From: Pseudomonadota bacterium | Lineage (GTDB): Bacteria; Pseudomonadota; Gammaproteobacteria; Steroidobacterales; JBCBZW01 | Length of the DNA: 64,000 nt | Direction: 5' to 3' | Assembly: GCA_039193195.1 (NCBI GenBank) | Contig: JBCCWS010000004.1 | Coordinates: 165,908 to 229,907 of the forward strand | Shown here: positions 1 to 64,000 of the stretch, piece after piece | Position numbering within the stretch: position 1 is the first letter of the stretch | How the letters are laid out: each line of letters opens with the position of its first letter | Position numbers and translations under genes: made by a program | The notes under the pieces: model-generated | Seen by the model: only the letters and a program-made list of their open reading frames with translations | Told to the model about the DNA's origin: nothing | Databases searched by the model: none

Positions 1-40
1 GCGGTATCCTACGCGGCCTGAATGACCAGGAAGGAGATCC

Positions 41-661
41 ATGATGAGCGCACTGCAGACGCTCGGCGCGCCCATTTCCCGCCTGCTGCTGCTAGCGCTG
101 CTCGGCGCAGGGCTGATGCTCGCTGCTGGGGAGCCGGCGCAGGCAGGATTCTTCGCCACCGCCTCCGAGAAGCGCGCGAAGGTGGACGCGTTGGCCGAGG
201 AGACCTTGAACCGCTTGTTCCGCGAGAGCCCAAAGGCTAAGGCCCTCTTCGATCGCTCCGTCGGCTACGCCGTGTTCGACGCCACCAAGGTATCCCTGCT
301 CGTCACCGGCGGTGGCGGCACGGGGGTCGCCATCGATCGCGGGACCGGCCTGCGTACATACATGCACATGGGAACCGGGGGGCTAAATCTGGGCATCGGC
401 GGGCAAGTGCTGCGCCTGGTGTTTCTCTTCGGTGATTACGAGACGATGTCCGACTTCGTCAACGGTGGCTGGGGCGCTGGCGGCGGCGCCGCAGTGGTGG
501 CTGGCCGCCACTCGGCAGGCGCCGAAACCAGCTTCATCAACGGCGTCGCCGTCTACCAGCTGACCGATGCGGGCCTATTGGTGGTCGCCGAGGTAACGGG
601 CACCAAGTTCTGGCGCAGCCGCAAGCTGAACGTGCCAGCGGTATTGGAGACTGGCAACTGA
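41..661 (+). CDS. SYLF (Ysc84-type) lipid-binding domain protein
   Basis: A 206-residue protein with an N-terminal hydrophobic export signal (roughly residues 13-35, ending near the Ala-Gln-Ala cleavage-like site) followed by one SYLF domain. The domain is recognised from the stretch SVGYAVFD and the glycine-rich run around GGGGTGVAIDR, both typical of the family. SYLF proteins bind phosphoinositides in eukaryotes; bacterial members are exported or periplasmic and their role is not established. The start is set by a strong AAGGAG ribosome site seven bases upstream of ATG 41; a second ATG follows at once. It lies 35 bp before ccmA on the same strand, but no functional link to cytochrome maturation is known. 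The family call is secure, the function is not. Confidence 0.85.
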   Translation: MMSALQTLGAPISRLLLLALLGAGLMLAAGEPAQAGFFATASEKRAKVDALAEETLNRLFRESPKAKALFDRSVGYAVFDATKVSLLVTGGGGTGVAIDRGTGLRTYMHMGTGGLNLGIGGQVLRLVFLFGDYETMSDFVNGGWGAGGGAAVVAGRHSAGAETSFINGVAVYQLTDAGLLVVAEVTGTKFWRSRKLNVPAVLETGN

Positions 662-696
662 CGGCAAGCGAAGCCCACGACGATGCTGCGGCTGAG

Positions 697-1311
697 GTGC
701 TGAGCGCCTCCGAGCTGGAGCTTTGGCGAGGCGATCGCCTGTTGTTCGCCCGTCTGAGCTTCGAAGTGCGTGCAGGCGAGGTGCTGCACGTCACCGGCCC
801 CAACGGCATTGGCAAGTCGAGTCTGCTGCGCGTGCTCGCGGGCTTGAGTCGGCCCGAGACCGGCACGGTGCACTGGGGTAGCGACGATGTGTTCAAGAAG
901 ACCTATGGTTTTTATTCAGCGCTCTCCTACCTCGGTCACCGTGACGGCCTGAAGGGAGAGCTGAGTGCGCTCGATAACCTCGCCTTCGCCGCCGCCCTGC
1001 GTCCCCAAGGCGCCACGTCCGCTGACATCGCCGAAGCCGTGGCAGCTGTCGGCTTGACGGCCGTCGATTGGTTGCCCCTGCGTCAGCTATCGGCCGGTCA
1101 GCGCCGGCGCGTCGCCATCTGCCGCTCCCTGCTGGCACGTGGGGCCCTGTGGATTCTCGATGAACCGTTCTCGAACCTCGACACGGCCGGCCGTGAATGG
1201 GGACATCGCCGCGTCGCTCAGCACCTCACGTCGGGCGGCCTTGCGATCATTACCTCCCACCACCCTCTCTCGATACCGGGCATTGCGGTGCGCGAACTGG
1301 CGCTTGGGTGA
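697..1311 (+). CDS. ccmA: Heme exporter ATP-binding subunit CcmA
   Basis: The ATPase of the CcmABCD complex, which releases holo-CcmE during c-type cytochrome maturation. At 204 residues it has the normal CcmA length. Walker A (GPNGIGKSS, residues 34-42), the ABC signature LSAGQ (131-135) and Walker B with the catalytic glutamate (LWILDEP, 151-157) are all present. The start is a GTG at 697; an ATG at 683 is out of frame. It is the first of nine consecutive ccm genes in the gammaproteobacterial order ccmABCDEFGHI, with ccmB starting 16 bp after its stop. Confidence 0.95.
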   Translation: MLSASELELWRGDRLLFARLSFEVRAGEVLHVTGPNGIGKSSLLRVLAGLSRPETGTVHWGSDDVFKKTYGFYSALSYLGHRDGLKGELSALDNLAFAAALRPQGATSADIAEAVAAVGLTAVDWLPLRQLSAGQRRRVAICRSLLARGALWILDEPFSNLDTAGREWGHRRVAQHLTSGGLAIITSHHPLSIPGIAVRELALG

Positions 1312-1327
1312 GGCCGACGGAGCCCCT

Positions 1328-1993
1328 ATGAGCGCATTCCTCGCTGTGCTCAAGCGTGAGCTTCGCTTGGCCCTCCGGCGACCGGGGCAGCTAGTGAATC
1401 CGCTGGTATTCTTCGCCGTCGTGTTAGTGCTGTTTCCCCTCGGTCTCGACCCTGGAGAGGAGCTGTTGCGGCGCATTGCACCCGGGGTTGTATGGGTGGC
1501 CGCCCTGCTCGCCATGCTGTTATCGCAGGAAACCCTATTCCAAGCCGATTTCGACGATGGCAGCCTCGAGCAGATGGCTCTACAACCTCAACCGCTTTGG
1601 TGGTTGGCGCTCGCCAAGGTCCTCGCCCACTGGTTGCTCACGGGACTCCCGCTGGTGCTGGTCAGCCCCCTCGGCGCAGGAGCCTTCTTTGTGCCGGCAT
1701 CGGCGGTACCGATCGTGATGCTGGCCCTATTGCTTGGCACCGCGATCTTGAGTTTGCTCGGCGGCGTTGGCGCTGCCCTCACGGTGGGGCTACACCGTGG
1801 CGGGGTGTTGATTGCGATTTTGATCGTACCCCTTTTGGTGCCCACCCTGTTGTTGGGCACGCGCGCCATCGAACAAGCCATGATCGGTCTCTCGCCAGAG
1901 GGTGTTCTCCTGTGGCTGGCGGCGCTCCTGGCGTTTCTGGCATGCGTCACTCCGTTCGCGATCGGGGCCGCCCTACGTATACATCTGGACTGA
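1328..1993 (+). CDS. ccmB: Heme exporter membrane subunit CcmB
   Basis: The 221-residue integral membrane partner of CcmA in the CcmABCD complex of the cytoplasmic membrane. The sequence opens with the typical cytoplasmic RELRLALRRPGQ segment followed by about six hydrophobic segments. The reading frame stays open upstream into ccmA, but ATG 1328 gives the standard CcmB N-terminus and length, so I take it as the start. It is followed by a 125-bp gap before ccmC, the largest spacing inside the operon. Confidence 0.93.
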   Translation: MSAFLAVLKRELRLALRRPGQLVNPLVFFAVVLVLFPLGLDPGEELLRRIAPGVVWVAALLAMLLSQETLFQADFDDGSLEQMALQPQPLWWLALAKVLAHWLLTGLPLVLVSPLGAGAFFVPASAVPIVMLALLLGTAILSLLGGVGAALTVGLHRGGVLIAILIVPLLVPTLLLGTRAIEQAMIGLSPEGVLLWLAALLAFLACVTPFAIGAALRIHLD

Positions 1994-2118
1994 GTATTCG
2001 CGCGTCGGACGTGGTCGACATTCGCCGACGGCGTCGTTTGGTGCGGGCTCCTGGCGAAGCATACAATTGGGGGGTTTCGCGCGGGCAGGGCGCTGGGGCG
2101 CCCGTGGAGAGTGGATTT

Positions 2119-2955
2119 ATGTGGAAGTGGTTTCACAAGCTTGGCTCGCCGCCGCACTTCTACCGGATCGCCGGCGCCTGGGCGCCGTGGTTCGGCTGGG
2201 GCGCGGCGCTACTAATCGCGGCAGGGCTCTACGGAGGCTTGGTGCTGGCACCGCCCGATGAGGAGATGGGCGAGGGCTTTCGCATCATCTACGTGCACGT
2301 GCCCGCCGCCTGGCTGTCGCTATTCGCGTACACCTACATGGCGGTGCTCGCGGCGATCGGCCTGATCTGGCGCATGAAGCTAGCTCACGCCGTGGCGAGT
2401 GCCTGCGCCGTGCTCGGTGCTTCCTTCACCTTCCTCGCATTGGTGACAGGCGCGATATGGGGCAAACCCATGTGGGGTGCGTTCTGGGTTTGGGATGCTC
2501 GCCTGACCTCCGAGCTTCTTCTGCTCTTTCTATTCCTGGGTTACCTGGCCCTTCGGGAGGCATTCGATGATGTGAGTCAAGCGGACCGCGCCAGCGCGGT
2601 GCTTGCCATCGTCGGTGTGGTGAACGTGCCGATCATCCACTACTCAGTCGAATGGTGGCGAACCCTACACCAGCCAGCCACCCTGGTGACCAACGACGGT
2701 CCGCGCATCGCAGCCAGCATGGCCACGCCCCTTGTGATGATGGCACTCGGCTATACGTTGCTATTCGCTTCGCTTGTCTGCGTGCGGGTGCGCACGGAAG
2801 TGCTGCGCCGTGAACGCCAAAAGGCCTGGGTCAAAGCGCTGGTACTAGCTGAGGGCGAGGCGACGAGTGATGGCTCGGTACGGAACCCGGCGCCGCCCGC
2901 CGCCTCCAACCCCACACAGACCAGCCAGCAGCCGAGCGGCGCGCCGGGAGCCTGA
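2119..2955 (+). CDS. ccmC: Heme handling protein CcmC
   Basis: A membrane protein of the WWD heme-handling family that presents heme to CcmE at the periplasmic face. The N-terminus MWKWFHKLGSPPHFYRI matches the usual CcmC opening and fixes the start at ATG 2119, although the frame is open far upstream. The tryptophan-rich segment around WGKPMWGAFWVWDARL is the periplasmic WWD motif, followed by the conserved histidine-containing region near IIHYSVEWW. At 278 residues it is longer than the common 245 because of a hydrophilic proline- and alanine-rich C-terminal tail. ccmD follows after 4 bp. Confidence 0.95.
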   Translation: MWKWFHKLGSPPHFYRIAGAWAPWFGWGAALLIAAGLYGGLVLAPPDEEMGEGFRIIYVHVPAAWLSLFAYTYMAVLAAIGLIWRMKLAHAVASACAVLGASFTFLALVTGAIWGKPMWGAFWVWDARLTSELLLLFLFLGYLALREAFDDVSQADRASAVLAIVGVVNVPIIHYSVEWWRTLHQPATLVTNDGPRIAASMATPLVMMALGYTLLFASLVCVRVRTEVLRRERQKAWVKALVLAEGEATSDGSVRNPAPPAASNPTQTSQQPSGAPGA

Positions 2956-2959
2956 TGAG

Positions 2960-3124
2960 ATGAACGAGTTTCTAGCGATGGGCGGCTACGCGAGCTACGT
3001 CTGGAGCGCCGTGAGCGTCTCCGCCGTGGTCATCGCCCTAAACGTCTGGGCGGCCCACCGTGGCCATCGACAGATGCTGATCAGTTTGCGTCGACGGGCG
3101 CAGCTGGAGAGGGACAGAGGATGA
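2960..3124 (+). CDS. ccmD: Heme exporter accessory protein CcmD
   Basis: A 54-residue single-span membrane protein that is part of CcmABCD and is needed to release holo-CcmE. It shows the normal CcmD pattern: a short N-terminal segment with a glycine-tyrosine-alanine stretch and a tryptophan, one hydrophobic helix, then a basic cytoplasmic tail (RRRAQLERDRG). ATG 2960 gives the right length; the longer frame from 2867 overlaps ccmC and is not used. Its stop overlaps the ATG of ccmE by 4 bp, so the two are probably translationally coupled. Confidence 0.9.
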   Translation: MNEFLAMGGYASYVWSAVSVSAVVIALNVWAAHRGHRQMLISLRRRAQLERDRG

Positions 3125-3558
3125 CCCCTAGACGACAGCGGATGCTCGCCGTAGCCCTCGTGTTGCTAGGTGCGGTATCCGCCACGACCCTCGGCTTGGT
3201 GGCGGCCCGAAAGAACCTGCTCTACTTCTACAGCCCCACGCAAATCGTCAATGGCGAGGCCCCCGCCGATCGTCGGGTGCGCGTGGGAGGCATGGTCACC
3301 GCGGGAAGCGTAGAGCGCGAGGAGGGGTCGTTGGCGCTCAGCTTCGTCCTAACCGATACGGCTGAGGAGGTGCGCGTTACCTACGAGGGCATCTTGCCTG
3401 ACCTGTTCCGGGAGGGGCAGGGGATCATTGTGCACGGCACCGTGGGCGCGGACGGTGAGTTTCTCGCTGACGAGGTGCTGGCGAAACACGACGAGAGCTA
3501 CATGCCACCGGAGGTCGCTGAGAGCATGAAGGTGGCTCGCGAGGCGCGCGGCGAATGA
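3121..3558 (+). CDS. ccmE: Periplasmic heme chaperone CcmE
   Basis: Binds heme covalently in the periplasm and hands it to CcmF/CcmH. The 145-residue protein has an N-terminal membrane anchor (about residues 8-28) and a beta-barrel domain. The heme-attachment histidine is His123 in AKHDESY, with the conserved Tyr127 beside it. This is the His type, not the Cys-type CcmE of archaea and some deltaproteobacteria. The start overlaps ccmD by 4 bp and the stop overlaps ccmF by 4 bp. Confidence 0.95.
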   Translation: MTPRRQRMLAVALVLLGAVSATTLGLVAARKNLLYFYSPTQIVNGEAPADRRVRVGGMVTAGSVEREEGSLALSFVLTDTAEEVRVTYEGILPDLFREGQGIIVHGTVGADGEFLADEVLAKHDESYMPPEVAESMKVAREARGE

Positions 3559-5537
3559 TCCCAGAGCTAGGCCACTTCGCCCTAGTGCTTGCCCTGGCCC
3601 TGGCGCTCGTGCAGGCGCTGCTAGGACTGGCCGGCGGCCAAAGCGGTCGGCCGGAGTGGATTGCAGCGGTTCGGCCCGCAGCCTTCGGGCAATTCACGTT
3701 TGTCGCACTCGCCTTCGCAGCCCTCACTTGGTCCTTCGTTCAGAACGACTTCACGGTGCAGTACGTTGCGTCGAACAGCAACACGGCCCTTCCTGTGCCC
3801 TATCGAGTCGCGGCAGTTTGGGGCGCCCACGAAGGCTCCTTGCTGTTCTGGATTCTCGTGCTCAGCATGTGGACAGTTGCTGTCGCTACCTTCAGCGTGC
3901 ACCTGCCAGCGACCTACTCAGCGCGGGTCTTAGGTGTGCTGGGCCTCATCAGCGTAGGCTTCGCCCTATTCACCCTGGAGACCTCCAATCCCTTCGTGCG
4001 ATTGCCACCCGGGGTGCTCGAGGGACGAGATCTAAACCCCGTGCTACAGGACCCAGCACTCGCTATACATCCCCCCATGTTGTACACGGGCTACGTAGGC
4101 TTTGCGGTCGCCTTCGCCTTCGCCATCGCCGCCATGCTCGAGGGTCGCCTCGATAGCGCCTGGTCTCGCTGGACACGGCCCTGGACCACGATCGCTTGGG
4201 CCTTTCTGACCGTCGGCATCGCCCTCGGCAGCTGGTGGGCATACTACGAACTGGGCTGGGGCGGCTGGTGGTTCTGGGATCCGGTGGAGAATGCCTCTTT
4301 CATGCCCTGGTTGGCGGGCACGGCGCTCATCCATTCCCTGGCGGTGAGCGAGAAGCGTGGACTGTTCAAGAGTTGGACCTTGCTACTCGCCATTAGCGCG
4401 TTCTCCCTGAGCCTACTCGGCACTTTCCTCGTCCGCTCGGGCGTGCTGGTGTCCGTGCATTCCTTCGCATCCGACCCAGCGCGCGGCACGTTCATCCTGT
4501 TGTTCCTAGTGCTCGTCGTCGGCGGTGCGTTGGTGCTCTACGCATGGCGCGCTCCCCAACTGGACTCCGATGCGCGATTCGCCGTGGCCTCGCGTGAGAC
4601 CTTCATCTTGGTGAACAATCTGCTGCTGGTGGTGGCCACCGCCGTCATTCTGCTCGGTACGTTGTTCCCCCTGTTCTACGAGGCCTTCGGGCCCGAGAAG
4701 ATCTCCGTGGGCGTGCCGTACTTCGAGTATGGGTTCGCCATCGCGATGGCGCCGCTAATCACGATCCTAGCCGTGGGCATGCACGCGGCGTGGAAGAAGG
4801 CACGCCAGGAAGACCTCATGCGCACCCTGCGATGGCCCCTTGGACTGGCCGTGGTGCTGGGCATCGCCGTGCCCTGGCTCGTCTTCGGCCATATCGGTGC
4901 GCTCACCGTCTTCGCTATCGTCATGGGCTTGTGGATCGTGTTCTCTGCGCTGCTCGAACCGCTGACGCGCTTCCGGCGGGGACGCGGCGTGCCTGCCACA
5001 GTACTCGGCATGACTCTTGCGCACATCGGCGTTGGGGTATTCACGATCGGTGTGGCCGTGACCAAGAGCTATAGCGTCGAACTGGATACGGCCATGCAGG
5101 TGGGAGAGGTGCAAGAGATCGGCGAGCTCGGTTTCCGCTTCGATGGGGTGGTGCCCTCGCAAGGGCCGAACTACGAAGCCGTTGTCGGCACGGTTACCGT
5201 GCTGCGCGGTGACGATGTCATCACTACCCTGTATCCGGAAAAGCGAGTGTACCGCGTGCAGAAGAGTCCGATGACCGAAGCGGACATCGACGGCACCCTT
5301 GCGCGCGATCTGTTTGCGGCGCTTGGCGAAGACCTCGGGGCATCGGCCTGGAGCGTGCGCCTACAGTTCAAACCGATGATCCGAATGATCTGGCTCGGTG
5401 CGCTGCTGATGGCGATCGGCGGCGTGGTGGCGGCCTGCGATCGGCGCTACCGTGCCCGAACGGCATCGCGCTCCCCTGGCGCCGCGCCTCGCCCAGCGAC
5501 TGCGGTAAGCGCCGGACAGCAGAGGGCGTCGAGCTGA
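3555..5537 (+). CDS. ccmF: Cytochrome c heme lyase subunit CcmF
   Basis: The large membrane component of the heme lyase that ligates heme to CXXCH motifs of apocytochromes. It has 660 residues, normal for the family, with many hydrophobic segments. The periplasmic WWD motif is visible in GSWWAYYELGWGGWWFWDP, followed by the conserved ENASFMPW. The ATG overlaps the end of ccmE and the stop overlaps ccmG by 3 bp, which indicates one transcript and coupled translation. Confidence 0.96.
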   Translation: MIPELGHFALVLALALALVQALLGLAGGQSGRPEWIAAVRPAAFGQFTFVALAFAALTWSFVQNDFTVQYVASNSNTALPVPYRVAAVWGAHEGSLLFWILVLSMWTVAVATFSVHLPATYSARVLGVLGLISVGFALFTLETSNPFVRLPPGVLEGRDLNPVLQDPALAIHPPMLYTGYVGFAVAFAFAIAAMLEGRLDSAWSRWTRPWTTIAWAFLTVGIALGSWWAYYELGWGGWWFWDPVENASFMPWLAGTALIHSLAVSEKRGLFKSWTLLLAISAFSLSLLGTFLVRSGVLVSVHSFASDPARGTFILLFLVLVVGGALVLYAWRAPQLDSDARFAVASRETFILVNNLLLVVATAVILLGTLFPLFYEAFGPEKISVGVPYFEYGFAIAMAPLITILAVGMHAAWKKARQEDLMRTLRWPLGLAVVLGIAVPWLVFGHIGALTVFAIVMGLWIVFSALLEPLTRFRRGRGVPATVLGMTLAHIGVGVFTIGVAVTKSYSVELDTAMQVGEVQEIGELGFRFDGVVPSQGPNYEAVVGTVTVLRGDDVITTLYPEKRVYRVQKSPMTEADIDGTLARDLFAALGEDLGASAWSVRLQFKPMIRMIWLGALLMAIGGVVAACDRRYRARTASRSPGAAPRPATAVSAGQQRASS

Positions 5538-6091
5538 TGATTCGCTTCTACGCTCCCGTGGTGGCCTTGGTGGTACTCGCCGGATTTTTATGGGCAGGAC
5601 TGCAGCGCGACCCAGGCGAACTGCCATCGCCCTTCATCGGTAGGCCCGCCCCCACTTTTCGCTTGCCCTCCCTGCACGATGAGAGCGTGACCTTCAGCGA
5701 AGCGGATCTGACCGGCCGTGTCGCTCTGGTGAACGTTTGGGGCACCTGGTGCCCGGGCTGCCAGACCGAGCACCCGGTGCTTATGCGAATGGCGGAGGCA
5801 GGGATACCTATCTACAGCATTAATTGGAAGGACGACGACGCCCAGGCTAAGCGTTGGCTTACGCAACTCGGCGACCCCTACATCCTCACGGGGGCGGATC
5901 GCGCTGGTCAGGCCGCCATCGACTGGGGAGTGTACGGAGCTCCCGAGACCTTCGTCGTCGACGCGCAGGGCGTTGTTCGCTACAAGCACATTGGCCCGAT
6001 CACCGAGGCGCTCTGGCAAGAGGTACTGTTGCCCGCGATGCGCGAGGCCGGCGAGGGCACCGCGGCGCAGGCGCAGCGGAGCGATCGATGA
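5537..6091 (+). CDS. ccmG: Thiol-disulfide oxidoreductase CcmG/DsbE
   Basis: A membrane-anchored periplasmic thioredoxin that reduces apocytochrome cysteines. The 184-residue protein has an N-terminal anchor (residues 5-22) and a thioredoxin fold with active site WCPGC (Cys72 and Cys75). The cis-proline region reads GAPETFVVD, the diagnostic CcmG motif. The start codon overlaps the ccmF stop and the stop overlaps the ccmH start. Confidence 0.94.
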   Translation: MIRFYAPVVALVVLAGFLWAGLQRDPGELPSPFIGRPAPTFRLPSLHDESVTFSEADLTGRVALVNVWGTWCPGCQTEHPVLMRMAEAGIPIYSINWKDDDAQAKRWLTQLGDPYILTGADRAGQAAIDWGVYGAPETFVVDAQGVVRYKHIGPITEALWQEVLLPAMREAGEGTAAQAQRSDR

Positions 6092-6573
6092 GGATTAGGA
6101 TGGTGGCATTGGGCGCGCTCGCCAGCGTGCTCCTGTCAGCCCCGCCGTTGGCACTCGCTATCGACGAGCATATGCCCTTCGAGGATTCGGAGCTCCAGGG
6201 GCGCTACGATCGCCTCACGGAAGAGCTGCGCTGTGTGAAGTGTCAGAATCAGACGATTGGCGACTCGAACGCCGGCATCGCTAAGGATCTTCGCCTCAAA
6301 GTGCGCGAGATGCTCATCGCAGGGCGCAGTGACCCGGAGATCTTGGAATATATGGTGGAGCGCTACGGCCAGTTCGTGCTCTACCGTCCACCCTTCAATG
6401 CGAGTACGGCAGTGCTGTGGCTGGCGCCCATCTTGCTGCTCGGCGCTGGGGCAGTGGTAGTAGCGGGAACCGTGCGAAGACGCATCGCCGTCGGCGCTGA
6501 CCTCAGCGCCCTAGAGCCCGATGACGAGCCACGGGCGGTGGGCGGTGTCGACGAGGCCGACGGGGACAGGTGA
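6088..6573 (+). CDS. ccmH: Cytochrome c maturation protein CcmH (CcmL-type)
   Basis: The N-terminal CcmH unit, which keeps apocytochrome cysteines reduced and presents them to CcmF. The 161-residue protein has a cleavable signal (about residues 1-24), then the redox motif LRCVKC (Cys49, Cys52) with the conserved continuation QNQTIGDSNA, a helix bundle and a C-terminal membrane helix near residues 108-130. The start at 6088 overlaps the ccmG stop as ATGA; the frame is open further upstream but only as a shadow of ccmG. The TPR half is a separate gene, ccmI. Confidence 0.94.
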   Translation: MRIRMVALGALASVLLSAPPLALAIDEHMPFEDSELQGRYDRLTEELRCVKCQNQTIGDSNAGIAKDLRLKVREMLIAGRSDPEILEYMVERYGQFVLYRPPFNASTAVLWLAPILLLGAGAVVVAGTVRRRIAVGADLSALEPDDEPRAVGGVDEADGDR

Positions 6574-7745
6574 GTATCAACCCAGTTTTTCTCGGGCTCG
6601 TCTTGCTCATGACGGGCGTTGCCGTATGCCTCGTTATCCTACCAGTACTGCGCGCTGGCGCAGCACGAGGAGGGGGTAAGGCGGTGACCGCCGGCGTGTT
6701 GCTGGTGTTGGTCCCCGTCATCGTGCTGCTGTCATACCCCAGACTAAGCAACTTCGATTGGTCCACGGCCCGCACGGCGCAGACCATGCGGGCCGCGGCG
6801 GAGGACGCCGCAGCGAGCGGCGCAGGCGAGGCGGATATCGTCGAGGCGCTCGCCCAGCGCTTGCGCAGCAACGGCGGTAGCCTCGAGGAATGGCGCCTGT
6901 TGGGTCGATCCTACTTCAACCTCGGTCGCGTCGACGGCGCGGAACAGGCCTTTCGCGAAGCGTACCGCCAGGTGGCGGTGGGTGCGGACGCGCAGCTCAC
7001 CGCCGACGTGGCAGCGGAGTACGCGGAGGCGATGATTCTCAGCGATCAACGGACCCTGCTCGGCGAAGCGGGCGACTTGCTCGAACGTTCCCTAGACACC
7101 CTACCTAACAACCCACGGGCCCTGTGGTGGGGTGGCCTCGGCGCGTTTGAACGGGGCGAGTACGGCACTGCCCAAGGGCGTTGGGAACGGCTGCTCGCGG
7201 CGCCCCAAATGGCCGAACCGAGCCAGATGCGAGAGGTCCTCGAGCAGCGTATTGCGATGGCGAGCCAGCTCGCTGCGCGCAACGCACCGCCGCCCGCGCA
7301 GATCCGAGAGGCCATGACGGCCGCCAGCGGGCCTGAGGCAGGGGAGGGTGCGAGCCCCTCAAAAGCATCTCCGCAGGGAGCTGAGGCTGGCGATGCGAGT
7401 GGTCGCCTACAGGTACGCGTGGAGCTAGCGCAGAGTCTTCGCGAGCAACTCGCCGAGCAAGATCAGGTGCTGTTCGTGATCGCCCGAACGCCGGGCGGCG
7501 GCGGCCCCCCCCTTGCGGTGGTGCGCCGGCGCAGCTCTGAGCTGCCCATCGAGCTCGAACTGAGCGATGCCAACGCGATGATTCCCGGGCGCGGGATCTC
7601 CTCTGCTAACGAAGTAGAGGTGGTAGCGCGAGTGTCGGCGAGCGGAAACGCGATGGCCTCTCCCGGTGACCTGTGGGGTAGCCAGCAGGTCTCCGCGAGC
7701 GAGGGAGAGATCATCACCGTGACCATCGACCAGGTGACTAGGTAA
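6570..7745 (+). CDS. ccmI: Cytochrome c biogenesis TPR protein CcmI
   Basis: Apocytochrome chaperone partner of CcmH and CcmF. The 391-residue protein has two N-terminal membrane helices (about residues 5-25 and 38-55) flanking a cytoplasmic loop, a tetratricopeptide region from about residue 95 to 230, and a C-terminal domain rich in beta structure. The start is GTG 6570, overlapping the ccmH stop as GTGA. The alanine- and proline-rich linker around residues 240-280 is the most variable part of the family. It ends the ccm operon. Confidence 0.9.
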   Translation: MSINPVFLGLVLLMTGVAVCLVILPVLRAGAARGGGKAVTAGVLLVLVPVIVLLSYPRLSNFDWSTARTAQTMRAAAEDAAASGAGEADIVEALAQRLRSNGGSLEEWRLLGRSYFNLGRVDGAEQAFREAYRQVAVGADAQLTADVAAEYAEAMILSDQRTLLGEAGDLLERSLDTLPNNPRALWWGGLGAFERGEYGTAQGRWERLLAAPQMAEPSQMREVLEQRIAMASQLAARNAPPPAQIREAMTAASGPEAGEGASPSKASPQGAEAGDASGRLQVRVELAQSLREQLAEQDQVLFVIARTPGGGGPPLAVVRRRSSELPIELELSDANAMIPGRGISSANEVEVVARVSASGNAMASPGDLWGSQQVSASEGEIITVTIDQVTR

Positions 7746-7788
7746 GCTATCGGATACGGTTGAGCAAGAGCAGTTAAGGGGATCCGCC

Positions 7789-8058
7789 GTGAGTGAACTG
7801 GAACAGGCCTTCGAACAGGCGCAGCAAGACGTCAAGGCGCTGACCAAGCGGCCGAGTGATGACGAAATGCTCAAGCTGTACGCGTTGTACAAGCAAGCGT
7901 CTTCAGGAGACGTGAGCGGTAGCCGTCCGGGCATGCTCGACTTCGTCGGACGCGCCAAGTACGACGCTTGGGCCAAGATCAGCGGCTTGGACCGTGACGA
8001 TGCGATGCGAAGCTACATCAGCACCGCAAAGTCGCTGATCAGCACCTACGGGGCCTAG
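7789..8058 (+). CDS. Acyl-CoA-binding protein (ACBP family)
   Basis: An 89-residue all-helical cytosolic protein that binds long-chain acyl-CoA esters. Diagnostic residues are the LYALYKQAS segment (ACBP YGLYKQA motif) and the KYDAWAKISG stretch (family K-AWNAW-like motif) that contact the CoA and acyl chain. Full length starts at GTG 7789, preceded by an AAGGGG-type ribosome site. ACBP is common in eukaryotes and patchy in bacteria. It follows ccmI by 43 bp on the same strand and could be co-transcribed, but is more likely to serve fatty acid metabolism. Confidence 0.9.
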   Translation: MSELEQAFEQAQQDVKALTKRPSDDEMLKLYALYKQASSGDVSGSRPGMLDFVGRAKYDAWAKISGLDRDDAMRSYISTAKSLISTYGA

Positions 8059-8084
8059 GGGAGCCGACGCGCCTTGGTCGGGGC

Positions 8085-9017
8085 CTAGCCCCCTTCCTCC
8101 GGGCGTTGCGTCGTCGAGCGCATGTTCAGGCCCAGGGGGCCGCGCGGAATGTAGAGTACGAGGCGCTCGCCATCGCGCTCAACCTCGATGGAGGTGGGCG
8201 TACCGAAGGAGCCGCCCTGGGTCATCGTGACCAGGGAACGCGTGTCGAAAACGCGCGCGCCGTCGTAGCTCAAGATCGCATCGCCCGGCTGCAGGCCTGC
8301 TTCCTGTGCCGGGCCGCCGGTTAGGGTCGTGCGCACCAGCACGCGATTCGGGCGGCCGGTAGCGTAGAGAAAGCGATCGTAGTCACTGTCACCGAGCTCA
8401 GAGCGAAGCTGCTCCACGCCTTCGTTGATCTGCGCCAGCTCCGTGCGGTAGCGCTCCGATCCCATCCACCCTTCCCGGCGCGCCTGATCGCGCAAGAACA
8501 GGCGCTTCAGGGACAATTCGTCCTGGCGGGCCTTGAGATCGGCGGCCCGATCGGGCGGGAAGCCGGCGTCGATGAAGCGTCGCAACTGGCGGTCATCCGG
8601 ACTGCCGGTCGCCACAGAAGACTCTAGCTCCGCTAGGGTTTGCGACAGAGCCGCCTCCGCCAGGGCATCCGCATCGAGGGTAGGGGTCGCACTCGTGAGT
8701 TGCTCTTCGAGCGCCTCCACCTGCTCCTGGAGCGAGGCGATCTGCTGAGCGAGCTGTTGCCGTGCGCGCCTTTCCTCGCTAAGCCGTTGACTTAGGGCAC
8801 TCAAACTGTCGTCTGAAGGCTCTATATCGGACCGACTCGCTGGCTCCCAGGGCGCACGCGCCGAGCGATCATCGAAACTGTTCGCTGAGGAGAAGCCCGT
8901 GAACCCATCGTCATCGCCACCGGCGAAGCGGCCGCCGATCACAATGCCCATGAGCAGGGCGAGGAGTGTTGGCAGTACCTGCCGGGTAAGTGTGTAGGTG
9001 AGTGTGTTCTGCGTCAT
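8085..9017 (-). CDS. Membrane-anchored coiled-coil PDZ domain protein
   Basis: A 310-residue protein with one N-terminal membrane helix (about residues 13-29), an acidic linker, a coiled coil (about 68-110), a helical middle region, and one C-terminal PDZ domain (about 215-300) with the carboxylate-binding strand near TGGPAQEAGLQPGDAI. No protease domain is visible, so it probably acts as a periplasmic binding or adaptor protein. It lies 11 bp downstream of the retropepsin-like gene on the same strand, so the two are likely one operon in envelope proteolysis. The specific partner cannot be told from sequence. Confidence 0.75.
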   Translation of the reverse strand: MTQNTLTYTLTRQVLPTLLALLMGIVIGGRFAGGDDDGFTGFSSANSFDDRSARAPWEPASRSDIEPSDDSLSALSQRLSEERRARQQLAQQIASLQEQVEALEEQLTSATPTLDADALAEAALSQTLAELESSVATGSPDDRQLRRFIDAGFPPDRAADLKARQDELSLKRLFLRDQARREGWMGSERYRTELAQINEGVEQLRSELGDSDYDRFLYATGRPNRVLVRTTLTGGPAQEAGLQPGDAILSYDGARVFDTRSLVTMTQGGSFGTPTSIEVERDGERLVLYIPRGPLGLNMRSTTQRPEEGG

Positions 9018-9028
9018 CGGGCGTTGCC

Positions 9029-10876
9029 TTAGCGCAAGCGCAGGGTCATCTCGTTGCGGTTGCGATCCAGCTCCATATTGAAGTGATCGAGGAAGGACAA
9101 GCCGAGTAGTCCATCGTAGCTGGCGAGGGAGTCGAGCACGACCACGTCTAGCTGGGCCACGCGCGCTCCTGCCACATCCAGGGTGGGAAGGGTGACCAGC
9201 GGCGCGTCCACCTCGCCGTTCGCCGTGGTCAAACGAACGGTACCGCGGCTCACGAGCCCCGGAAGCTGAGCCGCGACGCGTGGAGAGATAGCCGTAATGC
9301 TCGCGCCCGTGTCCAGGATGAAGCGATAGGTACCGGACGTCCCCGGGATCGTGCCGTTGACGAACAGAGTTGCGCCCTGATTGAATACAGGTACTACCGT
9401 AACGCTCGGCGCATACAGGCGCTCCTCGGCGAGCGCGATCAGGGATGCGAACTCCTTTCCGTAACGGGCACCGTCCAGCGCGCGCGCGCGATAGAGCGCT
9501 AGCAGAGCGTCACGGTAGCGCCCCTGTTCAAACAGCAAGCGACCCAAATCAGCATGGTAATGCGCGTGGTCTGGGTCCCACTTAAGCTGCCCTCGCAATA
9601 GGGCTTCGCCCTGCGCCGCATTGACCTGGCCTCCTGCCAGAAGGTCGCTTAGGAGTCGACGCGCTGCTTCGCGCAGGCTGGATTGCGTTTGCAGGTCGCC
9701 TTGGGCTTCTTGCTGAGCCGAGTTTAGCTGGCCTAGGGCGGTCGCGACATCTCCCTGCGCGCGGGCGACCCGCGCCGCGAGCACCCGACGCGACGCGCTC
9801 CATCCGAGTAGATCCGCAGCCTGGCCGAGGGCGTTCTCGGCGAGGCGGGCTCCTCCCGGACGTGCTAGCGCATCTGCGATGCGTACCTGGAAAGCCTCCT
9901 CCAAGAGGGGGCGTACCCGATCAGCGATTGGATAGGATAGGTACATGAGTTCGGAGCCGGCAGCGATCACCGCTTGCCAGTCGCTAGCGCGCGCCGCGCG
10001 TTCGACGCTGAGCAGCCGACCGATATCATCGCGATCGAAGAAGCTGCCAACGAAGGTCTCGAGGGCGATGGCTTGTGTGGGATCGGGGGCGAGTAGAGCC
10101 CTCAGAGCCTGCAGGTCAAGCCCCGCCCGAGCTCCCGGCGCAGCATCGTCAACGGGGGAGTGAACAGCGATACCGATCAGATCACCGCGCTCATCGACGA
10201 TCGCGGCAGGAACGCCCACGGCAGAGGCCGCTGGGCTTAGGGCGTACCAGTATCCACCGAGCGTGCTGCGTTGGGCCGACGAGTCCACGTAGGCGGCCTC
10301 ACGAGCGTCTCCTAGCCCCAACAGCGAGAGGGGCCGTCCGAGGTGTAAACCGGCGCCAGGCTCGGCAGACGGATTCAGGCCCGCGAGAGAGATGTTGGCC
10401 TGCGGATCGTCAGCGGCCAGCACTACCAACTGCGCCTCGGGCGCCACGGCCAGCACCTCGCGCAAGCGCAGGGCTCGCCCGCGCCCTAGGGGAACGAGCA
10501 CCTTAGTGGCGTCTATCAGGGCAGGCAGGGCCATCACCACTGCGAGGCGCCCGTTGTTCAGAGCGACGGTTATCGCGGGCAGGCGCGCCGGCGCGCTGTC
10601 CGCGTAGCTCACGGTGACTTCAAGCACGGATGGCAACCGCCCGAGGCGAGCGGCGGGATTCTCGCGGGTCGTCGGCGATCCCGCGCGCGCAACGCCCTCA
10701 GCGGGGAGTGCTGTCGGGTCTGGCACCCAAAGGCCGAGGCTGGCCGACCACCACATGCCCGCAATCCCGAGCGCGCCGCCGAGCAGCAGGATCAGCAAGT
10801 GGCTGCGGAGCGAGCCACGTTGGCGCATCGGGAATGGGTTACTGCGCAGCGCGAGCGACAGGTATGCTCTCGCCAT
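9029..10876 (-). CDS. Membrane-bound fusion of degenerate trypsin-like domain, TPR region and retropepsin-like aspartic protease
   Basis: The 615-residue protein has a membrane helix near residues 26-48. Residues about 85-255 look like a trypsin-fold domain: the segment ending VDERGDLIGIAV matches the strand after the usual GNSGGP, but the catalytic serine motif is replaced by SAVGVPA, so this part looks inactive. A helical TPR-like region follows (about 300-480). The C-terminal 130 residues form a retropepsin-type domain with the catalytic motif FILDTGAS and the closing GLLGLSFLDHF. Bacterial single-domain retropepsins act as homodimers, and this one should face the periplasm. An internal ATG at residue 17 is an alternative start. 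It is operonic with the PDZ gene behind it. Confidence 0.75.
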   Translation of the reverse strand: MARAYLSLALRSNPFPMRQRGSLRSHLLILLLGGALGIAGMWWSASLGLWVPDPTALPAEGVARAGSPTTRENPAARLGRLPSVLEVTVSYADSAPARLPAITVALNNGRLAVVMALPALIDATKVLVPLGRGRALRLREVLAVAPEAQLVVLAADDPQANISLAGLNPSAEPGAGLHLGRPLSLLGLGDAREAAYVDSSAQRSTLGGYWYALSPAASAVGVPAAIVDERGDLIGIAVHSPVDDAAPGARAGLDLQALRALLAPDPTQAIALETFVGSFFDRDDIGRLLSVERAARASDWQAVIAAGSELMYLSYPIADRVRPLLEEAFQVRIADALARPGGARLAENALGQAADLLGWSASRRVLAARVARAQGDVATALGQLNSAQQEAQGDLQTQSSLREAARRLLSDLLAGGQVNAAQGEALLRGQLKWDPDHAHYHADLGRLLFEQGRYRDALLALYRARALDGARYGKEFASLIALAEERLYAPSVTVVPVFNQGATLFVNGTIPGTSGTYRFILDTGASITAISPRVAAQLPGLVSRGTVRLTTANGEVDAPLVTLPTLDVAGARVAQLDVVVLDSLASYDGLLGLSFLDHFNMELDRNRNEMTLRLR

Positions 10877-10990
10877 GATCGGTCTTCCTCAAGCGAGCCT
10901 GCGCGGGCTGCGCCGGCAGTCTATACATCTCCAGGCTTCGACCACGCCCGCACGAGAAGGGTCCACAACGCTGCTGCGAGCCAGGGGCTG

Positions 10991-11884
10991 GTGAGCCCGA
11001 TTCTGCCCTACGGCCTTGGCTGCCCCCTCTGGGCCCTCGCCGATTGGGAGGGCGGACTGTACCGCGCCGGGAGCACGCCGGGCGACTACCTTCGCCAATA
11101 CGCTAGCGTCTTCAATGCCGTCGAAGGCAACACGACCTTCTACGCTACCCCCTCGGCCAGCACCGTCGCGCGGTGGCTGGCGCAGGTTCCAACGCACTTT
11201 CGCTTCTGCTTCAAGTTCCCACGCTCCGTGACCCATGATGCGCGCCTGCGCGCGTGCGAGCCGGCGGTGCGCGCGTTTATTGATCGCTTACGCCCACTTC
11301 GTGGCCAGATGGGCCCCCTGATGGTTCAGCTGCCAGCCTCCTTTGGCCCCGGATCACTTGAGGTGCTGTTCGAGTTTGTTCAGGGGCTGCCGGAGGACTT
11401 CTCCTACGCGGTCGAGCTACGTCAGCGCCGCTTCTTTGACGACGAGCTTCTGGCCGATGAAGTGGACGAGCAGCTTCAGGCGCTCGGGGTCGAGCGCATC
11501 ATCCTCGATTCCCGACCTATGCGAAGTGGCGATGGGAACCATCCAGATGTGTTAGCCGCTGCGCATGCCAAGCCGAACTTGCCCGTGCGACCAATAGCGC
11601 TCACGCAAACGCCGATCGTGCGCTTCATCGCCCACCCTGATCCAACGGTCACCCGCCCCTGGCTCACGCATTGGGCACGCATTGTTCGGGACTGGCTTGG
11701 CGCAGGCAAGCGGCCACTCATGTTCATGCACTGCCCAAACAACGCACATAGTCCGACCTTCGCCCGCATGTTCCACGACGCGCTAGTGGCCGTGAGCGAT
11801 GAGAACAGTGCGGACGTCGGAACGCTCGCGCCATGGCCTGGCGAGGAGATCGGGCCGACCGCTGGGCAGATGTCACTACTCTAG
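10991..11884 (+). CDS. DUF72 (YecE-like) TIM-barrel protein
   Basis: About 297 residues of the DUF72 family, recognised from the N-terminal GCPLWALADWEGGLYRAG region, NAVEGNTTFYATPS, FRFCFKFPRSVTH and the C-terminal FMHCPNNAHSP. The family adopts a TIM barrel related to UVDE and xylose isomerases; its function is unknown. The frame is open back to 10799 but that extension overlaps the divergent aspartic protease gene and has shadow-like composition. I place the start at GTG 10991, just before the first conserved residues; an alternative start a little upstream cannot be excluded. It is monocistronic as far as I can see. Confidence 0.82.
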   Translation: MSPILPYGLGCPLWALADWEGGLYRAGSTPGDYLRQYASVFNAVEGNTTFYATPSASTVARWLAQVPTHFRFCFKFPRSVTHDARLRACEPAVRAFIDRLRPLRGQMGPLMVQLPASFGPGSLEVLFEFVQGLPEDFSYAVELRQRRFFDDELLADEVDEQLQALGVERIILDSRPMRSGDGNHPDVLAAAHAKPNLPVRPIALTQTPIVRFIAHPDPTVTRPWLTHWARIVRDWLGAGKRPLMFMHCPNNAHSPTFARMFHDALVAVSDENSADVGTLAPWPGEEIGPTAGQMSLL

Positions 11885-12029
11885 GACACACAATCGCCGC
11901 TATGTCGAAGCGCGGATGAAAATGTTAACTGCGTCTGCGTACCCGAGGCTTCTGCTGATTACGGTAAGGCAGACATCGGGTCACGCGTAGGCGGGCCCTC
12001 TCATCCCGAACCGACGCGGAGTCCTCCTG

Positions 12030-12323
12030 ATGAACCAGCAGTCCAAAGGCATGCCAAGTGCGCCGGCAAACCCAAGCGAACGTCGCGTGAAGGAACGCAC
12101 GCGCGTGAATTTTTTGCTCACGGAAGATGGTTTCAGCAAGCTCAATCGCGGCGGTGAAAGTGACCCCTGGTCGTGCACGCGTCGAGCGCCGGGCGGCGGT
12201 CCTCGCTGGGAGGCCTTCGAGAAGTGGCAGTCTGAGGCACGCCATTCCCAGGCCAAGGTGGTGGATGGCGTGAAGCGCCTGCCGCGCAAGCTGTCCCTTA
12301 AGGCCATGCTCAAGAGCATGTGA
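12030..12323 (+). CDS. Small basic hypothetical protein
   Basis: A 97-residue soluble protein rich in Arg, Lys and Ser with no membrane segment and no family I recognise. A GGAG ribosome site lies eight bases before ATG 12030, and the reading frame has a plausible protein composition in its C-terminal half (FEKWQSEARHSQAKVVDGV). An overlapping frame on the opposite strand (11981-12331) also stays open but lacks a convincing start. The 145 bp between the YecE-like gene and this one hold no feature I can support. Confidence 0.5.
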   Translation: MNQQSKGMPSAPANPSERRVKERTRVNFLLTEDGFSKLNRGGESDPWSCTRRAPGGGPRWEAFEKWQSEARHSQAKVVDGVKRLPRKLSLKAMLKSM

Positions 12324-12332
12324 GCTGCCACG

Positions 12333-13244
12333 TCATGGGTAGGCCGTCAGCCACGCTCCCTGCTCCGGGATGACAGCCGTGCCCGCCGCGCCTTCGAATT
12401 CGAAGGGGACTGATACGGTCTGCCCACCGGCGTTGCGCAGAATGGCGAAGTGCAGGTGGGGGCCGGTACTGAACCCCGTGTTCCCCGAGGCGGCGATCAA
12501 TTCGCCACGCCGAACTAGCTGTCCCGGTCTTACTCGCACGGACGCGCGATCGAGGTGAACGTAGATTGCGTAGGTGCCATCGTCGTGTGCGATGCGCACA
12601 AGATTGGCCGGCGGTGGGCGCGTCGGTGCATCCGCTAAGCCGGCGAAGTTTGCATAGGCGATCTCCACGACGACTCCTTCCCGCGAGGCCATGATGCCCG
12701 TACCGATGGGCATGGCGATGTCTACTGCGTAGGTGCTCGACGGGTCCAGGTGGGTGATGCGGCCATGAAAGCCCTGACTGACCCGATGGCGGGAGGATGC
12801 GGCGAATGGAACACGGTAGAGGCGAGTGGGTCGGTGCTCCGCCTCGGGATCGCCTAGCTGGAAGGCGTGTTCCAAGGTGGCGTCATTTGGAACGCCTTCA
12901 ATCGCAAGCGTCTGGGTGGTAAGTGCTCCAATCACCGCGCCGAAGCGCCGTCCGTTGCTTGCCACCACCAGCACCTGCACTGGTATCGCGAACCCGTTTG
13001 TGAGCTCCACGGAGTCTGCGCCCAGACGGCGCATGTCCAGCGTTGGCATTGTTGAGCCCCGACCCAGCGTTTGGCGCGTCGCCTCGCTGTCGGCCGGGGG
13101 CTTATCTGAGAAATGCCAGTTCCCCTGCTCATCCTGGTACCGATATAGATCTGCACCCTGAGCCGCCAGGGAACCTGCGATTAAGGTTGCGCAGCACCAG
13201 GACGCTGACGCGAGACTCGCCGCTCGGGACCTGCGGATCGCCAC
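12333..13244 (-). CDS. DUF4124 plus M23 family metallopeptidase
   Basis: An exported protein of about 303 residues. After a signal peptide, the DUF4124 motif appears as LYRYQDEQGNWHFSDKPP, then a beta-rich middle, then an M23/LytM endopeptidase-like domain. Zinc-ligand positions are visible as HLDPSSTYAVDIAMPIGTG (His and Asp, with a longer than usual gap between them), the HLDR motif and GPHLHFAI. Such proteins cut or bind peptidoglycan peptides in the periplasm. The frame opens at 13307, but GTG 13244 is preceded by GGAGGT and begins directly at a normal signal peptide, so I use it. The wide His-Asp spacing leaves catalytic activity unproven. Confidence 0.8.
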   Translation of the reverse strand: MAIRRSRAASLASASWCCATLIAGSLAAQGADLYRYQDEQGNWHFSDKPPADSEATRQTLGRGSTMPTLDMRRLGADSVELTNGFAIPVQVLVVASNGRRFGAVIGALTTQTLAIEGVPNDATLEHAFQLGDPEAEHRPTRLYRVPFAASSRHRVSQGFHGRITHLDPSSTYAVDIAMPIGTGIMASREGVVVEIAYANFAGLADAPTRPPPANLVRIAHDDGTYAIYVHLDRASVRVRPGQLVRRGELIAASGNTGFSTGPHLHFAILRNAGGQTVSVPFEFEGAAGTAVIPEQGAWLTAYP

Positions 13245-13370
13245 CCGTACCTCCAGATTGGGAAACTTTCCCCAAAATATCCGATATGATGAGGCTCGTG
13301 GCCCCACGTGCTTCGGTACCGCCCTAGGCCAGCACCCGATTCACCCCACCGCACGAGGCGGCGCAGGTCC

Positions 13371-14846
13371 GTGACAGCTTACTTTCCAGACCATGTGCGC
13401 AAGCAGCCCGATCCAGGAGTTCTGAACTGGATCAACCTCGAGGGACACGAACGACCAGCTTTCGCTGGCCGCGACGTCCTCCTGTGCTTTTTCTCGAGCA
13501 GCTCGGTGCCATGTTTGCAGACCCTGCGCCTGCTCAACGAGCTGCTGCCTACCTTCGGTACTGAGGTGCTGGTCGCTGGCGTGTGTTCCCCGCGCTTCGA
13601 CCGGGAACGCGACGTGCAGAACGTGCGTCGGGCGATCGCGAGGTTGTCCGTGAGGATGCCCGTCATTCACGACCGCAGCGGCGAACTACGCCGTGATTAC
13701 GCCGTGGATACCTTGCCCACGCTCGTCTCCCTACGCGCCGATGGCGCGTTCTCGCGACACGTTGGCGAACCCGACGTGCGGCGACTACGCAGCGTACTGG
13801 AGGAACTTCGAGGCGATGGCGAGGTGGGCGACACGGGCCCAGTGCGAATCCTCGGCCCGCGCGTGGGCGCCGCGCCAGCGCTCGCGACACCCATGTTTCA
13901 CGGTGCCTTGCGATTCCCCACGGTGATCAAGCCGCTCCCCGGAGCCGGGCAACGCTGGGCCGTCGCCGATTGCGGTCACCATCAAGTCGTGCTGCTCGAC
14001 GATTCAGGTGTGGAACAAGCGCGGTTCGGCGCCGGCGTGCCAGGCCACCGCGACGGCAGCGCCGCGCAGGCGTGCTTCTACAGTCCCCACGGCCTCGTCT
14101 GCAGCAGTGACGCGATCTACGTGGCAGACACGGGGAATCACGCGATCCGGCGCATCGACGTGACAGAACATAGGGTCACCACCGTAGCGGGCACGGGGCG
14201 GCGCGGGTACGGATTACCGCGCGAGCCACGCAACGCCCTCAGCAGCGCGCTCTCCTCACCGTGGGATCTGGAACTCGACGGCGCCTCGATCTACTTTGCC
14301 AACGCAGGTAGCCACCAGATTGGCGTCTACAACTGCATGGACGATAGCGTCCGGCGCCTAGCAGGCTCCGGCGAGGCGGGTACGCAGGATGGCCCCGGAG
14401 GCGGTGCTCGACTCTCCCAACCGGCGCACTTGGCCCTAGAGGAGTCGGGAGATCGCCTGTTCTTCACCGACAGTGACAGCGGCCTGGTGCGCTCCCTCAC
14501 GCTCGATGAAACGGCTCGCGTGAGCACCCTGGCCCAGCCTGCTGAGGACCCGGCACCCGCCGCTGCAAGAAGTCCTTACCACCTACAGTACCCGCTAGGC
14601 ATCGCGTGGGTCGAAGGCACGCTGTTGGTGGCCGACTGCTACAACGATCGAGTGATGCAAGTCGCCCTACGAGGAGACGGCGTGATCGACATGCCCGCCT
14701 GGTCCGGGCGCTTGGCGCCTCTGTGCGAGCCCATGGGTGTTTATGCCGAAGACGTCGATCGCGTCCTGCTGGTGGACACGAACAACCACCGAATAGTGCA
14801 CTACCTGGCGGGGCCCGACGGGGCCGTAGAGCAGTGGCCGCGGTGA
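13371..14846 (+). CDS. Thioredoxin-like plus NHL-repeat beta-propeller protein
   Basis: About 491 residues without an obvious signal peptide. Residues about 30-155 form a thioredoxin-like domain (DVLLCFFSSSSVPCLQTLR and the cis-proline motif TLPTLVSL). The active site has one cysteine where CXXC is expected. Residues about 165-480 hold NHL repeats recognised by phrases such as HGLVCSSDAIYVADTGNHAIRR and LLVADCYNDRVMQV, forming a six-bladed propeller. The arrangement resembles animal NHLRC2 and its bacterial homologues. GTG 13371 is chosen since the preceding 21 codons are arginine/proline shadow. It converges tail to tail with the sigma factor gene, 4 bp apart. Confidence 0.75.
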   Translation: MTAYFPDHVRKQPDPGVLNWINLEGHERPAFAGRDVLLCFFSSSSVPCLQTLRLLNELLPTFGTEVLVAGVCSPRFDRERDVQNVRRAIARLSVRMPVIHDRSGELRRDYAVDTLPTLVSLRADGAFSRHVGEPDVRRLRSVLEELRGDGEVGDTGPVRILGPRVGAAPALATPMFHGALRFPTVIKPLPGAGQRWAVADCGHHQVVLLDDSGVEQARFGAGVPGHRDGSAAQACFYSPHGLVCSSDAIYVADTGNHAIRRIDVTEHRVTTVAGTGRRGYGLPREPRNALSSALSSPWDLELDGASIYFANAGSHQIGVYNCMDDSVRRLAGSGEAGTQDGPGGGARLSQPAHLALEESGDRLFFTDSDSGLVRSLTLDETARVSTLAQPAEDPAPAAARSPYHLQYPLGIAWVEGTLLVADCYNDRVMQVALRGDGVIDMPAWSGRLAPLCEPMGVYAEDVDRVLLVDTNNHRIVHYLAGPDGAVEQWPR

Positions 14847-14850
14847 GCGA

Positions 14851-15447
14851 TCAGTCCTCGTCCGCGGCGGTGAGGGTAGCGTGCAAGAGGGCGCGGCCCA
14901 TGCGCAGCTCGCGATGGACCGTCGCCGGCGAGATCGAGAGTGCTTCGGCGATCTCATCGTAGGTAAGCCCGCCAAAGAAGTGCAGCTCCACCACGTCGGC
15001 CTTGCGCGGATCGAGCTGCTGCAGATGGGTGAGCGCCTCGTCTAAGGCGAGCAGCTCCACGTTCTCGGCCACGGCGATCTGCATTGAGGTGTCGATATGG
15101 AGCGTGGTCTCGTTGCCCCCGCGCTTGACCCGGTGCTTGGCCTTGGCATGGTCGACCAGGATCCGACGCATCATGCGCGCGGCAACGGCGAAGAAGTGTG
15201 CGCGATCCTGCCAGGAAACATCCACCTTCATCATGCGCACGAACGCTTGGTTGACGACTTCCGTAGCTTGCATCGTATGCCCCGGACGCTCCCGGGACAT
15301 GTAGTGACGAGCCAGGCGGCGCAGTTCGTCGTAGACAATGGGGGCGAGGCGATCGAGCGCTGCCGACTCCCCGGCGCGCCATGCGCCGAGCAGTTGGGTG
15401 ACCTCGTCCCGCCGTTCCTCGTTGCTGTCCGTGTCGATATCGCTCAT
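14851..15447 (-). CDS. ECF-family RNA polymerase sigma factor
   Basis: The 198-residue protein has sigma region 2 (about residues 30-105, including HFFAVAARMMRRILVDHAKAKHR) and a region 4 helix-turn-helix (about 145-190, LTYDEIAEALSISPATVHREL). These match the ECF subfamily called Sig-70_X6 (TIGR02999), often found next to serine/threonine kinases rather than classical anti-sigma factors. Neither a kinase nor an anti-sigma factor is adjacent here, so its control is not visible. Target promoters are unknown. Confidence 0.88.
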   Translation of the reverse strand: MSDIDTDSNEERRDEVTQLLGAWRAGESAALDRLAPIVYDELRRLARHYMSRERPGHTMQATEVVNQAFVRMMKVDVSWQDRAHFFAVAARMMRRILVDHAKAKHRVKRGGNETTLHIDTSMQIAVAENVELLALDEALTHLQQLDPRKADVVELHFFGGLTYDEIAEALSISPATVHRELRMGRALLHATLTAADED

Positions 15448-15677
15448 GAGGGCACTACGTTACTCCAGGCGAGGGGGGGCCGTCTGCCCCGGGGCGTCGC
15501 CGTCGCCGCCGCAGAATACCGCTGTTTGGAGTGACGTCCAGTGGTTCCTGTCAAATGTCGCGGTTCTTCTAAGACGCTTCGCGGCGCTGTCATCTCCTCG
15601 TCGGAGCGGATTGCTATACTCCGCCGCCGTCAAAGAACACGTCTCGTGACCCCTTCGCCCAAGGACGGACTGACAAC

Positions 15678-18623
15678 ATGTTTCGCCAGATCTTCGGCTC
15701 TAAACTTCAAAGCCCTGAACCGGAGCTACGCTTGCAGGCGGTCGACGAGCTAGACGTCGACGACCCGCGCCTAGCTGACGTTGCCCTGCGCGACGCCGCC
15801 GCCGCCGTTCGCCGCGCCGCCCTCGCCAAGCTGAACTCCCTTGAGGTGCTTAGTCAGGCCGCTGAGGCCGACGTGGACTCGCAGACCCGAGCGCACGCCA
15901 AGCAACGGTTAGTCGAGGTGCTCTGCACCGCGGCCCCGTCCGCAGAAGCACACTCGGCTCGAGCAGCCTGCATGGCGCGGTTTGCCGGGGCCGGGGACGC
16001 GAGCCTTGTCGAAGCGGTGCTGACGCAAGCCAGCGACCCTCCCCTGCGCGCCGCGGCCCTGGCCTTGGTCACAAAGCAGGCGTTGCTGGCGCAGGTGGCT
16101 GCGACGGATCCCGCGGGGCAACTTCGTAGCGCGGCTCTGGAACGTGTCGAGGAGGAGTCCCTGCTGGAGGAAATCGCACGCTCGGCCCGCAATCGCGATA
16201 AGGGGGTTGCTCGACTGGCGCGGGAACGTGCCGATGCGGCGCGCCTAGCGCGAGAGCGCGCGGAAGAAGCCGACCGCTTGTGTTCGGAGATCGATCGTCT
16301 TGCCGAGTCGGGCCTCGATGCGGTGGATACCGCCGCCTACCTCAAGGTCGATCAGGAATGGGAGCGATGGGCAAGCGCCGACGAGCACGACTTCACCGAG
16401 GCTAGAGCCCGCTACGCAGGGGCTCGCGCGCGCATTCAGGCCAGCCTTACGGGACGCGCTGAGGCGCGGCGGCGAGCGGACGACATCCTGGCGATGATGG
16501 ACCGTGAAACGACTGCCTCAAGCGCCCAAATCGGGGCCACGGAAATCGCCAGCTTGAGGGAGCAGTGGCGTGTCCTAAGCGATGCCGCCGGCCCCGACTA
16601 CGGTCTCGCTGCCTTCGACGACGCGGCCACACGGCTGGAGGCCGCGCGAGCGGCCCGAGTGGAAGACCAGCGTCGGGCCGAGATACTCCAGACGTGGCTC
16701 GCCGAACGCGAGGGGCAGGGGGAGGTCATCGATGCGTGCCTTGCGAGCGCCTGGGAGGCGCTCGACAAGCCTAAGAGCGAGAACCTGCTAAATCCCCTGG
16801 CTGCACGCTACCACGCGCTGCATCCCATCCCCGAAGGCGATAGCGCCGATAGCGGCACCACGTCGGACGCTGGCAGCAACTCCGAGGGCGGGGTCGGCGA
16901 GGAGACCGCCAAGCAGGGCCCTGACCGCGCTATCGACCCGGCGGAGCTAGCCAAGCGCCTTGATCAACTCGCCGAGCGCCTCGATCAAGCGGACGCGCAC
17001 ATTGCAGCCGGCGAGCTCAAGCCAGCAACTGCGGCCTTCGACGCCGCCCGAGTGCTGAGCGAACAACTTGGCAAGGCCCGCGGCAATGCCACCATCCGCT
17101 CGGCCCGAGAGCGTCTCGCCAGCACGGGGCCGAAGCTCAACGAACTGCGTTCCTGGCGGCGCTGGAGCACCGATCGGGCCCGCGAGCGCCTTTGCGATGA
17201 AGTCGAGCAGCTGCTGACGAGCGAGCCGCAAGATCCCGCGGCCCTGGCTCGGACGATTCGCGGTTACCGGGAGAACTGGAAAAAGCTAGACAAGACCGAG
17301 GGCGGTGCAACCAAGGCGCTATGGGGGCGCTTCAACACCGCGTGCACCAAGGCCTACGAGCCCTGCCGCAAGCACTTCGCGGCGGAGGCGGACCAACGCA
17401 ATGCGAATTTGGCGCTCAAGGTGGCGCTGGTAGAGCGGTTGGAAAGCTTGGCTGTCGGCACGGACTGGGAAGGCGAGGTCGATTGGCGTGGCCTCGACAA
17501 GGCGATTGGGCAATTTCGCCGCGAGTGGCGTGGCGTCGGCCCAGTGAACAGACGTGATAACAAACCGTTGATGGCGCGCCACGACAAGATCCGCGCGGTC
17601 TTCGATGGCCGCTTGGTCCCGATCCGTGAGCGCGAGTTGGAGCGGCGCCGCCAGGTGGTGAAGGCCCTCACTGAATTGTCTGAACGCGATGACCTTCGTG
17701 GAGCCGCCGATCAGGCCAAACGCGCGCAAGCCGACTGGTCGCCTCTCGTGCGCGGCCCTCGCAAGGTTGAGCAGGCCCTGTGGACCGACTTTCGCGCTGC
17801 CTGCGATCGCATCTTCGAGCGCCTGCGCGAGCAGCGCGAAGTGGCCCAGGGAGCGCGTGATGATGCGCTAAAGAGTGCACAACAGGCCTGTGAGCAAATC
17901 GAGACGCTCGCTACGCAACTCGCTTCCCTCGGTTTTCGGGACGACGACCGAGGCCGAGAAGACTCACTGGTGCGGGCTTACGGCGAGGCGCGCAAGGCGT
18001 ACGCGGACGCAGGTGAGGTTCCACGCGCCAAAGAGGGCGCACTCAAGGCTCGCTACCGTAAGGCCTGCGATGGTGTCGACGCCACCCGCCGCCAGCGCCG
18101 CGACGCTCGCCAGCTGCAAGGTCTGAGTGCGCTGGCCGAGCGGGCGGCCCTCGCAGCTCAGCTGGAACAGGCCGTGTTAGCCAACGTGTCGGACCTCGCC
18201 GAAAGGGCAGATTCGGTCAGCAGCCAGTGGGACGCGTTGGAGGATACCGCCGACAAGGGCCTCGGTGCAGTGGTGACCCGCTACGAGCGAGCCTTGGCAT
18301 GCGCCCGCGGCGATGAGGCGGCGGCGCAGACCCTGCGGAACTCGCTCGCCGATACGCTTCGGGACCGCGAACAGCTGTGCCTGGAGCTTGAGATCGCGAC
18401 AGGTGTGGACTCACCCGCCCATCTAAAGGCTCAACGCATGGCATTCCAGATCGACCGCCTGCAGGCATCGATGAGCGGCACAGACAAGCCATCGAGTGCT
18501 CAGATCGAGGGGCTACTGCGCCGCTGGCACGGGCTCGGCGCCGTAGCGGCACGGGATCATGAAAGCTTGGAGGCACGCTTCGGGCGAGTGAGCGCGGCAG
18601 CGCATGGGGCGAAGCGTCGCTGA
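15678..18623 (+). CDS. Large DUF349 repeat protein
   Basis: A 981-residue cytoplasmic protein, highly charged and alanine-rich. The first 200 residues look like short helical HEAT-like repeats (ELRLQAVDELDVDDPRLADVAL onward). The rest contains several DUF349 modules, each marked by a tryptophan-rich helical pair such as LWGRFNTACTKAYEPCRKHF and LWTDFRAACDRIFERLREQ. DUF349 proteins are predicted to be coiled, possibly nucleic-acid or ribosome associated; no function is established. A -10-like TATACT sits at 15615-15620, 58 bp before the ATG. It is a single gene, convergent with the M23 peptidase. Confidence 0.85.
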   Translation: MFRQIFGSKLQSPEPELRLQAVDELDVDDPRLADVALRDAAAAVRRAALAKLNSLEVLSQAAEADVDSQTRAHAKQRLVEVLCTAAPSAEAHSARAACMARFAGAGDASLVEAVLTQASDPPLRAAALALVTKQALLAQVAATDPAGQLRSAALERVEEESLLEEIARSARNRDKGVARLARERADAARLARERAEEADRLCSEIDRLAESGLDAVDTAAYLKVDQEWERWASADEHDFTEARARYAGARARIQASLTGRAEARRRADDILAMMDRETTASSAQIGATEIASLREQWRVLSDAAGPDYGLAAFDDAATRLEAARAARVEDQRRAEILQTWLAEREGQGEVIDACLASAWEALDKPKSENLLNPLAARYHALHPIPEGDSADSGTTSDAGSNSEGGVGEETAKQGPDRAIDPAELAKRLDQLAERLDQADAHIAAGELKPATAAFDAARVLSEQLGKARGNATIRSARERLASTGPKLNELRSWRRWSTDRARERLCDEVEQLLTSEPQDPAALARTIRGYRENWKKLDKTEGGATKALWGRFNTACTKAYEPCRKHFAAEADQRNANLALKVALVERLESLAVGTDWEGEVDWRGLDKAIGQFRREWRGVGPVNRRDNKPLMARHDKIRAVFDGRLVPIRERELERRRQVVKALTELSERDDLRGAADQAKRAQADWSPLVRGPRKVEQALWTDFRAACDRIFERLREQREVAQGARDDALKSAQQACEQIETLATQLASLGFRDDDRGREDSLVRAYGEARKAYADAGEVPRAKEGALKARYRKACDGVDATRRQRRDARQLQGLSALAERAALAAQLEQAVLANVSDLAERADSVSSQWDALEDTADKGLGAVVTRYERALACARGDEAAAQTLRNSLADTLRDREQLCLELEIATGVDSPAHLKAQRMAFQIDRLQASMSGTDKPSSAQIEGLLRRWHGLGAVAARDHESLEARFGRVSAAAHGAKRR

Positions 18624-18655
18624 TCGCGCGGACCAGCAGGTCCCGAATACTTCTC

Positions 18656-19609
18656 TTACTGGCCGACCGCTGAGGTGGTCGGGCCTTGCTTAGTGTTGAT
18701 GAAGGCTAAGGGGTCCACCGCGAGACCGTCTCGATGAACCTCGAAGTGAAGGTGGGGGCCGGTAGCACGGCCAGTCGCCCCCATCAGCGCGATCTTCTCA
18801 CCGCGTTCTACGGTCGCACCCACGGCGACGAGGTTCTTCTGGTTGTGGCCGTAGCGCGTGACCAGGCCAGCGCCGTGGTTGATCTCAACCAGGTTGCCAT
18901 AGCCGTAGCGGGGCCCTGAGAAGACCACTACACCCGAAGCCACCGCCACGATTGGAGAGCCTTCCCGACCGGCGAAGTCAACGCCTCGATGGTGCGCGCG
19001 ACGACCGGTAAAGGGATCGTTTCGGCGACCGAAGAAAGAGGAAATCCAGCCACTCGCTACCGGCATCCCCTCGGGGGTAGCAGCCTCGACGACGGCCCGC
19101 GTCTGCAACAGATCGGCGAGCGCAGAAAGTTGCAGCTCTTGTTTACCGGCGTTGTCCAAAACGCTCGACAGCTGCTGTTCAAGACCGCTGGACTCTTCAG
19201 GGGCTTCAATCCATCCGATAGCCGGACCGCCCTGAGAGGGGCTATGGGCGAAGTCGAACTCGGCGGGGTCTAGGGCGGCTTGCTGAACAAGGCGACTGCC
19301 TAGCGCATCCAGGCGCAGCATGCGCGCCTGCAGCTCGCCCAACTGTCGTGAGAAGGCCTCGTGCTCGCCAGCGCGAAGTACGCGCAGATCGTCAAGGTGC
19401 TCGCGTGCTTCAGCTAGTGAAAGGTGTAGCTGGTGTTGGGTGCTGTTGAACCAGTGGGCCTGGGCCAGCATGCCTGCGGCGAAAGAGACAGCCAACACGC
19501 AGAGCATTAGGGGGCCCACGAAGCCCGTGAAGCGGAGCGCCTCACCCGGCCTACGTAGGTCGAACCGTCGGGTTCGCGCCCCACGGGCAGTGACCAGCAT
19601 CACTTTCAT
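18656..19609 (-). CDS. Membrane-anchored M23 family metallopeptidase
   Basis: The 317-residue protein has a cytoplasmic basic N-terminus, one membrane helix (about residues 30-50), a coiled coil (about 60-105), a linker, and a C-terminal LytM domain. Zinc ligands are visible in HRGVDFAGREGSPI (His and Asp) and GPHLHFEVHRDG (HLH). The preceding GASGRVVV-like strand and GYGNLVEINHG match active family members. It probably hydrolyses peptidoglycan cross-links in the periplasm during growth or division. The 229 bp upstream, before the aceA stop, hold only the aceA terminator. Confidence 0.88.
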   Translation of the reverse strand: MKVMLVTARGARTRRFDLRRPGEALRFTGFVGPLMLCVLAVSFAAGMLAQAHWFNSTQHQLHLSLAEAREHLDDLRVLRAGEHEAFSRQLGELQARMLRLDALGSRLVQQAALDPAEFDFAHSPSQGGPAIGWIEAPEESSGLEQQLSSVLDNAGKQELQLSALADLLQTRAVVEAATPEGMPVASGWISSFFGRRNDPFTGRRAHHRGVDFAGREGSPIVAVASGVVVFSGPRYGYGNLVEINHGAGLVTRYGHNQKNLVAVGATVERGEKIALMGATGRATGPHLHFEVHRDGLAVDPLAFINTKQGPTTSAVGQ

Positions 19610-19789
19610 CCGAACGCTCTCCGCTCAAAGCAAGGCAGGGCCGTGGTTCAGCGGACACACGACTGCTCAGCCTTCAGCCTGTCACGGGGCACGCCCGGCA
19701 ACGAGGAACCGGGTCGCGAAATCGAGCAGAATCAAGGAGAACTGATGGCCCGCTCACAAGCCGCGGCGAGCGGAAGGAGAGGTCACAGA

Positions 19790-19825
19790 GGCCCGCCGGT
19801 GCGGATACGACCCACCGGCCGGGCC
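19790..19825 (-). terminator. GC-rich hairpin after aceA
   Basis: Arms GGCCCGCCGGTG (19790-19801) and CACCGGCCGGGCC (19813-19825) pair over 12 bp with one bulged base and an 11-base loop, 14 bp beyond the aceA stop. There is no clear U tract on the aceA transcript side, so this may be a weak or Rho-assisted terminator. Confidence 0.5.
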
Positions 19826-19838
19826 TGCGGCGGCTGCG

Positions 19839-21140
19839 CTAGCTGGCGGTCTTGAACTGCGCCTCTTCCGTGCTACCGGTCAGAGCGGTGGTGGAGGATG
19901 TACCCGAAGTCACCACGCTCTGCACAGCGTCAAAGTAGCCGGTGCCGACGAAAGACTGGTGCTTGGTGGCCCGGAAGCCGTTCTCCTCTTGGGCGAACTC
20001 GCGCTGTTGCATCTGCGAGTAGGCGTACATGCCGTCCTTAGCGTAGGCCTGGCTGAGTTCGAACATGCCGAGGTTGAGGTTATGCCAGCCGGCGAGGGTG
20101 ATGAATTGGAACTTATAACCCATGCGCCCCAGCTCCTCGCGGAAGGTCCGCATAGTGTCGTCGTCTAGGTTCTTCTTCCAGTTGAAGGAAGGCGAGCAGT
20201 TGTAGGCGAGCAGCTGATCGGGGTACTCGGCGTGAATGGCGTCGGCAAAACGACGCGCCTGATCGAGATCGGGCTTCGAGGTCTCGCACCAGATCAGGTC
20301 GGCGTAGGGAGCGTAGGCGAGGCCACGCGCGATCGCCTGGTCCAGGCCGTTGTTGACGTTGAAGAAACCCTCGTGGGTGCGACCGCCGGCGAGAAACGGC
20401 TTGTCGCGATCGTCAATGTCGGACGTGAGAAGATTGGCCGCGTCGGCATCCGTGCGCGCGATGACGAGCGTGGGCACGTCCATCACGTCCGCCGCAAGCC
20501 GTGCGGCGACGAGCTTGTTGATAGCCTCTTGCGTCGGCACTAGCACCTTGCCGCCAAGATGCCCGCACTTCTTAGCCGAGGACAGCTGGTCCTCGAAATG
20601 CACGCCTGCCACGCCGGCCTTGATCATTGCCTTCATCAGCTCGAAGGCGTTCAGGTTGCCGCCGAAACCCGCTTCGGCATCGGCCACGATGGGAACCAAC
20701 CAGTCCACGGAGCTATCGCCATTCAGGGCGTAGATCTCATCGGTGCGCAGGAGGGCGTTGTTGATGCGCTCGACCATCTTGGGCACCGAGTCCACGGGGT
20801 AGAGGCTCTGATCCGGATACACCTCCCCGGCGCTGTTGCCGTCGCCAGCGACCTGCCATCCAGAGCAGTAGATCGCCCGTAGGCCGGCTTGTACCTCTTG
20901 GATGGCCTGGTTGCCCGTCATTGCACCGAGCCCGCACAAGGGCTGGTCCTCATGAATCCGTGCCCACATCTTCTCTGCACCCAGGCGCGAGAGGCTGTAC
21001 TCGATCTGCACGTGGCCACGAAGCTTGACGACGTCCTCAGCGCTGTAGGGGCGCTCGACGCTCTTCCATCGTGGATTTTCCTGCCATTCGGCTTCGAGTT
21101 GGCGGACTTGCTCTTCACGGGAGGGGGTGGGGTTGGTCAT
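19839..21140 (-). CDS. aceA: Isocitrate lyase
   Basis: Cleaves isocitrate to glyoxylate and succinate, the first step of the glyoxylate bypass needed for growth on acetate and fatty acids. The 433-residue protein carries the catalytic motif KKCGH (residues 190-194, nucleophile Cys192) and the metal-binding region around [10 protein letters not shown]. The frame runs back to 21227, but ATG 21140 gives the normal N-terminus and has an upstream GGAG. It is transcribed away from a RamB/ScfR-type regulator, with tandem operator-like repeats between them. Malate synthase is not in the window. Acetyl-CoA synthetase and the FadB-like gene elsewhere in the window feed the same pathway. Confidence 0.97.
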
Positions 21141-21274
21141 GGGGCTTCGGCTCCAAGGGGGTTCGAGGGACCAGCAGGGCATCGGGTTGAGAGGCAGTCG
21201 CACAGGCGGGCACGCGCCGGTGTACATGCGACGTTCTCTGAGTGAGCTTACTGCTGTTGGGGAAAAAACTTCAC

Positions 21275-21303
21275 ATTGAAAATTTCACAGTGTAAATTTC
21301 ACT
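21275..21303. promoter_or_regulatory. Two tandem near-palindromic operator-like sites between aceA and its putative regulator
   Basis: Two 15-base units share the core AAATTTCAC and sit 14 bp apart: ATTGAAAATTTCACA at 21275-21289 and AGTGTAAATTTCACT at 21289-21303. The second is an imperfect palindrome (AGTG and CACT ends around an AT-rich centre). A third TTCAC at 21270-21274 keeps the 14-bp period. The sites lie 88 bp from the regulator start and about 135-163 bp from the aceA start. The arrangement fits binding of the neighbouring HTH regulator as a multimer. This assignment is inference. Confidence 0.6.
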
Positions 21304-21390
21304 GATATACGCTCATCAACACCAGTGAGTCGCTCCAACGATACTTATGCTGGAGCGGGACATCGGTCGCAGAAACAGGTCGGATTGACG

Positions 21391-22980
21391 ATGTCGACGC
21401 TCCTAAGACGCGCGCATTTTTTGGGCGCCAAGCTTCGGACCCTACGCAAAAGGCACGCCTGGACCTTGGAGGAGGTCTCCACGCGCTGTGCACGCTTGGA
21501 CCCTGGCAACGCACCGTCCGTGTCCTACTTGAGCATGATCGAGACCGGCAAGCGGGTACCCTCCCGAGCCCTGCTCGACCTGCTGGCCGACGCCTTCCAA
21601 AAGCCCGCCTCATGGTTCTTGGACGAGTCTGGTAACGCCAGCGAGCCCACCCAAGCAGATGGCCGTGCGCGAAGCGCGAGTCCAGCCAATGTGCTGACCA
21701 GCTTCAACCTCGAACCCCGGGCCCTGTTCTCCGAGGGCCAGCTGGAACGCGCCATCCCCGAGCTCCTCAGTCAAACCGGTACGACTGGCTATCAGTTTGC
21801 TCAGCTGCTGATCCGCTCCTTCCAGGAGGCGCGGCACAATAGCCTTCCCGACCTAGAACGGGCGGCCGAGTCGGTGGGCGGCAAGCGCTTTGCGCTGCAG
21901 ACCGAGGATCTCTTCGCGCTAGCCGATGAGGTCGGTTTACGGATTCGTTGGTTCGACCGGTCGCCCTTCGACACCGGGAGTCAGGAGCAGGGGGCTGCCC
22001 ATCGCGCCCTGGTACGGTCGTTCTTCGATCCGCCGCACACGATCTACCTCAATCGTCAGCTCGAGCGTGCTCCCGCACGCGTGAAGTACGACGTGGCCAC
22101 CCACATCGGCCATCAGGTGTTGCACGGAGGCGATGGCAAGCGCTCCTTCCATACGACGGGTGGCTGGGGCGGCGGCTCCGCTTTGCAAGACGCCTATGGT
22201 ATCGCTTCCGAGGAGGTGCTGTTCGCCTGGCGCGACTTCGAGTGCGGGTTCTTCGCTGACGCGCTGCTTTGCCCACGAACGGCCTACCGTGACTTCCTGC
22301 AGCGCCACGAATACGACATGCAGGTGGGCGTCGAGCGCTTGGATCTCACCCTGTCCGTGTTGATGCGCCGTGCGACAGCCGTGTCGCCGTATCAGCACTG
22401 GCACTACTTGGATGCCTACGATGAGGGACAGCTGCGCCATGTGTATCGAGGCAACGGCATCGCCTTGCCGTGGGGGAATATGCGCATGGTGCTCAACCCC
22501 TGCCGCCAGTGGGCTGTGTTCCGCGTGATTCGGGCCGCCGATCGCACGCCCTTCGCACAGATCAGCATCATGGAGCACGAGGGGCAACGCAGCTTGTATG
22601 CGTGCGAGACGCACCAATCGCAGGACGCCGCTGGCAATCGCCACGTCATCTGCATGGGAGTCGACCTAGGGCCTGCCCTAGAGACGCAGGACGGTGATGC
22701 GCAATCGGTGATTTCGAGTATCGCGCAGGCGTGCTACGCGGCGGGCGGTGAAGCACCCGTGCCGGACGCTGCGGCTGACCAGTTGGCCCGCGCCGCTCGT
22801 GTCCTGAACATCGGCTGGGTTCGCCATGGACTGCGCCGGCCCGCCAACGTTATCTGCGCACGAAACTCGCACTGTCCGCGCAGCACGCCCTGCCAGGGGA
22901 ATCGGCCGCCGCAGCCTCGACCCTTGTTGGAGCGTGTGCGTGAGGAGATCCTGAGTGAGGTCCACGGTCAACAGGTGTAG
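21391..22980 (+). CDS. RamB/ScfR-type XRE-family regulator of acetate or short-chain fatty acid metabolism
   Basis: The 529-residue protein has an N-terminal helix-turn-helix of the XRE class (residues 13-76, LGAKLRTLRKRHAWTLEEVS onward), followed by the long C-terminal region of the short-chain fatty acid regulator family, which includes the IrrE-like peptidase-fold segment and a cysteine-rich end (CARNSHCPRSTPCQGN). Known relatives such as RamB of Corynebacterium control glyoxylate-bypass genes including isocitrate lyase. Here it is transcribed divergently from aceA, which supports the same role. ATG 21391 is preferred over an upstream GTG at 21325 because it starts just before the HTH. Confidence 0.82.
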   Translation: MSTLLRRAHFLGAKLRTLRKRHAWTLEEVSTRCARLDPGNAPSVSYLSMIETGKRVPSRALLDLLADAFQKPASWFLDESGNASEPTQADGRARSASPANVLTSFNLEPRALFSEGQLERAIPELLSQTGTTGYQFAQLLIRSFQEARHNSLPDLERAAESVGGKRFALQTEDLFALADEVGLRIRWFDRSPFDTGSQEQGAAHRALVRSFFDPPHTIYLNRQLERAPARVKYDVATHIGHQVLHGGDGKRSFHTTGGWGGGSALQDAYGIASEEVLFAWRDFECGFFADALLCPRTAYRDFLQRHEYDMQVGVERLDLTLSVLMRRATAVSPYQHWHYLDAYDEGQLRHVYRGNGIALPWGNMRMVLNPCRQWAVFRVIRAADRTPFAQISIMEHEGQRSLYACETHQSQDAAGNRHVICMGVDLGPALETQDGDAQSVISSIAQACYAAGGEAPVPDAAADQLARAARVLNIGWVRHGLRRPANVICARNSHCPRSTPCQGNRPPQPRPLLERVREEILSEVHGQQV

Positions 22981-23197
22981 CCGCCGCGGCCAACTCAATT
23001 TTTCCGTTAGCCTTACAGCCAGCCGCTGTGTGACGGCGCACACGGGCCGCCAAGCAATAGCTGTGAATCCACCGATCGCGCGCTCGCGACCGGTCGCCGC
23101 ATCCGTCGGCTTGCGCAGTGCATACGGCCACTTACCTGCGGCATACTGTTGCGGGGAAGCCGTTGCGTTTCGCCAGCTCGACATCGGGGGAAGCATC

Positions 23198-23626
23198 GTG
23201 AAGATTCGACAGTACGCAGTGGGATTCTTGTTTTGCTGCTCGCTCAGCACCACCGCTGCAGTGGCGGCGGAAGCCTGCTCGCTCGAGCGCGGTGCGGAGT
23301 GCTTTGACCGAGGGCGCGCGGAGAGCCCCTCCGGCAGCGGGGAAACCGCCGCCGCTCAGGATAGCGAGGCCGAGGGATCCAGGTACACGTGGGATGACCT
23401 CGTCGAGCTCGTGCCGGAACTGCGCGAGTACGATCTGCGGTACCGGCGTAGAACCAGCGACGAAAGTGAGGATGAGGAGCGCAACCCCCTCGTATGCCGA
23501 AAATTCACGGTCACCGGCACGCGCATCCCCCAGCGCCGCTGTGCGCCGCTCCTGCAGTTCGTGGCCTACAAGCTAGCCCAACGTCGCCGCGCTGAAAGAA
23601 CCCGGGTAGAGATTCTCTTGCGCTAG
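23198..23626 (+). CDS. Exported acidic hypothetical protein
   Basis: About 142 residues starting at GTG 23198, with GGGGG AAGC eight to twelve bases upstream. It begins with a signal peptide (KIRQYAVGFLFCCSLSTTAAVAAEA), then a Glu/Ser-rich segment, a DDLVELVPELREYDLRYRRR stretch and a basic C-terminus with two cysteines (LVCRKF and RRCAPLL) that could form a disulfide. I recognise no family. The longer frame from 22955 overlaps the regulator gene and is not convincing. Confidence 0.5.
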   Translation: MKIRQYAVGFLFCCSLSTTAAVAAEACSLERGAECFDRGRAESPSGSGETAAAQDSEAEGSRYTWDDLVELVPELREYDLRYRRRTSDESEDEERNPLVCRKFTVTGTRIPQRRCAPLLQFVAYKLAQRRRAERTRVEILLR

Positions 23627-23890
23627 CGAGCAGGCTGCTGCTCCCCGCAGTTTGCACGCCTTTATCGTAGCGTCGACGGGGGCACCACGCGTCCAGAGGT
23701 GCCCGAACCGCTGGCGAACACCTCTCGCCCGGCCGCCCCAGGCGGCGTTCACTCGTTATTCCTCGCGCACGAACCATCCGACAGTGGTAGCATCCGCCCC
23801 CGAAGGCGGCTGTAAGCAACGGACATAACAACGATTTTCCGTCGCGGGCGATCAGCAGAGGGCCGCCGAGTAGGGGATAGGACGTACAGA

Positions 23891-24316
23891 TTGGACGGCG
23901 ACACAGCACACAATATCCCGAGTGAGCTCTCGCGCCTACGACGCTTCACCGCTATCGGTATCTTCAACACCGGCGTGGATTTGGCGGTGTTCTCTCTATT
24001 GCGCTTGGTCTTCGAGGCGCCGTTGCTGGTGGCCAACTCCGCCGGGTTCAGCTGTGCAGTGACGTGCGGGTTCTTCCTCAACCGGCGCTGGACCTTCGCC
24101 GATCGTCGACACCACCAGCCGATGGCCCGCCAGTATCTCGTGTTCCTAGCGCTCGCCTTCGGTGGTCTCACCGTATCTAACGCCGTGGTGTGGTGGTTAT
24201 CGCAGAGTGTTCCGGACCTCACCGCGAAGCTGGCGTCGTTCGTCTTCATCTTCGCCTGGAACTACACGACCTCACGCCTGATCGTCTTTCGTCGCAATCC
24301 TGATCTGTGCACCTAG
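23891..24316 (+). CDS. GtrA family membrane protein
   Basis: A 141-residue protein with four hydrophobic helices, matching GtrA: RFTAIGIFNTGVDLAVFSLL at the start, GFFLNRRWTFADRR in the middle and FAWNYTTSRLIVFR at the end are the family signatures. GtrA proteins are thought to flip or transfer undecaprenyl-linked sugars during cell-surface polysaccharide synthesis. No glycosyltransferase is adjacent. The start is a TTG at 23891, the earliest in frame; a few residues of uncertainty remain. The 264 bp upstream hold only short GC-rich hairpins. Confidence 0.82.
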   Translation: MDGDTAHNIPSELSRLRRFTAIGIFNTGVDLAVFSLLRLVFEAPLLVANSAGFSCAVTCGFFLNRRWTFADRRHHQPMARQYLVFLALAFGGLTVSNAVVWWLSQSVPDLTAKLASFVFIFAWNYTTSRLIVFRRNPDLCT

Positions 24317-24454
24317 GCTCACCTCCCAGAATCCCGCAACCCTGTCCGTACCAGCGGACCGGGGGTGGGTGCAAGCATCGCAGTGCGCTGGACCGAGTCG
24401 GGCGCTATGCTCGGCAAGCTCCGGTGAGAGCATGCGTGGAGGGAGAGGGCGTCA

Positions 24455-25390
24455 GTGGGCACGGCAACTGCCAGCCGACCAATGGCTGTCAACGAGTGGT
24501 TAATGCTGATCGCCCTCTCGGTGCTGTGGGGCGGGTCATACTTTTTCATCGAGATTGCCCTCGCGTCGTTGCCGCCCATGACTATCGTCGCCGCGCGACT
24601 CATGCTCGCCTCGGTCGCCCTGCTTGCGGTACTGCGCCTCGCCGGACTGCCGTTACCCAGCCGACCGCAGCTCTGGTGGGCATTGCTCTGCATGGGCGCG
24701 TTGAACAACGTGATCCCCTTTACGCTGATCGTCTGGGGGCAAACCCACATTACCAGTGGCCTGGCATCGATCCTGAACGGCACCGCGCCGTTGTTCACGG
24801 TCGTGATCGCCCATGCCGTGACAAGCGATGAGAAGCTCACCGCATCGCGGATAGTCGGCGTACTACTGGGTCTGATAGGCGTGGCCGTGATGGTCGGCGT
24901 ATCGGCACTGCGGTCCCTCGGAGTCGCCAATCTCGCCCAGCTGGCGGTGCTCGGTGCTGCGCTTTCCTACGCTTGCGCAGGGATCTACGGACGGCGTTTC
25001 AGGGCCATGGGAGTCGGGCCACTTCCCAGCGCAACCGGCCAAGTCATCGCCTCGAGCCTGGTCATGGTGCCGCTGGCGATGGCCGTGGATCAGCCTTGGG
25101 CCCTGCCAGGGCCGGTGCCGCTGAGTGCCTTAGGGGCAGTGCTCGCCCTTGCCCTAGGATCGACAGCACTCGCCTACATTCTGTACTTTCACATTCTGCA
25201 GTCCGCGGGACCCACCAACCTCATCCTGGTCACCTTCCTCATCCCGGTGACCGCTATCCTGCTTGGGGTGGCGATCCTCGGCGAGCAACTGCGCTTGCAA
25301 GAAGCACTTGGCATGTTGTTGATCGGCGGTGGCTTGGCCGCCATCGACGGTCGTCCGATGCGCTGGCTCCTTCAACGCCTACTGCACTGA
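24455..25390 (+). CDS. EamA (DMT superfamily) transporter
   Basis: A 311-residue cytoplasmic membrane protein with ten predicted helices arranged as two EamA repeats. The first repeat starts near LIALSVLWGGSYFFIEIAL, the second near QLAVLGAALSYACAGIYGRR, and the end AILGEQLRLQEALGMLLIGGG is typical. DMT carriers export metabolites or amino acids, and the substrate cannot be told. The GTG start at 24455 is preceded by a strong GGAGGGAGAGG ribosome site. It is a single gene, with no partner nearby. Confidence 0.88.
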   Translation: MGTATASRPMAVNEWLMLIALSVLWGGSYFFIEIALASLPPMTIVAARLMLASVALLAVLRLAGLPLPSRPQLWWALLCMGALNNVIPFTLIVWGQTHITSGLASILNGTAPLFTVVIAHAVTSDEKLTASRIVGVLLGLIGVAVMVGVSALRSLGVANLAQLAVLGAALSYACAGIYGRRFRAMGVGPLPSATGQVIASSLVMVPLAMAVDQPWALPGPVPLSALGAVLALALGSTALAYILYFHILQSAGPTNLILVTFLIPVTAILLGVAILGEQLRLQEALGMLLIGGGLAAIDGRPMRWLLQRLLH

Positions 25391-25485
25391 TCCGCGCCTA
25401 GGCCTTGCCTAGTGCGCGCCCGCTCCCGTAGGCCCACCGCGCGCTTCCGTGTAAGCTGCGCGGCAAATCAGCTGAGGAGCGCGGG

Positions 25486-26217
25486 TTGCGCAAATACATC
25501 ATCAAGGGGGGCAAGCACCTGCTGCGCTGGTTCGGCAAGTTTCAGGCGAAGCACTCCAAGCTGCCCACCACACCCTTTATCGACAACGCCGTGTTCCCCT
25601 GGGTCCCAGCGCTTGAGGCGCAGTCAGCGGTGATTCGCGGGGAGCTAGATCGCCTGCTGGAGCATCCGGAGGACATCCCCGCGTTCCACCAGCTCTCGCC
25701 AGACCAAAAGCGGATCTCCAAGGGCAACAACTGGAAGACCTTTGCCTTTTGCGTGATGGGGCAGCGGCTCGAGGACAACTGTGCGCTCTGCCCGCAGACG
25801 GCGGTGGCCCTGCAGGGGATTCCAGGGCTGCAGAATGCGTGGTTCTCGATCCTCGCGCCCCAGTACCACATCCTTCCCCACCGTGGCCCGACGCGAGCCT
25901 TGGTGCGGGTGCATCTGGCCCTGCGCGTGCCAGAGAGTGCGGGCGACTGCTGGATCCGCGTAGACACGCAACGCTATCACTGGCGCGAGGGCGAGGTCGT
26001 CCTCTTCGACGACACCTATGAGCATGAGGTGTACAACAACACCGACGAGGTACGCGTGGTGTTGTTCATCGACGTGCTTCGACCTATGGACCGCGTTGGG
26101 CAGTGGGTGAACGGTGCGTTGCTGGCTCTACTGAAGTCATCGACCTACGTGAAGAAACCGCTGGCAAACCTCCGGGAGTGGAACCGCGCGCATCCGCCGC
26201 GCGGCAACGCTGGGTAA
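25486..26217 (+). CDS. Aspartyl/asparaginyl beta-hydroxylase family dioxygenase (LpxO-like)
   Basis: A Fe(II)- and 2-oxoglutarate-dependent oxygenase of 243 residues. The catalytic residues fall at family spacing: His132 in PHRG, Arg141 in VRVHL, and His180 in DDTYEHEVYN. Relatives hydroxylate aspartate or asparagine side chains, or the secondary acyl chain of lipid A (LpxO). The basic N-terminus (KYIIKGGKHLLRWFGK) could associate with membrane, which slightly favours an LpxO-like role. TTG 25486 is the start, with GAGGAG eight bases upstream. Substrate is undetermined. Confidence 0.8.
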   Translation: MRKYIIKGGKHLLRWFGKFQAKHSKLPTTPFIDNAVFPWVPALEAQSAVIRGELDRLLEHPEDIPAFHQLSPDQKRISKGNNWKTFAFCVMGQRLEDNCALCPQTAVALQGIPGLQNAWFSILAPQYHILPHRGPTRALVRVHLALRVPESAGDCWIRVDTQRYHWREGEVVLFDDTYEHEVYNNTDEVRVVLFIDVLRPMDRVGQWVNGALLALLKSSTYVKKPLANLREWNRAHPPRGNAG

Positions 26218-26531
26218 GTCACCACGCCGTGCCGCGCGTCCGATCTTGGCCTCTCCAGCTTCCAGCGCCAGGAGGCGCGGTGCCAGCGACGGATCAGCGC
26301 GTGGGCGCATCTCGTGGGGAAGTTCGGCTCCAGTCGCGATCAGACGCCGACGAGGATTGCGCGCTGCGCAGCTAACAGAATCTATCGTTGGCTCAGTGCG
26401 CAAAAAAACCAACAGCAGGGCAGGGTATCCCGTTGCAGCGCGGGCGCAAGACCGTGGCAACGGATGTGCTCATGATGACCGGATACGCCCCTGGACTTGA
26501 TTTCGCCGAGCCCGCATCGGACTATCTACGT
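26218..26531. other. Non-coding stretch before the cobalamin riboswitch
   Basis: These 314 bp carry no gene I can support. Short open frames exist on both strands but none has a ribosome site or protein-like composition. The stretch should contain the promoter of the riboswitch transcript; I could not pick out a convincing -35/-10 pair. Confidence 0.6.
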
Positions 26532-26721
26532 CGACGGTGCCCGAAGGGGCATAACAGGGAATCCGGTGCCCGGTCATTACTATGCGTGGCTGGAATACCG
26601 GAGCTGCCCCCGCAACTGTGAGCGGTGAAGCGCGCTGACCCGAGTCACTGATGCCCCCCTAGTACCGGGACATCGGGAAGACCAGCGCCGCCATGCCCGC
26701 AAGCCAGGAGACCTACCGTCG
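26532..26721 (+). ncRNA. Cobalamin riboswitch
   Basis: A complete AdoCbl-type riboswitch on the plus strand. The closing P1 stem is perfect over 7 bp: CGACGGT at 26532-26538 with ACCGTCG at 26715-26721. Between them lie the conserved blocks in order: GGGGCATAACAGGGAATCCGGTG, given here by its core GGGAATCCGGTG; the core GAGCTGCCCCCGCAACTGTG and following AGCGG near 26600-26625; GTCACTG at about 26644; and the B12 box, AGCCAGGAGACC near 26702-26713. Such elements repress B12 synthesis, B12 or cobalt uptake, or B12-independent isoenzymes. No recognisable gene of those classes follows, which is odd. Confidence 0.93.
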
Positions 26722-26751
26722 CGTTGCTCAGCTGTTCTGGTCGGCCGGGGT

Positions 26752-26937
26752 GTGCCGTTGGAGGTCATTATCAAATCCGTCGTGAAATCCGGCGACGGCT
26801 TCACGTCGTTGTTGGCGACCTCGCTCGCCGCCGCCGCATTGCTCGATACTTCACACGGCGGCGCCAGCTGCTGCGCCGACCATAGCGATGAGGCTGCTGC
26901 TTGGTCGGGCGCGCATGCCGACGGTATAGGTTTGTGA
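26752..26937 (+). CDS. Short uncertain ORF directly behind the riboswitch
   Basis: Sixty-one codons starting at GTG 26752, 31 bp after the riboswitch. The product has one weakly hydrophobic Ala/Leu segment (FTSLLATSLAAAALL) followed by a His/Cys/Asp-rich end (HGGASCCADHSDE). I recognise no family. Its TGA overlaps the ATG of the next frame as TGATG, which is the pattern of coupled genes and is the main argument that it is real. It could also be the remnant of a small metal-transport protein such as CbtB, but I see no specific match. Confidence 0.3.
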   Translation: MPLEVIIKSVVKSGDGFTSLLATSLAAAALLDTSHGGASCCADHSDEAAAWSGAHADGIGL

Positions 26938-27350
26938 TGGATGCGTGCATAAGCGGCGCGGGAAAGGTGATTCCATTCCCCCGCAAGCGCTTGAACACCA
27001 AGGTCACTGCCAGCCGCGAGCAACTCGAAGCATTCTTTCTGGGCCATCGATCTAGGCACGCAAGCGGCGAGGCAGCAGTGATGGCATGGTTGAGGGCGCT
27101 GCCTTCTGCGCGATGCCACGGCCGTGCGGCCTGGGCAATGCGGGTGCACCTTGTGGAGCTCTCGCGGCATGAAGCGCGGCGCCACGAGGAAGGGGAGGAG
27201 AGGGCTACGGTTGCCTGCCCCCCGCCACGCCCGTTGGTCACCGGGCAAAACCTGCGGCAGCGGCAAGTGCTCGCACTGCTCGGAGCGATCAGCCGGCACT
27301 GCTGTGCGAGCGGAACATGTCGTCGAGCCAATCGCGTGGTTCAACCATGA
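26937..27350 (+). CDS. Uncertain ORF coupled to the preceding one
   Basis: From ATG 26937 the frame encodes 137 residues. The first 50 (GKVIPFPRKRLNTKVTASRE onward) look protein-like; the rest is Arg/His/Ala-rich and resembles the out-of-frame composition of GC-rich DNA. I recognise no family. It may be a genuine riboswitch-controlled gene, a frameshifted gene, or a decayed one. The overlapping frame on the minus strand (26580-27374) is even less protein-like. Confidence 0.3.
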   Translation: MDACISGAGKVIPFPRKRLNTKVTASREQLEAFFLGHRSRHASGEAAVMAWLRALPSARCHGRAAWAMRVHLVELSRHEARRHEEGEERATVACPPPRPLVTGQNLRQRQVLALLGAISRHCCASGTCRRANRVVQP

Positions 27351-27426
27351 ATGCGCAACGCGGCTGCAGTACATGGACTTCGGTACGCTCCGCTACACCG
27401 GTTGGCTGGCCGACGGCAAGATAAAC

Positions 27427-27825
27427 GTGAGCGATGAACCTCCAGTACATCGACCTAGTCCGCAGGTTGCTGCTGCTGGCGACAGCCGATCTTGTCCGGT
27501 CTGTACCCGACCCAACGGGTGCGGCGTCGCCGAGGCCGGCCCCGAGGCCGCTGCCACGTGCTGGTGTTTCGCAGCGAAGGTCAGTCGTGAGCTGCTCGAT
27601 TGGGTAGGTGCTCGTGGTTTGGACGGGCATTGCCTGTGCGCCGGCTGCGCCGCCGGTAAGGTCCCCTCACCGTGCGTTGGCACGTGCCGGCTCGACGACA
27701 CTCGAGCCTTCTGCGTAGGCTGCGGCCGTACGGTGGACGAAATCTCCGCCTGGAGTTCCTTCGGACCTGTGGACAAGGCCGCGGTGCTGCTACGTCTGCG
27801 AGTGGAGCAGCAGCAGTACGGATGA
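27427..27825 (+). CDS. Fusion of cysteine-rich CWC domain and DUF1289
   Basis: About 132 residues with twelve cysteines. The N-terminal part is the CWC family: Cys23, Cys26, Cys32, then CWC at 45-47, and Cys69/71/74 in HCLCAGC. The C-terminal part is DUF1289: PSPCVGTCRLDD (Cys83, Cys87) and AFCVGCGRT (Cys96, Cys99) followed by the family motif EISAW. Both are presumed metal-binding and are usually separate small proteins. The frame is open back to 27124 but only this part is protein-like; GTG 27427 is my best start, without a strong ribosome site. Function is unknown. It is the first recognisable gene after the cobalamin riboswitch. Confidence 0.72.
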   Translation: MSDEPPVHRPSPQVAAAGDSRSCPVCTRPNGCGVAEAGPEAAATCWCFAAKVSRELLDWVGARGLDGHCLCAGCAAGKVPSPCVGTCRLDDTRAFCVGCGRTVDEISAWSSFGPVDKAAVLLRLRVEQQQYG

Positions 27826-27897
27826 CTGGGACTGGACCCCTAATGGATTCTGTCCACACGCCCCATAGGCTCGGGGTTCCCTTCGAGCGTAGACAGT

Positions 27898-27925
27898 ATT
27901 TAACATAATATACATTATGCGCAGT
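27898..27925 (-). other. dif: dif site for XerCD chromosome dimer resolution
   Basis: Read on the minus strand this 28-bp site matches E. coli dif at 26 positions. On the plus strand the XerD half-site ATTTAACATAA is at 27898-27908, the central region TATACA at 27909-27914 and the XerC half-site TTATGCGCAGT at 27915-27925. Only the two outermost XerC-side bases differ from E. coli. XerC and XerD recombine dimeric chromosomes here under FtsK control. Its presence places this window at the replication terminus. Confidence 0.93.
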
Positions 27926-27933
27926 GTAGGGAT

Positions 27934-27962
27934 CTTGAAAGGGACCCCCTGCGGAGCCATGT
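27934..27962 (+). promoter_or_regulatory. Sigma-32-like heat-shock promoter of lon
   Basis: CTTGAAA at 27934-27940 is a perfect -35 for sigma-32. After a 14-bp spacer, AGCCATGT (27955-27962) matches the -10 consensus CCCCATNT at five of seven defined positions. It lies 55 bp before the lon ATG and 9 bp after dif. Lon is a classic heat-shock gene, which supports the call. Confidence 0.65.
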
Positions 27963-28016
27963 CCCGCTCATGTTTAGCAGCCGCACGCCCCACGCGTGCC
28001 AGGGACGCAAGACCGC

Positions 28017-30455
28017 ATGAGCGATATCTATGAACACCAAGGCGACGATGGCGATGGCACGTCGGTGACCCAGGCGGTCCGCGTGCCGGATGATGTGCTG
28101 CTGGTATTGCCCCTACGGGATCAAGTGGTGTTCCCCGGAGCCGTCAGCCAGGTTTCCCTTGGTCGGGACATCTCCGTGGCCGCAGCTCGCGAGGCCGTAC
28201 AGCACCAGCGCAAGCTGGGGCTGGTGCTGCAACGCGACCCGCAAGTCGACGTGCCAGGCGCCCATGACCTCTACGAGGTTGGCACCATAGTCAGCGTCGT
28301 TCGCTACATCACTGCACCGAATGGCATGCACCATCTGATCGTGCAGGCTGAGCGACGCTTCCGGGTGCTGGACTACGTACCCGGACTGCCGTTCCTAGCG
28401 GCACGATTCGAAGCGCTGAGCGAGACCGTGGCCCGCGGGCCGGAGATCGAAGCGTTCTCTGCGGCACTGCGGCAAAAAGCGGCGGACGCCGTCGAACTGT
28501 TACCCCAGGTCTCCTCGGAGATTCCCCAGGCGCTGGCGAACATCGAGTCGCCGAGCGCGCTCGCTGACCTAGTCGCAGGCCTGATCGACGTGAAAGGTGC
28601 CCAGAAGCAGGAGTTGCTGGAGACCACCGATGTGCGTTCGCGCCTCGAACGGCTGGTCGAGATGGTGTCGCGGCGCTTGGAGGTCCTAAAGCTCTCCCGT
28701 GAGATCGAAGAGCAGACCCAGGAGAAGGTGAACGAGCGTCAGCGTGAGTACATGCTTCGCGAGCAGCTAAAGACCATCCAACGCGAGCTTGGCGAAGATG
28801 GCTCGGTGGACAGCGAAGATCTCGAGGCACAGATCCGCGAAGCTCGCATGCCGGAGGAGGCTGAGCAGCAGGCCTTACGCGAACTGCGCCGCATGCGCAG
28901 CATTCCGGAGGCCTCTGCCGAGTACTCTCTCGTGCGTACCTACTTAGAATGGTTGGTGGCCCTGCCTTGGAGTCGCCTCGATGAGGAGCAAATCGACATC
29001 GCCCGGGCGCGCGAGATCCTCGACGAGGATCATTACGGCCTGGAGAAGGTGAAGAAACGCATCCTCGAATACCTCGCGGTTCGCAAGCTCAACCCGTCGG
29101 GCCGCAGCCCCATTCTGTGTTTCGTCGGCCCGCCTGGGGTCGGCAAGACATCTCTCGGACGCAGCATCGCGCGCGCCCTGGGGCTAGAGTTCGTTCGGGC
29201 GAGCTTGGGCGGGGTGCACGACGAGGCGGAGATACGAGGTCATCGGCGCACTTATGTGGGCGCCCTCCCCGGCTCAATCATTCAGAGCATCCGCCGCGCC
29301 GGCACACGTAATCCGGTCTTTATGCTCGACGAGATGGACAAGCTCGGGGTCGGGTTCCATGGCGATCCCTCCTCCGCCTTGCTCGAAGTGCTAGACCCCC
29401 AACAGAACGGTAGCTTTCGCGATCACTACCTGGATCTTCCCTTCGACCTTGGACAAGTGCTCTTCGTCGCCACCGCCAACGTGCTCGATGCAATTCCCGG
29501 CCCCCTGCGCGATCGCATGGAGGTCATCGAGCTCCCAGGCTACACCCAGGATGAGAAGCTGGAGATCGCTCGGCGATATCTGGTGCAGCGCCAACGCGAG
29601 GCCAACGGTCTTGATGGCTACGAGGTGTCGATAACGGATCCCGCAATCGGGACGATAATCGACGGCTACACCCGCGAGGCGGGCGTGCGAAACCTCGAAC
29701 GCGAGCTGGGGGCGGTGCTGCGCGATGCGGCCGTCCGCGTGAGCGAGGGTCATGAGGGACCTATCGCGATCGACGTGCAGGACATCGCCCGCATCCTCGG
29801 ACAACCAAAGTTTGAGAGCGAGCTGCGCCTTCGCACGAGCGTGCCCGGTGTAGCGACGGGGTTAGCCTGGACGCCGGTCGGCGGTGACCTCCTGTTCATG
29901 GAGGCCACGCAGGTGCCCGGTCACGGCAAGCTGATCCTGACCGGGCAGCTCGGCGATGTGATGCGCGAAAGCGCCCAGGCGGCGGTGAGCCTCGCGAAGT
30001 CCCGACTCACGCAACTGGGCTCATCCCCCACGGCATTGGAAGGGACGGATCTGCACATTCATGTGCCCGCGGGGGCGATCCCCAAAGACGGGCCCAGCGC
30101 TGGAGTCGCGATCTACGTCGCCTTGGCTTCCTTGCTCAGCAACCGCCAGGTTCGCAGCGACATCGCGATGACGGGCGAGATTAGCCTTCGCGGCCTAGTA
30201 CTGCCGGTGGGTGGAATCAAGGAGAAGGTCTTGGCCGCGGCCCGAGCAGGCCTACGCACAGTCATGCTGCCGGAACGCAACGCGAAGGACCTGCAAGAAA
30301 TCCCCGAGTCCGCCCGGGAGCAGCTGGAGATCATCTGGATCCGCGATGTGGACCAGGCCTTGGCCATCGCCTTGGGCGATCCCGATGGCGGCACACAGGA
30401 CAGCGGGTCCGAAGACGAGAGCACCGCGCAACGCGGGAGCAGCCTCTTGGTCTAG
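28017..30455 (+). CDS. lon: ATP-dependent protease Lon
   Basis: Cytosolic AAA+ protease that degrades misfolded and regulatory proteins. The 812-residue protein has the N-terminal LON substrate-binding domain (about residues 25-215, VLLVLPLRDQVVFPGAV onward), a helical middle, the ATPase domain with Walker A GPPGVGKTS (near residue 371) and Walker B FMLDEMDKL, and the C-terminal Ser-Lys protease domain with PKDGPSAG (catalytic Ser near 693) and GGIKEKV (Lys near 736). The frame opens at GTG 27996, but ATG 28017 is preferred. It appears monocistronic with a sigma-32-like promoter and a strong downstream hairpin. Confidence 0.97.
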   Translation: MSDIYEHQGDDGDGTSVTQAVRVPDDVLLVLPLRDQVVFPGAVSQVSLGRDISVAAAREAVQHQRKLGLVLQRDPQVDVPGAHDLYEVGTIVSVVRYITAPNGMHHLIVQAERRFRVLDYVPGLPFLAARFEALSETVARGPEIEAFSAALRQKAADAVELLPQVSSEIPQALANIESPSALADLVAGLIDVKGAQKQELLETTDVRSRLERLVEMVSRRLEVLKLSREIEEQTQEKVNERQREYMLREQLKTIQRELGEDGSVDSEDLEAQIREARMPEEAEQQALRELRRMRSIPEASAEYSLVRTYLEWLVALPWSRLDEEQIDIARAREILDEDHYGLEKVKKRILEYLAVRKLNPSGRSPILCFVGPPGVGKTSLGRSIARALGLEFVRASLGGVHDEAEIRGHRRTYVGALPGSIIQSIRRAGTRNPVFMLDEMDKLGVGFHGDPSSALLEVLDPQQNGSFRDHYLDLPFDLGQVLFVATANVLDAIPGPLRDRMEVIELPGYTQDEKLEIARRYLVQRQREANGLDGYEVSITDPAIGTIIDGYTREAGVRNLERELGAVLRDAAVRVSEGHEGPIAIDVQDIARILGQPKFESELRLRTSVPGVATGLAWTPVGGDLLFMEATQVPGHGKLILTGQLGDVMRESAQAAVSLAKSRLTQLGSSPTALEGTDLHIHVPAGAIPKDGPSAGVAIYVALASLLSNRQVRSDIAMTGEISLRGLVLPVGGIKEKVLAAARAGLRTVMLPERNAKDLQEIPESAREQLEIIWIRDVDQALAIALGDPDGGTQDSGSEDESTAQRGSSLLV

Positions 30456-30494
30456 GGCACACCTTGCGTGCCACACCAGGTACGTCAGCCCACG

Positions 30495-30521
30495 GGGGGC
30501 GATCAACTCGCGATCGCCCCC
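30495..30521 (+). terminator. Strong hairpin after lon
   Basis: GGGGGCGATC (30495-30504) and GATCGCCCCC (30512-30521) form a perfect 10-bp stem with a 7-base loop, 39 bp after the lon stop. No T tract follows, so termination may need help or the hairpin may only protect the 3' end. Confidence 0.6.
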
Positions 30522-30603
30522 ACGACTTGCTGGCTACCCCTCTCGCCTACCAGATATCACCGCCTATCGGTTTGCGAAAGCTAGTGGGCTTGTCGCCCAG
30601 GAG

Positions 30604-31212
30604 CTACATGCCGTTGGCGTACTCTTTACTGATTAGGATGCTACGGTCCATCGTAGCCATCGCGCGTGCGTACTCGGCGAGTCCGCGCAGCGCGAAGTCG
30701 CCGCGATCGCGAATGTAGCCGTCCTCCTCGCCCTGGGGCTCTCCGTCGTTCATGACCTCACCGACGTTTCTCACGATCAGATGCTCTGGAATGAAGCAAA
30801 GGCGACTGTTCTTGTAAGCCGTGGCGCGCAGCTCAACCACCGGATAGGCACCGCCGCGCGAGCCTGAGACCGCGGCGATGAGAGCGGGCTTGTGCCCCAC
30901 GGTGGCGGAGGAAAAGAAAAGCATTAGATTCTTTAAGCGCGAAGGCACGGTTCCGTGCCATTCAGGGCTTACGAGAATGTAAGCTGCGGCCGCGCGAAGC
31001 TGATCGTTCAGCTCGGATAGCTGAGTTTTCCATTGTTCATGTTTCGGATCGAAGGCACCCTCGTCCCAGAATGGGATGGTACTCGCGCTCAAATCGAGAA
31101 CCTCACTACTCGCGAACAGCTGGAGCTCAACTGATCTTTGGGCCAAATGGCGAGCAACCTTCGAGGATTGGGAGTTTCTTTGGTGACTACCGCTGATCAC
31201 GAGCAACTGCAT
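30604..31212 (-). CDS. NADPH-dependent FMN reductase family protein
   Basis: A 202-residue flavodoxin-like enzyme. The FMN phosphate loop is VISGSHQRNSQSSKVARHL at the N-terminus and the family motif SPEWHGTVPSRLKNLMLFF is in the middle, with the conserved GSRGGAYPV after it. Members reduce FMN, quinones, chromate or azo compounds using NAD(P)H; the true substrate is unknown. ATG 31212 is chosen with AAGGA ten bases upstream; the frame runs to 31302 but that part overlaps operator-like repeats. It is divergent from a small winged-helix gene, which may regulate it. Confidence 0.83.
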   Translation of the reverse strand: MQLLVISGSHQRNSQSSKVARHLAQRSVELQLFASSEVLDLSASTIPFWDEGAFDPKHEQWKTQLSELNDQLRAAAAYILVSPEWHGTVPSRLKNLMLFFSSATVGHKPALIAAVSGSRGGAYPVVELRATAYKNSRLCFIPEHLIVRNVGEVMNDGEPQGEEDGYIRDRGDFALRGLAEYARAMATMDRSILISKEYANGM

Positions 31213-31293
31213 GGTTGGCATGTCCTTGGGAAAATTATTGGTTGAATACGAAACTAGTGAATGGATACGGCGATCAAAAATTAGCCACTTCAA

Positions 31294-31326
31294 CGGTTCC
31301 ATGAACCGAATGGTTTCATGTTAAAC
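31294..31326. promoter_or_regulatory. Palindromic operator-like repeats between the FMN reductase and the small HTH gene
   Basis: CGGTTCCATGAACCG (31294-31308) has perfect 6-bp inverted arms around CAT. A related unit, GGTTTCATGTTAAAC (31312-31326), follows 18 bp later in phase with the first. Both contain GGTT-TCATG or GGTT-CCATG cores. They sit 82 bp upstream of the reductase start and about 130 bp before the HTH gene, suiting a repressor site. Inference only. Confidence 0.5.
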
Positions 31327-31454
31327 TTCCATGTCCGATCTAGAAGGGCTGTTCCATGCCGGGGGCGACACGACCGCCTACCCGGTAGCCATGAACGGTA
31401 GATCGGGACCTGAAGTTGAACTTCTTTACCAATGACCGGTGAGTTAACGCAATT

Positions 31455-31733
31455 ATGAAAAAGAGTAAGCTGATTTCAGCAGTCGATAACGTGAAAACCT
31501 ACAAGTGGCCTTCCCCGCAGAAGCGTGCTGTGATCACTGCGCTGGCCCTCGGAGAGCCCGGCAACAGCGGCCACCTGTCAGAGCTGCTCGGTATTCCCCT
31601 GCGCACGCTTCACGTACTATGGTCCTCCCTGCGAGCCGAGGGTTGGGTCCATTGGGACGGCGATCAGTACGCGGTTTCTGGGGACGTCACGGAGATCGTG
31701 GACCTCTGGATCAAACTCTCCGACGCCTCCTGA
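31455..31733 (+). CDS. Small winged-helix DNA-binding-like protein
   Basis: Ninety-two residues from ATG 31455. The segment HLSELLGIPLRTLHVLWSSLRAEGWVHWDGDQYAVS reads as a helix-turn-helix plus wing (I give its start and end as HLSELLGIPL and GDQYAVS). I do not recognise a named family. The basic start (MKKSKL) and short length fit a small regulator. It is divergent from the FMN reductase gene with palindromic repeats between them. No good ribosome site is visible, so the exact start is uncertain. The local GC content is lower than that of its neighbours upstream. Confidence 0.55.
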   Translation: MKKSKLISAVDNVKTYKWPSPQKRAVITALALGEPGNSGHLSELLGIPLRTLHVLWSSLRAEGWVHWDGDQYAVSGDVTEIVDLWIKLSDAS

Positions 31734-31741
31734 GGCCTCCA

Positions 31742-31774
31742 GGACCCTGCGCGGCTACGCTCGACGCAGGGTCC
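31742..31774. terminator. Hairpin between convergent genes
   Basis: GGACCCTGCG (31742-31751) and CGCAGGGTCC (31765-31774) form a perfect 10-bp stem with a 13-base loop. It lies 8 bp after the small HTH gene and 56 bp beyond the acs stop, so it can serve both strands. There is no T tract. Confidence 0.6.
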
Positions 31775-31830
31775 GCCAGGCAGCGTAGCGGCGTTCGCGC
31801 CTTGCTGGCTCGCTAACCCACCTTCTCTCG

Positions 31831-33795
31831 CTAGCGAATCCTCTGCTCCACCAACTTCTCGACCACAGCGGGTTCCGCCAGGGTGGAGGTGTCGCCCAGC
31901 TGGCTTACCTCGTCCTCCGCAATCTTGCGCAGGATCCGGCGCATGATCTTGCCTGACCTAGTCTTCGGCAGACCGGCCGCAAACTGCAGCTTGTCGATCG
32001 TCGCGATTGGACCTATCTCCGCGCGTACGGCCTTCACCAGTTTGCTGCGTAGGGCCTCATCACCCTGGAGTCCGGCATTTAAGGTGACATACGCATAGAT
32101 GCCCTGGCCTTTGATCTCGTGTGGGTAGCCCACGACGGCGGCCTCGGCGACGCTATCCTGCAGGACCAGCGCGCTCTCGATCTCAGCTGTCCCCATGCGG
32201 TGGCCGGAGACGTTAAGGACGTCGTCCACGCGTCCGGTGATCCAGTAGTAACCATCTGCATCGCGCCGAGCGCCATCTCCGGTGAAGTAGGTGCCGGGAA
32301 AAGTCTTAAAGTAGGTGTCGATGAAACGTTGATGATCACCGTACACCGTGCGCATCTGTCCAGGCCAAGAGTCGACCAGCACCAAGTTGCCCTCGCCTTC
32401 CCCCTCCACACGCTTACCTTCGCTATCCACCAGTGCAGGTTGAATCCCGAAGAAGGGACGGGTCGCCGAACCCGGCTTAAGGGCCGTCGCACCCGGAAGC
32501 GGCGTAATCGCAACGCCGCCGGTTTCCGTTTGCCACCACGTATCCACAATGGGTCGAGTGCCATCACCGACCACATCGTGGTACCAGCGCCAAGCCTCTG
32601 GATTGATCGGTTCTCCCACCGTGCCGAGGATGCGCAAACTGGAGCGGCTCGCGGCCTTCACGGGCCCTTCACCGTCGCGCATGAGTGAGCGAATCACCGT
32701 GGGAGCTGTGTAGAAGATCTCCACCGCATGCTTGTCTATTACTTCCCACAGGCGCTTATTACTGGGGTAGTTCGGCACGCCTTCGTACATGAGCGTGGTC
32801 GCACCGTTGGCCAGAGGGCCATACACGATGTAGCTATGACCGGTGATCCAGCCGACGTCTGCGGAGCACCAGTAGATCTGCCCGGGTCGGTAGTCGAAGA
32901 CATACTCGTGGGTCATGGAGGCGTAAACGAGGTAGCCGCCACTCGTGTGCAGGACGCCTTTCGGCTTACCGGTGGACCCGGATGTGTAGAGGATGAACAG
33001 CGGATCCTCCGCACTCATCGCTTCCGCCTGACAGCTATCGCTAACCTCCTCACGCAGCTTATGCCACCAGCGATCACGCGCGCTGTCCCAGGGCACCGCC
33101 GCCCCGGTCCGTCGCACGCTGAGCACGTGGCGAACCTCGTGCGAGCCAACCTGGTCGATCGCCGCATCCACCGTGGCCTTCATCGGCACATGCTTGCCGC
33201 CGCGCACACCCTCATCCGCTGTGACCACCACATGGGCGCCGCAGTCCTGGATACGGCTGGCCAGCGCCTCGGCTGAGAATCCGCCGAACACCACAGAGTG
33301 GACAGCCCCGATACGGGCGCACGCCAGCATCGCGTAGGCGGCCTCGGGAATCATCGGCAAGTAGAGAACGACCCGATCGCCGCGCTTTACTCCGCAGGCC
33401 TTCAAGGCGTTGGCGAAGCGGCAGACCTCCACGTGCAGCTCGCGGTATGTGATGCGGGTATCAACGGCCGGATCATCCGACTCCCAGATGATGGCAACAT
33501 CGTCCGCGCGAGCGGGAAGGTGGCGATCCACGCAGTTAGCACAAACATTAAGTACGCCGTCCGTGAACCAACCGACGTGAAGATCCTCTTGCTGGAAGGA
33601 CACGTCGCGCACGCGGGAGTAAGGGCCCAGCCAGTCTAGGCGCTTGCCCTGTTCTCCCCAGAAACCCTCAGAATCGGCAACGGACTGCTCGTAGAGCGCG
33701 CGATAGCGATCCTCGGTGCACCGCGTGTGCTCGAGAATGTGCTTAGGTACCGGGAATACCTCATCGGTTTCCGACACTGATTGACCCGCCCCCAT
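31831..33795 (-). CDS. acs: Acetyl-CoA synthetase
   Basis: Activates acetate to acetyl-CoA through acetyl-AMP. The 654-residue protein is full length with the adenylation motif [18 protein letters not shown], the WWQTETGG region and the C-terminal [11 protein letters not shown] with the lysine that is acetylated by Pat-type enzymes. ATG 33795 has AGGGAG five bases upstream and gives the normal N-terminus; the frame continues to 33861 without merit. It is a single gene that supplies the glyoxylate bypass (aceA) elsewhere in the window. Confidence 0.97.
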
Positions 33796-33918
33796 GCCAA
33801 CTCCCTCTCGAACCGAGATATCACAACACGCGCCAAACCTTAATGGATACGGGGCCGCCACGCTACAGCGCGCACCTATACGCGCAGGCGAGGTGATGGT
33901 GGTGTGCGCACCCCGTAG

Positions 33919-34926
33919 CTAGTGGCAGCCCTCGTCGGCTGCCACCTTGCCGCGGAACACCCAGTAGCTGTAGCTCGTGTAGAGCAAGATCAGCGGAATG
34001 AGCGCAGTGGCACCCACCAGCAAGAAGCTGAGGCTCTTGTCTGGGGCGGCAGCGGCGCGGAAGCTCAGACTCGGCGGGAGTAGGTTCGGGTAAAAGCTGA
34101 TCACGAGGCCGATGAAGCTCAGCACGAACAACAGCGTGGTGCCCAGGAACGGTCCGATGTGTTGGCCGCTGCGCAGCCCTTGCAGCAATCCGAGACCCAC
34201 CATAACGGTAAGTACGGGCACGGGAGCGACGTAGTGGATGGAGGCGCGGGCAAACCAGCGTTCATTAAACTCCGGACGCATCAGCAGCATCCATGCGCTG
34301 ATCAGGCCAATGAACAGCAGGAGCGCCGGACATAACCAGGTGGCGAGTTGTCGCGCACGCTGTTCGAGATCCTCCGTGCCTTTCATCACTAACCAGGTCG
34401 CGCCGAGGGCCGCATAGCCAGCGACCAAGGCGATGCCCGTGACCACGCTAAGGGGTGAGAGCCAATCCCACCATCCGCCGGCGTAGGCACGCCCGTCCAC
34501 GGCGATGCCGTCGACGAGTGCGCCGAGCGTGACCCCCTGGGAAAACGCAGCCGTCAGCGAACCGAAGGTGAAGGCGAAATCCCAGAGCCATCGACCACGC
34601 TCCGTGCGCCAGCGGTACTCGAAGGCGACACCGCGTAGGACCAGACCGATCAACATGGCGGTCATCGGGGCGTAGAGCGCGGTCAGGAGCACAGCGTAGG
34701 CGAGGGGAAATGCGGCGTAGAGGCCACCGCCACCGAGGATCAGCCAAGTCTCGTTGCCGTCCCACACCGGGGCGACGGAGTTCATGGCAGCGTCTCGCTG
34801 TCGCTTGCTCCGAAGTAGTGGAAACAGCAGGCCAACGCCGAGATCGAATCCGTCGAGCAACACGTAGGCCAGCACCGCAAACGCGATCATTCCAGCCCAG
34901 ACCAAGGGCAGATCGAGTCCCACCAC
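33919..34926 (-). CDS. cydB: Cytochrome bd-type quinol oxidase subunit II (CydB/CioB)
   Basis: The 335-residue membrane protein has about eight helices, intact from LVWAGMIAFAVLAYVLLDGFD to the end. The length fits the shorter CioB-type subunit II. Family signatures include NSVAPVWDGNETWL and LYAPMTAMLIGLVLRG. It normally pairs with CydA to make a terminal oxidase with high oxygen affinity. The start is GTG 34926 (or the next codon, also GTG). The partner gene just upstream is a pseudogene, so this subunit has no visible partner in the window. Confidence 0.92.
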   Translation of the reverse strand: MVGLDLPLVWAGMIAFAVLAYVLLDGFDLGVGLLFPLLRSKRQRDAAMNSVAPVWDGNETWLILGGGGLYAAFPLAYAVLLTALYAPMTAMLIGLVLRGVAFEYRWRTERGRWLWDFAFTFGSLTAAFSQGVTLGALVDGIAVDGRAYAGGWWDWLSPLSVVTGIALVAGYAALGATWLVMKGTEDLEQRARQLATWLCPALLLFIGLISAWMLLMRPEFNERWFARASIHYVAPVPVLTVMVGLGLLQGLRSGQHIGPFLGTTLLFVLSFIGLVISFYPNLLPPSLSFRAAAAPDKSLSFLLVGATALIPLILLYTSYSYWVFRGKVAADEGCH

Positions 34927-34962
34927 CGGATCAGTCGCCCCGTGGCGCGTTGAGCGCGGAAG

Positions 34963-35651
34963 TCATTGCCGAGGCGGGGTGATTCCCGCCGCACGTGTGG
35001 GAATGCTGGTCTTCGGATCACTCTCGCCCTCTTTGGGTGTGTGACCCATCAAGCGCAAAAGGTAAAGCACGCCTGCGCCGAACACGAAGAGATACGTGAT
35101 GACGAAAGCCGCGAGCGAGAAAGTAACGGCGGGAGTCGCAATGGGAGACACAGCATCGGCAGTACGCAGGGCGCCGTACACCACCCAGGGCTGCCTGCCC
35201 GCTTCCGTGACCACCCAACCGCTGACCACCGCAACGAATCCGGCAGGCCCCATCAGCACTGACGCCCGTTGCAGCCAGCTGGCCTCGGGACACGCTTCAT
35301 GCCGAACAGCATGACGCCAAGAAGACCCGCTTCCAGGAAGAAGGCGGAGAGTACCTCGTAGCCCATCAAGGGGCCGATGACTGGTGCGGTTTTGTCGGAG
35401 AAAACGCTCCAGTTGGTACCGAACTGCTAGCTCATGACCATGCCGGACACGACCCCCATGCCGAAGGCGACGGCGAAGATCTTCAGCCAGAACGTGTAGG
35501 TGTTCAGATAGACTTCTTGGCGCCGCCAGAGCCACAGACCCTCCAGCACCGCGAGATAGCTGGCGAGGCCGATGGAGAAGGCGGGGAACACGATGTGAAA
35601 GGTCACCGTGAAGGCGAACTGAATGCGAGCGAGATCGAGCGCGTCGAGCAC
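34963..35651 (-). pseudogene. cydA: Broken cytochrome bd oxidase subunit I gene
   Basis: Two lesions are visible. From GTG 35651 the N-terminus reads normally (ARIQFAFTVTFHIVFPAFSIG and FAVAFGMGVVSGMVMS), then a TAG stands where the family has Tyr in MSYQFGTNW; in-frame coding continues as QFGTNWSVFSDKTAPVIGP up to LFGMKRV. Near 35285 the sequence jumps, in another frame, to the C-terminal part (SWLQRASVLMGPAGFVAV, TEAGRQPWVVYGALRTADA). About 230 codons remain of the usual 450-530, so the central region including the quinol loop is gone. cydB is 37 bp downstream and intact. Confidence 0.93.
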
Positions 35652-35816
35652 AGGGATTCTCCGCCGAGGCCCGAGAAGTCGGGCGCACTGCCTGCGTAGT
35701 GTAACGGTTGGCTCTGTCTGTCGTGAGCACAGCGGGTGGACCCAACGGCTGTCTGAGCGGGGCCTGGCGACGTCGAGGGCCTTCTCGTTCGACGCGATGC
35801 TCCAGGCACAGCTCAC

Positions 35817-36686
35817 ATGATCCAGGACCGCGCCGTGCCGAAGGATGCGCTGGTCGCTTTCGTGCACATCGAGAAGGCCGCTGGCACCACCCTGCTGTAC
35901 CTGCTTCGACGCAACTACCTCGGACGCTACTTAGACGTTCGCCCTTACGCTGAACGCACACCGAGCGGGATCTTCATGGCGGAGGATCTGCGGGTGGCGC
36001 TGCGCGTCAATCCCTTCATCCGTGCCATTGGCGGACACGCCGTTGCGCCGTTCTCTGACCTGGCCTCGCAGGCATCCCGGCCTGTGCGCTACATCACCCT
36101 GCTGCGCGATCCGGTGGCGCGGTACCTGTCGCAGTTTCGGTACTGGAATCGCGTGATGGCGAAGGACTGGAGCTTCGAGCGCTTTCTGGATCACGAACCG
36201 TCCTTCGATCTGCAGACGCGCAAACTATGCGGCAATCGAGATAGCAATGCGGCACTCGACGCGCTGCGCGGCGAATTCGCCCTGATCGGCACCGTGGAGT
36301 CCCTGGACGAGTTCCTCGTCCAGTTCGCAGCCATCAGCGCCCTCCCGTTCGATCCCCGCTACCAGGCGCGCAACACGGGTGAGGGCGATCGCGACGAGGC
36401 GGACCGGCTGATGCAGGCGTTCGGTGACGAAGTGGTGGCCCGAAACCAAGCAGACCTGGCCCTTTACGAACAGGTAAAGAGCTCAGTACTCCCAGCTCAG
36501 CGCGCGCGGTACGCGGGCGATCTGCAAGATGATGTCGCGGCCTTTAGCGCGCGACAGGCAAATGCAGGCGCGGCGACAGTCGATTGGCGTTTGCTTCTCG
36601 ATGGCGCCTTGCGCAAGGGGTGGTACGAACCGCTGACCGGCTGGATAAGGCGACGCGCGGGAATGGCTGCTCGCGGCTCCTACTGA
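35817..36686 (+). CDS. Sulfotransferase family protein
   Basis: The 289-residue protein has the PAPS-binding 5'-phosphosulfate loop HIEKAAGTT (residues 17-25) and the 3'-phosphate motif LLRDPVARYLSQFRYW, typical of the carbohydrate (heparan sulfate 2-O) sulfotransferase class. It should transfer sulfate from PAPS to a surface or secreted sugar; no glycan cluster is adjacent to say which. There is no membrane anchor, so it is probably cytosolic. ATG 35817 starts just before the core fold. It is divergent from cydA and convergent with the GST gene. Confidence 0.8.
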   Translation: MIQDRAVPKDALVAFVHIEKAAGTTLLYLLRRNYLGRYLDVRPYAERTPSGIFMAEDLRVALRVNPFIRAIGGHAVAPFSDLASQASRPVRYITLLRDPVARYLSQFRYWNRVMAKDWSFERFLDHEPSFDLQTRKLCGNRDSNAALDALRGEFALIGTVESLDEFLVQFAAISALPFDPRYQARNTGEGDRDEADRLMQAFGDEVVARNQADLALYEQVKSSVLPAQRARYAGDLQDDVAAFSARQANAGAATVDWRLLLDGALRKGWYEPLTGWIRRRAGMAARGSY

Positions 36687-36693
36687 AGGCTGC

Positions 36694-37320
36694 TCAGCCT
36701 TCCCGCGCGGCCTCTTCCCGCGCGCGTGCGGCTACGAAGCACGCTCGCTCCAGCACACGCGCTCGGTAGTCGCTCACCTTTGGCGAACTCACCTCACACT
36801 TCGCCGACACCGCCCAATTGAGCGTATGGGCGGTCACGATATCGACCAGCGTGAACTGCTCGCCGAGGGCGAAAGGCCCCTCCCCGAAAAGCACTTCAAA
36901 GCCAGCCATAGCGCGCGAGAACTCCTCCCTGGCAACGGGCTTGATCGCCTCGACGCGTGCTTCCTTCGGCATGACGAAGCTGTGTTTGCCAAGGGTCCAC
37001 AAGGGCTGTTCGAGTTCGGTCACCACAAACCACAGCAACTGATCGTGCTTTGCGCGCTCGGCGCTGCCTTGCGCCGGCAGCAGCGAGCCTAGCCCGTGGC
37101 GGGACGCCAAGAACTGGCAGATCGCGGCAGACTCTATCAGAGTGAGGTCGCCGTACTTCAGCACTGGCGTCTTGCCCATGCAGTGCAGCGCCTTCGCCAG
37201 GTCCGTGCCCGGCATCATGGCCTGGAACTCGTAGTCGAGCCCCAGCTCCTCGAGCGTGGCAGTAACGCGCATCCCGCGGCTGGAGGGGATGGCGTACAGC
37301 GTGATCGTCGGCTGAGACAT
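36694..37320 (-). CDS. Glutathione S-transferase family protein
   Basis: A cytosolic 208-residue protein with an N-terminal thioredoxin fold (TITLYAIPSSRGMRVTATLEEL, including the Ser after Pro that normally activates glutathione), the conserved GKTPVLKYGDLTLIESAAIC segment that holds the glutathione gamma-glutamyl group, and an all-helical C-terminal domain. The class is not obvious. It sits 20 bp downstream of trpS on the same strand and may be co-transcribed. The substrate is unknown. Confidence 0.85.
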   Translation of the reverse strand: MSQPTITLYAIPSSRGMRVTATLEELGLDYEFQAMMPGTDLAKALHCMGKTPVLKYGDLTLIESAAICQFLASRHGLGSLLPAQGSAERAKHDQLLWFVVTELEQPLWTLGKHSFVMPKEARVEAIKPVAREEFSRAMAGFEVLFGEGPFALGEQFTLVDIVTAHTLNWAVSAKCEVSSPKVSDYRARVLERACFVAARAREEAAREG

Positions 37321-37340
37321 AGGGGCCCTCGCTCCGAGCG

Positions 37341-38357
37341 TTAGGGGGTGTTGGGGCGGCGTTGCCAGAACCCCATGCGCTCGCTGACCTCAATCACCAC
37401 CTGTGAGGCGATTGCCTCAGCGCGCTCGGCGCCGCGTTCGAGCAGTGCGTCCAATTCGGTGGGGTCGGCCAGAAGCTCGCGCAGGCGGGCCGCGATGGGC
37501 CCCAGATGGGCGACAGTCGCCTCAGCCATCACCGGCTTGAAGGCGGAGAAGTTCTTGCCAGCGAACTCCTCAAGCACCCGGTCGGGGCTTCGCTGGGTGA
37601 TCGCCGCGAAGATATTGATGAGGTTGCGCGCCTCTGGACGCCCGTCGAGTTCCTCGAGTGACTCGGGCAACGGCTCCGGATCGGTCTTGGCCTTGCGGAT
37701 CTTCTGTGCGATCGCGTCGGAATCATCCGTCAAGTTGATGCGTGTCATATCGGATTGCGCTGACTTGCTCATCTTCTCCTGACCGTTGCGCAAGCTCATC
37801 ACGCGGGTCGCCGCGCCTAGAATCAGCGGCTCCGGTTCCGGCAGGCATTCGCATTCGTAGCGAAAATTGAAGGTGCGTGCGATCTCCCGCGTCAACTCTA
37901 AGTGCTGCTTTTGATCTTCCCCCACGGGCACGTGCGTGGCCTTATAGACCAAGATGTCCGCAGCCATCAGCACGGGGTATGCGAAGAGGCCGAGCGCTGC
38001 GCGCTCGCGGTGCTTGCCAGACTTCTCTTTGAACTGCGTCATCCGATTCAGCTCCCCCATTTGCGCCAGGCTAGCGAACAGCCACATGAGCTGGGCGTGG
38101 GAGGGGACTGTGGATTGGGCGAACACGATGGACCGGTCCGGATCGACACCAGCGGCAATGTACGTTGCGGCGACCTCTCGCGTCGCCTCGGCAAGACGTG
38201 CGGGATCGTAGGGCTGGGTAATCGCATGGAGATCGACCACGCAATAGATGCACTCGTCCATCTCGTCCTGCAGGCCAACCCAGTTGCGCAGGGCGCCGAG
38301 GTAGTTACCAAGGTGGAGCTGATTGGTGGGCTGCATGCCCGAGAACACGCGCTTCAT
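37341..38357 (-). CDS. trpS: Tryptophanyl-tRNA synthetase
   Basis: Charges tRNA-Trp. The 338-residue class I synthetase has the HIGH-like motif HLGNYLGAL (N-terminal, after SGMQPTNQL) and the KMSKS motif intact ([13 protein letters not shown]). Length is normal for the bacterial short form. It heads a probable two-gene unit with the GST. A long open frame on the opposite strand is a shadow. Confidence 0.97.
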
Positions 38358-40076
38358 CTGAACTTTCGGAATCGCTGGCCGTTGGGAGGATCCGGGGCAC
38401 TATACCGGGAACCTCCCCACCGGCAACCGTGGCCGAGATCTGGTACGGGGCCGGGTGTCGATCTAGTGTGTTCTGATGAAGGAACACCGCCCCCTCAGAC
38501 ACCCGATCGCACACGCCTCACCTCGCGATTCTACGCCCAGTGCCCCGGCGATCAGGCTCGCTACTCCATCGCCGCATTCGACGACGTCTCTACCCACGGG
38601 CGGGGGTGTGGTCTGGCGCCGGTCTTGCTCGCCCCAATGGACGCGTTCCAACTCAGCCAGCGCCTTGTCCACACCAGCCTGATGCGCTTCGCCCAGGACC
38701 ATCGTTGCCATCCAGCAGGTGTGGGGGCGGCGCAGCGTCGATCACCTGAGCACATCCATGATGTTGAGCGCAGTCAAGCAGCATCAACGCGGATCCATGC
38801 AATCCGTGCCGAGCTTGGGATGAGGCCTGAATCTAGTGCTTCTCGCCCGGTATGCGCCTAGGACCGAGATGGATACGCCGGCAGCTGATCTCGGCTCGGC
38901 TGCCAGCGTCCGCACGTCCGACATCAGCGTTCACCAAGGTCTCGATTGGCCTCCTCGACTGGGACGTCGTTCCCCCCGATCCATCTGTGCTTTGTCCGGT
39001 ACGGCAGCGGGCACCGGTCGCTGAAGCGCCTCATTAGGACCTCGTCGAGATACGCCTCTAATATTAATCTTTTCAATCTCGTAAGCGGGTTTTCTAAATC
39101 ATTTTCGATAATTGCCTCAGGCGACTATCGCCGGATCAAAGCGCCGTTGACGTGCCGCTGACCTTCGTCCGTCAACTACCGCCGGCTGGACGCTTGGCGA
39201 CCGATTTGCCATCCCACTTCCGCGCAGTGTGTCAGCTGGAAGGGCAGCCCACTCCAGTGCTAAGGCGCGTCCTACCAACGCTTAGGTCAGCGCCATCGGA
39301 GCATGCTGCTGTCCACGAGATACCGTGGCGCTCCACTGGGCCGGTACTGCCCCTGCGCGCGGTGGTAGGAATGGGATCGCATGGGCTTTTACTTTTTATA
39401 TCAGGTCATTAGCGGACAAATCGTAGTTAGTTTCAAGGTTAGGATGAGTTAAATTTGTCAACTCCACCCGTGGGCTAGCGGCCAACCTCCAGATCGACCG
39501 ACCCGCCAGACTCAACACACCTTCATCGCCCAAAGGCACGGGAAAGCCCGCTAGGCAGATGCAGGCCGCGGGTCTAAGGGGACCGAGCGCGCACCCCCTG
39601 CTCGTCGTTGGGCGCCGGTAGCGCTTTGTGCGCGGGCTAACTCGTGACTGCGCGTCAGTGAGCTCCCGGCGGGCGAGTTAATAACCTCGCATATACCTGC
39701 GATATAGCTTACAGAGTTCTGATAAAATTGAGGATTTCCACTCATTTGTGAAAGCGGCACTCAACGACCATCGCCATAGACGTCAGCGCAACGATTGCCC
39801 TCTTAGCTTTACCGATCGGGGATATCCCCCCGCACATGTCGAAGAGCAGGTTGAAGTTGCGCTAATCGTTGCGCTAATCATGGAAGCGAAGCGTGGCCAA
39901 TGCCCCATCCCCGCGAACGGCTGTACGGGGGCTCAAGGCAGCGCGGGGATGGACGTGAGCTATAGACTTAAGCCCTGGGAGAGGTGGAGCGAGACTGCGT
40001 CCTAGCTTGCCAAGCCAACTCGACCACACAACTCATCGTGCTCGACCACGATTTGACCTGAAGCGACGCATCCACC
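38358..40076. other. Gene-poor 1.7-kb interval
   Basis: No gene here can be supported with confidence. Short frames exist at 38463-38711 (minus, 82 codons), 38946-39161 (plus) and 39748-40005 (plus, 85 codons); none has a recognisable family. The interval includes three markedly AT-rich patches (about 39050-39130, 39380-39460 and 39660-39740) that contrast with the rest of the window. A small inverted repeat, TCGCA with TGCGA six bases apart, lies near 39688-39703. It may be decayed coding DNA, an old insertion or unrecognised small RNA or proteins. Confidence 0.6.
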
Positions 40077-42200
40077 ATGTCTAATGCCCCAAACGCTACC
40101 AGCTCCCCAGTCGTCACGCTCAGCTTCGAGCACGACCCCGCCTTTGCGCTCGTCGCGATCGACAACCCACCGGTCAATGGCATCTCGCAGGGCGTGCGAG
40201 AAGGACTGCGTTGGGCGCTCGAGCGCGCGACCCAAGCGCCAGCGGCGAGAGCCGTGCTGATCGTCTGTGCAGGGGAGAACTTCCTCTCGGGGCAGGACAT
40301 TCGCGAGTTCGGGCGGCCCGTCGCAGCGCCCAGCCTGCGCGAGTTGTTCTCGCGGATGGAATCGCTCGCGCTGCCCATCGTGGTGGCCGCTCACGGGGTC
40401 GCCTTGGGAGGGGGGTTAGAGCTGCTGCTATGCGCCGATCACCGCGTGGTGGCGCAAGACACGCTGCTGGGCTTTCCCGAAATCAACTATGGGCTCGTGC
40501 CTGGCGCCGGCGGCACTCAGCGCCTACCGCGACTCATTGGCGCGCGGGCGGCGCTTGAGCTGATGGGCAGCGGCAAGCGCATTACCGCTACAAGGGCGCT
40601 TGAGCTCGGCCTCGTCGACGCCGTGTACGAGCGCCCTCGATCTCCCGCAAGTGCCGCCCTGGAAGCCGCGCAAGCGCTGCTAAAGCAGCAGACGTCCCGC
40701 CGACGGGTGAGCGCGCGAACGGTAGCGCTCAACACTGCCGACGACAGCTTCGATCGCGAAGCGGCCAAGCTGCTCGCCCGCAGCCGTGGCTACCGCACGC
40801 CCGGGCGACTGGTCAGCTGCGTACGGGCGGCGAGTGCGGCCACCTTCGAGGATGGCTTGGCGGTCGAGTCGGCCGAGCACGGAGCGTGCAGTGAGGACCC
40901 CCAGCACTTGGCCATGCTGCACATGTTCTTTTCGGAGCGTCGGGCTCGCCAGCTGCCCTCGTCGGCGCAGGGCGCAGCGGACCCGGTAGATCACATCGCG
41001 GTCGTCGGCGCTGGCACCATGGGGCTTGGGATCGCGCTCGCGTGCCTGCACGCAGGACTCGCAGTGACGCTGCACGATCAGAGTCGCCAGGCCTCGCAGC
41101 GTGCACGGCAACAAGTCGACAGGCTCCTGAGCCGCGACGTCGAACGTGGACGCCTCAGCGCTGCGCAAGCAAATGCGCGCGCGGCTCGCCTCGAGGTCAC
41201 CGATCAGCTCGACCCATTGGGCCAAGCCCAGGTGATCATTGAGGCCGTCTTCGAGGATCTGGCGTTGAAGCAGCGCCTGTTCTGCACGCTCGACGCCGCC
41301 CTGCCAAAGGCGGCGCTCTTCGCCAGCAACACCTCCACGCTCGATGTCGAATCGATCGCGAGGGCAACGACACGGCCTGAGCGCGTCATCGGCCTGCACT
41401 TCTTCTCCCCCGCCCACCTCATGCCCCTGGTGGAAGTGGTGGTGGGCGACTGGAACCGTAAGGAGGCCGAGCACCTCGGCCGAGACCTCACGCGGCGCTT
41501 GAATAAGGTCGGGGTGGTGGTCGGTAACGGCTTCGGCTTCGTCGGCAATCGCATGCTCTATGCCTACGGTCGCGAGAATCAGCTAATGCTCCTGGAAGGT
41601 GCTTCTCCGCAGCGCATCGATCAGGTACTCGAGGACTTCGGCTTCGCCATGGGCCCGAACGCTGTGGGCGATCTGGCGGGACTCGACGTCGGCTATCGGG
41701 CTCGCAGAGCCTGGGCCGAGCGACCCGATGATCCGCGCTTCTATCGGGTGGCAGACGCCCTGGTCGAGGCGGAACGCCTCGGACAGAAGAGCGGCGCCGG
41801 GTGCTACCGTTATGAGACCGGGAGTCGCAAAGCCATACCCGACCCTGCCACGGACGCCCTCATCCGTCACGAAGCAGATCTTTTGGGGGTGGTCCAACGC
41901 GAGCACGGCGACACGGAAATCCTCGAGCGCTGCTTGTTCGCGCTCGCCGTGGAGGGCAGCCGACTGTTGGAGTCGGGCGTAGCAGGCTCCGCCGCGGATA
42001 TCGACGTCATCTGGTGCAATGGTTATGGGTTTCCTCGCCATAGGGGCGGGCCGATGCACCACGCTGAGCACTGCGGTCTAGGCCGGGTAGTTGAGGCAGC
42101 GGAGCGCTACGGGGCCCTGACCGACCAATCCCACCAGTGGCGCGTACCTGCGCTCTTGCGGGCGGCCGCTGAGGGCGCAGGGCGCTTCGCGGAAAGGTAA
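40077..42200 (+). CDS. Bifunctional enoyl-CoA hydratase / 3-hydroxyacyl-CoA dehydrogenase (FadB-like)
   Basis: The 707-residue beta-oxidation enzyme has an N-terminal crotonase domain (about residues 10-200, with the oxyanion loop VALGGGLELLLCADHRVV and the following GLVPGAGGTQRLPRL), then a 3-hydroxyacyl-CoA dehydrogenase NAD-binding domain (about 300-480, VVGAGTMGLGIALACLHAG, VIIEAVFEDL) and a C-terminal dehydrogenase domain. It carries out hydration and oxidation of acyl-CoA. No thiolase gene (fadA) follows, unlike the E. coli operon. It could also act in branched-chain amino acid breakdown, given the oxoacid dehydrogenase genes near by. Confidence 0.92.
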   Translation: MSNAPNATSSPVVTLSFEHDPAFALVAIDNPPVNGISQGVREGLRWALERATQAPAARAVLIVCAGENFLSGQDIREFGRPVAAPSLRELFSRMESLALPIVVAAHGVALGGGLELLLCADHRVVAQDTLLGFPEINYGLVPGAGGTQRLPRLIGARAALELMGSGKRITATRALELGLVDAVYERPRSPASAALEAAQALLKQQTSRRRVSARTVALNTADDSFDREAAKLLARSRGYRTPGRLVSCVRAASAATFEDGLAVESAEHGACSEDPQHLAMLHMFFSERRARQLPSSAQGAADPVDHIAVVGAGTMGLGIALACLHAGLAVTLHDQSRQASQRARQQVDRLLSRDVERGRLSAAQANARAARLEVTDQLDPLGQAQVIIEAVFEDLALKQRLFCTLDAALPKAALFASNTSTLDVESIARATTRPERVIGLHFFSPAHLMPLVEVVVGDWNRKEAEHLGRDLTRRLNKVGVVVGNGFGFVGNRMLYAYGRENQLMLLEGASPQRIDQVLEDFGFAMGPNAVGDLAGLDVGYRARRAWAERPDDPRFYRVADALVEAERLGQKSGAGCYRYETGSRKAIPDPATDALIRHEADLLGVVQREHGDTEILERCLFALAVEGSRLLESGVAGSAADIDVIWCNGYGFPRHRGGPMHHAEHCGLGRVVEAAERYGALTDQSHQWRVPALLRAAAEGAGRFAER

Positions 42201-42243
42201 ACTACAGTGCTTGCCATCACTGCTTACTCGCGGAGCCCGCGCC

Positions 42244-43455
42244 ATGATGTTCGACGCCCTCACACCCAATCCGCCCGATCCTATCCTCGCGCTCATGGAG
42301 CGCTATAGAGCGGACAGCAGCCCTCAAAAGCTCGATCTCGGCATCGGCGTCTACACCGATGAGCACGGCGTCACGCCCGTGTTCCCGTCGGTCCTGGAAG
42401 GCGAGCGCCGCGTGCTGGCGAAGCAAACCACCAAGACCTACGTCGGCATCGCGGGGGATCCGCAGTTCTGCGACTTACACCAGTCACTCACCTTTGGCGA
42501 GGACCACCCTGCCCGCCGTGACGGGCGCCTGCGCACGATACAGACCCCTGGGGGGTCCGGCGGTCTGCGCGTCGCGGCGGAGCTCCTCAACCGCGCTGCG
42601 AAGCCACCGACCGTGTGGGTGAGCACCCCGACGTGGGCGAATCATGTGCCCCTGCTCAGTTCCGTAGGCGTGCAGCTAAAGCAGTATCGCTACTACGACG
42701 AGTCGACCCATGCGCTGAACCTGGAGGGCATGCTAGAGGACGTCGGCGAAGCGCAGGCCGGCGATCTCATTCTTCTGCACGGCTGCTGTCACAACCCCAC
42801 CGGTGCCGACCTCAGCGAAGCGCAGTGGACGCAGGTCACCGACCTAATCCTGGAGCGCCACCTCGTGCCCTTTGTCGACCTGGCCTACCAGGGCTTCGGC
42901 CGCGATGTCGAGGGTGACGTTGGCGGTGTACGCGCGATGGCTGCGCGGGTGCCGGAAATGCTGGTGGTGGCATCTTGCTCGAAGAACTTCAGCCTCTATC
43001 GAGAACGGACCGGCTCACTCAGCGTGCTCGCGCGCAAGGGGTCAAGCGCAGACGTCGTCGCCAGCAACATGTCTGCGGTGGCACGTAGCATGTACTCGAT
43101 GCCGCCCCACCATGGCGCAGGCATCGTGGCTGAGGTGCTGAGCGATCCGTCCCTGCAGAGGCAGTGGCGCGGAGAATTGAGTGCCGTGTGCCAACGGGTT
43201 GCCGAGTTGCGCAGCACCTTGGCACAGGCGCTCAACGCGCAGGTGCCCGATCAGGACTTCACGTTCCTTACCCAACAGCAGGGCATGTTCTCCCTGCTCG
43301 GCGTGGCGCGCGAGGTGATCGACCGCCTGTGCGCCCAGCACCACATTTACATCGTCGGTTCTGGGCGCATGAACCTGGCCGGACTACCTGGTCAGCGGGT
43401 CGATGATTTGGCCGCCGCGGTGGCGGAATCGATCTGCGCGACGGCCGCCGCTTAG
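42244..43455 (+). CDS. Class I aromatic/aspartate aminotransferase
   Basis: PLP enzyme of 403 residues, close to AspC/TyrB. The PLP lysine is Lys247 in SCSKNFSLYRERTG. The N-terminal LDLGIGVYTDEHGVTPVFPSV and the HGCCHNPTGADLS motif are characteristic. Typical members interconvert aspartate or aromatic amino acids with oxoacids; the exact substrate is not fixed by sequence. ATG 42244 has a GGAG six bases upstream; the TTG at 42211 is less likely. It follows the FadB-like gene by 43 bp on the same strand. Confidence 0.9.
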   Translation: MMFDALTPNPPDPILALMERYRADSSPQKLDLGIGVYTDEHGVTPVFPSVLEGERRVLAKQTTKTYVGIAGDPQFCDLHQSLTFGEDHPARRDGRLRTIQTPGGSGGLRVAAELLNRAAKPPTVWVSTPTWANHVPLLSSVGVQLKQYRYYDESTHALNLEGMLEDVGEAQAGDLILLHGCCHNPTGADLSEAQWTQVTDLILERHLVPFVDLAYQGFGRDVEGDVGGVRAMAARVPEMLVVASCSKNFSLYRERTGSLSVLARKGSSADVVASNMSAVARSMYSMPPHHGAGIVAEVLSDPSLQRQWRGELSAVCQRVAELRSTLAQALNAQVPDQDFTFLTQQQGMFSLLGVAREVIDRLCAQHHIYIVGSGRMNLAGLPGQRVDDLAAAVAESICATAAA

Positions 43456-43467
43456 GCCTGCAGACTC

Positions 43468-43502
43468 GTGGCGACGGGCGCCCGCGCTACCCGTCCCGCC
43501 AC
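43468..43502. terminator. Bulged hairpin between convergent aminotransferase and E2 genes
   Basis: GTGGCGACGGG (43468-43478) pairs with CCCGT and CGCCAC (43490-43502) with two unpaired bases in the right arm. It overlaps the last codons of the E2 gene and lies 12 bp after the aminotransferase stop. No clear T tract. Confidence 0.4.
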
Positions 43503-44824
43503 CCTTCTAGCGTCGCTACCACCTTGCCGAGGAAGCGGTTTGCCGTGTACGCGTCCAACACGCGGTGATCGAGCGATAGGGTCAGATAGCACAAGGGGGC
43601 GATACGGATCACATCCTCGCCCTCCAGCTCACGAACCACCACCTCCTTACGCAGCTTTCCAACGCCTAGGATCGCTGATTGCGGTTGATTGATGATGACG
43701 GGGGCCGCGAGCAAGCTCCCACTCACGCCGTGGTTGGAGATGGTGAAGGTACCGCCCTGCATGTCCTCGGGCACGAGTCTTCGCGCCCGCGCACGTTCGG
43801 TTATCTCTCCAAGGCCCTGCGCGATACCGAACAAATTTCGTTGGTGCACGTCGCGTAGCACGGGCACCACGAGACCGTCCTCTCCCAGGGCAACGGCGAG
43901 CCCCACATGAATGCCCTCCCACAAGAGCAGATCGTCGCCGTCCAGGGAGCTGTTCACCTCGGGCACTTCACGCAAGGCCCCAGCGACAGCCGCTACGAAG
44001 TAGGCGGTGAGGGTCAGATCGACGCCGCGACCCCGGTAGTCCTCCCGATGAGCCTTGCGGTGGGCGAGCACCCAGGTCATATCACACTCGAACACCGTCG
44101 TGACATGGGGTGCTGTCTCCAACAAGCTTCGCGAGAGGTGCTCGGCGATGGCGCGACGCATCGGAGTGAGGGGGACTCGACGCGCGGCGCCATCGTCGGC
44201 ACACGGGGGCGTGCCATTCGGCTCAGGGGTAGGCGCCGGGAGTGGTGTCGCCGTCCCCTGTCGTATCGGCTCACCCTGTTGCTGCTCACCGTGGCCGGCG
44301 CGGCCATCGAGGTAAGCGCGGACATCGGCCGCGCTCAGACGCCCGTCGCGACCGGAGCCGCTAACGCTCTGCAGGACAGTGGTGAGGTCCAGTCGGTTCT
44401 CGGCCAGCACTCGCTTCACAGCCGGGCTCAGCCGCCGACTTGCGTTACCGCTACGCGGCACAGCCTCCTTGCGATCGTTATCGTGCGCCAAGGCCTGCCT
44501 TGAATCCACGTCCGCGGGCGATGACGTCATGGCGTCAGATCCTGCAGGCGAAATGTGTGCGACCACGGACCCCGGCGGTAGCTCATCTCCGACCTGGAAA
44601 CACCATTCGGACAGCACGCCGTTGCAGGGGGCCGCCAGCTCCACGACCACCTTGTCGGTTTCCACTTCAGCGATCGGCTCGTGGGCGGAAACCGCATCCC
44701 CGGCTGCCTTTAGACAGGTGCCGAGCACGGCACGAGTGCCGTCTTGCAGATCCTGCTCCATACTCACACGTACCGTGCTACTGACCGCCCGTGCGTCACC
44801 GGCGCTCGGGGTCTGCGAGCCCAT
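43487..44824 (-). CDS. Dihydrolipoamide acyltransferase E2 of a 2-oxoacid dehydrogenase
   Basis: The 445-residue protein has an N-terminal lipoyl domain (lipoyl Lys58 in VETDKVVVE), an E1/E3-binding peripheral domain (near LSPAVKRVLAENRLDL), flexible Ala/Pro linkers, and a C-terminal catalytic domain with the active histidine in DHRVLDAYTANRF. The last motif has Ala where most members have Gly (DHRVxDG). It transfers the acyl group from E1 to CoA. The E1 gene directly upstream ends 2 bp before this ATG; TTG 44830 is an alternative start. No E3 gene is in the window, so the lipoamide dehydrogenase must be encoded elsewhere. Confidence 0.92.
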   Translation of the reverse strand: MGSQTPSAGDARAVSSTVRVSMEQDLQDGTRAVLGTCLKAAGDAVSAHEPIAEVETDKVVVELAAPCNGVLSEWCFQVGDELPPGSVVAHISPAGSDAMTSSPADVDSRQALAHDNDRKEAVPRSGNASRRLSPAVKRVLAENRLDLTTVLQSVSGSGRDGRLSAADVRAYLDGRAGHGEQQQGEPIRQGTATPLPAPTPEPNGTPPCADDGAARRVPLTPMRRAIAEHLSRSLLETAPHVTTVFECDMTWVLAHRKAHREDYRGRGVDLTLTAYFVAAVAGALREVPEVNSSLDGDDLLLWEGIHVGLAVALGEDGLVVPVLRDVHQRNLFGIAQGLGEITERARARRLVPEDMQGGTFTISNHGVSGSLLAAPVIINQPQSAILGVGKLRKEVVVRELEGEDVIRIAPLCYLTLSLDHRVLDAYTANRFLGKVVATLEGWRDG

Positions 44825-44826
44825 GC

Positions 44827-46938
44827 TCAAAACTCCAACAGCGCCCGCGCAGCGTTCTCGATATCGCTCGCGCTGGGTACCGCTGCTTCAAGCAGCGCAG
44901 GACTGTGGGGGCTGGGGATGTCGGCCATCGCCAGGCGACGCACGGGCGCGTCCAGGGCGAAGAAGGCCTCGTCGGTAATCGTCGCAGCAATCTCGGCGCC
45001 GAACCCCGCTGTGAGGTTGTCCTCGTGCACGATCAAGCAGCGCCCTGTGCGTTGGACGGCGCGAATGACGCACTCTCGGTCCCATGGCACGAGCGTGCGT
45101 AAGTCGATCACCTCCACCTCGCCCGCGCCAGCGGCGGACAGGGCGCGGCCAGCTTGCTCGGCGCGAGCCACCATCGCGCCCCAGGTGATCAGACTCAGGT
45201 CTTTGCCCGGGCGCACTACGCGCGCCTGACCGAAGGGTAGAACGTAGTCGTCACCCGGATAATCCGCGCGGGCGCTGGCGGCATCCAACAGGGCACGATG
45301 CTCAAAGAAGATCACCGGATCGTCGCCGCGTAGCGCGCTTCGCAGCAGGCCCGTGGCGTCTTGCGCGTTCGAGGGGAAAGCGAGCTTCCAACCGACCGCA
45401 TGCGCCCACTTCACCTCACCGGTCTGGCTGTGCCACGGATCGCCACAGCGAAAGAACCCTCCGGGCATGCGCACCACGATGGGTGCAGCGAATCGATTCC
45501 CGGTCCGCCAGCGCATGCTTCCGCAGTCGTTGAGCTGCTCTTCAGCAGGATCCGCGTACTTTCGAAACTGAATTTCTGGCACCGGCAGCAACCCAGCCAT
45601 GGCCATGCCCACGGCCCGACCGATGATGCCCTCCTCACTCAGGCTCGTGTCGAAAACTCGGGCGGCACCGTGGCGCTGAGCCAGGCCGAGGGTTGCGCCA
45701 TGCACGCCGCCCTTCGCGCCCACATCTTCACCGAACACAACCATTCGCTGGTTGCGACTTAGCTCCGCATCGAGGGTGCGACGAATCGCGGCAAGCATGT
45801 TCACCCGGCCCGGTTCGGCCTTGAGCTCCAACGTGCCGGCGAGGTGGGGCACACCGGCGCCGCGTAGCCCACCCACCTGCTGCGTTTCGTCCGGGTCGGA
45901 GAATACGAAACGGGTCACCGCCTGAGGGTCCAAGGTGGGCCTTGCGAGGACACGATCTAGCGCGTTCTCAACGGTGGCCCGCGCCACCTGCGCATGCACC
46001 TGCCAATCGTGCTCGCTCATTTGCGTTGGCACGAGAAAGTCGTGAAGCCGGACCAGCGGGTCACGTCGCGCCTCGGCCTCCAGCTCTGCCGAGCCACGGT
46101 AGGCTTGCGTGTCTTGGGCCGAGTGGCCACTCAGGCGAGGCACGGACAGGCGGAGCATGGCGGGGCGGCGCTCGCGCCGTACGTAGGCCACAGCATCTGC
46201 AGTCTTCGATGCCGCTGACTCGGGCATGGTCCCGTCACCCTCAATGATGTGGAGGTTGCCGTAGCCCGACAAGTTAGCGGCGATGTTACCGCCCGGTGTC
46301 TGGACCGTGGACGGCACGGAGATGCCGTAGCCGTTGTCTTCCACGAAGAACAGCATGGGGAGACTCTGAGCGGTGGCGATGTTCAGCGCCGACCAGAAGC
46401 CATTGGTGGCGCAGGACGCATCTCCGCCCATTGCAACGGCGATCGCCTCAGCACAGTCCTCGCCAAGCGACCGCTCCCGGTAGGTCAACGCCTGGGCCCA
46501 GCCAGCGACCGGCGTGTACTGCGCGCCCACGCCACCGCACATGGGCAACATCTTCGGGCCATCAGGGCGCGGCAGATTGAACACCACGCCGATGTCGCGC
46601 CCGTCACTGAAGCCGCCAACCTTCATCAACGGGCCCGCCAGGGCTTCCTCAGGCTCAAGCCCCAAGCCCAGCATCATCGGTCTCGACCGGTAGTAGCCGT
46701 TCACCGCGTCGGCCGGATGGGTCAAGCGCTGCGCGAGCAACAGCTGGGCGAGATCGTGCCCGCGGGCAGAGAACTGGTAGAAGAGCTTGCCCTGTGGCAA
46801 GAGGCGCTCTTCCTCGATCGCATCGAGGGCCCGGGAGAGGTGCATCAGACGGGCGAGTTCTGGCCAATCGAAACTGGCGCTGCCATCGCCGCTGGAATGG
46901 GCCCCGCTGCCGCGGGCCAAGGGGGTCGCCGCCACCAT
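44827..46938 (-). CDS. Fused alpha-beta E1 of a branched-chain-type 2-oxoacid dehydrogenase
   Basis: The 703-residue protein joins two subunits usually separate. Residues 1 to about 335 are E1-alpha: the TPP-binding segment reads MGGDASCATNGFWSALNIAT and FFVEDNGYGISV. Residues about 375-703 are E1-beta (VVFGEDVGAKGGVHGATLGL, FDTSLSEEGIIGRAVGMA, VHEDNLTAGFGAEIAATI). Such fused E1 proteins decarboxylate branched-chain oxoacids, though pyruvate or acetoin cannot be excluded. ATG 46938 has GGGAG upstream. With E2 it forms a two-gene operon divergent from an Lrp-type regulator. Confidence 0.9.
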   Translation of the reverse strand: MVAATPLARGSGAHSSGDGSASFDWPELARLMHLSRALDAIEEERLLPQGKLFYQFSARGHDLAQLLLAQRLTHPADAVNGYYRSRPMMLGLGLEPEEALAGPLMKVGGFSDGRDIGVVFNLPRPDGPKMLPMCGGVGAQYTPVAGWAQALTYRERSLGEDCAEAIAVAMGGDASCATNGFWSALNIATAQSLPMLFFVEDNGYGISVPSTVQTPGGNIAANLSGYGNLHIIEGDGTMPESAASKTADAVAYVRRERRPAMLRLSVPRLSGHSAQDTQAYRGSAELEAEARRDPLVRLHDFLVPTQMSEHDWQVHAQVARATVENALDRVLARPTLDPQAVTRFVFSDPDETQQVGGLRGAGVPHLAGTLELKAEPGRVNMLAAIRRTLDAELSRNQRMVVFGEDVGAKGGVHGATLGLAQRHGAARVFDTSLSEEGIIGRAVGMAMAGLLPVPEIQFRKYADPAEEQLNDCGSMRWRTGNRFAAPIVVRMPGGFFRCGDPWHSQTGEVKWAHAVGWKLAFPSNAQDATGLLRSALRGDDPVIFFEHRALLDAASARADYPGDDYVLPFGQARVVRPGKDLSLITWGAMVARAEQAGRALSAAGAGEVEVIDLRTLVPWDRECVIRAVQRTGRCLIVHEDNLTAGFGAEIAATITDEAFFALDAPVRRLAMADIPSPHSPALLEAAVPSASDIENAARALLEF

Positions 46939-47070
46939 CGTCGCTCGCTCCCACGTTCATATGTTTCAGGAAGTCTAGAGCGGCAGGCGAGCAAGGTGTT
47001 GTCCTTTTCTTTGGCAAAGCGGCGCAACATGGGTAGGATGTTGCTCAAATTTAGTCTTGACCGAAAGAAT

Positions 47071-47556
47071 ATGCCTACCGACCTCGATGACGCTGACTAT
47101 CGCATCCTGCACCAACTGCAAGGAAACGCGCGTCTGTCGAACAAGGCCCTCGCCGAACGCGTGGCCCTCTCCGCCTCGCCTTGTTGGCGGCGGGTGCGGG
47201 AGCTCGAGGACCAGGGGGTCATCGCCGACTACGTAACACGCCTGGATCGCCATCAACTCGGCTATCGCATCTTGGCGCTGGCGAGCGTGTCTTTGGAGAA
47301 CCACCATACCGAGTCGGTGGCGGCCTTCGACGGGGCGATCCAAACCTGGCCTGAAGTTCTTGAGTGCCACAAGATTAGCGGCGCTTATGACTACATGCTC
47401 AAGGTCGTCGCCGAGGATCTGGCGAGCTACGACGAATTCATCTCTAACCGCGTCCTGCAGCTGTCCTGCGTGCGCGAGCTGAATACCACCTTCTCCATGC
47501 GGGAGATGAAGAGCACTACCCGCCTCCCCCTGCCCGGTGACACGTGGGCGAGATGA
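47071..47556 (+). CDS. Lrp/AsnC-family transcriptional regulator
   Basis: The 161-residue protein has an N-terminal winged HTH (residues 3-60, DADYRILHQLQGNARLSNKALAERVALS) and a C-terminal ligand-binding RAM domain ending before the SMREMKSTT stretch. Such proteins sense amino acids; BkdR of Pseudomonas is the family member that activates branched-chain oxoacid dehydrogenase genes from the same divergent position. That role is likely here. ATG 47071 fits the normal family start; the frame runs far upstream as a shadow of E1. The 132-bp interval to the E1 gene holds an AT-rich stretch just before the ATG. Confidence 0.9.
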   Translation: MPTDLDDADYRILHQLQGNARLSNKALAERVALSASPCWRRVRELEDQGVIADYVTRLDRHQLGYRILALASVSLENHHTESVAAFDGAIQTWPEVLECHKISGAYDYMLKVVAEDLASYDEFISNRVLQLSCVRELNTTFSMREMKSTTRLPLPGDTWAR

Positions 47557-47560
47557 CGAC

Positions 47561-47589
47561 TTGTCAGCGCCGTTAGACGATGGTGAAAT
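47561..47589 (+). promoter_or_regulatory. Candidate promoter of the arginine leader
   Basis: TTGTCA (47561-47566) and TGAAAT (47584-47589) are separated by 17 bp and match the sigma-70 consensus at five of six and four of six positions. Transcription would begin near 47596, at the second ATG of the leader frame, which would make the leader mRNA nearly leaderless. A promoter further upstream, inside the lrp gene, would leave the GGTGA at 47582-47586 free to act as ribosome site. Both are possible. Confidence 0.4.
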
Positions 47590-47592
47590 GCA

Positions 47593-47670
47593 ATGATGAC
47601 GAACGTAAGCGCGCCCACCGCCATCCGTCGCCGACTGCGACGCCGACGCTCCCGAAGCATCCCCGGGTAG
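47593..47670 (+). CDS. Arginine-rich leader peptide of the arg operon attenuator
   Basis: A 25-codon frame from ATG ATG at 47593 to TAG 47668-47670, too short for routine gene calling. Eight arginine codons fall within 47626-47655, giving IRRRLRRRRSRS near its C-terminal half (codons CGT, CGC and CGA). GGTGA at 47582-47586 is a possible ribosome site six bases ahead. It lies between the lrp stop and argF' and is followed 48 bp later by an intrinsic terminator. This matches the layout of ribosome-stalling leader peptides such as those of his, leu or thr operons, with arginine as the sensed amino acid. Function is inferred, not shown. Confidence 0.65.
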   Translation: MMTNVSAPTAIRRRLRRRRSRSIPG

Positions 47671-47718
47671 AGCACGCGCGCGCAGGCGACACACAGGCCG
47701 CACACCGTTCCTCGAAAG

Positions 47719-47741
47719 CCCGGCATCCGCTGGGTTTTTTT
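47719..47741 (+). terminator. Intrinsic terminator/attenuator in the arg operon leader
   Basis: CCCGGC (47719-47724) pairs with GCTGGG (47729-47734) over 6 bp with one G-U pair and an ATCC loop, directly followed by seven T (47735-47741). It ends 55 bp before argF'. A competing helix is possible between CCGGGT at 47663-47668 (end of the leader frame) and GCCCGG at 47718-47723, which would destroy the terminator. It could also simply end the lrp transcript, but it is 163 bp from that gene. Confidence 0.75.
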
Positions 47742-47796
47742 GCATCTGAAGCTCAGTCCGCCGCCGCCCACCCCTACGACTGGACACCAAAAACGC

Positions 47797-48804
47797 ATGC
47801 GACACTTCCTGACCACCGCCGATTGGTCACGCGACGAGTTAGCTCACCTGTTGAGCGAGGCTGCCAAGCTCAAACGGGCGCGCTTCAACGATGCCCTCGC
47901 CGAGCGCAGCATCGCCCTGCTTTTCTTCAATCCTTCGCTTCGAACGCGAACGTCCTTCGAGCTCGGCATGCACGAACTCGGCGGCAAGGCCATCGTGCTC
48001 CAGCCGGGAAAGGACGCGTGGGGTATCGAGTTCGAGCCTGGTGCGGTCATGGATGGCGACGCGGAAGAGCACATCAGCGAGGTCGCCGGGGTGCTCTCAC
48101 GCTACGTCGATCTGATCGGGGTACGTGCCTTTCCCAAGTTCCAAGATTGGACGGTGGACCGCGAGGATCGTCTACTCAACGCCCTGGCCAGCCACGCCAG
48201 CGTACCGGTGATCAACATGGAGACTATCACCCACCCGTGTCAGGAACTGGCCCTGATGCTCACCCTAAAGGAGCACCTGGGGCGCTTGGACGGAAGACGC
48301 TTTCTGCTCACCTGGACGTACCACCCGAAGCCCTTGAACACCGCGGTGGCGAATTCAGCCCTCCTCATCGCCTCAAAGTTCGGCATGGACGTCACCTTGC
48401 TTTGCCCAAACGTGGACTATCTCCTCGATAAGCGCTACATGCACCTAGGCCAAACCTTCGCTGAGCAAAACGGTCGTTCCCTGAAGGTCACCCACGATGT
48501 AGACGAGGCCTACGAAGGCGCCGACGTGGTCTACGCCAAGAGCTGGGGCGCGCTGCCCTACTTTGGTCGCTGGGAAGAGGAGAAGCCCGTGCGAGAGGCG
48601 CACCGCCACTTCATGGTGGACGAGGCGAAGATGGCGCGCACGGACCGCGCACTGTTCAGCCATTGCCTGCCCGTGCGACGAAACGTGAAGGTAAGTGACG
48701 CCGTGCTGGACTCCCCGGCATGCGTCGCCCTCGATGAGGCGGAGAACCGCCTGCACGTCCAAAAGGCCCTAATGATCGATCTGCTGCAGAGGACCGGCTC
48801 ATGA
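47797..48804 (+). CDS. argF': N-acetylornithine carbamoyltransferase
   Basis: Carbamoylates N-acetylornithine to N-acetylcitrulline in the Xanthomonas-type arginine pathway. The 335-residue protein has the carbamoyl phosphate loop NPSLRTRTSF (residues 45-54), HPCQE, and the acetylornithine-type motif WTYHPKPLNTAVANSAL in place of the ornithine transcarbamylase counterpart. The segment MDGDAEEHISEVAGVL carries the glutamate that in the Xanthomonas enzyme selects the acetylated substrate. The C-terminal HCLPVRRNVKVSD is conserved. ATG 47797 is used; the frame opens earlier at 47740. The stop overlaps argG by 4 bp. It is the first gene of the arg operon, behind the putative attenuator. Confidence 0.93.
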   Translation: MRHFLTTADWSRDELAHLLSEAAKLKRARFNDALAERSIALLFFNPSLRTRTSFELGMHELGGKAIVLQPGKDAWGIEFEPGAVMDGDAEEHISEVAGVLSRYVDLIGVRAFPKFQDWTVDREDRLLNALASHASVPVINMETITHPCQELALMLTLKEHLGRLDGRRFLLTWTYHPKPLNTAVANSALLIASKFGMDVTLLCPNVDYLLDKRYMHLGQTFAEQNGRSLKVTHDVDEAYEGADVVYAKSWGALPYFGRWEEEKPVREAHRHFMVDEAKMARTDRALFSHCLPVRRNVKVSDAVLDSPACVALDEAENRLHVQKALMIDLLQRTGS

Positions 48805-50027
48805 GCAAGCCCATCGTACTCGCCTTCTCTGGCGGCCTAGACACCAGCTACTGTGTGCCATGGCTGCGCGAACAGGGCTATGAGGTGACGACCCTCTTCG
48901 TCGATTCCGGCGGCGTCAGTCGCGAAGAGGTTGACGCCATCGAAGCTCGCGCGCATGAACTGGGCGCCGTGCGCCACATCACCTTCGAGGGTGGCGAGCG
49001 CCTTTGGCAAGACGTCGTGATCCCCCTGGTAAGAGCCGGCGCTACCTATCAGGATCAATATCCCCTGCTGTGCTCCGATCGCTACCTTGTCGTGCAACGA
49101 TCCTTGGAACTGTGTCGCGAAATTGGTGCCTCGCACTTTGCCCACGGGTGCACGGGCATGGGCAACGATCAGGTGCGCTTTGATATCGCCGCCAAAACCC
49201 TCGGCGATGCATCTGGAGGCATCACGATCGTCGCTCCGGTGCGCGAGGCGCAGGCCCAGGTGGATGGCGTGAGGGACTACGAGATGGCCTACCTGCGCGA
49301 GCGTGGCTTCGAAGTATCGGCGAAGACCAGCCGCTACACGGTGAACGAGAACCTACTCGGGGTCACCATCTCAGGCAACGAGATCGACGAGTGGCAGGCC
49401 CCCGGCGAGGGCACCTGGCAACTGTGCCGACCCCGCGCCGAATGGCCGTCCGAGCCGATGTCCGTGCAGATCGACTTCGCCGACGGCGTAGCCGTAGGCC
49501 TAGACCGTGTGCCGGTGGCCGGCGCCGAGCTGCTGCAGACCCTCAATCAGCGCTTGGGTACATACGGCGTCGGCCGCGGCATCTACACGGGCGATACGTG
49601 CGTGGGCCTGAAGGGCCGTATCGTGTTCGAGGCGCCCGGGCTTACAGCGCTGCTGACTGCCCACCGCGCGCTGGAAGAAGCGGTGAGCTCACGCCTGCAA
49701 AACCGTTTCAAGCCGATGGTCGCTGACAAGTGGGTGGAACTCGCTTACGAGGGACTGTTCTTCGATCCGCTAAGAGCCGATCTCGAGGCCTACCTGGCAA
49801 GCGCGGAGCGCACGGTCAACGGCCGGGTGACCCTGTCGACGGACGGTGCGCAGGTGCAAGCGACGGCTGTGGAATCGCCACACCTGTTGCGCGACGCCGA
49901 GGCAGTGTACGCACAAAGGGCGAGTTGGAGCGGCGTTGAGGCCCAGGGGTTCATTCGCTTGTTCGGCCAGAGCTCTCGCCTTTGGTCTCAGGTCAACGGC
50001 AGCAGCCTGACGGAGAACGACTCATGA
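48801..50027 (+). CDS. argG: Argininosuccinate synthase
   Basis: Joins citrulline and aspartate with ATP. The 408-residue protein starts with the N-type ATP pyrophosphatase loop AFSGGLDTSYC (residues 8-18) and keeps the GCTGMGNDQVRF substrate motif. Its start overlaps the argF' stop as ATGA, and its stop overlaps the argE' start. The sequence is of the shorter, Xanthomonas-like type. Confidence 0.95.
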   Translation: MSKPIVLAFSGGLDTSYCVPWLREQGYEVTTLFVDSGGVSREEVDAIEARAHELGAVRHITFEGGERLWQDVVIPLVRAGATYQDQYPLLCSDRYLVVQRSLELCREIGASHFAHGCTGMGNDQVRFDIAAKTLGDASGGITIVAPVREAQAQVDGVRDYEMAYLRERGFEVSAKTSRYTVNENLLGVTISGNEIDEWQAPGEGTWQLCRPRAEWPSEPMSVQIDFADGVAVGLDRVPVAGAELLQTLNQRLGTYGVGRGIYTGDTCVGLKGRIVFEAPGLTALLTAHRALEEAVSSRLQNRFKPMVADKWVELAYEGLFFDPLRADLEAYLASAERTVNGRVTLSTDGAQVQATAVESPHLLRDAEAVYAQRASWSGVEAQGFIRLFGQSSRLWSQVNGSSLTENDS

Positions 50028-51169
50028 CCGATAGGCAGACCTTGGTGCAGACCCTCGAGCACCTGCGCGCCCTGGTGTCCTTCGATACGCAGAACCCACC
50101 GCGGAACATCGACGAGGGCGGCTTGTTCGCCTACGTCGCAGAGCAACTTCCCGACTTCCGCGTCACGGTCGACAACCTCGGCGACGGCTGCGTGTCGTTG
50201 CTGGCGGTACGAGGTGAGCCCGACACCGTGTACAACGTGCATATGGATACGGTGCCTGGTACGGCGCACTGGCAGCGGGATCCGCTGACTCTCAGTGTCG
50301 AGGACGATCGCGCCTACGGGCTCGGCGCCTGCGATATCAAGGGCGCCGCAGCTTGCCTACTGACGGTGGCATCACAGAGCGCTAGCCCCATGGCGCTGCT
50401 GCTCAGCTCCGACGAAGAGGCCGGGAGCAATCACTGCATCCACAGCTTCTTAGGGACCGACCATGGCTTTCGCCGAGCTGTGATCGCCGAGCCGACCCAG
50501 TGTGAAGCGGTACTTTGCCATCGCGGCATCAACTCTTGGGCGGGCCGCTTCGCCGGCGAAGCAGGACACTCGTCCCAGGCGCGCGCCCTCACCGACAGCG
50601 CCCTGCACCAGGCAGCCCACTGGGTTAGCGCTGCCGTTCGGTGGGCCGAATGCCAGCAGCGAGAGGCTCAGTTCGACAGCTTGCAAGGGCTCTGTTTCAA
50701 CACGGGCACGCTGCACGGTGGCGTCAAGAACAACGTCATCGCACCATCAGCTGAGGTCACCTTTGGCTTTCGCCCGCTGCCGGGCCAATCGCCGCAAGCC
50801 TTGGCTCTGGAGGTGCACTCGCTTCACCAGGGACCACATCCAGTGCAATGGACGCCGCGCTACGCGGGCCCCGCCCTACCGGACGCCGACGCGCACGGTG
50901 GTTTCGATCAGGCTCTGGCCCACGCAAGCGCCTTGGCGCATGACCTGGGGCTGCCGATCGGCGCTGCGGTGGACTTCTGGACCGAGGCGGCCTTGTTTTC
51001 CGCGGCTGGGCTCCCTGCGCTGGTCTTCGGCCCAGGCGCTATAGAGCAAGCACACACAGCGGACGAGTGGGTCAGCCTGGAGCAGTTGAGCACTGCGCTC
51101 GGGCACTACCAGCGCATCTTCGGCGCGGCGGCGGGCACTAGCCCTCCGGCGGCGATCGGCGGAGGCTGA
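50024..51169 (+). CDS. argE': N-acetylcitrulline deacetylase (ArgE-type M20 peptidase)
   Basis: A zinc-dependent M20 family amidohydrolase of 381 residues. Metal and catalytic motifs are HMDTVPG (His with Asp), the GLGACDIKGAAACLL segment and SSDEEAGS with the general base Glu. In operons with argF', this enzyme deacetylates N-acetylcitrulline to citrulline; acetylornithine activity is also possible. ATG 50024 overlaps the argG stop. The next gene starts 2 bp after its stop. Confidence 0.9.
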   Translation: MTDRQTLVQTLEHLRALVSFDTQNPPRNIDEGGLFAYVAEQLPDFRVTVDNLGDGCVSLLAVRGEPDTVYNVHMDTVPGTAHWQRDPLTLSVEDDRAYGLGACDIKGAAACLLTVASQSASPMALLLSSDEEAGSNHCIHSFLGTDHGFRRAVIAEPTQCEAVLCHRGINSWAGRFAGEAGHSSQARALTDSALHQAAHWVSAAVRWAECQQREAQFDSLQGLCFNTGTLHGGVKNNVIAPSAEVTFGFRPLPGQSPQALALEVHSLHQGPHPVQWTPRYAGPALPDADAHGGFDQALAHASALAHDLGLPIGAAVDFWTEAALFSAAGLPALVFGPGAIEQAHTADEWVSLEQLSTALGHYQRIFGAAAGTSPPAAIGGG

Positions 51170-51171
51170 GC

Positions 51172-52485
51172 ATGAAGACCCGTCGTCTGGTGGTGCAGCT
51201 GCTCGGTAGCATCGGCAGCACCCGGGAGATTCGCCAGTACCTCCAACGCTTCTCAGGCCTGGATACGCACAGCTTCGCGGTGGTCAAGGTGGGCGGCGCA
51301 ATCCTGCGCGACCAGCTGGACGATCTCGCCGGCTCCTTGAGCTTTCTGCACCAGCTCGGGCTGTTCCCGGTGGTCGTGCACGGGGCTGGACCTCAGCTCG
51401 ACGAGGCCCTAGACGCCGCTGGCATCGAACGCCACTACCACGAAGGGATGCGTTGCACGTCGGCCGAGGCGATGCCTCATATCCGCGCCGTCGTCCTGCG
51501 CCAGAATCTCGCCCTGGTAAGCGCGTTGGAGCGCAATGGAGCACGGGCCCGATCGATTCTCACGGGCACCTTCGAGGCGCAGCTCATCGATCAGCCGACC
51601 TACGGCTACGTGGGTCGGGTCGAGCGGGTACATACGGAGGCCATCGATGCCAGCATCGAGGCAGGCTGTATTCCCGTGCTCGGATGCCTGGGCGAGACTA
51701 CCGGCGGGCAGACCCTGAACGTCAATGCAGATCTCGCTGCCAACGAGCTGGTCGCAACCCTGCAGCCAAACAAGATCGTGTTCCTCACGGGCACGGGCGG
51801 ACTTCTCGATGAGCACGGGGAGATCCTGTCCTCCATCAACTTGCGCACAGACTACGACGCGCTGATGAACGCCGCGTGGGTGCACTCCGGCATGCGGGTA
51901 AAGCTGCAGCAGATCAACGCCCTGCTCCAGCGACTGCCACCGGACAGCTCCGTGTCCATCACCCGTCCCCAAGCCTTGGCGCGCGAGCTGTTTACGCACG
52001 GCGGCGACGGCACTCTCGTGCGTCGCGGAGAACAGGTGCACGCCTACGACTCGTGGCAGGCGCTAGATCGCGAACGGACGCGATCGTTGATCGAGTCCGC
52101 CTTCCAGCGTCGACTCGTGCCCGGGTACGAGGAGCGAGTGCCCCTGAGAGCGGCCTACATATCCGACAGCTATCGCGCAGGGGCCATCATCGGCGATTGG
52201 AACGGCATTGCCCGTCTAGACAAGTTCGCCGTTGCCGACCAAGCGCGTGGGGAGGGGCTCGGGCGGGTCATCTGGGAACGCGTACGCACCCGACACCCGA
52301 GCATGTTCTGGCGCTCACGCCCGAGCAACCCCGTAAACGACTTCTACTTCGCACAGAGCGATGGATGCATGAAGGGCGATGACTGGAATGTCTTCTGGTA
52401 TGGCCTCGACGACTTCGACCTGATTCGCGGCTGCATAGAGCACGCCCGATCGCAGGCACCGAGCCTCACGGACCACCCGCAATGA
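51172..52485 (+). CDS. argAB: Bifunctional N-acetylglutamate synthase/kinase
   Basis: The 437-residue fusion carries out both first steps of arginine synthesis. The amino acid kinase domain (about residues 30-285) shows VVKVGGAILRDQ, VVVHGAGPQLDEAL and LNVNADLAANEL. The GNAT acetyltransferase domain (about 295-437) shows LDKFAVADQARGEGLGRVIW. This arrangement is the NAGS-K type of Xanthomonas and relatives, close to vertebrate NAGS, and is usually inhibited by arginine. Its ATG is 2 bp after argE', and the stop overlaps argC by 4 bp. Confidence 0.93.
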   Translation: MKTRRLVVQLLGSIGSTREIRQYLQRFSGLDTHSFAVVKVGGAILRDQLDDLAGSLSFLHQLGLFPVVVHGAGPQLDEALDAAGIERHYHEGMRCTSAEAMPHIRAVVLRQNLALVSALERNGARARSILTGTFEAQLIDQPTYGYVGRVERVHTEAIDASIEAGCIPVLGCLGETTGGQTLNVNADLAANELVATLQPNKIVFLTGTGGLLDEHGEILSSINLRTDYDALMNAAWVHSGMRVKLQQINALLQRLPPDSSVSITRPQALARELFTHGGDGTLVRRGEQVHAYDSWQALDRERTRSLIESAFQRRLVPGYEERVPLRAAYISDSYRAGAIIGDWNGIARLDKFAVADQARGEGLGRVIWERVRTRHPSMFWRSRPSNPVNDFYFAQSDGCMKGDDWNVFWYGLDDFDLIRGCIEHARSQAPSLTDHPQ

Positions 52486-53432
52486 GCGCTCGGGTCGCGC
52501 TGATTGGCGCCCGGGGGCACACGGGCAGCGAGCTCGTAAGACTGATAGATCAGCATCCTCAGCTGCAGCTGGCCGCTGCCGGCTCGCGAGCGTTGGCAGG
52601 AGAGTCGGTCGGGGCGCACTACCAAGTTGATTCGACGCTCACCTTCGAGGTCCTTGCGCCGCAGAGCCTTGGTGCGCGTGACGGGGAGTTCGATGTCGTG
52701 ATCCTAGCGCTGCCTAACGGGCACGCGGCCGCTTACGTCAACGCCTTGAGCGCTCAGCGCCAGCTCCCCCTCGTGATCGACCTCAGCGCCGATCATCGCT
52801 TCGACGATCGCTGGTTTTACGGTCTGCCCGAACTGACGGCCCATCGCTACGCGGGACAGCGGCTGATCGCCAATCCTGGCTGCTACGCAACCGCTATGTC
52901 CCTAGCCCTCGCCCCGATGGCTCAGGACCTGAGAGACGGCGTGGCCTGCTTCGGCGTCTCTGGCTACAGCGGCGCCGGCACCAGCCCGTCCCAGCGCAAT
53001 GATCCCAATCGCCTGCATGACAACCTGCTTCCTTACGCCTTGACCGACCACGTGCATGAGCGAGAAGTCAGCCACCAGCTGGGTATGGGCGTTGCCTTCA
53101 CGCCGCACGTGGCGCCGTTCTTTCGCGGCATTAGCATGACCGTAACGGGTTGGTTGCGAGAGGCGGGCGCCGCCGAGGATCTCGCTGACCGCTTCGCCAA
53201 CTGGTACGCCGAGCATCCACTCATCGTCGTTGGCGAGGGTATCCCGGAGCCACGTGCCTTGGTCGGGCGTCACGGTGCGCAAATCGGCGGTTTCGGGCGC
53301 GGCAGTCACGACACCAATCGCATCACCGTGGTGAGCGCCCTCGACAACCTCCTCAAGGGAGCTGCTTCGCAGGCCATCCAGAACATCAACCTCGGGCTCG
53401 ATCTGCCCGCGCTCAGTGGATTGACCCCATGA
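52482..53432 (+). CDS. argC: N-acetyl-gamma-glutamyl-phosphate reductase
   Basis: Reduces N-acetylglutamyl phosphate to the semialdehyde with NADPH. The 316-residue protein has the N-terminal nucleotide-binding GARGHTGSELVRLI and the catalytic cysteine in NPGCYATA (Cys134). Length is normal. The start overlaps argAB, and the stop overlaps argH, both by 4 bp. The acetylornithine aminotransferase (argD) step is not encoded in this operon. Confidence 0.95.
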   Translation: MSARVALIGARGHTGSELVRLIDQHPQLQLAAAGSRALAGESVGAHYQVDSTLTFEVLAPQSLGARDGEFDVVILALPNGHAAAYVNALSAQRQLPLVIDLSADHRFDDRWFYGLPELTAHRYAGQRLIANPGCYATAMSLALAPMAQDLRDGVACFGVSGYSGAGTSPSQRNDPNRLHDNLLPYALTDHVHEREVSHQLGMGVAFTPHVAPFFRGISMTVTGWLREAGAAEDLADRFANWYAEHPLIVVGEGIPEPRALVGRHGAQIGGFGRGSHDTNRITVVSALDNLLKGAASQAIQNINLGLDLPALSGLTP

Positions 53433-54778
53433 CCGATGAACGACGAGAGACCCCCTCCCCGACCCTACTATGGCGCAAGGAAGGCGCAGCTCAGGTCGAC
53501 GCCGAACTAATGGCATTCATGGCCGGTGACGACATCGTGCTTGACCGAGAGCTGTTCGTTCACGACATTGCGGCGTCGCGCGTTCACGCGGCCGCGCTAG
53601 CCTCCATAAGGGTCCTGGAGGACGACGAACTGAAGGCCATCGAGGCTAGCCTCGACGCCCTCCGGGCTGCGTACACAGGTGGTGACTTCACCCTTGACTC
53701 ACGCTACGAAGATGGCCACTCCGCGATTGAAGACTGGCTAACGAAAGATCTGGGTAAGCTGGGAGCGAAGATCCACACGGGGCGCAGTCGCAACGACCAG
53801 GTACTGGTGGCGAGCCGCCTCTATCTGCGTGAGGCCCTCGAGGAGGTCGAGTCACTCTGCGCGCAGCTCGCCTCGATCTGCCTGGAGCGAGCGGACGCCG
53901 ATATGCTCACCCCAATGCCGGGCTACACGCACCTGCAGCGTGCCGTCGTTTCCTCTCTTGGTTTATGGTTTGCCGGCTTCGCCGAGGCGTTCATCGACGA
54001 CGTAGTGCTCAGCCGCGACACGCGGCGCTGGATCGACGCCAATCCGCTCGGCACCGCCGCAGGCTACGGCGTCAGCTTGCCCCTAGACCGTGAGCTCAGC
54101 ACGCGCGCACTCGCCTTCGAGCGCCTGCAGGTCAACCCGATCTACGCACAAAATAGTCGCGGGCGATTCGAGCTGCAGGCACTCACGGCGCTGTCCCAGG
54201 TGCTGATGGATCTGCGTCGAATCAGTTGGGACCTGAGCTTGTTCGCCGCCGCCGAGTTCGACTTCTTGAGACTTCCGGATCGGTACACGACGGGCTCTTC
54301 GATCATGCCCAACAAGCGAAACCCAGACCCGGTGGAGCTGCTAAGAGCGGCGCCTGCACCGGTGTTGGGAGCGATCACCGAGCTGCAGTCGCTGTTGAGC
54401 CTGCCCAGCGGCTATCAGCGCGACCTGCAGCTCACCAAGGGGCCGATGGTGCGTGGAGTGAGAGCGAGCTTGCAGGCGCTGCGCATCTCCGTCGGGCTGC
54501 TCACGGACGTCGACTTCGACCGAACGCGCATGGCTGAGGCGATCTCACCGGACATGTACGCCACGGACTACGCCTACGAGCTGGTGGCCGAGGGCATGCC
54601 TTTCCGTCAGGCTTATCGCGAAGCGGCGGCCCGGACCGAGGAGTCAGCACCGCGCGACCCCGTCGCGAGCCTGCGTCGGCGGATCTCACCGGGCGCACCG
54701 GGCCAACCGCTGCTCGATACGCTGCGCAAGCGTCTTTCTGCGCTCTCTGACGTCGGCGCCGGCGGCGGCCTCGGCTAG
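53429..54778 (+). CDS. argH: Argininosuccinate lyase
   Basis: Releases fumarate to give arginine. The 449-residue protein carries the fumarase/aspartase signature as GSSIMPNKRNPDPVEL, in which Asn and Arg replace the more usual Gln and Lys. HTGRSRNDQV and the TPMPGYTHLQRA regions (substrate-binding) are intact. It is the last arg gene; the TPR gene starts 11 bp later. Confidence 0.95.
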   Translation: MTDERRETPSPTLLWRKEGAAQVDAELMAFMAGDDIVLDRELFVHDIAASRVHAAALASIRVLEDDELKAIEASLDALRAAYTGGDFTLDSRYEDGHSAIEDWLTKDLGKLGAKIHTGRSRNDQVLVASRLYLREALEEVESLCAQLASICLERADADMLTPMPGYTHLQRAVVSSLGLWFAGFAEAFIDDVVLSRDTRRWIDANPLGTAAGYGVSLPLDRELSTRALAFERLQVNPIYAQNSRGRFELQALTALSQVLMDLRRISWDLSLFAAAEFDFLRLPDRYTTGSSIMPNKRNPDPVELLRAAPAPVLGAITELQSLLSLPSGYQRDLQLTKGPMVRGVRASLQALRISVGLLTDVDFDRTRMAEAISPDMYATDYAYELVAEGMPFRQAYREAAARTEESAPRDPVASLRRRISPGAPGQPLLDTLRKRLSALSDVGAGGGLG

Positions 54779-54789
54779 AATCATCGCCC

Positions 54790-56181
54790 ATGAACAACAA
54801 GTCTATTGGTGCCCGGCATCTGGTCGCTATGCTCGTCAGCATCTGGTCGTTCTCCGCCTCGGCCCTCGAGCCGCCGCTGCCCGCATCCTTCGAGACCATC
54901 GATGCCAACGTGTCGGCCCTGGTCCGCGAGCGGGTGGCGACGATCGAGGATGCACCTGCCCCGGATCCACAGGCCTTGGCCGATCTTGCAATCGCCTACG
55001 AGGCAAACAATCTGTGGGCGCTTGCCGCTCAGACCTGGGTGCTTGCGCTGTCGCTCGGTGAGAATTCCCTATGGCGCTTTCACTACGCCTTGTGTCTTCG
55101 CGAGTCGGGCGACCTGGAAGCCTCCCTGCGCGTCCTGCAGGCCCTCGCCAAGGCGGATCCGCGCCAACCCTGGGTACAAGAACGGCTGGGCGAGGCGCTC
55201 TTCGAGCGAGGCGATCTCGAAGGCGCGGCAGCCGCCTACACGCAGATGATCGCCACGGGAGTAGTCAACCCGTTCGGTCATACGGGCCTCGGGCAAGTCC
55301 GCCTCACCCAAACGGACTACGCGGGGGCCGTGGCGTCACTCGAACGCGCGGTCGCGATCGCGCCGACCTATCGCCAGGCGCGCTACATGCTCGGCTTGGC
55401 CTACCGAGCCCAAGGCAAGCGCGAGCAAGCTGCCGAGGAGCTGCGCCGTGGGGTGGATGGCGTGCGCGCCTACTACAACGACCCCCTTTCCGATCGGGTC
55501 GATGAAGCGACGGTAAACGCACCGGCACGGCGAAACCTCGCCAACACGATGCTCGCCACCCGACGCCCCGATCAGGCCGCACAGGTACTAGAGAAGATCG
55601 CCGCTGCGGGTGAGGCCGATATCAACGATTTGAATAACCTCGCTGTGGCCTATCTCCAGCTGGGTCGCCTGGAAGCGGCAGAGAACATCCTCACCACGCT
55701 GGCGGACGAGGCACCCGAGCACTTCGGCACCCAACTGAACCTCGTTTCCGTGGCTATGCGCGAGCAAGACGTGCCCCGTGCACTCGAGCACGCGCGTCGC
55801 GCGGTCAGCGTGGCACCGCGCGTCGCCCGCACCCACCAGACCCTCGCCAGAGTTCAGGCGCAACTGCGCGACTGGCAAGGCGCTGCCGCCAGCCTGGCAA
55901 AGGCGGAGCAGCTCGACTCGCGCGATCCGCAGCTGGCCGCGATGCACGGCGATGTGCTGGTGCGCCTGGGCCGCGATTCCGAAGCAGCCACGCGCTATGC
56001 ACACGCCCTATCGCTGTTCCCCGATCTCCTGCCGGTGCAGCTATCGCTCGCCAGATTACATCTGCGCGTCGGCGATAAGGCCGCGGCGCGTACGATGTAT
56101 CTGCGGGCAGTAGCCTTGGCCCCGGACCACCCTGGCGTGAAGGCCGTGGGCGAAGCGCTCGCGACGTCACCCGCACCATGA
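54790..56181 (+). CDS. Exported tetratricopeptide-repeat protein
   Basis: The 463-residue protein has an N-terminal signal peptide (HLVAMLVSIWSFSASALE) and about ten TPR-like helical hairpins through the rest, for example WVQERLGEALFERGDLEGAA and NDLNNLAVAYLQLGRLEAAE. It probably acts as a periplasmic protein-binding scaffold. The stop overlaps the next gene as ATGA, so TPR and CRTAC1-type proteins are translationally coupled; this pair recurs in bacteria. Only 11 bp separate it from argH, so it may belong to the arg transcript. Confidence 0.8.
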   Translation: MNNKSIGARHLVAMLVSIWSFSASALEPPLPASFETIDANVSALVRERVATIEDAPAPDPQALADLAIAYEANNLWALAAQTWVLALSLGENSLWRFHYALCLRESGDLEASLRVLQALAKADPRQPWVQERLGEALFERGDLEGAAAAYTQMIATGVVNPFGHTGLGQVRLTQTDYAGAVASLERAVAIAPTYRQARYMLGLAYRAQGKREQAAEELRRGVDGVRAYYNDPLSDRVDEATVNAPARRNLANTMLATRRPDQAAQVLEKIAAAGEADINDLNNLAVAYLQLGRLEAAENILTTLADEAPEHFGTQLNLVSVAMREQDVPRALEHARRAVSVAPRVARTHQTLARVQAQLRDWQGAAASLAKAEQLDSRDPQLAAMHGDVLVRLGRDSEAATRYAHALSLFPDLLPVQLSLARLHLRVGDKAAARTMYLRAVALAPDHPGVKAVGEALATSPAP

Positions 56182-57908
56182 GCAGTCAGACCGCGGTCGG
56201 GCTACTAACACTCCTCAGCAGCCTTCCGGGGGTCAGCGATGCAGCGGAGAGCGCTTGGTTTACCGAGGTATCGGACACTGCCTACGTAGACTTTACCCAC
56301 GTTCGCGCCCTCACCACCCGCCTGTGGTTGCCCGAGATCATGTCCGGAGGCGCGGCGTGGCTCGACGCTGATGGCGACGGCCGCCTCGATCTGTACCTCG
56401 TTCAGGGAGGCTTCCTGGGCTCGCTGGCGAAGGACACTGGCGACCTTGAAGGCGCCGACCCGATAGATATGCCTACCAACGTACTCTTGCGCAACGCGGG
56501 CGATCACTTCGAGGATATCACCCTCACCAGTGGAACGGGTGACCAGGCTTACGGCATGGGCGCCGCCGCCGGGGACTACGACGGCGATGGCGACACGGAT
56601 CTCTACGTGACCAACCTCGGACCTAATGTGCTCTATCGTAACGACGGTAAGGGACGCTTCACGAACGTGACCGCCAGCAGCGGAACCGGCCACGACGGCT
56701 GGGGGACGAGCGCCGCCTGGCTGGACTACGACGCGGACGGCGATCTGGACCTGTTCGTGGCCAACTACATTAACTGGGCGCCCGCCCAGGAGCTGAACTG
56801 CTTCACCGGCGGGGCGACCCGTGACTACTGCCATCCCCGTCACTACAACGCCCCTGCCGCCGACGTACTCTACCGCAATGAAGGCGATGGCACCTTCACG
56901 GACACCACCGAGGCCGCAGGCCTGGTAAGCGCGTTCGGCCATGGGCTAGGCGTGGCGGTGGCCGACCTGGATGGCGACGGCCTAACTGACATCTACGTGG
57001 CCAACGACGGAATGCCAAATCAGCTGTGGCAAAACCTCGGCGACGGCACCTTCGAGGATATCGGCCTGCTCTCAGGCACTGCCGTCAATATGGCTGGCAA
57101 GGCCGAGGCGGGCATGGGCGTTGCCGCCGTGGACGCGGACGATGACGGGGATCTCGACCTGTTCATGAGTCACCTGCGAGGTGAGACCAACACGCTGTAC
57201 GTGAATGAGGGTGGCGACTTCTTTCGCGATGGCACCCCAGGGGCGGGTCTGGCGGCTCCGAGCGTGGCCTACACGGGCTTTGGGTTGGGCTTCGCTGACT
57301 TCGACTTGGACGGCATCATCGATCTTTACGTGACCAATGGTCGCGTCGGCGCCAGCCTTCCCCCGATGACGCCCGGCAAGCCCTTCGCCGAACCGAACTT
57401 GCTGTTCCAGGGCCTTGGCGCTGGGCGCTTCCGTCAGCTCGAGGGCAAGCTGACGACGAACGTTCCTGACATCGAAAACAGCCGCGCCGCCGCCTTCGCG
57501 GACTACGACGATGACGGCGACATCGACGTGCTAGTGGTCAACAATGGCGGCCCGGCACGATTGCTCCGTAATGATGCGCCGCGAGGCGATGGCCACTGGG
57601 TGGGCTTCGAGCTTTCTCAGGGAGGTCATGGTGCCGAGGTCATTCTTCGCAGCGCCGACGGGCGCTTGCGCCGGCGCGTCGCCCAACCGGCCTATAGCTA
57701 TCAATCGAGCAACGACCCCCGCGTGCACTTCGGTCTTGGCGAAAGCGGCGCACTGATCGGTGCCGTGGTGCGTTGGCCCACTGGGCAGCTGGAGCGTTTC
57801 GATGTGACCAAGCCCGATCGCTACCACGCGCTCGCACGCGGCCAAGGCGCGCCCTGCGAGCAAGCGGCGGTATGCCTACCAGTGCCCACTCGCGCTGATC
57901 AACCCTAA
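56178..57908 (+). CDS. CRTAC1-type FG-GAP/VCBS and ASPIC/UnbV protein
   Basis: An exported 576-residue protein with a short signal, then a beta-propeller built of FG-GAP/VCBS repeats, each with a calcium-binding motif such as DADGDGRLDLYL, DYDGDGDTDLYV, DLDGDGLTDIYV and DADDDGDLDLFM. The C-terminus is an ASPIC/UnbV domain (HGAEVILRSADGRLRRRV, VHFGLGES). Such proteins are secreted or surface-attached and bind calcium; the function is unknown. It overlaps the TPR gene start by 4 bp. The aspartate-rich loops should bind several metal ions. Confidence 0.85.
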   Translation: MSSQTAVGLLTLLSSLPGVSDAAESAWFTEVSDTAYVDFTHVRALTTRLWLPEIMSGGAAWLDADGDGRLDLYLVQGGFLGSLAKDTGDLEGADPIDMPTNVLLRNAGDHFEDITLTSGTGDQAYGMGAAAGDYDGDGDTDLYVTNLGPNVLYRNDGKGRFTNVTASSGTGHDGWGTSAAWLDYDADGDLDLFVANYINWAPAQELNCFTGGATRDYCHPRHYNAPAADVLYRNEGDGTFTDTTEAAGLVSAFGHGLGVAVADLDGDGLTDIYVANDGMPNQLWQNLGDGTFEDIGLLSGTAVNMAGKAEAGMGVAAVDADDDGDLDLFMSHLRGETNTLYVNEGGDFFRDGTPGAGLAAPSVAYTGFGLGFADFDLDGIIDLYVTNGRVGASLPPMTPGKPFAEPNLLFQGLGAGRFRQLEGKLTTNVPDIENSRAAAFADYDDDGDIDVLVVNNGGPARLLRNDAPRGDGHWVGFELSQGGHGAEVILRSADGRLRRRVAQPAYSYQSSNDPRVHFGLGESGALIGAVVRWPTGQLERFDVTKPDRYHALARGQGAPCEQAAVCLPVPTRADQP

Positions 57909-57921
57909 GGAGACTGTTGTC

Positions 57922-58362
57922 ATGGTCTGGGAAGTGTACTTGTCCGGTGAAATCCACAGCGACTGGCGTGAGCGGATCGTCCGGGGTGCGCAAAAACTCG
58001 ACCTCGGCATCGACTTTACAGCGCCGGTAACCGACCACGAGGCGAGCGATGCCGCTGCTGACATGCTGGATCTGGGGGCGACCCCCTTCTGGCGCGACCA
58101 CGCGTCGTCGAAGGTCAATAGCATTCGCACGCGTACGCTCATCGAACGTGCCGACATCGTGGTGGTGCGCTTCGGCGAGAAGTACAAGCAGTGGAATGCC
58201 GCCTTCGACGCTGGCGTTTGCGCGGCCATCGACAAGCCCTACATCACCCTACACGACGAGTCCATCGTCCACGCGTTGAAAGAGGTAGACGCCGCGGCGA
58301 TGGCCTGGGCGCGAACGCCCGCCCAGGTGGTGGAGATCCTGCGCTACGTGACCGGCGACTGA
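57922..58362 (+). CDS. ytoQ: YtoQ family protein
   Basis: The 146-residue cytosolic protein matches YtoQ (PF11071, nucleoside 2-deoxyribosyltransferase-like fold) over its full length: VWEVYLSGEIHSDWRERI at the start, LGATPFWRDHASSKVNSIRTR, and RADIVVVRFGEKYKQWNAAFDAG. The substrate is unknown. AAGGAG lies nine bases before ATG 57922. It follows CRTAC1 by 13 bp and may be the last gene of that unit. Confidence 0.88.
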   Translation: MVWEVYLSGEIHSDWRERIVRGAQKLDLGIDFTAPVTDHEASDAAADMLDLGATPFWRDHASSKVNSIRTRTLIERADIVVVRFGEKYKQWNAAFDAGVCAAIDKPYITLHDESIVHALKEVDAAAMAWARTPAQVVEILRYVTGD

Positions 58363-58396
58363 GCCAACGCTGGGGATGCTCGGCGCGGGAGGGCGA

Positions 58397-60172
58397 TCAA
58401 GGGGGATCGCCCACACGGACGCATATCATCGTGATGTCGTCTTCGCGCTTGCCGAATTCTGTGAAGGTCTGATGCTGATCAATCAGGGTGCCGATCATTT
58501 GCCCAGGCGCTAGATCCCCGGCCTCCCGTAGCACCTGCTCCACCCGGTCCAAGCCAAACTGCTCGCCAGCGCTGTTGCGCGCCTCGTCCACGCCGTCCGT
58601 CATCACCAGCATCAGATCGCCAGGGCGCAGATCGGCGACGGTCACGGATTCGTAGCTAGCCATCGGGAACATGCCGAGTGGAAGCCCGGTGGCCTCCAGC
58701 CGTTCAATGGCATCCTGCTCTCGTCGGAACAAGAGCATGGGGGGATCGTGGCCGGCGCTCGCGTAGGTCAGCGTTCCGGTCTGCGAATCGAAGACGGCAG
58801 CGAACAAGGTGATGAACTTATCGTCCTTCATATCCGCCTCGGCAAGTTCGTTGAGCTGCTCGAGGAGTTCCGCCAGATCGAGGGACTCGTGGCTTTGGCG
58901 GTGCAGGAGCGCGCGCAAGGCGGCGCGAGCGGTGGTCGCGATCAGAGCAGCGCCAATGCCATGGCCGGTGGCGTCCGCCACCACGAAACCGATACGTGAG
59001 TCATCGATTCGGTAGTAGTCGTAGTAGTCGCCGCTGGAGTCGTCACACGGGAGGTTGCAGCCGTCCAGGGCGACACCTGTCACCTGCGGGGCGCCGTCTG
59101 GCAGCAGCGCCTGTTGGATACTGCCGGCGAGACGTAGCTGTTCGGCGAGGGACTCGCGTTCCATGGAGTCTAGGTGGCGAATCGCATTGTCGACGCTGGT
59201 CGCGCATACCTCGGTGAGCAGTTTCAGCAGATCGATCGCGTCGCTGTCGAGATCGGGCGCGTTGGCCACTACGAGGCAACCGCGAATGCCGCTGACAGCG
59301 CTCAAGGGCAAGGCGACCAGGCTCGTTATGCGCTCGAGGGCTTCGCAGGGCACGAGTTCTTGCAGTTCTTCAGTGTTGCGAAACAAGCACGCGAGACCGT
59401 CAGCCGTGGCCAACTGCCAGACGCTGCGCCCGTCCTCCAAGCGAAACGCGGCAAGCGCCGCCTCGTCGATACCCCAGCTGGCGTGGGTGTCGAGCGTTTC
59501 CCCCTCGCGGCTGGTTAGAGCGACACAACCCACCTCGCCACAGACGCTGTCCACGGCGAGCTCGACCAGCTTGAACATGGCTCGCTCGAGATCCAACTCG
59601 CGCAGGACCACGCTCGAGGCCTGAATCATGAGTGACAGTTTGCGTCCGTCCAACGCTTGCAGGCGCGCCCGCTCTTGGCGTGTCTGCAAGGCGTAGAGCG
59701 CGAGCGCCAGGTGATCGGCGAGGGCCAGCAGGACGGCCCGTTGAATGATGTCGAGATCATCGTGAAGGAGCAGGTAACCGTAGTGGTTATGCCGCACCTC
59801 CAGGGAGACCAGCGCCGTGCATTGCAGTCCACTGGGGGTGCCGTCAGCACGAGCAACAGGGATCGCCTCATCGCCGGCCATCAGGCCAACCCGCAGCACA
59901 GGCTCGGGCAAGCTTAGGCGCTCACCCACGTGCAGCACGCTGTCGGTGGTGAGGTAGACCGTGACCTGGTCTTCCTCGCCCACCAAACGGAAGGCGATGC
60001 TCCAGCCGCTGGCGACCTCCGCTGCCTGCAGCACCTGCGTTAGTGCCCGCGACAGCTCGTCGGCGGACTCGGCCGCGTGCAGGGGCAGCGGATCGAAGAC
60101 GGCGGCAGGGGCGAAGCCCGGGCGCGCCTTAGATAGCGGCGTCGCAGAACTCGAGGATGGTGACAAGGGCAT
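58397..60172 (-). CDS. GAF-domain SpoIIE-type serine phosphatase
   Basis: A 591-residue cytosolic PP2C-like phosphatase. An N-terminal region (about residues 30-165) and a second GAF domain (about 180-340) precede the PPM/SpoIIE domain (about 385-585), whose metal aspartates lie in CDDSSGDYYDYY, FVVADATGHGIGAAL and VMTDGVDEARN. Such enzymes dephosphorylate anti-anti-sigma (STAS) proteins in partner-switching systems; no STAS or kinase gene is near. The GAF domains should sense a small ligand. Its start overlaps the upstream HDOD gene by 44 bp, so the two are coupled. Confidence 0.85.
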   Translation of the reverse strand: MPLSPSSSSATPLSKARPGFAPAAVFDPLPLHAAESADELSRALTQVLQAAEVASGWSIAFRLVGEEDQVTVYLTTDSVLHVGERLSLPEPVLRVGLMAGDEAIPVARADGTPSGLQCTALVSLEVRHNHYGYLLLHDDLDIIQRAVLLALADHLALALYALQTRQERARLQALDGRKLSLMIQASSVVLRELDLERAMFKLVELAVDSVCGEVGCVALTSREGETLDTHASWGIDEAALAAFRLEDGRSVWQLATADGLACLFRNTEELQELVPCEALERITSLVALPLSAVSGIRGCLVVANAPDLDSDAIDLLKLLTEVCATSVDNAIRHLDSMERESLAEQLRLAGSIQQALLPDGAPQVTGVALDGCNLPCDDSSGDYYDYYRIDDSRIGFVVADATGHGIGAALIATTARAALRALLHRQSHESLDLAELLEQLNELAEADMKDDKFITLFAAVFDSQTGTLTYASAGHDPPMLLFRREQDAIERLEATGLPLGMFPMASYESVTVADLRPGDLMLVMTDGVDEARNSAGEQFGLDRVEQVLREAGDLAPGQMIGTLIDQHQTFTEFGKREDDITMICVRVGDPP

Positions 60173-61052
60173 CGTCGATATCGCTGGTCAATTCCGTGAA
60201 TTGTTCTTCATCGATCCCCAACGCACCGAGCGCGGGGCCGTCCGGGGTAGGCTCAACCTGCTCAGCGTCATCAGCCAGACCGATGCGGCGCGTGTTGAGC
60301 AGCCAGTCGCTGATACCAACGACCGCAGCGTGGGCGCGAAAGTCCTCATCGACGCCGTCCACGTCGTGGTGGTGACCGATCACGGCGACCGCATGCTCGG
60401 GCAGTTTCCAGTGCTCGGCCATGAGAACTCCCACGGCCGCGTGGTCGGTCCCCGTCAACAGGCGCTCCCGCTTGATCCCGGCAACACCCGTCGCGGATAC
60501 GCGATCTGGGAGCAGCGGGTTGAGGACAAGCTTGCCGACATCGTGCAGCAGGCCGTCGAGGAACAGCTCGTCGGTCAACGTGCGCGGCAAGCCGAGTCGA
60601 GTGACAACTTCGCCGGTAATCAACCCCGTCGCCAGCGAGTGCTTTTGCAGCCCGAAGGAGTGGTAGGGGTAGTGAGGCAGGTCCCTATCCATCATACCGG
60701 TCACGCAGGAGCTGACCACGAGGTTGCGGATCATCTTCATCCCAAGGCGCGTACTGGCTTGCTGTAGGGTTTGGCAGGGCTGCCCCGAGGAGAAGTAGGC
60801 GGAGTTCGCCATCCGCAAGACCTTGCCTGCGATGACGGCATCGCGAGAAATGGAATGCTGCAGATCCTTGGCGTCCGAATTCGGATCCTCGGTAAGCTGC
60901 ATCACCTCCAGGGCCACGGCGGGAAGGGGCCCGAGTGCCTCCATCTGCCGCGCGATGCGCTCGGCGCTGACGCTGGTGGTGATGGTGGGGGCAACCTCGA
61001 CGCTCGTCTTTCGGGTGAGGGCCTCGAGGCTGTCACTTTGCACTACGGGCAT
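60129..61052 (-). CDS. HDOD domain signalling protein
   Basis: The 307-residue protein has one HDOD domain from about residue 30 to 240. It includes LPAVALEVMQLTEDPNSDAKDL, the VLRMANSAYF stretch, and a partly kept HD motif in LHDVGKLVLNPLL. HDOD proteins usually bind signals or partners and not hydrolyse nucleotides, although the HD pair is present here. The C-terminal 50 residues are acidic. It is the first gene of a two-gene unit with the SpoIIE-type phosphatase. Confidence 0.85.
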   Translation of the reverse strand: MPVVQSDSLEALTRKTSVEVAPTITTSVSAERIARQMEALGPLPAVALEVMQLTEDPNSDAKDLQHSISRDAVIAGKVLRMANSAYFSSGQPCQTLQQASTRLGMKMIRNLVVSSCVTGMMDRDLPHYPYHSFGLQKHSLATGLITGEVVTRLGLPRTLTDELFLDGLLHDVGKLVLNPLLPDRVSATGVAGIKRERLLTGTDHAAVGVLMAEHWKLPEHAVAVIGHHHDVDGVDEDFRAHAAVVGISDWLLNTRRIGLADDAEQVEPTPDGPALGALGIDEEQFTELTSDIDDALVTILEFCDAAI

Positions 61053-61231
61053 GGGGTTTGGCTCTTGAGTCTGTAGACGCGGTGACGCAACCCTGGTCTG
61101 GTGTCGGTTGGGGTAGGATGCGCCAGATCACAAGACTACCGAGTGCCCAAACGATGGGTCCGTGAACTGGACCGCATATCGCCAGCGCGCGGGACGCACA
61201 TCCGCTTCCTTAGAAGGCAGAGCAATCGTTG

Positions 61232-62575
61232 ATGCAAGTAATCCTTGGCTTCGGCTCTAATCACGGCGATCGTCACCACTGGTTGCGCGAGGGGATCCGC
61301 GCCATGCAACGCGTGCCCGGTTTGACCTTGCAACGAGTCTCGCCGGTGGTGGAGTCACCGGCCCTGCTGCCGGCAGGTTCACCGTGGGACTGGAACCGAC
61401 CTTTTCTCAACTGTGTCGCCACCTACGAGCACGAGGCGAACGGCACCGTGGAGAGCGCGATCACCCGCCTGCGCGAGCATATCGATGCAGCGCAGGCTGC
61501 TTGTGGCCGCCCCCACCCCTCGCGCTGGGCGCCACGACCGCTCGACATCGATGTACTGCTGTTCGGCGAGGAGCAAAGAACGGTGGGACGCGTCACGGTT
61601 CCCCACCCAGATCTGCTCACGCGCAACTTCGTGCTCAGTCCACTCGCCGCGATCTGCCCGGAGCTGCGGATTCCGGGCGACACGAGCGGATTGACAGCCC
61701 TCGCCTACAGTCGCGCACTCCCCCACCACATCCCGCTTTGGATGGGCGTGTTGAACATCACCCCGGATTCCTTTTCCGACGGCGGCAAGCACCAAGACTG
61801 GGAAGCCGTAAAGGGGCAGGTGCAACGCATGAGAGAGCACGGTGTGCACCTGTTGGACCTCGGCGCCGAATCCACCCGCCCAGGTGCCGAACCCCTCGAT
61901 GCGCAGGCCGAATGGGCGCGCCTAGCAACGATCCTGCTTCCCCTAGTGGAGTTCCTCGGCGACGACCCTCTGCGCCCCCTGATCAGCGTTGACACCTACC
62001 ACGCGAGCGTTGCTTCACGGGCTATCGAGGCCGGTGTCCAGGTGATCAACGACGTAAGCGGGCTAGAGGCGCCAGGCATGCTGGAGGTGGCTGTCGACCA
62101 TCCGGACACCACGGTGATCGCTATGCATAACCTCGGCGTGCCCGCTGATCGTGCGGTGACCCTGCCTGGCGACTCCGATCCCTATCAGATGGTGCGCGAT
62201 TGGATCCTGCGCAAGCTCGAGACCTGGTCGAGGGCGGGGCTTGCGTCCGAGCGCACGGTGATCGACCCCGGAATCGGATTCGGCAAGGATGCGCTTCAGT
62301 CCCTGCGCCTGTTGCGGTCCGCGGGCGAGCTCGGCCGACTGGGCGTGCGCCTACTAGTCGGGCATTCGCGCAAGTCGTTTATGAAGAGCTTCAGTGAAGG
62401 GCCATTGGACAGCATGGAACGCGACCTGATCACCACCGGAGCTTCGCTGAACTTGTCTCAGCAAGGGGTGGATATCATCCGCGTTCACAACGTTCCGATG
62501 CACACGGACGCCTATCGGGGCTGGAGCCACCTGGTCGCGATGCCCCTGCCGCCTGCCGAGCGCAGCAATCCCTAA
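61232..62575 (+). CDS. folKP: Fused HPPK-DHPS (FolK-FolP)
   Basis: The 447-residue protein combines two folate steps. Residues 1 to about 160 are 6-hydroxymethyl-dihydropterin pyrophosphokinase (ILGFGSNHGDRHHWL, FLNCVATYE, RWAPRPLDIDVLLFG). Residues about 170-447 are dihydropteroate synthase (MGVLNITPDSFSDGGKH, LGAESTRPGA, VIDPGIGFGKDALQSL, LVGHSRKSFM). The two are usually separate in gammaproteobacteria. ATG 61232 is preferred over TTG 61229. It converges on two genes of methanopterin-associated families, which suggests a local pterin cluster. Confidence 0.93.
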   Translation: MQVILGFGSNHGDRHHWLREGIRAMQRVPGLTLQRVSPVVESPALLPAGSPWDWNRPFLNCVATYEHEANGTVESAITRLREHIDAAQAACGRPHPSRWAPRPLDIDVLLFGEEQRTVGRVTVPHPDLLTRNFVLSPLAAICPELRIPGDTSGLTALAYSRALPHHIPLWMGVLNITPDSFSDGGKHQDWEAVKGQVQRMREHGVHLLDLGAESTRPGAEPLDAQAEWARLATILLPLVEFLGDDPLRPLISVDTYHASVASRAIEAGVQVINDVSGLEAPGMLEVAVDHPDTTVIAMHNLGVPADRAVTLPGDSDPYQMVRDWILRKLETWSRAGLASERTVIDPGIGFGKDALQSLRLLRSAGELGRLGVRLLVGHSRKSFMKSFSEGPLDSMERDLITTGASLNLSQQGVDIIRVHNVPMHTDAYRGWSHLVAMPLPPAERSNP

Positions 62576-62598
62576 GGCGACGAATGCCAAGCGGCCCA

Positions 62599-63162
62599 CT
62601 AGGGCGCGTCCGCCTTGAGGTGCGCATCGATGGCCTCCATCAGCCAGGACCAGGCCTGCGCCTCACGCGGGCCTGCCGTCTTGTCGATCGCGATGCGCAG
62701 GTAAGCCACTTCGCCGATGATCTTCTCGGCGGGCAACATCGAGAGTCGGCTAGCCAGGATCGCCCCCTCCACCACAGCCGCCTGCGCGCGATTGAAGCCA
62801 GCGAAGGGGGCATGGGTATAAGCACCAGTCTGGCGGCACCAGATGCGGGGGCGCTGCTCGTCCGGCTCCACTTCGTCGACTGCGAGCTCGCGATGCACGA
62901 GCGCACACGCTAAGCGGACGCGTCCGTCCCCAACACCGACCGTTGGCCACAGCCGCTGGCGCTTGGTCACGCAGCCAGCGAACACGCGCACGTCATCGAT
63001 AAGGTTGATCACGGCCCGTTTCGTGTCAATGAGATTATCCAGCGTAGTAGACGGACGGAACGGCGCCAGCAGAAGGCGCCCATCCAGTTCGCGCACGCCC
63101 ATCGGCGCGATATGGACCTGCCCTTGGGGCGCCACGGTGGTCACCACCGCCTCAGTGATCAT
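62599..63162 (-). CDS. DUF447 family protein (methanopterin-associated)
   Basis: About 187 residues from ATG 63162, with AAGGA upstream. The N-terminus ITEAVVTTVAPQGQVHIAPMGV reads like a flavin-reductase-type split barrel, and the C-terminus (RLSMLPAEKIIGEVAYLRIAIDKTAG) matches DUF447. The family occurs in methanogenic archaea and in tetrahydromethanopterin-using methylotrophic bacteria. Its exact role is not known. It follows the DHPS-like gene by 8 bp, so both are in one operon. The longer frame to 63309 is a shadow. Confidence 0.83.
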   Translation of the reverse strand: MITEAVVTTVAPQGQVHIAPMGVRELDGRLLLAPFRPSTTLDNLIDTKRAVINLIDDVRVFAGCVTKRQRLWPTVGVGDGRVRLACALVHRELAVDEVEPDEQRPRIWCRQTGAYTHAPFAGFNRAQAAVVEGAILASRLSMLPAEKIIGEVAYLRIAIDKTAGPREAQAWSWLMEAIDAHLKADAP

Positions 63163-63170
63163 CACGACGA

Positions 63171-64000
63171 TTATTCCTTGTGCTGCTTCGTCTTTCGCGC
63201 TGCGCGCGCCGCCTTCGCGCGCCGTGCTTTGAGCGTAGGGCCCGGTGCGCGATAGCCGGTGGCGGGATCTACCGGCGTCGCCTTCGTTGGCGGGGTTAGG
63301 GCACCCCACTCGAGTTCGTTGTCCTGTAAGTAGCGCTTACCAAGCTGCCAAGCCACCTGCGCGCGAGCTAACTCCACGCCAAGGTAAAACGCGTGGCTCG
63401 CATCGTCGTCTACCGCGAGACCGGAGTAAAAATCGAAGGGATCCCTCCCATGCTGGTGGCCGGCGCGGTTATAGGCGTGAATCCCCTCCTCGGTCACCTG
63501 AATGCGGTAGTTGAGGTCTCGTATTTGCGCCGCGATCTCCTCGATCTCGGCCCTTGAGTGGGTGAAGGGCTTCTTCTCGTGATGGGTCATGAGATCGCCA
63601 CTGTAACCCCGCGGCAGGCGTTGATCTGCCCTCGCCGCGAACATCATTCGCCTGGCCACATCTGCTTCTCGCACGGCACTGCGCGCGTGGCGGCTTACTT
63701 CGGTCGTCAGTACGGCACCCACATCGAGCTCGGAGATAACGCCGAACAACACGGCATTGACACCTGTGGTATCCGCATCCGTGAGTTCAGTCACGTTGCC
63801 TACACCCATCATGATCGGGGCCTTAGGCAAGCGCTTGCGCAAGGTCTGGTAGCGCACGATTGACTCGGTAAATCCAAAGTGAATCGGGTCCAGGATAGCG
63901 TCGGCGAAGTAGGGGCGCCCCCGGGCCTCCATCGCTGCCACCGCCTCCACTAGACTATCCAGATCCCCATGCTGCTCGGGAATCAAGATTGGGGTGCTCG
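63171..64000 (-). CDS. DHPS-like DUF6513 protein (methanopterin-associated), partial
   Basis: Only the C-terminal 276 codons are in the window; the frame is open to the edge. The sequence (LIPEQHGDLDSLVEAVAAM, ILDPIHFGFTESIVRYQ, MMGVGNVTELTDADTTGVNAVL, HAFYLGVELARAQVAWQLGKRYLQD) is that of a dihydropteroate synthase-like family (DUF6513) known from methanogens and methylotrophs that use tetrahydromethanopterin. The C-terminal 40 residues are very basic (ARRAKAARAARKTKQHKE). It probably acts in methanopterin cofactor synthesis. The real start lies outside the window. Confidence 0.83.
   Translation of the reverse strand, partial: STPILIPEQHGDLDSLVEAVAAMEARGRPYFADAILDPIHFGFTESIVRYQTLRKRLPKAPIMMGVGNVTELTDADTTGVNAVLFGVISELDVGAVLTTEVSRHARSAVREADVARRMMFAARADQRLPRGYSGDLMTHHEKKPFTHSRAEIEEIAAQIRDLNYRIQVTEEGIHAYNRAGHQHGRDPFDFYSGLAVDDDASHAFYLGVELARAQVAWQLGKRYLQDNELEWGALTPPTKATPVDPATGYRAPGPTLKARRAKAARAARKTKQHKE

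Follow-up and report, generated by a model that had tools for sequence, protein, structure and literature searches.

An arginine-codon leader before argF' as a likely ribosome-mediated attenuator of arginine biosynthesis genes

In a stretch of bacterial DNA of 64,000 nucleotides (hereafter the window), a leader element precedes the arginine genes argF'-argG-argE-argB-argC-argH. We consider it highly likely that this element acts as a ribosome-mediated transcription attenuator, which would respond to the supply of arginyl-tRNA and would replace the repressor ArgR. When arginine is short, the leader would very probably switch the arginine-making genes on. This reading is built on the parts of the element, their conservation, their covariation and their genomic context, all of which are observed directly in genome sequences. 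The features concerned are as follows.

47071-47556, lrp-like gene, the 5' neighbour; the 240-nt interval between it and argF' houses the leader element
47561-47589, + strand, promoter-like element (TTGTCA, 17 nt, TGAAAT), recognized by its letters; the scan of the window did not list it
47593-47670, + strand, leader open reading frame (ORF) MMTNVSAPTAIRRRLRRRRSRSIPG, 25 codons, from ATG at 47593 to TAG at 47668-47670
47626-47655, + strand, putative regulatory Arg run in the sequence, 8 Arg codons in 10
47663-47668, + strand, antiterminator segment CCGGGT, overlapping the last sense codons and the first stop base
47715-47741, + strand, intrinsic terminator AAAGCCCGGC-ATCC-GCTGGGTTTTTTT, fold -15.7 kcal/mol, z -3.8
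47718-47723, + strand, antiterminator partner GCCCGG within the terminator 5' arm, able to pair with 47663-47668
47797-48804, + strand, argF', N-acetylornithine carbamoyltransferase, first gene 3' of the leader (NCBIfam NF003384, 562.6 bits, cut-off 288)
48801-50027, + strand, argG (NF003385, 612.2 bits, cut-off 603)
50027-51169, + strand, argE-type deacetylase (NF006439, 472.7 bits, cut-off 345)
51172-52485, + strand, argB, acetylglutamate kinase of the long (437 aa) type (NF003387, 599.4 bits, cut-off 426)
52482-53432, + strand, argC (TIGR01850, 288.8 bits, cut-off 233.6)
53429-54778, + strand, argH (TIGR00838, 291.4 bits, cut-off 279.5)

Because argG, argE, argB, argC and argH follow argF' on the same strand, most of the pathway could be under a single switch, provided that the genes are co-transcribed. 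All 8 Arg codons among the 25 of the leader fall within 47626-47655, and 55 bases separate the T7 tract of the terminator from the argF' ATG at 47797. The original prediction had placed the frame, the eight Arg codons, the hairpin, the T7 tract, the pairings and the 55-bp distance at these same positions, and all of them check. The hexamer spacing of the promoter-like element is identical in a sister species (L003), and the window RNA would start a few bases from the leader ATG.

The terminator 5' arm can pair with either the terminator 3' arm or the antiterminator segment. From this arrangement we infer that the leader is translated, that ribosomes stall on it when the tRNA is uncharged, and in which direction control runs. 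With plentiful arginyl-tRNA, a ribosome would reach the stop codon and cover 47663-47668, the terminator would form and transcription would end near 47741. If arginyl-tRNA is short, the ribosome would stall on the Arg run and leave 47663-47668 free to pair with 47718-47723, in which case the terminator would be blocked and the operon read. What would be expected of a ribosome-mediated attenuator appears to be present in the window: a leader ORF with an Arg run, an intrinsic terminator, an antiterminator that excludes it, a suitable geometry and a position before an arg operon.

The terminator consists of CCCGGC (47719-47724), the loop ATCC, GCTGGG (47729-47734) and T7 (47735-47741), and its stem can be extended by AAAG (47715-47718). 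Despite the stability of this hairpin, a consensus terminator scan of the window reported none at 47715-47741. Folded alone, the antiterminator stretch of the window is not unusual (z -0.27). Among 20,000 Markov versions of the lrp-argF' interval, 149 contain a terminator with an antiterminator; adding an ORF with at least 6 Arg codons to the same joint criteria leaves 3 of the 20,000, and with at least 8 Arg codons none pass. The alternative to be weighed here is a plain terminator that happens to follow a chance Arg-rich frame in GC-rich DNA. A warning that such DNA makes Arg runs by chance had accompanied the original prediction and is borne out, given that 8 Arg in 10 codons occurs at 7 places across the six frames of the window, leader included. 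Hence, the Arg run alone would prove little. With loose joint criteria (at least 4 Arg), 3 distinct places in the window pass, again including the leader. The single window sequence is weaker evidence than the Markov figures sound, and it is the comparison across genomes that decides.

The argF' loci have four sources: the order of the window, with 21 of 296 genomes at E <= 2e-96; a sample of the class, with 5 of 369 genomes, our own included; a second order, with 148 of 180 genomes, of which 133 are among the loci and 15 were left out; and named records, with at least 80 loci from Rhodanobacter, Dyella, Frateuria, Luteibacter, Tahibacter, Dokdonella, Kangiella and others. At least 200 nt of upstream DNA was available for 232 of 234 loci, with L226 and L231 excluded for having less; L002 (not argF') and L112 (partial) are likewise outside the count. 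The 232 loci include near-duplicates from two collections, and 111 leaders are non-redundant by 6-mers. Using criteria for the RNA parts (terminator and antiterminator) that are blind to the peptide, the pair lies upstream of argF' in 215 of the 232 loci, and in 211 of the 232 an ORF with 3 or more Arg among its last 22 codons also ends there. Upstream of ornithine carbamoyltransferase genes in the window's order the pair was found in 0 of 49 control loci, which were the top of a list and not a random draw. As a Markov null, 2320 sequences gave 103 with terminator and antiterminator and 32 with an Arg ORF as well.

The explicit criteria leave 17 of the 232 argF' loci undetected. Four of these (L020, L166, L177 and L238) have a weaker form of the element by eye, and three (L221, L240 and L243) belong to genomes that carry the element before another arg gene. 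For five more (L149, L189, L195, L200 and L234), an RNA model of the leader, R1, found no match on the operon strand of the surrounding stretches (L320-L324). Those stretches are argF' regions of family f203, some of which do not span the whole operon; ArgR was likewise not found in these genomes. About six detected loci of family f202 (L210, L212, L220, L224, L233 and L237) have a doubtful antiterminator. The element lies immediately before argG in two genomes (G740 and G760, loci L315 and L316; leaders MIEAIALATTDNLRPGRLPRRRVRHSGRGVH and MMIEAIAHAGIDSPRPGRLPRRPRRVRYSGRGVH) and immediately before argB in a third (G667, locus L317; leader MNHATAAIASSTNAARPALRPCPRRPRRSPTNGWDAR), which indicates that it travels with arginine genes and is not simply the upstream DNA of one gene. 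Most argF' loci of the window's order are among the 38 leaders on which R1 was built and therefore match by construction. The background of R1 is high, with 154 of 292 genomes (argF' genomes included) at E <= 0.01; the counts above therefore rest on the explicit criteria. R1 was also used to look for a second site in our own genome, but none is accepted, the next match having an E value of 0.42 (150 of 2261 first-look candidates scored). Of the extra matches, two with high scores (L318 and L319) proved to be ordinary terminators that follow unrelated genes.

In 211 leaders, 21% of the residues are Arg, compared with 5.7% in 131 argF' genes. Averaged over the 111 non-redundant leaders, 22 codons contain 4.6 Arg in the frame of the ORF versus 2.95 and 2.65 in the other frames; in this composition analysis the automatic ORF choice is wrong for a few loci, among them L014, L105, L160, L164 and L201. 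The codon CGA accounts for 65 of 228 leader Arg codons versus 49 of 986 in genes of the same non-redundant loci, an enrichment that may serve stalling or RNA pairing. Two loci that are AT-rich by eye (L020 and L021) encode Arg as AGA and AGG, in the leaders MFNLIGKERNRRPAI and MKLNTTNEARRIQL.

When 38 leaders are aligned, pairing of the antiterminator helix holds in 91.7% of cells, whereas slid versions reach 17-55%. Double changes occur in 11 cells, every one of them at the same pair. Shuffling reached the percentage paired in 0 of 500 cases and the covariation score in 2 of 500, although the number of double-changed pairs (one) was reached by 468 of 500. Nine terminator pairs are kept in 36-38 of the 38 leaders, and the innermost, tenth pair in 14 of 38. 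Three-way covariation was counted in the 185 of 211 leaders whose arms fit the patterns. At the variable position, read as segment, 5' arm and 3' arm, the combinations are C-G-C in 109 loci, T-A-T in 57, T-G-C in 7, T-G-T in 3 and C-G-T in 1, and a mismatched C-A-T (C/A mismatch) occurs in 8 of the 185. In three loci (L215, L235 and L244) the arms are of another sequence, CCTGG with CCAGG, and all three segments changed together. The leader stop may be TAG, TAA or TGA, yet the antiterminator that overlaps or adjoins it persists (L115, L116, L175, L188, L223 and others). Alignment of related genomes had been proposed with the original prediction, and it turned out as the prediction requires: the Arg frame, the terminator and the antiterminator are conserved, and the segments covary. 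A terminator beside a chance Arg-rich frame is contradicted by this conservation and covariation, by the AGA and AGG codons of the two AT-rich loci and by the empty controls, even though chance Arg runs do occur in the window, and we assign it a negligible probability.

The geometry agrees with the attenuator reading. We kept 100 of the 111 non-redundant loci, excluding by eye those whose frame or antiterminator looked wrong (L014, L105, L143, L155, L160, L164, L201, L210, L222, L224 and L233), and assumed that a ribosome covers 17 nt behind the A-site codon and 13 nt ahead of it. The median distance from the first base of the run's last Arg codon to the start of the antiterminator segment is 19 nt, and from there to the stop codon it is 7 nt. 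With the modelled ribosome on the run's first Arg, the segment is free in all 100 loci; with it at the stop codon, the segment is touched in 98 of 100.

A protector (1:2) helix is usual in textbook attenuators, and we take it as not defining. The original prediction had included one, in which GTCGCC (47627-47632) pairs with GGCGAC (47685-47690), giving a three-hairpin attenuator. Both segments are present in the window, and the pairing forms in the minimum-energy fold of the whole window leader, and this fold is more stable than those of shuffled sequences (z -2.2). However, GGCGAC is missing in the sister species, and pairing between the Arg run and the post-stop region is hardly above composition (median Z -0.76 in 141 loci and 0.13 in 70 loci), so that little or no pairing excess is left to speak for it. 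The antiterminator values in the same test (median Z -4.2 and -3.3) are not independent evidence, given that the segments were preselected for pairing. A working protector helix is hence improbable, and this part of the prediction is not supported.

Neither ArgR (PF01316) nor its C-terminal domain (PF02863) was found in our own genome (G000, 98.7% complete), with control genomes positive. In the window's order ArgR is present in 0 of 21 argF' genomes versus 243 of 275 others, in a split made at the E <= 2e-96 used for argF', with fragments (e.g. G062) counted as others. In the second order it is present in 0 of 148 argF' genomes versus 8 of 32 others. In the two order samples argF' and ArgR thus never occur together (0 of 169 argF' genomes with ArgR), although these counts come from related genomes and are hence not independent events. 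ArgR was also not found in the 39 searched genomes of named loci (0 of 39). The 8 ArgR genomes of the second order are all from family f205, where the search detected no argF'. The best explanation would be that the attenuator stands in for ArgR in the genomes where ArgR was not found. Together, the conservation of the parts, their covariation, the moves of the element with arg genes and the missing ArgR support the core of the original prediction, namely an Arg-codon leader with a terminator and an antiterminator that a stalled ribosome would free.

Ribosome-mediated attenuators control his, leu, ilv, thr, phe and trp operons. The arg leader shares with them a run of cognate codons, a terminator before a biosynthetic operon and an exclusive antiterminator at the end of the ORF. 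It differs in the amino acid, arginine, in that a protector helix is unsupported, in probably having almost no 5' untranslated region and in that it would replace a repressor. In fungi, the arginine attenuator peptide is an arginine-responsive upstream peptide before an arginine-pathway gene, but this system is eukaryotic and the peptide acts on translation. Leader-peptide systems are treated in PMC2965389 and PMC1262725; 'arginine' and 'argF' are both absent from the main text of the former. The closest precedent we met for Arg codons as a sensor is orf34 in the speF leader of Salmonella, where arginine is sensed through two consecutive Arg codons and ribosome pausing (PMC6386406). As proposed for the arg leader, Arg codons in a leader ORF sense arginine; the gene is a polyamine gene, Rho and RNase G are involved and no intrinsic terminator was found (PMC6386406). 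In Pseudomonas aeruginosa, attenuation and a leader peptide have been proposed for carA, a gene that feeds arginine synthesis; the attenuation is assigned to pyrimidines, and arginine acts at the transcriptional level (PMC4997734). The mechanism is hence of a known kind, and we found no description of it for arginine biosynthesis, or of any arginine-operon attenuator, in the literature searched, a search whose coverage leaves out most subscription papers. The statement in the original prediction that no Arg leader of this kind is established needs qualifying, given that speF orf34 senses arginine by another route. If the reading is true, arginine joins the amino acids sensed by ribosome-mediated attenuation, and a likely arginine control is at hand for Gammaproteobacteria with the acetylornithine route and no detected ArgR.

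In four families (f28, f195, f196 and f197, which we take for Xanthomonadaceae, Rhodanobacteraceae and relatives) the leader peptide has a conserved core. In 65 fetched loci, chosen by family and aligned by nucleotide consensus, Ala(-6), Ala(-3), Met, Thr, Ser, Arg, Ala, Arg and Arg are present in 65 of 65 and Gly(-1) in 63 of 65. The Ala, Gly, Thr and Arg codons change synonymously, and codons 8-12 are free to vary. Since the MTSRARR core is kept despite synonymous change, a nascent-chain role is possible in those families, not in the leader of the window. There the peptide itself might stall the ribosome, perhaps with free arginine as ligand, while the downstream RNA switch would be the same. 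Invariant residues with synonymously varying codons are unlike pure codon-counting leaders. Against arrest, leaders outside the four families share little beyond Arg runs, as codon counting predicts; the window's own leader is without the core; part of the core is also constrained at the RNA level (TCG in 64 of 65 loci, CGA in 62 of 65); and the nucleotide-consensus alignment may somewhat favour it. We regard arrest as unlikely. In the same tentative spirit, the four families could have an arginine-responsive arrest peptide (A-x-x-A-[AS]-G-M-T-S-R-A-R-R, mostly then P) on an almost leaderless mRNA, derived from a codon-counting attenuator like that of the window, with ArgR loss, the acetylated arginine pathway and the RNA switch having co-evolved. 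The conserved core would then be a test case for codon-counting leaders turning into arrest peptides. The last Arg codon of MTSRARR is CGA in 62 of the 65 loci, although in the genes of an overlapping set 2% of Arg codons are CGA.

When 20 loci were searched permissively against Rfam, five f28 leaders (L115, L116, L175, L187 and L197) were found to match RF02242, the family of the Xoo5 RNA, which is entered as a Xanthomonadaceae sRNA, at 101-146 bits (gathering threshold 50), and are thus the same RNA stretch; three further loci match below the threshold. In the three loci examined the match starts 2 nt before the leader ATG. As described in PMC3039613, sRNA-Xoo5 of X. oryzae was detected by Northern blot, had its 5' end determined by 5' RACE and is 124 nt long, with bands of about 130 and 100 nt, the longer one only in early growth. 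Going by these published data, a short leader RNA that starts at the leader ORF accumulates in X. oryzae; the gene downstream of Xoo5 in strain PXO99 is presumably argF', judging from the matching loci. Neither 'argF' nor 'leader' occurs in the main text of PMC3039613, and the Rfam title is likewise without an argF' leader. A leader that extended to the T run would measure 155-157 nt, more than either published band, and in the matching loci the published 3' end is reached 31-33 nt before the T run; trimming or cloning could lie behind the gap.

That the element is instead a trans-acting small RNA like Xoo5, with its own terminator and merely upstream of argF', has in its favour that Xoo5 was published and curated as an sRNA (RF02242; PMC3039613). 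It is nevertheless very improbable, given that the three examined matches begin right before the conserved Arg-rich ORF and that the element accompanies arg genes when they are rearranged; in addition, the abstract of PMC3039613 reports seven sRNA deletions without obvious phenotype, which may or may not include that of Xoo5. If the attenuator reading is true, it provides a probable identity for Xoo5, an orphan 'sRNA' family. The leader of the window differs from Xoo5, described as an sRNA, in giving no RF02242 match at the gathering threshold. At that threshold the sole Rfam match in the whole window is a cobalamin riboswitch at 26518-26734 on the + strand (105.1 bits), away from the leader.
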